Shown piece by piece: positions 1-37,043 of a DNA stretch of 37,043 nucleotides. A model generated the notes under the pieces. It had not been told where the DNA came from and ran no database searches. It worked only from the letters and a program-made list of their open reading frames with translations. A program made the position numbers and the translations under genes. How positions within the stretch are numbered: position 1 is the stretch's first letter; every line of letters starts with the position of its first letter. The stretch spans positions 1 through 37,043 of the forward strand of contig CAJXPL010000026.1 in the NCBI GenBank assembly GCA_913057985.1, in the 5' to 3' direction. This DNA comes from an uncultured Synechococcus sp. Lineage in GTDB: Bacteria > Cyanobacteriota > Cyanobacteriia > PCC-6307 > Cyanobiaceae.

Positions 1-259
1 GCCAGCGCACCCCCTGCTGACCAGGGCATCGGCTTTCAACACACACCTCGTCGCCGTGCCGGAGCGGCTGGCGGTAATCCAGATGAAGGGACACCACCGG
101 CATATCAACACCCATGGCGGTCATGGCGGCATAGCCAAGGCCCGCAGCCTGGAGGGCCTCAACCCTGGCCTCCTCAAGCCACTGCACATAGGCCCCATGC
201 CACATCACACCGGCGTAATCGGTGTGCTGCGGGAGCACACGCTTGGTCAGGGTGTACAT
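1..259 (-). CDS. Acyl-CoA thioesterase, 4HBT/hotdog family (3' part cut by window edge)
   Basis: About 86 codons of a minus-strand gene run off the left edge. The translation begins MYTLTKRVLPQHTDYAGVM and contains the hotdog thioesterase signature: H-T-D-Y-A-G-V-M-W-H-G-A-Y-V-Q-W-L-E-E-A-R, with the Asp of the catalytic TDxxGxxxxxxY block at residue 14. This matches YbgC/4-hydroxybenzoyl-CoA thioesterases. The ATG at 259 is the only sensible start, because a stop codon lies in frame a few codons upstream. The substrate cannot be told from sequence; cyanobacterial relatives include DHNA-CoA thioesterases of phylloquinone synthesis, so that is a possibility rather than a call. Confidence 0.8.
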   Translation of the reverse strand, partial: MYTLTKRVLPQHTDYAGVMWHGAYVQWLEEARVEALQAAGLGYAAMTAMGVDMPVVSLHLDYRQPLRHGDEVCVESRCPGQQGVRW

Positions 260-341
260 GATCCGCGTAACGCTGTGACATCAGCTTCCCTCCACGGAGG
301 CAACCACCCATAGGCTTCCGCAGAGGCTGCTTCATCTCCCT

Positions 342-1190
342 GTGTTCAGGAACCTTCTGATTGCCGACTCGGGCAAGGGTCACGTCGAGGAAATGATCCG
401 GATGCTCCAGGACATTCCCAGCCTGAAGGCCGCCAAAATCAATTTGCTGCATGTGGTCTCGGAGCAAAGCAAGTCGCAATCCGACGGCCATCGCGACGAA
501 GCAGAAAACCTCTTGAACAGCGCAATCACGCGCATGGGCCTGAGCCCGTCAAGCGTGAGCACCTTGATTCGCGAGGGCGACACCAAGCAGACCGTGCTCA
601 AGGTTGCCGATGAAGTTCAGGCCGACCTGATCGTGATGGGATCCCGCGGCCTGGGACGGCTTCAATCGATCCTGGCCAACAGCACCAGCCAATACGTCTT
701 TCAACTGTCCACGCGGCCGATGCTGCTGGTGCGAGATGACCTCTACGTCAAGCATGTCAACCGCGTGATGGTGACGATCGACGGAACAGGCGTTGGGGAC
801 GACGCTCTGCGCACGGCCTGCGAACTGGTGCGTGAAATACCCGGCGGGACCCTCACCGGTGTTCATGTCGTACGCCAGGAGTCAGCACCCTCCCGGGGAG
901 GCCGCACCAAAGCAGACGAGGTTCTTGACGCCGCTGTTCAGCGGGCTAGGGGTTTCGGTGTCGACATGAAAGCCATCCACACCGAAGGGAAGGACATCGG
1001 TCGCAGCGTTTGCCTGGCTGCATCAGAGAGCAACGCCGACTTGGTGGTCATCGCCTCTCAGGACCGACGTCCTCTTGTCGCCAGAGGGCTGGTGGATTTG
1101 GACAAGCTTCTGGGCGGATCAGTCAGCGACTACATCCGAGTGCACGCACCAGCCCCTGTACTGCTGGTGCGTGAGCCTGAACAGAGCTGA
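342..1190 (+). CDS. Tandem-domain universal stress protein (UspA family)
   Basis: The 282-residue soluble protein holds two UspA domains in tandem, about residues 1-130 and 140-280. Domain 1 shows the ATP-binding type signature G-S-R-G-L-G-R-L-Q-S-I-L at residues 100-111, followed by a Ser-Thr-Ser, and ends in the strand RPMLLVR. Domain 2 ends with the equivalent APVLLVRE but has a degenerate glycine loop (IASQDRRPLVARGLVDL), so it probably binds nucleotide poorly. Start is a GTG at 342 that gives the usual Usp N-terminus (MFRNLLIADSG). It ends one base before psbM, which is transcribed towards it. Physiological role unknown beyond the stress family. Confidence 0.9.
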   Translation: MFRNLLIADSGKGHVEEMIRMLQDIPSLKAAKINLLHVVSEQSKSQSDGHRDEAENLLNSAITRMGLSPSSVSTLIREGDTKQTVLKVADEVQADLIVMGSRGLGRLQSILANSTSQYVFQLSTRPMLLVRDDLYVKHVNRVMVTIDGTGVGDDALRTACELVREIPGGTLTGVHVVRQESAPSRGGRTKADEVLDAAVQRARGFGVDMKAIHTEGKDIGRSVCLAASESNADLVVIASQDRRPLVARGLVDLDKLLGGSVSDYIRVHAPAPVLLVREPEQS

Positions 1191-1191
1191 A

Positions 1192-1296
1192 TCAGGCCTC
1201 TTTGTTCTGCGTGCCGATGTAGAGCACGATCAGGAAGATCGCCGGAACCAGGATGAACATGAGGCTGGCGACGAATCCGAGATCGTTGGTTTCCAT
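1192..1296 (-). CDS. psbM: Photosystem II reaction centre protein M
   Basis: A 34-residue gene. The translation METNDLGFVASLMFILVPAI followed by FLIVLYIGTQNKEA is an almost invariant PsbM. It has a short lumenal/stromal N-terminus and a single transmembrane helix (about residues 6-28). PsbM sits at the photosystem II dimer interface and stabilises the dimer. It is convergent with the upstream UspA gene, with one base between stops, and lies about 60 bases beyond the end of the ferredoxin-like gene on the same strand. Too short for routine gene callers but unambiguous by sequence. Confidence 0.97.
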   Translation of the reverse strand: METNDLGFVASLMFILVPAIFLIVLYIGTQNKEA

Positions 1297-1355
1297 GGCC
1301 GTTGGAGGGATTCAGGCGAAGGTATCACCGACAAGAGGCCTGGGGAGCGTCTGCC

Positions 1356-1832
1356 CTAGGCCTCGTCACCGGCGGTAGCAGCCTTGGCATCTCGGCCGTC
1401 GCCATCGCCCCCATCCTGATCGTCCTCATCCAGCTCAGTGGCCGGGGGCGCTGGCCATGCCGTGGGACCCGCCGGCAGCGGGGCCTGCCTGGCCGCAGCC
1501 AATCTCGAATCAGCATTGGCGAGCCTCACCTGAGGCCGGGTGAGAACCATGAGGGACTTCTCCACCAGGGCCTGGCATGCCAGGCGCCACTCCTGGGGTC
1601 GGCGGCGCAACTTGCTGTCTTCGACGGCAGTGCGTGCCGTCAAAGCATCGGCGTTGTCTTCGTCCACCACGGAAACGAAGCAGGTGATGCACTGTCCACA
1701 CCCTCCGCAGTTGCCCAGCTGTCCCTTCAGGCCGTAGAGCTCGATGCCCTCGCGACGGGCCACCTCACGCAGATTCTCACCGGGGTAACACTCCACATCA
1801 CGCCCTTCGCGAACAAACCGGATAACGGGCAT
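1356..1832 (-). CDS. 2Fe-2S ferredoxin-like protein with acidic C-terminal tail
   Basis: The 158-residue product has a ferredoxin fold in the first ~90 residues. The likely cluster ligands are Cys42, Cys48, Cys51 (C-x5-C-x2-C) and Cys86. Cys45 is an extra cysteine in the loop GNCGGCGQCITC. From about residue 110 the chain becomes Ala/Pro-rich and then very acidic (DEDDQDGGDGDGRD), probably disordered. I chose ATG 1832 (MPVIRFVREG) over an upstream start at 1850 because ferredoxin homology begins there. It sits between psbM and psbB, with psbB divergent, suggesting a photosystem-linked electron-transfer role, but the redox partner is unknown. Confidence 0.82.
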   Translation of the reverse strand: MPVIRFVREGRDVECYPGENLREVARREGIELYGLKGQLGNCGGCGQCITCFVSVVDEDNADALTARTAVEDSKLRRRPQEWRLACQALVEKSLMVLTRPQVRLANADSRLAAARQAPLPAGPTAWPAPPATELDEDDQDGGDGDGRDAKAATAGDEA

Positions 1833-2014
1833 GAGCTCACAAGCAACCAACCCCCATCATGGGCCGAAGCATTGCGTTTTGTGAACAGCAGGGTCCCGAC
1901 TTTCATGTCACTGACCGTTGCGGGCAGGTCACTTTTCCCCCGCCCCATGGACTGAAGCCCTTACGATCGCCCATGTCTGACTGCATAAGCAGTCTTGTCC
2001 CCCGAACCTGACCC

Positions 2015-3574
2015 ATGGGATTGCCCTGGTATCGGGTGCACACCGTTGTCATTAACGACCCGGGCCGCCTTCTGGCTGTGCACCTCATGCATACAGCCCT
2101 CGTAGCCGGCTGGGCCGGCTCCATGGCTCTCTACGAGCTGGCCATTTTCGATCCGTCTGATCCTGTCCTGAACCCGATGTGGCGTCAGGGCATGTTCGTG
2201 ATGCCTTTCATGTCACGCCTTGGCGTGACCGGCAGCTGGGGTGGATGGAGCATCACCGGCGAAACGGGTGTTGACCCCGGCTTCTGGAGTTTCGAGGGCG
2301 TCGCTGCCGCTCACATCGTTTTCTCCGGCCTGATGATGCTGGCCGCCATCTGGCACTGGACCTACTGGGATCTTGAGATCTGGCAGGACCCCCGCACCGG
2401 CGAGCCTGCTCTCGACCTACCGAAGATCTTCGGCATCCACCTGCTTCTCGCTGGACTCGGCTGCTTCGGCTTCGGTGCTTTCCACCTCACTGGCGTCTTC
2501 GGGCCAGGCATGTGGATCTCTGACCCTTATGCACTAACAGGTCATCTCGAGGCGGTTCAACCGTCTTGGGGACCCGAAGGTTTCAACCCCTTCAATCCCG
2601 GTGGAATCGTTGCCCACCACATTGCTGCTGGCATCGTCGGCATCATTGCCGGCATCTTCCACATCACCACGCGTCCGCCCGAGCGTCTCTACAAAGCGCT
2701 CCGGATGGGCAACATCGAAACCGTTCTGGCCAGCGCCATCGCAGCTGTGTTCTTCGCCGCTTTCATCGTGGCTGGAACCATGTGGTACGGCTCTGCTGCA
2801 ACTCCCGTCGAGCTGTTTGGCCCCACCCGTTACCAGTGGGATCAGAGCTACTTCAAAACTGAGATCAACCGTCGTGTACAAACCGCGATGGACGATGGCG
2901 CTACCCAGGAAGAAGCCTTCGAGGCTATCCCTGAGAAGCTCGCCTTCTACGACTACGTCGGCAACAGCCCTGCCAAGGGCGGTCTGTTCCGTGTGGGCCC
3001 GATGGTGAACGGTGATGGTCTGGCAACCGCTTGGGTTGGTCACATCGCATTCAGCGACAAAGATGGTCGCAACCTCGAAGTCCGTCGTCTGCCGAACTTC
3101 TTCGAGAACTTCCCTGTCGTTCTGGAAGATGAGCAAGGCATCGTCCGCGCCGACATTCCTTACCGTCGTGCGGAAGCCAAGTTCTCCTTCGAACAACAGG
3201 GCGTGACCGCCAAGGTGTTCGGTGGTGCACTGGACGGCCAGACCTTCACTGACCCTGCCGACGTGAAGCGCCTTGCCCGTAAGGCTCAGCTGGGTGAAGC
3301 CTTCGACTTCGACCGTGAGACCTACAACTCTGATGGCACGTTCCGCAGCTCGCCACGCGGCTGGTTCACCTTCGGCCACGCCACCTTCGCGCTGCTGTTC
3401 TTCTTCGGCCACATCTGGCACGGTGCCCGCACCCTGTACCGCGACGTGTTCGCTGGTATTGATCCCGACCTCGGAGATCAGGTGGAGTTTGGCCTCTTCG
3501 CCAAGCTCGGTGACAAAACCACCCGTCGCCTGCCCGAGGGCTACGTTCCCCCCGCTGGAACTCCCCTCAACTGA
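2015..3574 (+). CDS. psbB: Photosystem II CP47 chlorophyll-binding antenna protein
   Basis: The 519-residue product begins [20 protein letters not shown], the standard CP47 N-terminus, and has the family's usual length. It contains six transmembrane helices with paired His ligands for chlorophyll (for example [45 protein letters not shown]). A large lumenal loop E lies between helices 5 and 6 (about residues 260-450). CP47 is a core antenna of photosystem II and carries light energy to the D1/D2 reaction centre. It is followed after 21 bases by psbT in the same transcript and then a strong terminator. Confidence 0.99.
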
Positions 3575-3595
3575 TCGCCCTCTAGGAACAACACG

Positions 3596-3691
3596 ATGGA
3601 AAGCTTCGCTTACGTCCTCATCCTTACCCTCGCGATTGCCACCCTCTTCTTCGCAATCGCCTTCCGCGATCCGCCGAAAATTGGTAAGTGA
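3596..3691 (+). CDS. psbT: Photosystem II reaction centre protein T
   Basis: A 31-residue protein, [20 protein letters not shown] then [11 protein letters not shown], with one transmembrane helix and the conserved FRDPPK basic stromal end. PsbT lies at the PSII monomer-monomer interface near CP47 and D1. It lies immediately downstream of psbB, an arrangement conserved in cyanobacteria and chloroplasts. The intrinsic terminator ends the operon 12 bases after the stop. Confidence 0.97.
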
Positions 3692-3702
3692 TTTGATCTC
3701 CC

Positions 3703-3728
3703 AAAACCCCGCCAAGGCGGGGTTTTTT
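3703..3728 (+). terminator. Intrinsic terminator of psbB-psbT
   Basis: An 11-bp perfect stem, AAAACCCCGCC pairing with GGCGGGGTTTT, is closed by a two-base AA loop and runs into a T tract. It lies directly after psbT. Confidence 0.9.
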
Positions 3729-3904
3729 CATGCTTTCCATCACCCACCGTCGCAAGCCGGTCTCGTCCGCGCGAGCGGATCACAGCAGTCTCACGTCAGC
3801 AACAGCCGTCGACGCAATCCTCAAATGAGACTGATGTCCACGAGGCCCTTCTCAAGTCTCAAATCAGTGTCTACAGTTGGTGCAACTAATTGATGCCCTC
3901 GGGG

Positions 3905-4387
3905 ATGCAGTGCCCCTCCTGCCAAAACACAGATAGTCGCGTTCTCGAATCCAGGGCAGCGGATGGTGGACGCAGCGTGAGACGACGGCGTGAATGCCTC
4001 AACTGTGAATTTCGCTTCACCACCTACGAACGGGTGGAGACCGTTCCGATCACGGTGATCAAACGCAACGGCAACCGTGAAATCTTCAGTCGCAGCAAGT
4101 TGCTGCACGGCTTGAATCGAGCTTGCGAGAAAACGGGCTTGGACACCTCTCGGCTCGAATCCCTCGTGGAAGAAATCGAACTGAAACTCCAGCAACGCAC
4201 CGGCAAGGAAGTGAGCAGCACCGAGATCGGTGAATTCGTGCTGAGGGATCTCAAACAGATCAGCGAAGTGGCCTACATCCGGTTCGCATCCGTTTACCGC
4301 CAGTTCCGAGGCATTGACGACTTCGTCTCGACCCTGGAAACGCTGAACGCCGATCAGGAACAGAACCATCTGGCCACTGTTCGTTGA
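3905..4387 (+). CDS. nrdR: Transcriptional repressor NrdR
   Basis: The 160-residue protein starts [18 protein letters not shown] zinc ribbon is formed by Cys3, Cys6, Cys31 and Cys34, followed by the basic stretch [19 protein letters not shown] typical of NrdR. An ATP-cone domain covers about residues 46-136. NrdR senses ATP/dATP and represses ribonucleotide reductase genes. ATG 3905 is chosen because the zinc ribbon conventionally starts at once; an ATG at 3893 would add four residues and cannot be excluded. No nrd gene lies nearby, so regulation is in trans. Confidence 0.95.
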
Positions 4388-4560
4388 ATCGGTGTTCTGA
4401 ACCAGTGCGCTGAATCGGTTCGTTGAACCCGTGTACTTGATTGCTGCGCTGAAAACTCCGTCGGTCGTGTCTGTAAAGTCAGTAGTTCTCCGTGAAACGT
4501 CGGCGGGCGTTCCATGCGATTTTTTCGAACTACCCACCTGAGGTAGACCGCCAGCCCCCC

Positions 4561-5652
4561 ATGTCTGCGACTCCGACAGAAGATCAGATCCAGGATCAGG
4601 TTCAGGACGCGAACGCCACAGAAGCCTCTGCAGAAACCGCCGCCGCCGAACAGGCGTTTGAGGGTGAGGATCTGAGCATTCCTGAAGACGTCCCCACAGC
4701 GGATGATCCAACCAGCCGCGCCGCCAGCCGCAGCCTGGACGACGCCGGATTCACCCTGGATGAGTTCGCGGCTCTCCTCAGCAAGTACGACTACAACTTC
4801 AAGCCTGGCGACATCGTCAACGGCACGGTCTTCGCCCTGGAATCGAAGGGCGCCATGATCGACATCGGCGCCAAGACGGCTGCCTTCATGCCTCTGCAAG
4901 AGGTGTCGATCAACCGGGTCGAGGGTCTGAGCGACGTGCTCCAGCCCGGTGAGATCCGTGAGTTCTTCATCATGAGTGAGGAGAACGAAGATGGTCAGCT
5001 GGCGCTGTCGATCCGTCGGATCGAATACCAGCGGGCATGGGAGCGGGTTCGCCAGCTCCAGAAGGAAGACGCCACCATCTACTCCGAAGTGTTTGCCACC
5101 AACCGTGGTGGTGCCTTGGTGCGCGTGGAAGGTCTGCGGGGCTTCATCCCCGGATCCCACATCAGCACCCGCAAGCCGAAGGAAGAACTGGTTGCCGACT
5201 TCCTGCCTCTGAAGTTCCTCGAGGTAGACGAAGAGCGCAACCGCCTGGTGCTCAGCCACCGCCGCGCCCTGGTGGAGCGGAAGATGAATCGCCTGGAAGT
5301 GGGCGAAGTTGTGGTGGGTACCGTCCGCGGCATCAAGCCCTACGGCGCCTTCATCGACATCGGTGGTGTCAGCGGTCTGCTGCACATTTCCGAGATCAGC
5401 CACGAGCACATCGAGACCCCCCACTCGGTGCTGAACGTGAATGATCAGATGAAAGTGATGATCATCGATCTGGATGCCGAGCGCGGCCGGATTTCGTTGT
5501 CCACGAAGGCTCTCGAGCCCGAACCCGGCGACATGCTGACCGACCCCCAGAAGGTGTTCGAGAAGGCCGAGGAAATGGCTGCTCGCTACAAGCAGATGCT
5601 GATGGAGCAGGCCGAAGAGGGCGAAGATCCGATCAGCTCCATGATGATCTGA
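4561..5652 (+). CDS. rpsA: 30S ribosomal protein S1 (short cyanobacterial form)
   Basis: The 363-residue protein has an acidic, low-complexity N-terminal stretch (about residues 1-60) and then three S1 RNA-binding domains: about 78-150 (GDIVNGTVFALESKGAMIDIG), 165-240 (RGFIPGSHIST) and 245-320 (VGTVRGIKPYGAFIDIGG, LLHISEIS). Cyanobacterial and plastid S1 proteins are short like this, compared with six domains in E. coli. It unfolds and positions mRNA on the small subunit. ATG 4561 is the start; the reading frame is open back to 4492, but that stretch has no family match. Confidence 0.96.
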   Translation: MSATPTEDQIQDQVQDANATEASAETAAAEQAFEGEDLSIPEDVPTADDPTSRAASRSLDDAGFTLDEFAALLSKYDYNFKPGDIVNGTVFALESKGAMIDIGAKTAAFMPLQEVSINRVEGLSDVLQPGEIREFFIMSEENEDGQLALSIRRIEYQRAWERVRQLQKEDATIYSEVFATNRGGALVRVEGLRGFIPGSHISTRKPKEELVADFLPLKFLEVDEERNRLVLSHRRALVERKMNRLEVGEVVVGTVRGIKPYGAFIDIGGVSGLLHISEISHEHIETPHSVLNVNDQMKVMIIDLDAERGRISLSTKALEPEPGDMLTDPQKVFEKAEEMAARYKQMLMEQAEEGEDPISSMMI

Positions 5653-5657
5653 GCCTG

Positions 5658-6431
5658 ATGGCCCAACTGCTGCTGAAGGGACATCCCATCGGCAATTTCC
5701 AAGGGGTGCTGTTCGATAAGGACGGCACCCTTTCCCATAGCGAGCCGCATCTGCTGGCCTTAGCAGACGCACGCATCAACAAAGCCGTCAAGGTTGCTCA
5801 GGAACAAGCCCCTGCGCTGAACCCCTCTGAGCTGAGCCACACCCTGCGCAGAGCGTTCGGTGCTGACCAAGGCATGCTCGATCCCGGCGGGACCCTGGCG
5901 GTGGCCTCCAGGCAGGACAACATCGCCTCGACTGCAACGGTGTTCTGCCTGATGGGCTGCTCATGGCCCCAGGCTCTCTCCCTGGCCCACACCTGCTTCG
6001 ACGCGGTTGACCAGGACGGCCTGATCGACACAACCCCAAGCCCGTTGATCAACGGGGCTGGACAACTGCTTCGGAACCTGCACCAGCAGGGCGTCACCTC
6101 AGCTGTGATCAGCAACGACACCCATTCCGGAATTGAAGACTTCCTGGCCCACCATCAGCTCGGCGCAGGCATTGCCGGCATCTGGAGTGCTGATGACCAT
6201 CCGCGCAAACCCGATCCACAGGCCGTTCTGGAACTGTGCAACAGGCTTGGACTGCCACCCCAACGGTGTGCCTTGGTTGGTGATGCGGAAACGGACCTCC
6301 AGATGGCCCTCGAGGCCGGCATCGGCGGCGTGATCGGCTTCACCGGTGGCTGGGAGCGTGCTCCGGAACTGCCATCAGCACAGCATCTGCTCCACAGCTG
6401 GACCGACCTCGTCCTCAGCACAGGCGCGTAA
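5658..6431 (+). CDS. HAD-superfamily hydrolase, phosphoglycolate phosphatase-like
   Basis: The 257-residue protein has all four HAD motifs. Motif I is FDKDGTL with nucleophile Asp20 and acid/base Asp22. Motif II is VISNDTHSG with Ser152. Motif III is Lys184 in RKPDPQAV. Motif IV is VGDAETD with Asp209/Asp213. A helical cap lies between motifs I and II, as in subfamily IA (Gph, PGMB, pyrophosphatase). The substrate is unknown; a phosphoglycolate role in photorespiration is plausible for a cyanobacterium but not shown. It starts 5 bases after rpsA and precedes metK by 23 bases. Confidence 0.85.
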
Positions 6432-6454
6432 AGTCTCGCAATCTGGAGCGCCGA

Positions 6455-7690
6455 ATGAGCCGCTACGTCTTTACGTCCGAGTCCGTCACCGAAGGGCATC
6501 CAGACAAGATCTGCGACCAGGTGAGCGACGCCGTTCTGGATGCTCTGCTGGCGCAGGATCCCGCCAGCCGTGTGGCCTGCGAGACCGTTGTGAACACCGG
6601 CCTCTGCATGATCACCGGTGAGGTGACCTCCAAGGCGCAGGTGGATTTCATCCACCTGGTGCGCAACGTGATCAAGGAGATCGGTTACAGCGGCGCCCGG
6701 GCCGGTGGCTTCGATGCCAACAGCTGTGCGGTGCTGGTGGCCCTCGACCAACAGTCCCCCGACATCGCCCAGGGCGTAAACGAGGCCGACGACCACGCCG
6801 GTGATCCCCTTGATCTGGTGGGTGCCGGCGACCAGGGAATCATGTTCGGCTATGCCTGCAACGAGACGCCCGAGCTAATGCCGTTGCCGATCAGCCTGGC
6901 CCACAGGCTGTCGCGCCGCCTGGCCGAAGTGCGCCACAACGGAACCCTGGGTTACCTGCTTCCCGATGGCAAAACCCAGGTGAGCGTCGTCTACGAAAAC
7001 GACAAGCCCGTCTCGATCGACACGATCCTGATCTCCACCCAGCACACCGCTGACGTGGACGGGATCAGTGATGAGCAGGGCATCCGCGAGCGCATCACCG
7101 AAGACCTCTGGACCCATGTGGTGGAGCCGGCGACCGCCGATCTGGCCCTCAAGCCCTCCCGTGAGGCCACCAAGTATCTGGTGAACCCCACCGGCAAGTT
7201 CGTGGTGGGCGGCCCTCAGGGCGATGCCGGTCTCACCGGCCGCAAGATCATCGTGGACACCTACGGCGGCTATGCCCGCCACGGCGGTGGTGCTTTCTCC
7301 GGCAAGGACCCCACCAAAGTGGACCGTTCGGCCGCCTACGCCGCGCGCTACGTGGCCAAATGCCTTGTGGCCGCAGGGCTCGCCGAACGGGCCGAAGTGC
7401 AGTTGAGCTACGCCATCGGCGTGGCCAAGCCCGTGTCGATCCTGGTGGAATCCTTCGGCACCAGCGCACTGGCCAACGATGCCCTCACCGCCTTGGTGCA
7501 GGAGCACTTCGATCTGCGCCCCGGCGCCATCATCGAGACCTTCGGCCTGCGCAACCTGCCCCAGCAACGGGGCGGCCGTTTCTATCAAGACACTGCGGCT
7601 TACGGCCATTTCGGGCGCAACGACCTCAACGCGCCCTGGGAAGACGTGACAGCGAAAAGCCAGGAGCTGAAGCAGGTCGCCGCGGCCTGA
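6455..7690 (+). CDS. metK: S-adenosylmethionine synthetase
   Basis: The 411-residue product begins [20 protein letters not shown], containing the methionine/ATP-site HPDK. It also has the family signatures [12 protein letters not shown] and [16 protein letters not shown] and the C-terminal region [15 protein letters not shown]. It makes SAM from ATP and methionine in the cytoplasm, supplying methylation and chlorophyll synthesis. I saw no SAM riboswitch in the 23-base gap to the upstream phosphatase, so it is probably read from the upstream genes. The stop is 4 bases before the next gene. Confidence 0.98.
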
Positions 7691-7694
7691 AGCC

Positions 7695-8933
7695 ATGACG
7701 GATTCACCGCTGGTGCTCGGAATCGACCTGGGCACCAGCGGAATCCGCACAGCCGTTGTTGCCGCTAACGGCGCGGTTCTCGACAGCCGATCCCAGGCCT
7801 ACGGCGGAGACTTCGCCAACCCCCACAGCTGGCGCGAAGGCTGTGGAAATCTGATCAGGGCAATCCCAGCCCAGCTGCGATCCCAGCTCCAAGCACTCGC
7901 CGTGGATGGCACCTCCGGCACACTGCTGGCCTGTGATCACGATGGTTACCCACTGGGGGAAGCACTGGCCTATTCCCAGAGCTGCCCTGAGCTGCAGTCA
8001 GCCCTGCAGCCTTTGGTGGATCCCGGTAGTCCAGCCGCCAGCTGCAGCGGCAGCCTGGCCCGGGCCTTGCGGCTCCTCAACTGCCATGGCGAGGCGATCC
8101 TGCTGCGGCATCAGGCTGACTGGATCAGCGGATGGCTGCTGAACGATTGGCGCTGGGGAGAAGAAGGCAACAACCTGCGTCTGGGTTGGGATCTGATCAC
8201 GAACAGCTGGCCAGCCCGTTTTGCCGAACAGTCCTGGCGGCAGGCACTGCCTGAAATCCGTCCCAGCGGCAGCATTCTCGGGACGATCGCACCGGAGCAG
8301 GCGAAGGCCTTGGGCCTGGAGAACGATCTGATCGTCGTTTCCGGCACAACGGATTCCAATGCCGCCGTTCTCGCCGCCGATCCCGGTCCCGGAGATGGGA
8401 TCACCGTGCTGGGAACCACCCTGGTGATGAAGTGCTTCACCGAGACGCCCCTGCACGCCCCGGGCGTCACCAGCCATCGCGTGGGGGGACGCTGGCTCTG
8501 TGGAGGCGCCTCCAATGCAGGGGCCGGTGTGCTGCGGCGTTTTTACAGCGACGACCAACTCAGCGAACTGAGCCGCCAGATCAACCCGAACACCGACAGC
8601 GGACTCCGCCTGCGGCCGCTTCCCGCCCCGGGGGAACGTTTCCCTGTGGATGATCCAGAGCTGCTGCCGGTGCTTGAACCACGGCCGGTGAGCGATGCCC
8701 TGTATCTGCATGGACTGCTGGAAGGTCTCGCCGAGATCGAAGCGCAGGGTTGGCAGCGCCTGAACGAGCTGGGTGCTGCTGCACCCAGGCGGATCATCAG
8801 CATCGGCGGTGGAGCGCGCAATCCCCAATGGCGACGGCTGCGGGAACGCCGCCTCGGCTGCGCCGTAACGAGTTGCCAAACTCCCCCTGCTGCAGGGGTG
8901 GCGCGACTGGCCCAACAGGCCCTGGTCGGGTGA
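7695..8933 (+). CDS. FGGY-family sugar kinase (cyanobacterial D-ribulose kinase type)
   Basis: The 412-residue protein shows the ATP-binding phosphate-1 motif GIDLGTSGIRTAVV (Asp11), a second phosphate motif VVSGTTDSNAAVLAADPG, and the adenosine loop IISIGGGARNPQWRRLR. It is shorter than classical xylulokinase (about 490 residues) and near the length of the Synechococcus elongatus kinase SePSK and plant XK-1, reported to phosphorylate D-ribulose. That substrate is an inference from size and taxonomy. It starts 4 bases after metK and is probably translated from the same message. Confidence 0.82.
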   Translation: MTDSPLVLGIDLGTSGIRTAVVAANGAVLDSRSQAYGGDFANPHSWREGCGNLIRAIPAQLRSQLQALAVDGTSGTLLACDHDGYPLGEALAYSQSCPELQSALQPLVDPGSPAASCSGSLARALRLLNCHGEAILLRHQADWISGWLLNDWRWGEEGNNLRLGWDLITNSWPARFAEQSWRQALPEIRPSGSILGTIAPEQAKALGLENDLIVVSGTTDSNAAVLAADPGPGDGITVLGTTLVMKCFTETPLHAPGVTSHRVGGRWLCGGASNAGAGVLRRFYSDDQLSELSRQINPNTDSGLRLRPLPAPGERFPVDDPELLPVLEPRPVSDALYLHGLLEGLAEIEAQGWQRLNELGAAAPRRIISIGGGARNPQWRRLRERRLGCAVTSCQTPPAAGVARLAQQALVG

Positions 8934-8959
8934 GAATTCCGGCATCACGCCACACCCCC

Positions 8960-9073
8960 ATGCCCACCAAGCTCCGCGATGGTCTGGCCATCGGCCTTTT
9001 CGTCGTTCTGGCCGGGTACGTGGGCTTCAGCGGCATTCGCCTCGGCCTTTTGTTGATCGAGCGCTTCGCTTGA
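8960..9073 (+). CDS. Small single-span membrane protein, unknown function
   Basis: A 37-residue ORF, MPTKLRDGLAIGLFVVLAGY followed by VGFSGIRLGLLLIERFA, has a short basic N-terminus and one or two hydrophobic segments (about residues 9-21 and 27-34). Codon use resembles its neighbours, and it lies 26 bases after the kinase and 40 before the DUF2470 gene in the same direction. It is typical of the small membrane proteins of picocyanobacteria. No homology-based function is claimed. Confidence 0.6.
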   Translation: MPTKLRDGLAIGLFVVLAGYVGFSGIRLGLLLIERFA

Positions 9074-9113
9074 GCCGATCACTGCAAAGATTGCACTCAC
9101 CTGTTTGATCCCA

Positions 9114-9389
9114 ATGCCTGCAGACCCCCTCACTGATGCCGTCAGCACACGGATCTGCAAACACATGAACGACGACCATGCCGAAGCGGTGCTCGCCTAC
9201 GCCAAGCACTACGGCGGCGTCAGCAATCCCGCTGCAGCACGCATGGTGTCTGTGAAAGCAGAAACCATGGAACTGGAGGTGGATGGCGCCAGCGTCAGCA
9301 TTGCCTTTGATCACACCCTCACCGACAGCGAAGACGCCCACCGCACCTTGGTGGCGATGCTGCGGGCGATGCCCAAAGAAGGCGCTTGA
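9114..9389 (+). CDS. DUF2470 domain protein
   Basis: A 91-residue protein made of a single DUF2470 domain, seen from the motif C-K-H-M-N-D-D-H-A-E-A-V-L-A-Y and the later M-V-S-V-K-A-E-T-M-E-L. This domain forms the C-terminal part of HugZ-type haem-binding oxygenases and also occurs alone in cyanobacteria and plants, where it has been linked to haem or tetrapyrrole control. ATG 9114 is preferred to a TTG nine bases upstream. The His of the HMNDDH motif is the candidate ligand. Function in this organism is unproven. Confidence 0.82.
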   Translation: MPADPLTDAVSTRICKHMNDDHAEAVLAYAKHYGGVSNPAAARMVSVKAETMELEVDGASVSIAFDHTLTDSEDAHRTLVAMLRAMPKEGA

Positions 9390-9443
9390 TCTCGGAGCGA
9401 TTCAGCCCAACAGGGGAACGCTCGTTGTAGCGACCGACCTGCT

Positions 9444-10088
9444 GTGCATCGCGCGCTCCTCAGCTTTGCCCAAACCCTTCTGATCGAGCCCCGCTGCCCG
9501 ATCTGCGATGGACCTTGGGACAGCCCACTGCCGCCGACGGCTCCCTGCACCACCTGCCTTGATGCCCTTGCTCTCCCTGGTCAGGGACTCAAGGGCTTGC
9601 TGCCCTTGCCGTGGTGTGCTCTCGGGCCTTACGCAGGCCAGCTGCGCCAGCTGCTGCTGAAGCTGCGTCAACCGCGCCAAGGCAAAGCGCTTGCGGCCTT
9701 GGTTCAGCTGCTGTCTGAGCGCTTCACCCTGCCTGCAACAGCAGTGCTGGTGCCGATTCCAAGCTGGAAGCGGCAACGATCCAACCCCCTGCCGCAGCGC
9801 ATGGCCCTGGGATTGGGCCGGCCGACGGCAGAGCTGCTGCACCGCACCCGTGCCGGGCTGAGCCAACACCATCTGAACAGATACCAACGCCAAACCAACC
9901 TGATCGGGGCGTTCCGGGCCTTCCCCATGGACAAACAAGGAGCCCACGGCTCGGTCTGGCTCGTGGACGACATCCTCACGACCGGGTCCACTGCTTTGGC
10001 TGCCCGTCAGGCCCTTGAAGCTGCTGGCCACCACGTGGCTGGATTGATCTGCCTGGGACGAACCCCCGCAAGGGAGCGCAGGCGGTGA
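9444..10088 (+). CDS. ComF-family phosphoribosyltransferase
   Basis: The 214-residue protein has an N-terminal zinc-finger-like cysteine set (Cys18, Cys21, Cys35, Cys38), then a type I phosphoribosyltransferase fold with the PRPP-binding loop VWLVDDILTTGST at residues 171-183. The block LVPIPSWKRQRSNPLPQRMA is typical of ComF. In other bacteria ComF serves DNA uptake during competence; in marine Synechococcus the role is unverified. The start is a GTG at 9444. A short UUCG-tetraloop hairpin follows, then tRNA-Phe. Confidence 0.9.
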   Translation: MHRALLSFAQTLLIEPRCPICDGPWDSPLPPTAPCTTCLDALALPGQGLKGLLPLPWCALGPYAGQLRQLLLKLRQPRQGKALAALVQLLSERFTLPATAVLVPIPSWKRQRSNPLPQRMALGLGRPTAELLHRTRAGLSQHHLNRYQRQTNLIGAFRAFPMDKQGAHGSVWLVDDILTTGSTALAARQALEAAGHHVAGLICLGRTPARERRR

Positions 10089-10102
10089 TTTAAGATTCCG
10101 TT

Positions 10103-10116
10103 GTCGCTTCGGCGAC
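10103..10116 (+). other. UUCG tetraloop hairpin between comF and tRNA-Phe
   Basis: GTCGC-TTCG-GCGAC is a perfect 5-bp stem with the very stable UUCG loop, ending two bases before the tRNA. There is no T tract, so it may help RNA processing or weak termination rather than act as a full terminator. Confidence 0.45.
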
Positions 10117-10118
10117 GC

Positions 10119-10191
10119 GCCGGGATAGCTCAGTTGGTAGAGCAGGCGACTGAAAATCGCCGTGTCCCCAGTTCAAATCTGGGTCCTGGCA
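10119..10191 (+). tRNA. trnF: tRNA-Phe (anticodon GAA)
   Basis: A 73-nt cloverleaf. The acceptor GCCGGGA pairs with TCCTGGC, and the discriminator is A. The D-arm is AGCTCAGTTGGTAGAGC. The anticodon stem GGCGA/TCGCC encloses the loop CTGAAAA with anticodon GAA, and the T-arm is CCCCAGTTCAAATCTGGG. CCA is not encoded. Confidence 0.97.
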
Positions 10192-10213
10192 TCACATTGA
10201 TGCCAAAACTGCC

Positions 10214-10453
10214 GTGTCATTCATCTCTCCAGATGCAGGCACAGATCGTGTTTTCGATAACGCGGACAGTTTCGCCATGGTGTTTGACCGCACCTGGAAG
10301 CAACTGCGAAGCAGCAACAAGGCTGAACTCAGCCAGGAGGAGCATCTCGAAGCCGTGCTCGAGGCGATGGCTGATCACCCCTTTCTGATCAGTTCCCCAG
10401 ACATGGCACGCCAGGTGGCTGCCTTCCGGATCAGGTTGCTGGAACTGGCCTGA
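10214..10453 (+). CDS. Small hypothetical protein
   Basis: An open frame of 79 residues, with the best-behaved part from Met22 onwards (MVFDRTWKQL ... FRIRLLELA), predicted to be helical and soluble. The given start is a GTG at 10214; an ATG at 10277 would yield a 58-residue protein, and I cannot choose by ribosome binding site because neither has a clear one. It is tail to tail with the next gene, the two ends abutting at 10453/10454. No domain recognised. Confidence 0.55.
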   Translation: MSFISPDAGTDRVFDNADSFAMVFDRTWKQLRSSNKAELSQEEHLEAVLEAMADHPFLISSPDMARQVAAFRIRLLELA

Positions 10454-10972
10454 TCAAGCGGAGAGCAGATCGATCTGGGGATCATCCACATATTCCGTGT
10501 CATCGCTGAGGGGCTCATCACTGAAGGCCTCATCCTCGACTCGGTCGTCATCCATCTCCCCCCCCATCTCCATTTCAGGAGCTTCTGGAGAATCGTGATC
10601 GTGCTCTGCTGAAGCCTCCTCGGCGTGGGAATCAGCGTGAAGCTCCACGACCTCGCCTGTGCTCAGACGATCCCGAAGCATCCGCACCTTTTCTTCACTG
10701 GCCAAGAGCAGTTCGCCGGCGTCATCACTGACCGCAGCGATCTCCGCATCTTCCAGCTGCTGGCCCTCAACGGCGGCCAACCGCGTCTCCAGCTCCATCA
10801 AGCGGTCCGCCAGCGTTTCCACCACCTCACTGAGACTGAGCAGATGGGTGCACAGCTGTTGCTCGAACGCGGTGCGCGGGGAGGTGGTGGTCACCGGGCT
10901 GGCCTCGTGTTGAGAAATTTCGCTGATGGTATCGATGCTGAGCTTCGTGTCCACGGCTCTGGGAAAAGCCAC
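10454..10972 (-). CDS. Hypothetical acidic coiled-coil protein
   Basis: A 172-residue soluble protein. Residues ~35-75 form a heptad-rich helix (LLSLSEVVETLADRLMELET RLAAVE), and the C-terminal half is extremely acidic (AEHDHDSPEAPEMEMGGEMD DDRVEDEAF), probably disordered. The start is a GTG at 10972; a nearer GTG or a downstream start is possible, so the first ~20 residues are uncertain. It runs divergently from the TVP38 gene. No family recognised. Confidence 0.6.
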   Translation of the reverse strand: MAFPRAVDTKLSIDTISEISQHEASPVTTTSPRTAFEQQLCTHLLSLSEVVETLADRLMELETRLAAVEGQQLEDAEIAAVSDDAGELLLASEEKVRMLRDRLSTGEVVELHADSHAEEASAEHDHDSPEAPEMEMGGEMDDDRVEDEAFSDEPLSDDTEYVDDPQIDLLSA

Positions 10973-11013
10973 GACTGGCCTACATTCCCCAGGGCTTTCA
11001 AGCGGTTGAAGAG

Positions 11014-11670
11014 ATGTCCAGGCTGAAGACAGGGCTGAAGGTCAGCGCCTGGGTCGCCGTCTTCATTGTTGCCGTCGTTTATCTGCAGCGATACGGCATC
11101 GCACCGCTGCAAAGCGCCGTGAATGACATGGGCATCTGGGCCCCACTCGGCCTGTTCCTGCTGCGGGGGGTGAGCATCATCCTGCCGGCGCTGCCCAGTT
11201 CGGTGTATTCCCTTCTGGCCGGCTCGCTGCTTGGCTTCAAAGCGGGCTACCTCACGATCATCCTTTCGGACCTGGTGTTCTGCAGCGCGGCCTTCTTTAT
11301 TGCCCGCCGCTGGGGACGCGGACCGGTGAGCCGTCTGGTGGGGGCCAGCGCGATGAAACGCATCGATGGCTTCAGCAAGAACCAGCTTGAGGGCAACTTC
11401 TTCTTGATGACAGGCCTGCTGATGACCGGGCTGTTTGATTTCCTCAGCTATGCGATCGGAATCAGCCGCACCCACTGGCGTCTATTCGCTCCGGCACTGC
11501 TGATCAGCGTGCTGATCAGCGATTCGATCCTCGTGGCTGTTGGAGCTGGTGCCGCTCAGGGCGCCAGCCTCACCCTGGGCTTGGCTCTGCTGGCCATGTT
11601 TGCTCTGGCCACCATCACCGGTGTGCTGAAAAAGAAATCCTCAGAGGCGCCCTCCAACACCCACTCCTGA
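11014..11670 (+). CDS. TVP38/TMEM64 (DedA-like, VTT domain) membrane protein
   Basis: The 218-residue integral membrane protein has about five to six hydrophobic segments. The central SNARE-associated/VTT domain is recognised from GVSIILPALPSSVYSLLAGS LLGF, the ARRWGRG turn and the C-terminal FFLMTGLLMTGLFDFLSYAI G. Relatives act as lipid scramblases or membrane-homeostasis proteins; the exact job is unknown. It is the last gene before the pigment region. Confidence 0.85.
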   Translation: MSRLKTGLKVSAWVAVFIVAVVYLQRYGIAPLQSAVNDMGIWAPLGLFLLRGVSIILPALPSSVYSLLAGSLLGFKAGYLTIILSDLVFCSAAFFIARRWGRGPVSRLVGASAMKRIDGFSKNQLEGNFFLMTGLLMTGLFDFLSYAIGISRTHWRLFAPALLISVLISDSILVAVGAGAAQGASLTLGLALLAMFALATITGVLKKKSSEAPSNTHS

Positions 11671-11779
11671 CAGGAGCCCTGGGGGATGACAGCCGATCCA
11701 TGTCGATTCCCACGAACCGCTGACTGGGTCGAGGAAATTCCTGGACACTGGTTACATTCGAGTTGATCGGCGTTTCTCG

Positions 11780-12205
11780 ATGAGCGCACTGGCAGATCCG
11801 AGAATTGCCATCCTGCAGAACCAGGCCGGCAGCAGCGGTGAGCTGGATCTACCGGTGGGGGACGGTTGTTTTCGGATCAATCTCCGTGATGAAAACATCG
11901 CGCTCTGGCAGGAGACATTTGATCAACACACCACGGCGGCCAACCTTCTGCTGGCTTGCGAAGAAAGCAATGGAGACCTCAAGGACACTCGCCTGACCTG
12001 GGTGGTGGGATCTGCCATCCGCACAGCGACGGCATCAAGCCCAGACGCCGTCGGCTGGCTGTTGACGCAGTTGGGGGTACCAACTGAACTCACGGAAGCA
12101 GCCATCAGCCGTTGTCCTGGCCTGGGGGACAACCTGGTGTGGGCTTTTTACCTGGAACGCCACGGCTGGCTGATTGCCACACCGGTGGCCAGCGTTAACC
12201 CTTGA
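11780..12205 (+). CDS. Conserved hypothetical protein at the head of the phycobilisome region
   Basis: A 141-residue soluble protein with no motif I recognise. It starts MSALADPRIAILQNQAG and ends LVWAFYLERHGWLIATPVAS VNP. Its stop overlaps the start of the phycobiliprotein-like gene (the TTGA at 12202-12205 contains the TTG start and the TGA stop), so the two are translationally coupled. It corresponds by position to one of the unknown genes that begin the rod gene region in marine Synechococcus. A role in phycobilisome biology is inferred from linkage only. Confidence 0.75.
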   Translation: MSALADPRIAILQNQAGSSGELDLPVGDGCFRINLRDENIALWQETFDQHTTAANLLLACEESNGDLKDTRLTWVVGSAIRTATASSPDAVGWLLTQLGVPTELTEAAISRCPGLGDNLVWAFYLERHGWLIATPVASVNP

Positions 12206-12777
12206 ACCTTCAAAACAGCGACTTCAAGACCCTGGTGCAGACCGCCCAGGTTCAAGGGCTGAGCCTCAACCAAGATTTGCCGCAGGCCACACGCCGCATT
12301 CTTGAGCGTGCTGATCAAGCCCAACGCCAGCTCACGAGTGAGGAGCTGACGACGATCTGCCAGGCCTCCGGTATTGATCAGTCGCTCCCCAACAGCCTGA
12401 TCCAACGATCGGATCGCCTGGTGAACCAAGCCCGGGCACAGCTGCTTGCAACCCAACCGCATTTGGTGCAACCGGGCGGAGCTCTTCACCCTCAGGACAG
12501 GGCAGAGGCCTGCTGGCGGGACTGCTGGAACTTTCTACGCGTGGTCATCTACGCGGTGGCCTGCAACCAGAGCTGCTTCACAAACCCGAGCGGCATGGCC
12601 GCCCTGAGAGAGCTGTACAGACGAATGAACGTGCCCATCGAGGGGATGAACATCGCCCTCGTTCAGCTCAAAAAGCTTGCACTGGAGGGGGTCTCGCGAT
12701 CGAACGAACAGCAGCTGATCAGCGACTGCTTCCAACACCTGAGAGATCAGCTCAACAAAACTGCAGTTAAGAGCTGA
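12202..12777 (+). CDS. Orphan phycobiliprotein-like protein retaining the bilin-binding signature
   Basis: The 191-residue protein has no phycobiliprotein-like start, but residues ~100-165 align with the globin fold of phycobiliproteins. E-A-C104-W-R-D107 matches the A-C-L-R-D chromophore site (Cys82/84), and NFLRVVIYAVACNQS... GMAALRELYRRMNVP followed by GMNIALVQLKKLA matches helices F-H of CpeB/MpeB. Cys104, Arg106 and Asp107 are all kept. The N-terminal 90 residues are diverged. The TTG start overlaps the upstream stop. Possibly a bilin-binding assembly or regulatory protein; it is not an ordinary alpha or beta subunit. Function unknown. Confidence 0.78.
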   Translation: MNLQNSDFKTLVQTAQVQGLSLNQDLPQATRRILERADQAQRQLTSEELTTICQASGIDQSLPNSLIQRSDRLVNQARAQLLATQPHLVQPGGALHPQDRAEACWRDCWNFLRVVIYAVACNQSCFTNPSGMAALRELYRRMNVPIEGMNIALVQLKKLALEGVSRSNEQQLISDCFQHLRDQLNKTAVKS

Positions 12778-12849
12778 TAAGCGGATGGCCTGAAAACATT
12801 TTCTTCAAGAGAAGATTTCCACCAAGTATTTCTACTCACGGCGCACGCC

Positions 12850-13608
12850 ATGGCCATCCCGCTCCTTGGGTACCCGCTCAGCACGCAGAACGGTCGGGTG
12901 AGCAATCTCGCCGGAGACAACAGCACCGTTCAGAGCCAGCTCTATCCCTCCTCTGCAGCAGGTGACGACACCAGCCGCAGCGACATGGATGCCGTGATCG
13001 AACAGGCCTACCGCCAGATCTTCTTCCATGCGATGCGCAGTGATCGCGAACCATTCCTGGAATCACAACTTCGCAGTGGCAACATCACGGTGCGGGATTT
13101 CATCCGAGGTCTGCTGCTCTCGGAACGCTTCCAGCAGGGCTACTACCAATGCAGCTCCAACTACCGGATGGTGGATCAGGTGGTGGGACGCGTGCTTGGG
13201 CGCCCGACCCATGGCGACGCCGAACGCCGGGCCTGGTCGATCGTGATCGGCGAAAAGGGCTTCACAGCCTTTGTCGACACGATGCTCGACAGCCCTGAAT
13301 ACATGGAAAGCTTCGGCTACGACCTGGTGCCGCAGCAGCGCTCGCGCGTCCTGCCCGGGCGGCCCCTTGGGGAAATCCCGATCTACCAGCAATTCCCGCG
13401 CTACGGAACCGACTGGCGCGACGCCCTTCAAGATCGGGCGCCTATCAATCAAGGGGCCCCGTCAGAGCGACTGGAGGTTGCTGCCACTTGGGTGAACGAA
13501 GAACCCCCTGCTTTCGCTCTCAAGCTCTGGCTCGGCCTGTTTGCCGTCGGTGGATTCGAAATCTTGCGGGTGCTCCTTACCATCGTTGGCGCAATGCTGC
13601 GCAACTGA
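12850..13608 (+). CDS. cpcG2: Phycobilisome rod-core linker CpcG2, with hydrophobic C-terminus
   Basis: The 252-residue protein begins MAIPLLGYPLSTQNGRVSNL AG, typical of CpcG. It has one PBS-linker domain (about residues 40-180; YRQIFFHAMRSDREPFLESQ L, ITVRDFIRGLLLSERF, LGRPTHGDAE, SPEYMESFGYDLVP). Residues ~222-249 are strongly hydrophobic (FALKLWLGLFAVGGFEILRV LL), unlike core-binding CpcG1 and like CpcL-type linkers that anchor core-less rods to membranes. It ties phycocyanin hexamers to the core or directly to a membrane complex. It is followed after one base by the pentapeptide gene. Confidence 0.93.
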   Translation: MAIPLLGYPLSTQNGRVSNLAGDNSTVQSQLYPSSAAGDDTSRSDMDAVIEQAYRQIFFHAMRSDREPFLESQLRSGNITVRDFIRGLLLSERFQQGYYQCSSNYRMVDQVVGRVLGRPTHGDAERRAWSIVIGEKGFTAFVDTMLDSPEYMESFGYDLVPQQRSRVLPGRPLGEIPIYQQFPRYGTDWRDALQDRAPINQGAPSERLEVAATWVNEEPPAFALKLWLGLFAVGGFEILRVLLTIVGAMLRN

Positions 13609-13609
13609 G

Positions 13610-14329
13610 ATGTCGATGCCCAAATCTGGGGCTCTAAATCTGCGTGAGTGGACGGCACCCGAAACGTGCGGAGCAACGAGCTCAGCCACAAATCCAGTCG
13701 ATGCTCGAGGGGCCGACTGGAGCGGTCAGGACTTGGGAGAGCTCGACCTAAGAGACGCCAAGCTCTGTCGCTGTGATCTGCGCGGCACAAACCTCAGCCA
13801 GTGCCAACTCGAAGGCGCTGATCTACGCCTGGCCCGTTACGACCAGACAACCCAAGTCCCTGAGGGATTCGCACTGAACACAAGTGGTGCCGTTGGCCCC
13901 GGGGCGAAGCTGAATGGGGCTTTTCTCAACAGCACAGATCTACGCGGAATGGACCTCAGGGGAAGCGTGTTGATGGGTGCCTATCTGAGTGGCTCAGACC
14001 TGAGTGGAGCTTTGCTCGATGGAGTTTCTCTTGCAGGCGCTGACCTTCGATCAGCAACATTTCGCGGAGCCATGTGCCGGGGGACCCGGTTCGGAACCTG
14101 TGAGATGGACATGGCCGATCTTCGCGGAGCCAACCTTGAGGGGGCTGCTCTCGAAACGGTGACGTCGATTCGCGGGGCGGACTTTTCACTCTGCACCGGG
14201 CTGGAGGATCAAATTGGAGCTCTTCTCAGTCGATCCGTCCAAGAACTCGACTGCTGGAATCCGATGACCCGCTCCACGACAAGGGCGAGCCTCGAGTCCC
14301 TGATCAAGGGGGAAGAGCAAGACGCCTAA
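13610..14329 (+). CDS. Pentapeptide-repeat protein
   Basis: The 239-residue protein has many A(D/N)LXX pentapeptides (for example GADWSGQDLGELDLRDAKL, RGMDLRGSVLMGAYLSGSDL, ADLRGANLEGAALE) from about residue 33 to 195, which fold as a right-handed quadrilateral beta-helix. ATG 13610 comes one base after the cpcG2 stop (TGAGATG), so the two are surely co-translated. No signal peptide or membrane segment. In the rod region of related strains an unknown gene occupies this spot. Its link to phycobilisome assembly is by position only. Confidence 0.85.
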   Translation: MSMPKSGALNLREWTAPETCGATSSATNPVDARGADWSGQDLGELDLRDAKLCRCDLRGTNLSQCQLEGADLRLARYDQTTQVPEGFALNTSGAVGPGAKLNGAFLNSTDLRGMDLRGSVLMGAYLSGSDLSGALLDGVSLAGADLRSATFRGAMCRGTRFGTCEMDMADLRGANLEGAALETVTSIRGADFSLCTGLEDQIGALLSRSVQELDCWNPMTRSTTRASLESLIKGEEQDA

Positions 14330-14435
14330 AGCGAGCCATTTGTATCCAAACTTTTCCTACAGAACCCGCCGAGATCGCCGTCAAGGCGCGGGAATCAGTG
14401 CGTAACGCAACAGTCGGACACAATTGATTGAGGTT

Positions 14436-14441
14436 TATAAA
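14436..14441 (+). promoter_or_regulatory. Possible -10 element (TATAAA) of the cpeC-mpeD-cpeE operon
   Basis: The 172-base gap between the pentapeptide gene and cpeC holds TATAAA about 60 bases before the cpeC ATG. The -35 region is poor. A GTCGGACA word at 14413-14420 just upstream also appears before mpeB (22042-22049). Confidence 0.3.
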
Positions 14442-14501
14442 GAATGCTCTTCGAGCGTGGGCTTCTGAAGGACTATTAGTCGAACCACTGCGTGTGAATT
14501 C

Positions 14502-15386
14502 ATGCCTTTCGGTCCAGCCTCGCTTCTAGGGGTCGAACGCTTCTCTGAGGAGAGTGAAGCCCCTCTCGAGCTGATCCCAGGCGATGAGGACGCCAGGAAA
14601 GAACAGATCATCCGTGCTGTGTACAAGCAAGTGCTTGGCAACGCTTACGTGATGGACAGCGAGCGGCAGATCGTCGAAGAATCGCAGTTCAAGCTCGGTG
14701 AAATCAGCGTCCGTGAGCTGGTGGGCCGCATTGCCAAAAGCGACCTATACCGCAGCCGCTTCTTTGATAACTGCGCGCGATACCGCTACATCGAGCTGGC
14801 CTTCCGCCATCTTCTCGGTCGCGCACCTGCTGACTACGCGGAAATGCGTGAACATGCCGATCGCCTGGACAGCCAAGGGTATGAGGCTGATATCGACAGC
14901 TTCCTGAACAGCGCGGAATACCAAAACACCTTCGGTGAATGGACGGTCCCCTATCAGCGGGGCTGGAAGACCGAAAGCTGTGCCACCTTGCAGGAATTCA
15001 CCTGGAGCTTCCAGTTGCTGCGAGGCAACAGCAGCAGCAGCCTCAAGGGTGATCTTGCAGGCAACAGGAGCAAACTGGGTGGTTCGGCTTATCTGAACCG
15101 AGCCCTCGCAGTGGTTCCCCCATCCTCCAAAGAAACGGCTGGCTGGAGTTTCCGTCCCTCGACCAACCTTCAGGACGCACCCACACGTCTCGGGGTTGGC
15201 GCAGGCGATCAAGGCATCACATATCGGGTCGAAGTCACGGCTTACAAAGCCAACAATGTCAGGCGAATTTCCCGCTACACCCGAAGCAACCGCATCTTCT
15301 ACGTGCCGTTCGACAAGCTCTCAGAGCAGTTCAAACGCATCCATAACGAAGGCGGCAAAATTGCCAGCATTACGCCGGTGACCTAA
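14502..15386 (+). CDS. cpeC: Phycoerythrin I-associated rod linker CpeC
   Basis: The 294-residue protein has one PBS-linker domain (about residues 25-165; VYKQVLGNAYVMDSERQIVE E, RYIELAFRHLLGRAPADYAE, NSAEYQNTFGEWTVPYQRG) and a C-terminal CpcD-like domain (about 240-294; YRVEVTAYKANNVRR ... GGKIASITPV). It fits CpeC, which joins PE-I hexamers in the rod. It has no N-terminal gamma extension, unlike MpeC and MpeD, so it probably carries no bilin. First gene of a three-linker operon, 54 bases before mpeD. Paralog assignment rests on order and architecture. Confidence 0.9.
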   Translation: MPFGPASLLGVERFSEESEAPLELIPGDEDARKEQIIRAVYKQVLGNAYVMDSERQIVEESQFKLGEISVRELVGRIAKSDLYRSRFFDNCARYRYIELAFRHLLGRAPADYAEMREHADRLDSQGYEADIDSFLNSAEYQNTFGEWTVPYQRGWKTESCATLQEFTWSFQLLRGNSSSSLKGDLAGNRSKLGGSAYLNRALAVVPPSSKETAGWSFRPSTNLQDAPTRLGVGAGDQGITYRVEVTAYKANNVRRISRYTRSNRIFYVPFDKLSEQFKRIHNEGGKIASITPVT

Positions 15387-15440
15387 ACGCTTCATCCGCC
15401 TTATCTCGACGCACACGACCCCATCTCCCCTCACAAAACA

Positions 15441-17087
15441 ATGGCCAGCACCCAATCTTCCCTTGGTTTCGGCGCAACCACCAAGTGGAGTGATCCCGTT
15501 CGCTTCCAGCGCAAGGGAGTAGCCCAAACCGCTGCACTCACCGTTGGTGAGTTCCTGAAGCAGTCGTGCGATCAGATGGCGATTGGGGTTGGTCCCCGGA
15601 GTCACGCTGACTGCCCCCATCGCGTCACGAGCGAGTGCTACAGCCCAGAAGATGTGGCGTCACTGGAAACGGTGATCAGTGCTTCATATCGACAGATTTT
15701 TGGCAACGCCCACGTGATGGATTTCGAGCGTTGCTCGGAATTGGAAGCTCAGCTTCGGGACGGTCGTTTGAGCGTGCGTGAATTCGTTCGCGGCCTGGCC
15801 AAGTCAAGCTTCTACAAAGACCGCTTCTTCAGAAGCGTTGCACCACAGCGGGGTATCGAGCTGACGTTCAAGCACCTGTTGGGCCGAGCACCTGAAACAC
15901 AGGACGAGATCTCAACGAAAATCGCCCTGCAGGCAGAACACGGCCACGACGGCTTGGTCGACAGCATCGTTGACTCCGCGGAATACCTCGAAGTCTTCGG
16001 TAGCGACGTTGTTCCCTATGCCCGTTCATGGTCTTCTCCCGCTGACCTGTCGACAGCGGCATTCCCATTGTTGGCCGCTCTGCAAAAGAGTTTTGCTGGC
16101 AGTGATAGTGCCCGCGGCGCAGGTCCGGCGCTAACCCGCAGCCTCGCCAATGGCGTGGCACCTCGCATCAGCCTGCCTAGTCAGCCTGTTGGTCTGCGTC
16201 CATCGTCTGGAAGTTTCACGGCCACGCAGTTCAGCAGCAAAGCACCTGGGATCACTTCAGGCAAAGACTCTGCACCCATGCGCGGTGATATGTATGTCAC
16301 CTTCGGCCTTGGCCAGCGAGAGCAAGAAACTTTCCAACGTTGCCCTGGTGACGGCCCCGATCAGCTCGCTGCGCTGATTCGTTCCACCTACAAGCAGGTG
16401 ATGGGCAATCCCCATCTGATGGAATTCGAACGGGTTATCTCTGCGGAAAGCAAATTCATTGATGGCTATCTGAGCACACGTGAATTCGTTCGTGCTGTGG
16501 GCCTTTCAGCCGAATACAAGCGTCGTTTCTTCGAAACCAGCGCGCCGTATCGATTCATCGAGCTGAACTTCAAACATTTCCTGGGAAGAGCACCGCGGTC
16601 CCAAGCCGAAATCAGCGAGCACACCAAGATCCTTGCCGAAGGTGGCTATGAAGCTGAAATCTCCAGCTACGTGGATAGCCAGGAATATCAAAACACCTTT
16701 GGTGAAGACACAGTTCCATTCGCTCGAATTCTTACCGAGAGCGGCCGCTCTCAGGTTGACTTCAACCGTCAACTGAGCCTGGCAGAAGGATATGCAGCGA
16801 GCGATACGGTCCTCGGCAGCTCCGCTTTGGTGAGTTCGGTCGCGACAGGGCTGGCACCCAGTGGCTGGAGCAAAACCACCAGCCGGGCCAACCGCACCGG
16901 AACCCAATCGGGTGCAGCTGATCCCACCAAGAAGCGGTATCGCATTGTTGTTGCTTCTCAGGCAGCACGTTCCCGCCAACGCACAGCTGGAAACAGCTAC
17001 GTCGTGTCCGGGAAAGACATGAGCAGCCAAATGAAGTACATCCATGCTCGGGGAGGCAAGATCGTTTCCATCACTGAAGTGATGTAA
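15441..17087 (+). CDS. mpeD: Double-domain phycoerythrin II/I linker MpeD (gamma-type)
   Basis: The 548-residue protein has an MpeC-like gamma N-terminus (residues ~1-75), a first PBS-linker domain (about 78-205), a spacer, a second linker domain (about 300-430; YKQVMGNPHLMEFERVISAE, FIELNFKHFLGRAPRS) and a C-terminal CpcD domain (about 500-548). Length and layout equal WH8102 SYNW2000, described as a fusion of an MpeC paralog and a CpeD-type PE-I linker and shown to carry phycourobilin. Cys43 (KQSCDQMAIGVGPR) aligns with Cys49 of MpeC, the PUB site. It would bridge PE-I and PE-II discs. Confidence 0.94.
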   Translation: MASTQSSLGFGATTKWSDPVRFQRKGVAQTAALTVGEFLKQSCDQMAIGVGPRSHADCPHRVTSECYSPEDVASLETVISASYRQIFGNAHVMDFERCSELEAQLRDGRLSVREFVRGLAKSSFYKDRFFRSVAPQRGIELTFKHLLGRAPETQDEISTKIALQAEHGHDGLVDSIVDSAEYLEVFGSDVVPYARSWSSPADLSTAAFPLLAALQKSFAGSDSARGAGPALTRSLANGVAPRISLPSQPVGLRPSSGSFTATQFSSKAPGITSGKDSAPMRGDMYVTFGLGQREQETFQRCPGDGPDQLAALIRSTYKQVMGNPHLMEFERVISAESKFIDGYLSTREFVRAVGLSAEYKRRFFETSAPYRFIELNFKHFLGRAPRSQAEISEHTKILAEGGYEAEISSYVDSQEYQNTFGEDTVPFARILTESGRSQVDFNRQLSLAEGYAASDTVLGSSALVSSVATGLAPSGWSKTTSRANRTGTQSGAADPTKKRYRIVVASQAARSRQRTAGNSYVVSGKDMSSQMKYIHARGGKIVSITEVM

Positions 17088-17110
17088 AAGCATTCGATTG
17101 CTGCAACAGG

Positions 17111-17134
17111 GAGCCACTTCCTGAAGGGTGGCTC
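17111..17134 (+). other. Hairpin between mpeD and cpeE
   Basis: GAGCCAC pairs with GTGGCTC around a partly complementary 10-base loop. There is no T run after it. It may stabilise or attenuate the message between the two linker genes. Confidence 0.45.
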
Positions 17135-17162
17135 ACTCACATCACTCTCTATTCAGACAACA

Positions 17163-17897
17163 ATGACTGGGCCAACAACTCTTTCCTCAGCTGCCAACGT
17201 CGACACATCACATGCTTCAGATGTGGTTCGCCAAGCGTACCGCCAGGTGTTTGGCAATCGACACCTGATGGAGCTCGATCTGAACCCTTCCATTGAGGCA
17301 CTGTTCATGAACGGTGACCTAACGGTTCAAGGATTGGTAACTGCTCTCGCACAGTCGGAAACCTATAAAAAGCTTTTTCTGGAAAGCAACAGCCCCTACC
17401 GTTTTGTTGAACTGAACTTCAAACATCTACTAGGCCGTCCTCCCCGTGACCAAGCTGAGTTGATGAGCCATGTTCGACTGCTGCAGGAAGAGGGATACGA
17501 AGCAGAGATCGCCAGTTACACCTACAGCGATGAATACCTTTCTGCCTTCGGCATCGACCAAGTTCCATACAATCGTGCCACCCAAACCGTGATAGGCGGA
17601 AGCACGCTGTACTTCACACGTGCGAAGGCTTTGGATGCCGGATATGCCGGATACGACAACGCAGAAACAGATTCGAAACTCTTGAATAGTCTCTGCACTG
17701 ACAGTTCACCAGAGGCACAAGATCGCAGAAGCGTTGGCAACGCAAACGCGTTGACGATCAACTGGACATCACGTCGTCAGGTGGGCGCCAACCGCCGGGC
17801 AGTTCAAAAATCAGTGGTGACTCAGACCTCCATGTCAGCCACCATAAAATCAATTCTGTCGCAGGGCGGCCAGATCCTTTCTATTGCGAAGGCTTAA
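17163..17897 (+). CDS. cpeE: Phycoerythrin I-associated rod linker CpeE
   Basis: The 244-residue linker has one PBS-linker domain (about residues 18-155; YRQVFGNRHLMELDLNPSIE, YRFVELNFKHLLGRPPRDQA E, YSDEYLSAFGIDQVPYNRAT Q) and a short basic C-terminus related to CpcD (NRRAVQKSVV ... GGQILSIAKA). It is the third linker of the operon, 75 bases after mpeD. Position and length match CpeE, a PE-I linker. No gamma extension and no conserved bilin cysteine in the N-terminus. Confidence 0.88.
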   Translation: MTGPTTLSSAANVDTSHASDVVRQAYRQVFGNRHLMELDLNPSIEALFMNGDLTVQGLVTALAQSETYKKLFLESNSPYRFVELNFKHLLGRPPRDQAELMSHVRLLQEEGYEAEIASYTYSDEYLSAFGIDQVPYNRATQTVIGGSTLYFTRAKALDAGYAGYDNAETDSKLLNSLCTDSSPEAQDRRSVGNANALTINWTSRRQVGANRRAVQKSVVTQTSMSATIKSILSQGGQILSIAKA

Positions 17898-18010
17898 CCC
17901 TTGGGAATATCTGGCAGATTTGACTGGCGGCTCAGTCATAATCTTCTAGTGACTGTTAACCGGTCAATACACCCCAGTCAACAGGTACAAAGCAAAATTT
18001 AGTTTCAGAC

Positions 18011-18196
18011 ATGCCCATTCTGCGTCCACCATCCAGCGAAAACCCCAACAGAAACACAACATTCCTGCAGTCGGTCTCATCAACACCCATGGCCATGTCC
18101 ATGATGGTCGACTCTATGGTTAACATGATGCACATCAACTCTCCTTCGCTGGATGAGCTCAGCTCAGAAAACAAGACAAGCCTGCATGACGATTGA
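18011..18196 (+). CDS. Small Met-rich ORF upstream of cpeS, unknown
   Basis: A 61-residue frame, MPILRPPSSENPNRNTTFLQ SVSSTPM..., has a methionine-dense stretch at about residues 27-40 (MAMSMMVDSMVNMM). It overlaps the start of cpeS by 11 bases (ATGACGATTGA contains both the cpeS ATG and this TGA), which suggests translational coupling and argues that it is a real gene. No domain or signal recognised. It may be a short regulatory or accessory peptide, or only a leader that sets cpeS translation. Confidence 0.5.
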   Translation: MPILRPPSSENPNRNTTFLQSVSSTPMAMSMMVDSMVNMMHINSPSLDELSSENKTSLHDD

Positions 18197-18728
18197 GCAA
18201 TTTGTTGCTCAAAGTGAAGGCAAATGGCGCTCAATGAGATCTGGGCATTCCTTAGCCTTCCAGCAATTTGAAGAAGTTCTGAGCGAAGTTACGATCGAAG
18301 AAATCAGCAGAGAAGATTCCGCAATTAAACAATTAATCGAATCACCTCTAGCCAAAAGATTTAATTTAGATACAATTTCATCTCCATTCAAAATGGAATG
18401 GTGCGCAGAAAGTGACTGGGAACCTGATGACCCATCAGAAGTATCATCAGGCCATTGCATTATTATTCCATTTGTCAAAGACATTTCTTCGGGGACGCTG
18501 ATCAGAAGCGTTGGTTATGCAGAAGCCGAGGCAGCCATCTCGGAATACAACTTTTCCAACGACGGTACGTTCACGCTCACAACAAACTACGAGCAATCAA
18601 TTGCCGAAGAAAGAATTTGGTTTGTCTCAGAGAATGTGCGCTGCAGGTCATCAGTTTTAAGAACTTCAGCCGGGTCAGGAGTGCTGCAAACGTCGTTTGC
18701 ATCAGAAGTCAGACGAATTAATGCATAA
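18186..18728 (+). CDS. cpeS: Phycoerythrobilin lyase CpeS (CpcS/CpeS family)
   Basis: The 180-residue protein is a lipocalin-like beta-barrel lyase: FVAQSEGKWRSMRSGHSLAF Q near the start and EERIWFVSENVRCRSS near residue ~145 are family signatures. CpeS-type lyases attach phycoerythrobilin to the conserved Cys82 of beta subunits of phycoerythrin. ATG 18186 is the start giving the family N-terminus. It overlaps the small upstream ORF and precedes cpeT by 9 bases. The gene is AT-richer than the linker genes before it. Confidence 0.9.
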   Translation: MTIEQFVAQSEGKWRSMRSGHSLAFQQFEEVLSEVTIEEISREDSAIKQLIESPLAKRFNLDTISSPFKMEWCAESDWEPDDPSEVSSGHCIIIPFVKDISSGTLIRSVGYAEAEAAISEYNFSNDGTFTLTTNYEQSIAEERIWFVSENVRCRSSVLRTSAGSGVLQTSFASEVRRINA

Positions 18729-18737
18729 TTTCCAAAG

Positions 18738-19352
18738 ATGAACAAGAATTTAGACCTTGCCGAGTTTGCCAAAACTCTTGCGGGCATCTACGACAATATC
18801 GAACAGTCACAAAAAGACCCGAAGGATTTTGCTCGAATCAATATCTTTTTTCGCCCATTACCCTGGCATATTTTTGAAGGTCCTGGTTTTTATTCTGAAC
18901 AATGTTATGACTATGCACCATGGGATCCCTACCGGCAGGGCATTCACCGATTAACTACGCATGAAGATACTTTTGTGGTTGAGAACTATGGGTTCACAAA
19001 TCCGAGAAGATTGGCAGGGGCAGGTCGAGATCCCCAAATCATGAATGCAATCGATTCCACAACCCTAAAAGAACGGTGTGGGTGTGCCATGCACTTTCAT
19101 CGTAAAGAAAAAGGGCATTACATCGGAAAAGTTGAACCAGGCAAAAATTGTTTGGTTCCACGAGACGGAAAACTTACTTATCTTGTGAGCGAAGTTGAGG
19201 TAGACCAAGAAAATTGGATTAGTCGCGATCGAGGCTTTGATCCAAACACAGACGAACAAATTTGGGGTTCAGAACATGGCCTTCTGAGATTCAAAAGAAT
19301 CCAAAGCTTCTCCGAGGAAATCAATGATGAGTGGCTAAATTCGAAAACCTAG
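18738..19352 (+). CDS. cpeT: Phycobiliprotein lyase CpeT (CpcT family)
   Basis: The 204-residue protein carries the CpcT/CpeT hallmarks: LAGIYDNIEQSQKDPKDFAR, GFYSEQCYDYAPWDPYRQGI, CGCAMHFHRKEKGHYIGKVE and PGKNCLVPRDGKLTYLVSE. The family chaperones or attaches bilin at the beta-subunit Cys165-type site. Operon of the small ORF, cpeS, cpeT and cpeR with gaps of 9 and 1 bases. Specific site is inferred from the family. Confidence 0.92.
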   Translation: MNKNLDLAEFAKTLAGIYDNIEQSQKDPKDFARINIFFRPLPWHIFEGPGFYSEQCYDYAPWDPYRQGIHRLTTHEDTFVVENYGFTNPRRLAGAGRDPQIMNAIDSTTLKERCGCAMHFHRKEKGHYIGKVEPGKNCLVPRDGKLTYLVSEVEVDQENWISRDRGFDPNTDEQIWGSEHGLLRFKRIQSFSEEINDEWLNSKT

Positions 19353-19353
19353 A

Positions 19354-19659
19354 ATGGAAGACGTAAAAAAACAAATGAAGTCTTGGATACGCTCACAACA
19401 TCTAATATGTGTTGGCACAGACTTTATATTTGAAACAGTTGATCAAACTCAACTCGATAAGTTTGAGGCTTCTGTTCAAGCAATTGGAGGAAGAATAAGA
19501 ACAGTCAAAGCAATTGGAAATTGGCCAATGGGACCAAGACGGTCATTCAAAATACTACAAGCTACAGCAAGCGTACCCAGACCAGGAGGAGAAGATCTTG
19601 TCACTTATTGGGCGAAAAAAGGTAGTAAGACTACAAGATATTCAGAAATCAATACTTAA
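19354..19659 (+). CDS. cpeR: Phycoerythrin operon activator CpeR
   Basis: The 101-residue protein matches CpeR: KKQMKSWIRSQHLICVGTDF, FIFETVDQTQLDKFEASVQA, IGNWPMGPRRSFKILQATAS and TYWAKKGSKTTRYSEI. In other cyanobacteria CpeR is needed for expression of the phycoerythrin genes and is itself the last gene of a cpeC-type or cpeST operon. It starts one base after the cpeT stop, so it is co-translated. It probably controls the PE genes in this window; its DNA site is not known. Confidence 0.88.
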   Translation: MEDVKKQMKSWIRSQHLICVGTDFIFETVDQTQLDKFEASVQAIGGRIRTVKAIGNWPMGPRRSFKILQATASVPRPGGEDLVTYWAKKGSKTTRYSEINT

Positions 19660-19667
19660 ATCAAAAT

Positions 19668-19901
19668 TTATTCTTCAAACCAGCCCATCCAAGTGTCTTG
19701 GCTGAAATCAGTATGCTTGCTCCATTTTCTCAAAATAGCGGCTGAATCGATATCGAAACCATTGGCGGCAGCGATCTCAATGACTTGATCCTGATTAAGT
19801 GCAGCCTTAATTTGAGCTTTTAGATCTGGACTTTGGCGAACTTGAATAATAAAAGCCTCCAAGACTTGATCTTGATTTGCAGCAAGAGTAGAACCGGTCA
19901 T
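19668..19901 (-). CDS. Nif11-like small protein, copy 1
   Basis: A 77-residue helical protein, tail to tail with cpeR (8 bases between). The Nif11 pattern is visible: DQVLEAFIIQVRQSPDLKAQ, I-K-A-A-L-N-Q-D-Q-V-I-E-I-A-A-A-N-G-F-D-I-D. The start is ATG 19901; an in-frame TTG at 19922 is less likely. There is no cysteine and no double-glycine cleavage site, so it does not look like a full RiPP precursor. It forms a minus-strand cluster with the next two genes. Confidence 0.75.
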   Translation of the reverse strand: MTGSTLAANQDQVLEAFIIQVRQSPDLKAQIKAALNQDQVIEIAAANGFDIDSAAILRKWSKHTDFSQDTWMGWFEE

Positions 19902-19962
19902 CAAAGCCCAATGAAATCTCAAAAATAATTCTAAACGAAATTCTCATGAACAGACCGTCAAA

Positions 19963-20244
19963 CTAGGCACCATCCATCAACATGGCTCTCCACGGAGCAA
20001 TCTGACGGAACGCCCACGACCAATGATCGGTCGCAATGGCTTGGATCGCCATGGCTTCAGAGTCAGATAAGCCGACCGAATCTGATTCAACATACTGCAG
20101 CCAAGCCGTGATTGAAAAAAAGTAATCACGAGAGGCCGCAAAATTCACGATATCTTGATCTGACTGGCAAGACTTTAATCCTGTTGCAACAGAATGATCG
20201 TAAATGACCATCTGCACAAAATCATCAATAACAGAATCAGACAT
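19963..20244 (-). CDS. Nif11-like small protein, copy 2
   Basis: A 93-residue protein, MSDSVIDDFVQMVIYDHSVA TGLKSCQSDQDIVNFAASRD..., with the shortened Nif11-like pattern (F-V-Q-x-V-x-x-D-x-x-x-x-x-x-L ... D-I-V-N-F-A-A-S-x-D-Y-F-F). It ends in an acid, Trp-rich helix (DHWSWAFRQIAPWRAMLMDG). ATG 20244 follows the stop of copy 3 by two bases, so the pair is one message. Distant from copies 1 and 3; family call is by pattern only. Confidence 0.65.
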   Translation of the reverse strand: MSDSVIDDFVQMVIYDHSVATGLKSCQSDQDIVNFAASRDYFFSITAWLQYVESDSVGLSDSEAMAIQAIATDHWSWAFRQIAPWRAMLMDGA

Positions 20245-20246
20245 CG

Positions 20247-20567
20247 TCAGCAGCTTTCGATCCAAAGCGCAAAATTCACCTTCTCACAAATCATCTGCAA
20301 AACCAAGGGCCCACCCGGGCATCGCAGTAGCCGCCATGGGATATTTTTTTCTAAAACACCTGAATCGATGGTAATTTTTGGAGGGCTTGTCGCCTGTTCA
20401 TAGGGAATCAATGCCGAGCCAGTCAATAAAGGCTCAACATCATTAACAATTGCTTTCAATTGCTCCAAATCAGAAACCAGGTTCAATTGATCTTGGACAT
20501 CTGCTGACTTCTGGACAGCTTCAACAAACCTAGGAAGAGCCTGTTCGAGCTCGGGAGAGACTGGCAT
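20247..20567 (-). CDS. Nif11-like small protein, copy 3, with Gly-Gly and Cys-containing tail
   Basis: A 106-residue protein. Residues ~5-45 (LEQALPRFVEAVQKSADVQD QLNLVSDLEQLKAIV) resemble a Nif11 helix region. After a Pro/Ser linker the C-terminus reads L-L-R-C83-P-G-G86 and then 20 residues ending ...C94...C106. A double glycine followed by a short Cys-bearing tail resembles a RiPP leader-core junction. No modifying enzyme is present in the window. Upstream gene of the minus-strand trio; its promoter would lie in the 250-base gap before mpeY. Confidence 0.62.
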   Translation of the reverse strand: MPVSPELEQALPRFVEAVQKSADVQDQLNLVSDLEQLKAIVNDVEPLLTGSALIPYEQATSPPKITIDSGVLEKNIPWRLLRCPGGPLVLQMICEKVNFALWIESC

Positions 20568-20685
20568 GACACGAAAATCCCTTTATTTACGATAACAGAT
20601 GGCGAGAACATATTTCATGAAGGATCGGCGCAAATTAAAAAAGACAATCAACCAGTCATAAATCATCACTGAGACAAAGAGCTGA

Positions 20686-22014
<1,329 letters not shown>

Positions 22015-22041
22015 AAAGACGAGCAATAAATAAGGCGAACT

Positions 22042-22057
22042 GTCGGACATTGGTTGA
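22042..22057 (+). promoter_or_regulatory. Upstream word shared by mpeB and cpeC leaders
   Basis: GTCGGACATTGGTTGA lies about 140 bases before mpeB. A related GTCGGACA ... TTGATTGA lies before cpeC (14413-14431). The similarity is modest and could be chance. Confidence 0.25.
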
Positions 22058-22074
22058 CGACACGGCCTTACTGA

Positions 22075-22731
<657 letters not shown>

Positions 22732-22759
22732 GCCAGGTATCGATTTTCTGCACACCTGA

Positions 22760-23275
<516 letters not shown>

Positions 23276-23314
23276 TCATCAGTCAAGCTGAGTGATTTTT
23301 TGATCTAACTAACC

Positions 23315-23345
23315 AAGGGGTGGGCCAAAAGCCCACCCCTTTTTG
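23315..23345 (+). terminator. Intrinsic terminator of mpeBA
   Basis: AAGGGGTGGGC pairs perfectly with GCCCACCCCTT around the loop CAAAA, then a T tract. It lies 40 bases after mpeA. Confidence 0.92.
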
Positions 23346-23618
23346 TTTTCAAAATCAAAAAACACAAATTCTTGACAATTAAGAGCAAACAATTCTGGAG
23401 CGATCCAGAAAATCCGTGGCCAATTAACAAACAATTTTGCCACAGTCAAAGACGCAATGTTTGCTCGGTGTGGCAATTAGCGAATTATGAGCATCGAAAC
23501 GCATCAATACTCAATTTCGCTGAATTTTTCTCGGCAAAGCTTACTAGCAACAGCTTAAAGAGTTGTTTTAAAGCATGTTGGGAAGAGTCACCACAAATCA
23601 CCTCCCCTCACCAACCTT
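23346..23618. other. Intergenic leader before mpeC
   Basis: With the mpeBA terminator, the gap between mpeA and mpeC is 343 bases. This 273-base part is AT-rich. It includes TTGACA at 23372-23377 as a possible -35, but with no convincing -10 at the right spacing. A 124-residue frame crosses it and runs into mpeC; nothing supports it as a gene. Confidence 0.4.
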
Positions 23619-24488
23619 ATGTTAAGTACACAAACAAGCCCCGCTGGAATGGCTTCGGCCAGCCGCACCAAACCAGCCTCGTACGCCATGCCAAGCAAGG
23701 CTGGCAAAAACACTGTTCATCGGACAGTAGCTGGATCAATCGCTGAATTTAAGCGCAACACTTGTGCTCAGATGGGGCTCGGAATTGGCCCAAGGCTGCA
23801 TAGCGAATGCCCCTTCGGTTCAGTTTTTGATGAATATCACCCCAGTGATTCCTGGGCTTTAGAGAGAACAATTAATGACTCCTACAGACAAGTTTACGGA
23901 AACCTACCTCCCACTGAAAACGAGCGTTGCACATCGCTTGAGGCTCGCTTGATGAACGGAGAAATTACAGTTCGCGACTTTGTGAACGGCCTGGCAAAAT
24001 CTCCTTTCTACAAGGAAAATTATTTCCATAGTGTCGCCCCTCAACGTGGGATTGAACTGAACTTCAAACACCTGCTTGGACGGGCACCCCTCACTCAAGA
24101 AGAAGTTCAAAACAGCATCAAACTTCAAGCAGAGGAGGGATTTGATGCTCTGATCGACAGCCTCACAGATTGCGCAGAATATGCCGAGGTGTTTGGGTCA
24201 GACATCGTTCCTTACATGCGAGCAGGCGATTCCTACGCAGGAATGATGACCAGCTCCTTCAACATGATGCGGGAGCTTGCCGGCACAAAGGTTGCCGTTA
24301 GTGACAACGCACAAGGACGTCGGAGTCGCACGACGACGCAACTGGCTGCGGCAGCGATCAGCATGATGAAGCCGATCTTCAAGGGCGCACCAACGCTGCC
24401 CCAACAAAAGTACGGCGGACATCAGCCTCCCAGGAGAACCGGCGCTGCTCCCTTCCGTCCCTTCGGCGTTAAGCCATTGCCATATTGA
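23619..24488 (+). CDS. mpeC: Phycoerythrin II gamma/linker polypeptide MpeC
   Basis: The 289-residue gamma-type linker has an N-terminal extension with Cys49 (FKRNTCAQMGLGIGPRLHSE C), the known single PUB site of MpeC. This start gives exactly position 49, which supports ATG 23619. The PBS-linker domain spans about residues 75-215 (YRQVYGNLPPTENERCTSLE, GIELNFKHLLGRAPLTQEEV, CAEYAEVFGSDIVPYMRAG). A basic, Pro-rich tail follows. It joins PE-II hexamers at the rod tip, and published work in WH8102 found it reduced at high light. Own terminator at 24524. Confidence 0.96.
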   Translation: MLSTQTSPAGMASASRTKPASYAMPSKAGKNTVHRTVAGSIAEFKRNTCAQMGLGIGPRLHSECPFGSVFDEYHPSDSWALERTINDSYRQVYGNLPPTENERCTSLEARLMNGEITVRDFVNGLAKSPFYKENYFHSVAPQRGIELNFKHLLGRAPLTQEEVQNSIKLQAEEGFDALIDSLTDCAEYAEVFGSDIVPYMRAGDSYAGMMTSSFNMMRELAGTKVAVSDNAQGRRSRTTTQLAAAAISMMKPIFKGAPTLPQQKYGGHQPPRRTGAAPFRPFGVKPLPY

Positions 24489-24523
24489 TGAAGATGAGTT
24501 TGGCACCGAAATGCCATCACTTC

Positions 24524-24553
24524 TGCCCCCTTTCCAGGAAGGGGGCATTTTTG
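24524..24553 (+). terminator. Intrinsic terminator of mpeC
   Basis: TGCCCCCTT pairs with AAGGGGGCA around TCCAGG and is followed by TTTTTG, 35 bases after mpeC. Confidence 0.9.
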
Positions 24554-24644
24554 TGTCCAGCAGCGACACTGCAAAGCCCCACAAGCCGGTAGGTGCCTGA
24601 TCAGAGTCGCTTAGATTGCGACTCAACGAAGTTGGACGTCCACT

Positions 24645-25562
24645 GTGCTCCAGGATTTCACCGATATCTCATCAATCAGCGAAAGCCAACTCACGGAAGA
24701 AGAAGCTCTCCAACTCGCTGATGAGCTCAGTGCAAAATTAAGCGAAGGTGAGATCCCAAGATCTGATGCCGAGTCACTTAATCGTATGGTCGCCGGACTT
24801 GGGGATGCGAGAGGCGCTTTACGACTCACCTTTGCTAAAAGTCTTGGGGCGATAGGTGATGAAGCTCTGCCCATTCTGTGTAAAGCACTTCGCCAGCACC
24901 AAAATGTGATCGTAAGACGAGCATCAGCCAAAACACTCAATTTGATTGGCAACAAGGACGCATTGCCTTATCTGCTTGAAGCCTTTTTAGAAGATGATGA
25001 CCCAGTTGTTCTCGGTTCATCTGCTGGAGCGATGGCAACCATTGGGCCGGATGCCATGGATTCACTGCTTGGAATCCTTAAAAATCCAGACTGCACACCA
25101 TTTCAGGTTGGCTTGATCAACCTTGCGCTAAGTTTCATCGGTGCCAAAGCACCTGAGGCATTGCTCGAGGCTGCGGATTCAGACGTGGCTGAAGTTCGTG
25201 TTGCCGCAATTTCAGCCTTGGGAGATCAAATACAGAAGAGTGATGATCTGCGGGCAAAAAACAGAGTATTTCAAGCGCTCGATGACAGCTCAGCAGAGGT
25301 CAGAGCAGAAGCAGTAACCCTTATCGGAAAATCATGTGATGCCGAAGATGTTGAAAATGTGCTGAGCAGAAAGCTAGTCGATCAAGACACTCAGGTGCGC
25401 AAAAATACAGCAATGGCACTAATGAAGCTTGAAGCATTTAACACCATAGAAAGCATAGAAGCAGCAAAATCAACAGAAAAAGATAAGTCGGTTCAAGCGG
25501 TATTCAACGTTGCCATTAACATACTAAGTAGAGATTTAGAGGAGAAGCAGGAAAGCGAATAG
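24645..25562 (+). CDS. mpeU: Bilin lyase(-isomerase) MpeU (E/F-type HEAT repeat)
   Basis: The 305-residue protein is made of HEAT/PBS-lyase repeats: ARGALRLTFAKSLGAIGDEA LPILCKAL, NVIVRRASAKTLNLIGNKDA, DDPVVLGSSAGAMATIGPDA, VAEVRVAAISALGDQI, SAEVRAEAVTLIGK. MpeU is needed in RS9916 for normal phycourobilin content in blue light; its exact bilin site is not certain to me. The start is a GTG at 24645. It lies after the mpeC terminator, so it probably has its own promoter in the 90-base gap, and directly before the AT-rich acclimation island. Confidence 0.85.
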   Translation: MLQDFTDISSISESQLTEEEALQLADELSAKLSEGEIPRSDAESLNRMVAGLGDARGALRLTFAKSLGAIGDEALPILCKALRQHQNVIVRRASAKTLNLIGNKDALPYLLEAFLEDDDPVVLGSSAGAMATIGPDAMDSLLGILKNPDCTPFQVGLINLALSFIGAKAPEALLEAADSDVAEVRVAAISALGDQIQKSDDLRAKNRVFQALDDSSAEVRAEAVTLIGKSCDAEDVENVLSRKLVDQDTQVRKNTAMALMKLEAFNTIESIEAAKSTEKDKSVQAVFNVAINILSRDLEEKQESE

Positions 25563-25650
25563 GGCTTTTAGGAAAACAGCTCAGAAGAATACTCAGACGA
25601 GCAAATCATGTCTCGGCTTTAACACAAAGTCAAGAAAGGTCAGGCGACAT

Positions 25651-25666
25651 GATAGGAAGTGGATAG
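25651..25666 (+). promoter_or_regulatory. Candidate FciA/FciB operator upstream of fciA
   Basis: GATAGGAAGTGGATAG matches 14 of 16 bases of the site before the unk10-type gene (29285-29300). It lies about 94 bases before the proposed fciA start. The AraC-type regulators encoded next to it are the natural binders, but this is inference. Confidence 0.5.
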
Positions 25667-25759
25667 CAAAAAAATAAAAATCAATAATTCAGAAAAATAT
25701 TAAGCTTCTTACACGCAATCGACGAAAAACAATAAAGTATAGAAACACGCAGAAGAAGT

Positions 25760-26791
25760 TTGCGAAAAAAACGATCGCGCAATTATATTTTTTCAGACAC
25801 GCTCGAGATGGAAGAGTTTTGCAGGGCACATTTTGAAGAATATCACTCAACATCTAGCTTCGGATGCAATGTAACTCAGTTAAGCACCGGCCTTCTCGAA
25901 ACGAAGACCACTTGCTCACCAATTCAAGATGTGCATCTTGAAATTTTTAAATCGAACCAAACTCTGCTCTACGAGGAAGAAGCCAACACGAAATCAGTAT
26001 CATTCTGCTGGCTAGACACATTACCGAAAAATGATACGGAGGCACAGACAATCATTAGCGGCCACCATATGACAAGAAATAGCATTGCTGGCTTCAATCG
26101 GATCAACAAAACAGGAGGAAATATCTGGGACATTGTTGGAGCAAACGAAGAGCTGTGCTGCATGAGCCTGAAATGGAATAAATTACAAGAAAGAATCAAC
26201 AAATTGAATGCATTTAATGCCTATGGGAGGCTTGAGGAATGCATTGGAATTGACTCGCATGATCATGCAAGTGCTCAGCTCAAAAAATTATTTAACCGAC
26301 ATTTTAATGGCCATCCATCAACAAAACCAAATTCATTTTACGATCTAGCAATCATATTCCTAGACAACGAAAATAATGAATCAACCTATGATGCACATCG
26401 ATGCGAGTCAACTGATCTAATAGAAGACATGGTTAAACTAATTCACGAAGATAGGGCTGGAATGCCACCAATAACACTTGACGAAATTACTGAATACTTG
26501 AATTCAAAAACAGAGTCTCTCAATACTATATGCCGAAAGATCTTTAATATGGATGTAATTGAGCTTGTAAGAAGAGTACGCCTGGAACAGACCCGCAAGG
26601 CTTTTTTAACCCCACATTCCTCAACAGGTCTCAAAGAGTTTACAAAAAAGAGAACAGCACTTTACTACGGTTTTAAGAACTGGAAAAAATTTGAAGCCTC
26701 CTACTCCACATATTTTGGAGAATCACCCAGCCAAACAATAGATAGATCCAATAAGAATTTATATTCATTTAGTGCATGGCAGGGAGAGTAA
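25760..26791 (+). CDS. fciA: AraC-family regulator FciA of type IV chromatic acclimation
   Basis: The 343-residue protein has an N-terminal sensor-like region and a C-terminal AraC double helix-turn-helix (about residues 233-332; ITLDEITEYLNSKTESLNTI CRKIF, VIELVRRVRLEQTRKAF, YYGFKNWKKFEASYSTYFGE SPSQTI). It is a tandem paralog of the next gene, 3 bases away. In RS9916 the pair fciA-fciB controls the blue/green pigment switch. No ATG precedes Met17; I take the TTG at 25760 because residues 9-20 (YIFSDTLEMEEF) align with the FciB N-terminus, and ATG 25808 is the alternative. Strongly AT-rich. Confidence 0.85.
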   Translation: MRKKRSRNYIFSDTLEMEEFCRAHFEEYHSTSSFGCNVTQLSTGLLETKTTCSPIQDVHLEIFKSNQTLLYEEEANTKSVSFCWLDTLPKNDTEAQTIISGHHMTRNSIAGFNRINKTGGNIWDIVGANEELCCMSLKWNKLQERINKLNAFNAYGRLEECIGIDSHDHASAQLKKLFNRHFNGHPSTKPNSFYDLAIIFLDNENNESTYDAHRCESTDLIEDMVKLIHEDRAGMPPITLDEITEYLNSKTESLNTICRKIFNMDVIELVRRVRLEQTRKAFLTPHSSTGLKEFTKKRTALYYGFKNWKKFEASYSTYFGESPSQTIDRSNKNLYSFSAWQGE

Positions 26792-26794
26792 TAT

Positions 26795-27760
26795 ATGAAA
26801 ACTTCTATTGAATATCGTGATCCACTTGAGCTCTCTGAAGAGCTTGCAAAACTCGGGCAGCTTACAAAAATAACGCAACTGGAAGGTGGCAGTGGTTTCT
26901 ATACTATGCAAGCAGCAAATGCTAATAAAGTCACACTCGCAGAAATATCTGCAAGCAAAACATTATTATACGAGGGTTGGGGCAATGGTATAACTATTGA
27001 TTTTAATTGGATTACGCCAAAAGCGAATACTCAAGGAGTCTTTGGCTATTGCGATGGATTTAAGATGACAAAAAATAGCCTGGCTGGATTTGGCACGATT
27101 AATTCAGTACCAGGAAATGCATGGGGAAAATATAATAACGAATGCTCTAGCACTGGTTGCATGCTTGAAAAGCAGCTCCTATTTGAATTACTCGAAAATT
27201 GCAAAGCATATGATGGACTAGAACGACTCACGGGTGATCAAGGGATTTTTTGCAATAATAAAGCTCTAAATCAACTTAAGAGATTAGCTGCCAGAGAAGT
27301 AGCTACTGGAATTCAGAGCCCAGAAAAATATTTTGATCTTGTAATCGCATGCCTAGAAGAGCCAATGACTGAGCAAAACAGTCAAGATCCAAAACATATC
27401 GATCAATTAAGAGAAATCATTGATCTTGCGCATAGTGAGAAGAGCATGGAATCCCCTCTGTCACTGCTTGAAGTTTGCAAGTATATAAATACAAGTCAAG
27501 CATCATTATATCGTATATGTCAGGAGTACTTTGGAATGGGAATCATTGAATTGATGACACAAATTAGACTTGAGGAATCCAGAAGAATTATGCTTAACCA
27601 AGACGCTCGTCGGAAATTAAATCTATATTCAATTCGAGATATTGCAATTAAATATGGGTTTAAACATCAAGGGAGATATGCACGGCGCTATTACACTGCA
27701 TTCGGAGAACTTCCAAGTCAGACCATCGAAAAGTCGAGAAGATATAAATTAACTATGTAA
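26795..27760 (+). CDS. fciB: AraC-family regulator FciB of type IV chromatic acclimation
   Basis: The 321-residue protein has the same architecture as FciA. The N-terminal region shares the block MTKNSLAGFGTINSVPGNAW (FciA: MTRNSIAGFNRINKTGGNIW). The C-terminal AraC domain is about residues 225-315 (LSLLEVCKYINTSQASLYRI CQEYFGMGIIELMTQIRLEE, IAIKYGFKHQGRYARRYYTA FGELPSQTI). Published work in RS9916 gives FciA and FciB different effects on acclimation. It is separated from fciA by 3 bases and is convergent with mpeZ, 28 bases away. Confidence 0.87.
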   Translation: MKTSIEYRDPLELSEELAKLGQLTKITQLEGGSGFYTMQAANANKVTLAEISASKTLLYEGWGNGITIDFNWITPKANTQGVFGYCDGFKMTKNSLAGFGTINSVPGNAWGKYNNECSSTGCMLEKQLLFELLENCKAYDGLERLTGDQGIFCNNKALNQLKRLAAREVATGIQSPEKYFDLVIACLEEPMTEQNSQDPKHIDQLREIIDLAHSEKSMESPLSLLEVCKYINTSQASLYRICQEYFGMGIIELMTQIRLEESRRIMLNQDARRKLNLYSIRDIAIKYGFKHQGRYARRYYTAFGELPSQTIEKSRRYKLTM

Positions 27761-27788
27761 ACAAACGAATGGCAAAGAGCAATAGTCT

Positions 27789-28982
27789 TTACAACTTACG
27801 CAAAACCTCTGCACATGTCCATCGAAGGGGCTCCCAAGTAGATGTCATCAACAAATTCTCAATGTCAGCACGACATTCCAACAAACCCAAGTTTAAACAT
27901 CCCCAAGTCGCTGCAATTTTTGATTTTGCATATTGCGGAGCTGGCTCCAATAATGATTCCTTGATTATGTAAGACAATTCTGTTAAGCCAAGTTGAGACA
28001 CCAAACAATTTACTTGATAGTGAACACCATAATCAGAGCCATGATTGTCCCAAATAGTCTTAATTGCGTCAGTTACAGTTGAAGCTGGCCAACTGAATAA
28101 GGCCTTAGCACCAAAGTACTGGCGCTCCTCATCTCTATGCTTAAGGAAATCGCAAACTTTTTCTAAATCATTTGGTGCATCAAATTTCTGCGTAAAATAC
28201 AAATGTCGAGAATCATCCTTCAACATTTGATTGATTAATGTTTTTTGCGATCTAGTTTTAATTTTAGAAGTCATCTTGAACGCACTTTTAGCTCTCAACG
28301 GCATTGACACCGCTGCTTTCGAAATACTTGACAAAAGAGAAGGGTCTCCAGCGTCACCAATATCAATGACGGATGAACGTCGATGTATGACATTCAAATC
28401 GTTGAGGTGATTTTCAAGAATATGCAATTTACGCTTGTCATCTTCAACCCTTATTGAATAAGCGATTGATGCGCCATTAACCAATATATTTGGATTGCTC
28501 TCTTGCTCGTGAATAATGCCATTACACTCATGCATCTCTAAACGCGTGAAACATTGAATGGCAACACGCTTGAGTACATCGGAGCCATCTTGAATAATCT
28601 TCAAAAGAGATGATTTAAACTGAGCATCAAGAGGTATGCCAAAATTAATCAGCGTATCTACTGAATTCACAATCGTCTGCTCATCCTTGCTATGCATAGC
28701 TTCATAAATGGTTGGCAGAGTACTAAGGTCGCGACGACGCCCTAGCGCTTCAATGGACTTACGACGCGTAATGGAATCGAAGATATTATCTCTATCCCCG
28801 GTAGCCGCTACAACTAATGCATCCAGAGAATCTCGTGAAGAACAAGCTCCCAACCGTGTTGCAGCTATATATTTAATACCAGGATTATCAAGAGTACTAA
28901 CATTTTGCGAAAGCAACTCAATTGCTTGCTGTTCACCCATCCATGAAAACAAATTATCAAATCGCTGTGAACTTGGCACCAT
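27789..28982 (-). CDS. mpeZ: Phycoerythrobilin lyase-isomerase MpeZ (E/F-type HEAT repeat)
   Basis: The 397-residue HEAT-repeat protein is collinear with MpeY. Shared blocks are IFDSITRRKSIEALGRRRDL, IHRRSSVIDIGDAGDPSLLS, SMPLRAKSAFKM, HRDEERQYFGAKAL and PAPQYAKSKIAATWGCLNLG L. MpeZ attaches PEB to Cys83 of MpeA and isomerises it to phycourobilin in blue light, replacing the PEB added by MpeY. Its neighbours fciAB and the unk10-type gene, and its location in the rod region, are those of CA4-A. The MpeW and MpeQ paralogs cannot be excluded by eye, but the context argues for MpeZ. Much more AT-rich than mpeBA. Confidence 0.85.
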   Translation of the reverse strand: MVPSSQRFDNLFSWMGEQQAIELLSQNVSTLDNPGIKYIAATRLGACSSRDSLDALVVAATGDRDNIFDSITRRKSIEALGRRRDLSTLPTIYEAMHSKDEQTIVNSVDTLINFGIPLDAQFKSSLLKIIQDGSDVLKRVAIQCFTRLEMHECNGIIHEQESNPNILVNGASIAYSIRVEDDKRKLHILENHLNDLNVIHRRSSVIDIGDAGDPSLLSSISKAAVSMPLRAKSAFKMTSKIKTRSQKTLINQMLKDDSRHLYFTQKFDAPNDLEKVCDFLKHRDEERQYFGAKALFSWPASTVTDAIKTIWDNHGSDYGVHYQVNCLVSQLGLTELSYIIKESLLEPAPQYAKSKIAATWGCLNLGLLECRADIENLLMTSTWEPLRWTCAEVLRKL

Positions 28983-29035
28983 GCAATATGCGTATATTCA
29001 ATTTTTACAGAAAAATTGATCGGCAAATCTGATTT

Positions 29036-29046
29036 GATAAGAAGTG
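29036..29046 (+). promoter_or_regulatory. Candidate FciA/FciB half-site near mpeZ
   Basis: GATAAGAAGTG, 54 bases upstream of the mpeZ start. It matches 10 of 11 bases of both the fciA site and the first unk10-type site, but the GGATAG part is not kept (it reads ACCCTC). Confidence 0.4.
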
Positions 29047-29281
29047 ACCCTCACGGCAGAGAGATTGATAATTAGTGGACATCTATTTTAAGAACAATAA
29101 ACCACTACAACTAATCAAGAGTTAACAAGTAGTCGTTGATTAAATTCGAGCTAATGACGATTTATCCAATCATCAAATTGTGACCGGTTCAATTCTTTAT
29201 CCACATAAGATCAGCACAGGAAAAGTACGCTGCCATATAAAATTATTGGTGGCCTACTGAGACATAAATAAGTAACAAGAC

Positions 29282-29320
29282 GCTGATAAGAAGCGGATAG
29301 TTGCTGATAAAATATGGATA
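29282..29320 (+). repeat. Tandem direct repeat at 21-bp period (candidate AraC-type operator)
   Basis: GCTGATAAGAAGCGGATA (29282-29299) and GCTGATAAAATATGGATA (29303-29320) match at 14 of 18 positions; the blocks GCTGATAA and GGATA are identical. The 21-bp period is two helical turns, as in direct-repeat operators of AraC proteins. The second copy ends 15 bases before the downstream ATG, so it could overlap the -10 region or the leader. Confidence 0.55.
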
Positions 29321-29335
29321 TGCCGCTGGTTCATC

Positions 29336-29680
29336 ATGTCACGTGCTGAATTCATACGCTTCCTTCAGGTTCTAGAAGAAGACCTGTCGTTCAGATCCCT
29401 GTTCAAAGAAGCTGAGCCCGAGGAGATCCTCAAGCTCGCTGATCAACATGGATTTATCTTTTCTGATGAAATAAAAGGGCGTTTTCTTAATCGATGGGCA
29501 GGGGTGTACTTCTGCCCATTTGCCAATGATGTCGGAAGACTATGCCCCAAAATGGTGCCGGAAGGATTCAGCACACTGCTACATTATTCGCAGACGACTT
29601 GTGCTAAAGAAGACAAAGTAGAACGTTTTGACTTCCGCGCTGGAGGCTATTACGAAGGAGTAGAAACTGTACCTCGATGA
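29336..29680 (+). CDS. Nif11-like protein of the acclimation island (unk10 position)
   Basis: The 114-residue protein begins with a clear Nif11 domain (MSRAEFIRFLQVLEEDLSFR, S-L-F-K-E-A-E-P-E-E-I-L-K-L-A-D-Q-H-G-F-I-F-S-D-E-I). A tail of about 65 residues with three cysteines (F-C-P-F-A, L-C-P-K, T-T-C-A) and several aromatics follows. It lacks a double glycine, so it is not an obvious RiPP precursor. The gene at this place in CA4-A islands is called unk10 and is of unknown function; I infer the equivalence from position. It sits behind the tandem repeat and is convergent with cpeZ (8 bases). Confidence 0.75.
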   Translation: MSRAEFIRFLQVLEEDLSFRSLFKEAEPEEILKLADQHGFIFSDEIKGRFLNRWAGVYFCPFANDVGRLCPKMVPEGFSTLLHYSQTTCAKEDKVERFDFRAGGYYEGVETVPR

Positions 29681-29688
29681 AGGAACAT

Positions 29689-30327
29689 CTAACTCTTTGA
29701 GTTGAGTAGATTCTGAAGTCGTGCCAATGCAGACTGTGCAGCCTCCTGAATCAAAGGATCCGTATTATTGTTCTGCAGTAACCGTAAAGCATCTTCTGCT
29801 AAAGGATTGGGAATATCGGCAAGAGCCTGAGATGCACTGAAGATTAAAGCAACATTTTGGCTGCTGAGAGACTTGGCCAAAATTTGGATTGCCTCTTCAG
29901 ACTTAAATTTTTGCTTACCGATCTGACCAAGACACATCAGTGCACCCTGCACTACAACCATATCGGAATCGTCGATTCCTTGTTCCAGCATTTGCATGAC
30001 TGAATCAGGAAACGGCTGATCTGGGAAGTTTTTGAACACCTGCACAAAGGCCTTAGGGCAGCAACGTCTTGCAGTTTGATTCTCTGTTGTTGCATAAAGT
30101 TCGATCAAGGGATCAAACGCAGAGCTCCCAAAAAAACCAACACCTTTAACAGCCGCTCTATAGACTTTAGGATCATGATGACAGAAGAGATCTAATAATC
30201 TTGGCAACGCCTCTTCCCGATAGTTCTCAGAAAGAATCAAACAAGCTTCTTCTTGAATCCTAGGGTTCGGATGCATTAGATCTTCAAACAATGCATCAAC
30301 TGAAGGAATGTTCGAATCGCCGCTCAT
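29689..30327 (-). CDS. cpeZ: Phycoerythrobilin lyase subunit CpeZ (HEAT repeat)
   Basis: The 212-residue HEAT-repeat protein (LMHPNPRIQEEACLILSENY, HHDPKVYRAAVKGVGFFGSS, TENQTARRCCPKAFVQVF, DSDMVVVQGALMCLGQIGKQ) matches the length of CpeZ in other cyanobacteria. CpeZ acts with CpeY to attach PEB to CpeA and helps fold CpeB. It lies downstream of cpeY on the same strand, 73 bases away. The order cpeBA - cpeY - cpeZ is common. Confidence 0.88.
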   Translation of the reverse strand: MSGDSNIPSVDALFEDLMHPNPRIQEEACLILSENYREEALPRLLDLFCHHDPKVYRAAVKGVGFFGSSAFDPLIELYATTENQTARRCCPKAFVQVFKNFPDQPFPDSVMQMLEQGIDDSDMVVVQGALMCLGQIGKQKFKSEEAIQILAKSLSSQNVALIFSASQALADIPNPLAEDALRLLQNNNTDPLIQEAAQSALARLQNLLNSKS

Positions 30328-30400
30328 TTAAAAGACTAAATCAATATTGTTCAATATTAGCATTTCAAGTGATGGGGCATGAAGATTTACCACTTAGTTC

Positions 30401-31726
30401 TCAACCACGATCCAGAATGCTCTGTGCTTTTAGCTGCAGCAAACTGTCGCCATCGGATTCGACAAGCTGTTGTAGTTGACGTTGATATCGAAGTTGAAGA
30501 TGCTCACTCTGATCAGATTGGATCAAGAGGAGAGCTACATAACGCATATCCCAACCAAGGTTGTTTTCTAAAGACAAACAATTATCCAGAAAACAATCGT
30601 ATTGGCCAGGAAATAGCTTGGCAAATGACAGCAAAGCAGCTGGGGGTGATTTTCTAAATTGAGGACGCTTATCTGTAATAGCATCTGAGAGAATTTTGCG
30701 AATATCAAGCAATGCTTCGTCTGTCCAACCTTCAACAAGGCCAAACAATCGCATCAAAAAATAGTGTGCACCATAGTCATTGTGGGCTTTATCTTGCCAG
30801 CAATTCTCAATAGCTCTCCAAATCTCTTGGGCATCACATTTTATGAGTGCCTGCATCGCAAGATAGCAACGACTAAAATCGGGGTGGAACAATCCGTCAA
30901 TCAGTAGCTTTGTAGGCAAAGGATCGCCGTAATGATGAAGGACAGTGATCAAACGAGGGTCGTCAAGCAAAACTTGATCTACCGCTGATAGTGAATCATT
31001 GTCTGAGAGTTTATTGGACGGGTTATTCAAGAGAGATCTCACGGCTCGCATCCGGAACGCAGGCGAGATTGGTGCTTGCATCAAATCAGACAAAAGCTCA
31101 ACAGCATTCGCATCGATCACATCCTGCACTGCCGACTGGCGATCCATTTGATTGGCGTCATACAAATGATCTGAAAGATCAGCCAGATGGGATTGATCAC
31201 CAGATAAATGAATCATGGCAGCGATGGCAGCACCACGGACCGAAGCCTTTTCATGGGCTGTGTGTACTGAAATAGTCGAAATTGCTGCTTTAACAGAAAG
31301 CTTTGAGAGACTTTGAATTAGGACTCTTTGATTCTGGCTAGCATCATCTAACAAATCGATCATATGTTGGTGCACTTCAGGATCTTGACAGTTCAAATGA
31401 GATAATGCCCAAGCAGCATTCTCAACCATATACACATCAGAGCTACTTAAAAAACTTGCAATTTTGGACGTAGCCTCTGCAACCCCTAATCGCGCAAGAA
31501 CTTCTACAGCCTTTCGTTGTGCAAGACCTACAGGTACATCCGCAGAACACTTATCCAGAAATGCCAATAAAGCTTGGCTTGTTTTTGGGCCAGGAAAATT
31601 AATCAAATGAGAAATAGCCATATAATAATCACTCTCACTCTCGAGAATACTTACTTCTTTAGACAAGATATCAATTGCTCCCTGTTGATCCAAGCCAACA
31701 TGAATATTATCGAAAAGACCAGTCAT
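30401..31726 (-). CDS. cpeY: Phycoerythrobilin lyase CpeY (HEAT repeat)
   Basis: The 441-residue lyase starts MTGLFDNIHVGLDQQGAIDI, like MpeY/MpeZ. HEAT-type helices follow (LAQRKAVEVLARLGVAEATS, VYMVENAAWALSHLN, MDRQSAVQDVIDANAVELLS D, SPAFRMRAVRSLLN). CpeY attaches PEB at Cys82 of CpeA. It is the PE-I counterpart of MpeY and the longest HEAT lyase here. The next gene upstream on the other strand starts 134 bases away, so the promoter is in that gap. Confidence 0.9.
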   Translation of the reverse strand: MTGLFDNIHVGLDQQGAIDILSKEVSILESESDYYMAISHLINFPGPKTSQALLAFLDKCSADVPVGLAQRKAVEVLARLGVAEATSKIASFLSSSDVYMVENAAWALSHLNCQDPEVHQHMIDLLDDASQNQRVLIQSLSKLSVKAAISTISVHTAHEKASVRGAAIAAMIHLSGDQSHLADLSDHLYDANQMDRQSAVQDVIDANAVELLSDLMQAPISPAFRMRAVRSLLNNPSNKLSDNDSLSAVDQVLLDDPRLITVLHHYGDPLPTKLLIDGLFHPDFSRCYLAMQALIKCDAQEIWRAIENCWQDKAHNDYGAHYFLMRLFGLVEGWTDEALLDIRKILSDAITDKRPQFRKSPPAALLSFAKLFPGQYDCFLDNCLSLENNLGWDMRYVALLLIQSDQSEHLQLRYQRQLQQLVESDGDSLLQLKAQSILDRG

Positions 31727-31860
31727 CAGTAACGGTCAACATTCTGATGATTCTACTTGAGGTGCGTAATTCAATGGGGCCTGCTGGAATAAGAAAGTAA
31801 TAGCAAGCTTGCCATCAGACGACACCGGAGGCAAAATTCTTCTGAGCCACTACAAAAAAT

Positions 31861-32217
31861 ATGGGACCTTTCCCCGGACGATTGATCCATGTTTCCACTG
31901 GTGTGATGGACGGCTGCAGGCCCTCAACTTCCCACACAGTTTGCGTGGACACCCGGTTCATGGCGCAATGGATGAAATCCTTTAGAAGTTGCAATACACC
32001 AATAACATCTGTTGGCTGGAGCGCAGCGGATCAGCCTTCGATACCAGCGCCTAAAAAGCAACCGTCGACATCCAAGGTTCGGAAACTAGTAGAGAAATTA
32101 ACACCCCAAAAAGAAACCAGTTCTAATAAGAAAGAAAAAGCAGACTCAGACAAGCCAGAGGCCAACAAACGTAAAAGTACCTCTAGCCGCCGTAGGAATC
32201 GGCGGAAACAAGCCTGA
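31861..32217 (+). CDS. Hypothetical protein with Lys/Arg-rich tail
   Basis: A 118-residue frame in the gap between cpeY and the gene downstream of cpeBA. The first ~60 residues include several Cys and Trp (VMDGCRPSTSHTVCVDTRFM, SFRSCNTPITSVGWS). The last ~55 residues are basic and low-complexity (KKEKADSDKPEANKRKSTSS RRRNRRKQA), which might bind nucleic acid or acidic surfaces. It is convergent with the next gene (8 bases). It fills a place where related strains carry an unknown gene, but I cannot confirm it is expressed. Confidence 0.55.
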   Translation: MGPFPGRLIHVSTGVMDGCRPSTSHTVCVDTRFMAQWMKSFRSCNTPITSVGWSAADQPSIPAPKKQPSTSKVRKLVEKLTPQKETSSNKKEKADSDKPEANKRKSTSSRRRNRRKQA

Positions 32218-32224
32218 TAAAGAT

Positions 32225-32659
32225 CTATGAGGCTCTCGAAGAGACTTCAAAAATCGCATCTTCGGGTCGTCCAGCCTTAAGAGCTTCCCAGTTGATCGCT
32301 TGAAGAAAAGTGCTTTCATCAGGCGTTTCAACCAAATCAACACCCCAATATCCCTCCTGGAGTGGAGCTCCAGGAGAAGCTTGGGAATCTTTCCTTCCAC
32401 CAAGTGCCAGGACAACGTGGTTCATGTCGTGTCCGAGTTGACGACGGTGTTCAGACCACGTTTGCACCAAATCAACAGCCATATCTTGCGGAGACAAATC
32501 AGATGATATAGAGAGTTTCCAATGAGGATGATTTAAAACCACCGTTGAAGAAATATTTTTCGAAAGAGATTTAAGTTCTTGAGCAAGTAGTTCAAAATTC
32601 AATGCAGGTACGAGATCTGATTGAACCTGTAAGTTATGAGACAGAACAAACGTCGTCAT
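32225..32659 (-). CDS. Unknown protein downstream of cpeBA
   Basis: A 144-residue soluble protein, MTTFVLSHNLQVQSDLVPAL NFELLAQELKSL..., with no domain I know. Its sequence alternates predicted beta and alpha segments (TVVLNHPHWKLSISSDLS, MNHVVLALGGRKDSQASPGA, EGYWGVDLVET). ATG 32659 follows an in-frame TTG. It lies 136 bases after cpeA with a strong terminator between, so read-through may set a low level compared with cpeBA. A phycoerythrin link is by position only. Confidence 0.65.
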   Translation of the reverse strand: MTTFVLSHNLQVQSDLVPALNFELLAQELKSLSKNISSTVVLNHPHWKLSISSDLSPQDMAVDLVQTWSEHRRQLGHDMNHVVLALGGRKDSQASPGAPLQEGYWGVDLVETPDESTFLQAINWEALKAGRPEDAIFEVSSRAS

Positions 32660-32743
32660 CAAAAAAAATACACCTCTTGTGAATCTAATGGAATTTCAGC
32701 TTGTCTGTGATGGATGATCAGTGGTCTTCCATCTGGCTGACAC

Positions 32744-32775
32744 AAAAAAAGGGGGGAGCGACTGCTCCCCCCTTT
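32744..32775 (-). terminator. Intrinsic terminator of cpeBA
   Basis: On the minus strand GGGGGGAGC-AGTC-GCTCCCCCC forms a 9-bp perfect stem, extended by A-T pairs, followed by a T tract. It lies about 20 bases after cpeA. Confidence 0.92.
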
Positions 32776-32794
32776 CCCTAAAATCTCGAATTGA

Positions 32795-33298
<504 letters not shown>

Positions 33299-33350
33299 TT
33301 AGGTAAAAGGTGCTGAGAAGGTAAGGAGAGAAGACTTGATCGTCTGGAGA

Positions 33351-33962
<612 letters not shown>

Positions 33963-34213
33963 TTAGAAGCCCGGAAACCCAAGGGTGGTGGAAGCGCTGA
34001 CCCAGGCTAAACTCAGTTACCAGCAGGGTTCGTCAAACAGCCCCCTTTACGCAAAAGTTTGTCACCTTGGGCCAAATACCCCGGTGGCGCCCTAGGAATT
34101 AGGCCAATCCGAGAGCAATCTCTCCTTTATTGACGCAAACCCGAGCAAAGGTTCACAAAAGCCTTGGGCAGGCATCTGACAGGCTTAGGATCCTCTGGCT
34201 CAATCAGAACTTC

Positions 34214-34447
34214 ATGGACAACGCAGCCTCCGATTTACCTACCCTCGAAGAGTTGCAAGAGTCCATCGATGAATTAGCTGCCTACAGGGAAAGACTGTTT
34301 CAAGATGTAGTTGGCTTGGGCAAAAAACTGCGCTTATCGCAGAAAAAGATTGACGCCACTGTTGCAGCACATCCAGAGCTTCAAAGACTCGACGAGGTGA
34401 TGTCACAGCTGGTTGCACAGAAAAATGCACAACAGAGTCAGTCTTGA
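34214..34447 (+). CDS. Small hypothetical coiled-coil protein
   Basis: A 77-residue acidic-basic helical protein: LPTLEELQESIDELAAYRER LFQDVVGLGKKLRLSQKK then ELQRLDEVMSQLVAQKNAQQ. It is almost all amphipathic helix, likely a coiled coil. The frame is open back to 34130, but ATG 34214 is more natural. It is divergent from cpeBA and is followed after 63 bases by the cpeU-like lyase. No family recognised; it may be an assembly factor. Confidence 0.6.
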   Translation: MDNAASDLPTLEELQESIDELAAYRERLFQDVVGLGKKLRLSQKKIDATVAAHPELQRLDEVMSQLVAQKNAQQSQS

Positions 34448-34510
34448 AGCGCCAAAACAACACTTTACCGGTTCGCCTGTATTAATTAACTTTCTTCAAA
34501 GCGCAAACCA

Positions 34511-36647
<2,137 letters not shown>

Positions 36648-36652
36648 GCATT

Positions 36653-36745
36653 ATGAACAGCTTTCGGGACGCTCCCGAGCTGTTGGCCAGAATCGCGGGC
36701 GACGGGATGGAGGCAATAGCCTTCAATCATCCCTTTCAAGTCTGA
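36653..36745 (+). CDS. Very small ORF between pebB and rpcB
   Basis: A 30-codon frame (MNSFRDAPELLARIAGDGME then AIAFNHPFQV) lies 5 bases after pebB and overlaps the hairpin. No homology claimed; it may only be a chance frame, or a leader peptide. Confidence 0.2.
   Translation: MNSFRDAPELLARIAGDGMEAIAFNHPFQV
36656..36684 (+). other. Hairpin between pebB and rpcB
   Basis: AACAGC-TT-TCGGGA pairs with TCCCGA-GCTGTT around a CGC loop, 12 bp with a two-base bulge. No T run follows, so it may reduce read-through or protect the 3' end of the peb message. Confidence 0.5.
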
Positions 36746-36783
36746 GATTCCCGCTCCAGACGTAGTTCACAGGAACAACAACC

Positions 36784-37043
36784 ATGTTCGACGCCTTCAC
36801 CAAGGTTGTCGCCCAGGCCGATGCCCGGGGACAATTCATCAGCACCAGCGAGATCGACGCCCTCGCTGCCATGGTTTCCGACAGCAACAAGCGTCTGGAT
36901 GCCGTTAACCGCATCTCCAGCAACGCCTCCAGCATCGTTGCTTCGGCCGCTCGTCAGCTGTTTGCACAACAGCCTTCTCTGATTTCCCCCGGCGGTAACG
37001 CTTACACCTCCCGTCGTATGGCTGCTTGCCTGCGCGACATGGA
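36784..37043 (+). CDS. rpcB: Phycocyanin beta subunit (5' part; cut by window edge)
   Basis: The first 86 codons of a phycocyanin beta gene: [56 protein letters not shown] with the bilin-binding Cys82. The [17 protein letters not shown] start distinguishes phycocyanin from PE beta (LDAFSR). In pigment type 3 strains the pair is usually called rpcBA (R-phycocyanin); cpcB would be the other name. The alpha gene and its lyases lie beyond the edge. The 5' leader is GC-moderate and 136 bases long. Confidence 0.93.

Follow-up and report, generated by a model that had tools for sequence, protein, structure and literature searches.

A direct-repeat half-site as a predicted Fci operator in the CA4 islands of marine Synechococcus

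We propose that a half-site of the form GATA-N6-GGATA (two boxes with six bases between them) is the operator of the Fci system in CA4 islands, that it is most likely read by FciB, and that where it lies explains why the two island types respond oppositely to light colour; for this reading as a whole we put the probability at roughly 0.7. Its first component, namely that the half-site is a predicted operator of the Fci system, is highly probable on the comparative evidence. Sequence matching places the site ahead of three genes (fciA, mpeW, and unk10) in nine CA4-B islands and ahead of fciC in CA4-A islands, where mpeZ follows. Where fciAB is missing, there is mostly no site or a decayed one. 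Through CA4, marine Synechococcus adjust their pigmentation to blue or green water; the island is believed to pass from one lineage to another. With a candidate operator at hand, the identity of the binding regulator, the light in which it binds, and the cause of the opposite responses of CA4-A and CA4-B become direct questions; silent islands could be recognised from their sequence at the half-site, which might also serve as a promoter part responsive to blue and green light. A literature search found no DNA site of FciA or FciB; Sanfilippo et al. 2016 lay outside its coverage, and an earlier report is possible.

Half-sites of the CA4-B island in the window

The window, i.e., the whole 37,043-nucleotide stretch that was analysed, carries mpeU, fciA, fciB, a lyase gene on the opposite strand, unk10, and cpeZ, the same gene order as that of the CA4-B island in the excerpted text of PMC3877281, from which the names mpeU and cpeZ were assigned. 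By its location between mpeU and cpeZ, with the lyase opposite fciAB and unk10 downstream, we classify it as a CA4-B island. The two AraC-type regulators are encoded by fciA (25808..26791, plus strand; the ATG at 25808 is used, the listed reading frame starting with a TTG at 25760) and fciB (26795..27760, plus strand), whose product is the proposed binder. These are followed by the lyase gene (27789..28982, minus strand) and by unk10 (29336..29680, plus strand), which codes for a Nif11-domain protein. The lyase carries Tyr318 and Gly319, the residues given for MpeW in the excerpted text of PMC9705338. Its minus-strand location between fciB and unk10 in a CA4-B gene order, together with these residues, identifies it as mpeW, the phycoerythrobilin lyase gene of the CA4-B island, and the mpeZ label of the first-pass annotation is therefore rejected. 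A search for FciC found no match in the eight other CA4-B or CA4-B-like loci (L042-L049). A CA4-B island comprising mpeU (cut by the contig end), fciA, fciB, mpeW, unk10, and cpeZ also occurs on a contig filed as a Crocinitomicaceae MAG (L009; PBXW01000082.1), which is very likely mis-binned Synechococcus.

The direct repeat that the first-pass annotation placed before unk10, with a period of 21 bp (GCTGATAAGAAGCGGATA at 29282-29299 and GCTGATAAAATATGGATA at 29303-29320), is real, and its sequence and coordinates are correct. It contains a distal half-site, GATAAGAAGCGGATA (29285..29299, plus strand; 26.7 bits), and, 21 bp from it, a proximal one, GATAAAATATGGATA (29306..29320, plus strand; 24.0 bits), these and all other site scores being those of 17-mers against a matrix trained on 18 distinct 17-base words from nine CA4-B islands only, with the mpeW-proximal words and the mpeW-distal words of two islands (G061 and L009) left out. 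The related word reported before fciA, GATAGGAAGTGGATAG (25651-25666), does match the first copy at 14 of 16 bases and holds the half-site GATAGGAAGTGGATA (25651..25665, plus strand; 22.5 bits). Before the lyase gene, the reported GATAAGAAGTG (29036-29046) starts, as claimed, 54 bp from the start codon at 28982, the gene being mpeW; it belongs to the proximal half-site GATAAGAAGTGACCC (29036..29050, plus strand; 6.2 bits). A further, overlooked copy, GATAATTAGTGGACA (29067..29081, plus strand; 20.1 bits), lies 31 bp away and reads away from mpeW, giving the lyase gene two copies. The second box is GGATA at three of these five half-sites (25651, 29285, and 29306), GGACA at 29067, and the variant TGACC at 29036; box A is GATA or GGTA in the window half-sites and in the CA4-A sites.

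A matrix scan of the window found no site of at least 18 bits besides those at 25651, 29067, 29285, and 29306. The next-best score is only 12.9 bits, and hence there is no site before the linker or PE structural operons, in agreement with the first reading of the sequence. In the window alone, five matches with at most three mismatches stand against 1.80 expected, with five or more in 6 of 100 shuffles; the count is marginal, and as single-window evidence this is weak, a point in favour of chance similarity or of shared descent without function. A search of the 2.43-Mb genome found two exact matches to the pattern, each of them inside the window.

Several other elements were observed in these intergenic regions. 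A weak inverted copy on the minus strand, CTGATCTTATGTGGATA (29198-29214; 12.9 bits), has counterparts of 11.6-12.0 bits in G207, G234, and G249; it was set aside as a site, reaching 11 bits in only four of nine CA4-B islands. Before fciA, ATTAAGCTTCTTAC (25699-25712), conserved in most of the nine CA4-B islands, is similar to the element upstream of the CA4-A fciC-mpeZ genes and contains the inverted word TAAGAAGC, which is present on the minus strand (25704-25711) as first described. Just 5' of the fciA start codon, GCGAAAAAAACGATCGCG..AATTATA (25762-25790) is near-invariant in the nine CA4-B islands and is possibly a promoter or leader element.

Conservation across CA4 islands and decay without fciAB

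At E values up to 1e-60, relatives of FciB occur in 13 of 34, 12 of 31, and 3 of 6 genomes of three genera, with no such match outside these genera in a draw of 400 genomes of the family. Our comparison spans 29 islands (L009 included), comprising ten CA4-B or CA4-B-like islands (the window, G174, G207, G234, G225, G249, G004, G061, L009, and the divergent G070) and 19 CA4-A islands (L050-L068), counts that are not independent because the lineages are related by descent. Dropped from the set were two entries that duplicate a contig (L008 that of G207, L010 that of G097), L011 (a 25-residue match), the fciB remnant of G075 (L069), a paralogue in G197 (L070; covered by a gene list only), and a contig-end fragment in G273. 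For G317 (L096), which stands outside the island counts, only the fciC promoter was read, and the second unk10 copy of G097 was scored outside the count of genomes lacking fci genes.

The four best-conserved non-overlapping 15-bp windows in the 365 bp upstream of unk10 (nine islands, without G070) start at 29283, 29064, 29035, and 29304, i.e., they are the four half-sites of the mpeW-unk10 spacer (29036, 29067, 29285, and 29306), the distal unk10 half-site overlapping the most conserved window of all. The site before fciA ranks fifth among the 15-bp windows there, stretches nearer to the start codon being conserved too. The spacing within both pairs, 31 bp at mpeW and 21 bp at unk10, is constant in all nine islands, and the mpeW-distal half-site is weaker in L009 and G061 (14.1 and 14.6 bits, respectively). 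The first-pass annotation had staked its motif on recurrence in other CA4 strains, and at least one site of at least 18 bits was indeed found in all nine other CA4-B or CA4-B-like islands and in all 19 CA4-A islands. In the divergent G070 (FciA 54% and FciB 58% identical to the window proteins), such a site occurs only before unk10, where the pair is kept with a proximal copy of 20.7 bits and a diverged distal copy below 9 bits; neither the fciA site nor the mpeW site was found in this island. According to the excerpted text of PMC3877281, mpeW is induced 36-fold in green light in MINOS11, which is also of a divergent CA4-B type; thus, if the island of G070 behaves like that of MINOS11, mpeW would be controlled there without the mpeW pair.

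The CA4-A islands provide an out-of-sample comparison. The matrix trained on CA4-B words finds exactly one match of at least 18 bits in each of the 19, located between fciB and fciC, at a distance of 99-174 bp from where the fciB match ends and on the opposite strand from fciC, with no other match of at least 14 bits in 487,428 positions x strands of these loci. Among the controls, first-order Markov sequence (9.75 million) yielded a single match of 18 bits and 19 matches at the 14-bit level, and 200 column-permuted matrices gave a mean of 0.145 matches (maximum 3). All 19 sites fit YTGRTAARAANYGGATA, with GGATA invariant; fciC lies behind the site in every one of them, and the stretches fetched include mpeZ in 17 cases (all but L060 and L065). 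Given the conservation of the half-sites against diverged flanks in CA4-B islands, the match at a single position in 19 of 19 CA4-A islands, and the permuted-matrix controls, chance similarity or functionless shared descent is untenable as a whole explanation and retains a negligible probability. A point that counts against the operator reading is that, although the CA4 island is described as self-regulating, the matrix scan found no site of even 9 bits between unk10 and fciA in CA4-A islands.

The CA4-A islands (L050-L068) share a second conserved element (TTAAGMTT or TTGNGCTTTGTAAA-like), which precedes the site by about 18-19 or 28-29 bp, the two positions being one helical turn apart; its reverse complement resembles an RpaB (HLR1) half-site. 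As a candidate second Fci half-site, this element (TTAAGMTT/GAGCTTTGTAAAC) was rejected: the GAGCTTTGTAAAC form is kept in five islands that lack fciAB, and therefore it is probably not one. In one CA4-A island (L065, genome G239), a stop codon truncates fciA (105 residues), and mpeZ was not found in the 13-kb stretch; the operator-like site and fciC remain.

Loss of fciAB is mostly accompanied by absence or decay of the site. Twenty-one genomes have unk10 without fciAB, of which 19 were scanned over 250 bp upstream of unk10, five of them also over 700 bp upstream of the lyase gene. A site of at least 18 bits is kept before unk10 in 3 of the 19 (G162, G112, and G204), each with a degraded second (proximal) copy of 14 bits, so that decay is not universal; G314 and G295 retain 16.4 and 12.6 bits, and the other 14 fall below 7 bits. 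A Fisher test on a preliminary table of counts was discarded, the genomes sharing common descent. Where the site is absent it may have been lost or may never have been present. Five fciAB-less islands keep fciC-mpeZ (G295, G277, G307, G327, and G317), with about 210 bp between unk10 and fciC and hence no room for fciAB, and probably share one deletion. The orthologous place, TATCC..TTATCAA in its intact form, reads AATCC..TTATTAA, AATCC..TTGTTAA, GGCCC..TTGTTAA, GACCC..TTGTTAA, and TGCCC..TTGTTAA in this set: both boxes are mutated in all five, with a -10-like hexamer (TAGGAT, TATAGT, or TATGGT) and the upstream GMGCTTTGTRAACTG preserved. In a sixth lyase island lacking fciAB (G301), neither an fciC match nor a recognisable relic of the site was found. 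Remnants of fciB, fciA, and fciC without any site of at least 9 bits were observed in L069 (G075), which we regard as a decayed CA4-A-like island.

A pattern search allowing one mismatch in 26 genomes returned 41 matches, 28 of them in CA4 islands, three before unk10 in genomes lacking fci genes, and ten elsewhere. The reversed pattern gave 21 matches as a control (26 genomes, summed from the table); the ten outside matches are fewer than this, and thus no regulon beyond the island is indicated. The fciA/fciB pair is said to co-regulate only three genes, all in the island, which together with the genome-wide search suggests a regulon confined to it.

Promoter placement, the reader of the site, and the colour response

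The putative -10 hexamer of unk10 (TAAAAT; 29308..29313, plus strand), placed by alignment, is TAARAT in all nine CA4-B islands and TAGGAT in G070. Since TAARAT falls inside the proximal half-site in 9 of 9, the pair would cover the region from about -38 to the start. In CA4-A islands, a TAnnnT hexamer lies exactly 6 bp after the 17-bp site in 19 of 19 (TAAAAT in ten, TAGAAT in four, TAGGAT in two, and TAAACT, TATAAT, or TACAAT in the remainder); with this hexamer as the -10, the -35 hexamer and spacer would fall within the site. Placed in this way, the site would overlie the core promoter of both mpeZ and unk10, and lie upstream of mpeW. At mpeW, no conserved TAnnnT was found between the near site and the start codon, and the best -10-like stretch, picked by eye from the sequence, is about 28 bp beyond the near box; the -10 was not located, and the activating position is therefore soft.

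These hexamers also bear on the view that the repeat is a core promoter only, consisting of an extended -10 (TGATAAAAT) and a matching upstream sigma-factor element, with no operator. The TAARAT of the proximal unk10 copy would fit it, as would the retention of a TGATAARAT-like sequence, with the rest lost, in some relatives without fci genes. However, the word occurs in both orientations relative to genes, the mpeW and fciA sites lack a conserved TAnnnT placed as in CA4-A, and GGATA, which lies outside the -10, is invariant in the CA4-A sites yet mutated in the five fciAB-less islands. The orientations and the behaviour of GGATA lead us to reject a core promoter alone as the whole explanation, and we consider it very improbable.

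The first-pass annotation had proposed an FciA/FciB operator that would serve self-regulation. The part of this proposal that concerns the DNA is supported by motifs at orthologous positions in other islands; the protein evidence, in turn, favours FciB over FciA as the candidate binder. FciB passes the Pfam HTH_18 model (53.2 bits vs a cut-off of 33.6), and its structural model (pLDDT 68 overall; 61-90 for 10-residue blocks in residues 201-320) has helices at 235-246 and 292-303 and a C-terminal domain matching 3oio (TMt 0.83) and the AdpA-DNA complex 3w6v (TMt 0.85), with two helix-turn-helix motifs. FciA falls below the HTH_18 gathering score (30.4 vs 33.6 bits; E 4.8e-07), has one PDB match (3mn2; E 0.00064), and yields a model whose pLDDT (62) is lower than that of FciB; it is likely a diverged relative. 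Identity between CA4-A and CA4-B reaches 0.77 and 0.74 in the FciB recognition helices, compared with 0.47 in the N-terminal part and 0.61 in the whole DNA-binding domain (190 pairs), whereas in FciA it is only 0.36 and 0.41 in the helices, compared with 0.59 in the N-terminus and 0.48 in the domain (180 pairs, without the FciA of G239). Invariant helix positions number Q235, A236, S237, L238, Y239, R240, C242, F246, K290, H291, G293, R294, R297, R298, Y299, and F303 in FciB (27 sequences), and C242, F246, W292, F295, and Y299 in FciA (26 sequences). G309 and RS467 (L009) are absent from the FciB and FciA alignments (A1/A2), and G239, with its stop in fciA, is absent from A2.

The site is common to CA4-A and CA4-B, the FciB helices are conserved and those of FciA far less so, and FciB is therefore the likelier candidate binder; that FciB, and not FciA, is the main reader of the site appears likely from these alignments. 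It is unlikely that FciA is the reader instead, or that the site is recognised solely by an FciA-FciB heterodimer in which each protein holds a different half-site. In favour of this alternative, both proteins are AraC-like and their genes adjacent in 29 of 29 islands, and the mpeW pair is asymmetric, with a TGACC second box in one half-site; against it, the FciA helices keep few invariants and vary between the island types more than the N-terminus does, while the site stays the same.

For four CA4-A strains, the excerpted text of PMC3877281 gives mpeZ levels raised 6.7- to 333-fold in blue light; for three CA4-B strains, it gives mpeW levels raised 35.9- to 1,150-fold in green light. It also names strains that do not acclimate despite carrying all the genes (WH8109, WH8103, and MVIR-18-1). 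BIOS-E4-1, which is without fciAB, has a locked blue phenotype in which mpeZ is not differentially expressed, and the authors suggest repression of mpeZ in green light by an Fci complex. A site over the putative mpeZ core promoter fits this suggestion. In our proposal, FciB would be active in green light and bind the half-site, the GATA and GGATA boxes each presumably being contacted by one helix-turn-helix. Bound over a core promoter (unk10 in CA4-B; mpeZ in CA4-A), it would block RNA polymerase, such that the gene is off in green and on in blue light; bound upstream of the poor mpeW promoter, it would activate, turning mpeW on in green. FciA would counteract FciB, perhaps as its binding partner and not as a reader of this DNA. 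Disruption of fciB reportedly gives a constitutive blue phenotype and disruption of fciA a constitutive green one, which fits FciB as a green-light repressor. Judged from site placement, repression by FciB is likely at mpeZ and rather probable at unk10, and activation by FciB at mpeW is favoured by a narrow margin of confidence.

Under this proposal, the position of the site, over the mpeZ promoter versus upstream of mpeW, would produce the opposite responses of the two island types. A stricter version is tentative, and we would sooner bet against it: the opposite responses would come purely from operator placement, with one FciB and one DNA word, unk10 would respond oppositely to mpeW in CA4-B islands, and FciA would no longer read DNA and would be a light-set antagonist that pairs with FciB. 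A serious though less favoured alternative accepts the Fci operator and attributes the opposite responses to FciC, or to a changed FciA/FciB logic, rather than to site position. Only CA4-A carries the gene fciC, which the excerpted texts of PMC10904595 and PMC3877281 put forward as a possible source of the opposite responses. However, it lies downstream of the site, between the site and mpeZ, and is kept in the five fciAB-less islands where the site has decayed, and therefore fciC alone does not maintain the site. Position would suffice in principle, and FciC may play a part as well.

Comparison with known operators

The predicted Fci operator is closest in architecture to that of XylS at the Pm promoter, where 15-bp direct repeats, TGCA-N6-GGNTA, are read by two helix-turn-helix motifs (excerpted texts of PMC4225500 and PMC5481539). 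Shared with it are the 15-bp direct-repeat half-sites with box A, six bases, and box B, the GGATA second box, a form of GGNTA, at three of the five window half-sites and in 19 of 19 CA4-A sites, and the two helix-turn-helix motifs of FciB. In contrast, box A is GATA or GGTA here and TGCA in XylS, and hence these are not XylS sites but sites of XylS-like architecture; the second boxes at 29067 (GGACA) and 29036 (TGACC) also depart from GGNTA. Unlike at Pm, the period is 21 bp in the unk10 pair and 31 bp in the mpeW pair, and there is a single copy at fciA and in CA4-A islands. The second Pm site overlaps the -35 by two bases, whereas the sites at unk10 and mpeZ would, by their putative -10 positions, lie over the core promoter, and the signal is light colour rather than benzoate. 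The AraC I1-I2 operator has 17-bp half-sites with a 4-bp gap, i.e., a 21-bp period, as in the unk10 pair; it differs in its boxes, and no looping site was identified here. Between the two island types themselves, the half-site and its orientation relative to the lyase gene are the same; it occurs once per CA4-A island, overlapping the putative -35 and spacer of fciC-mpeZ, whereas in CA4-B islands those at mpeW sit farther upstream of the gene, with additional ones ahead of unk10 and fciA.
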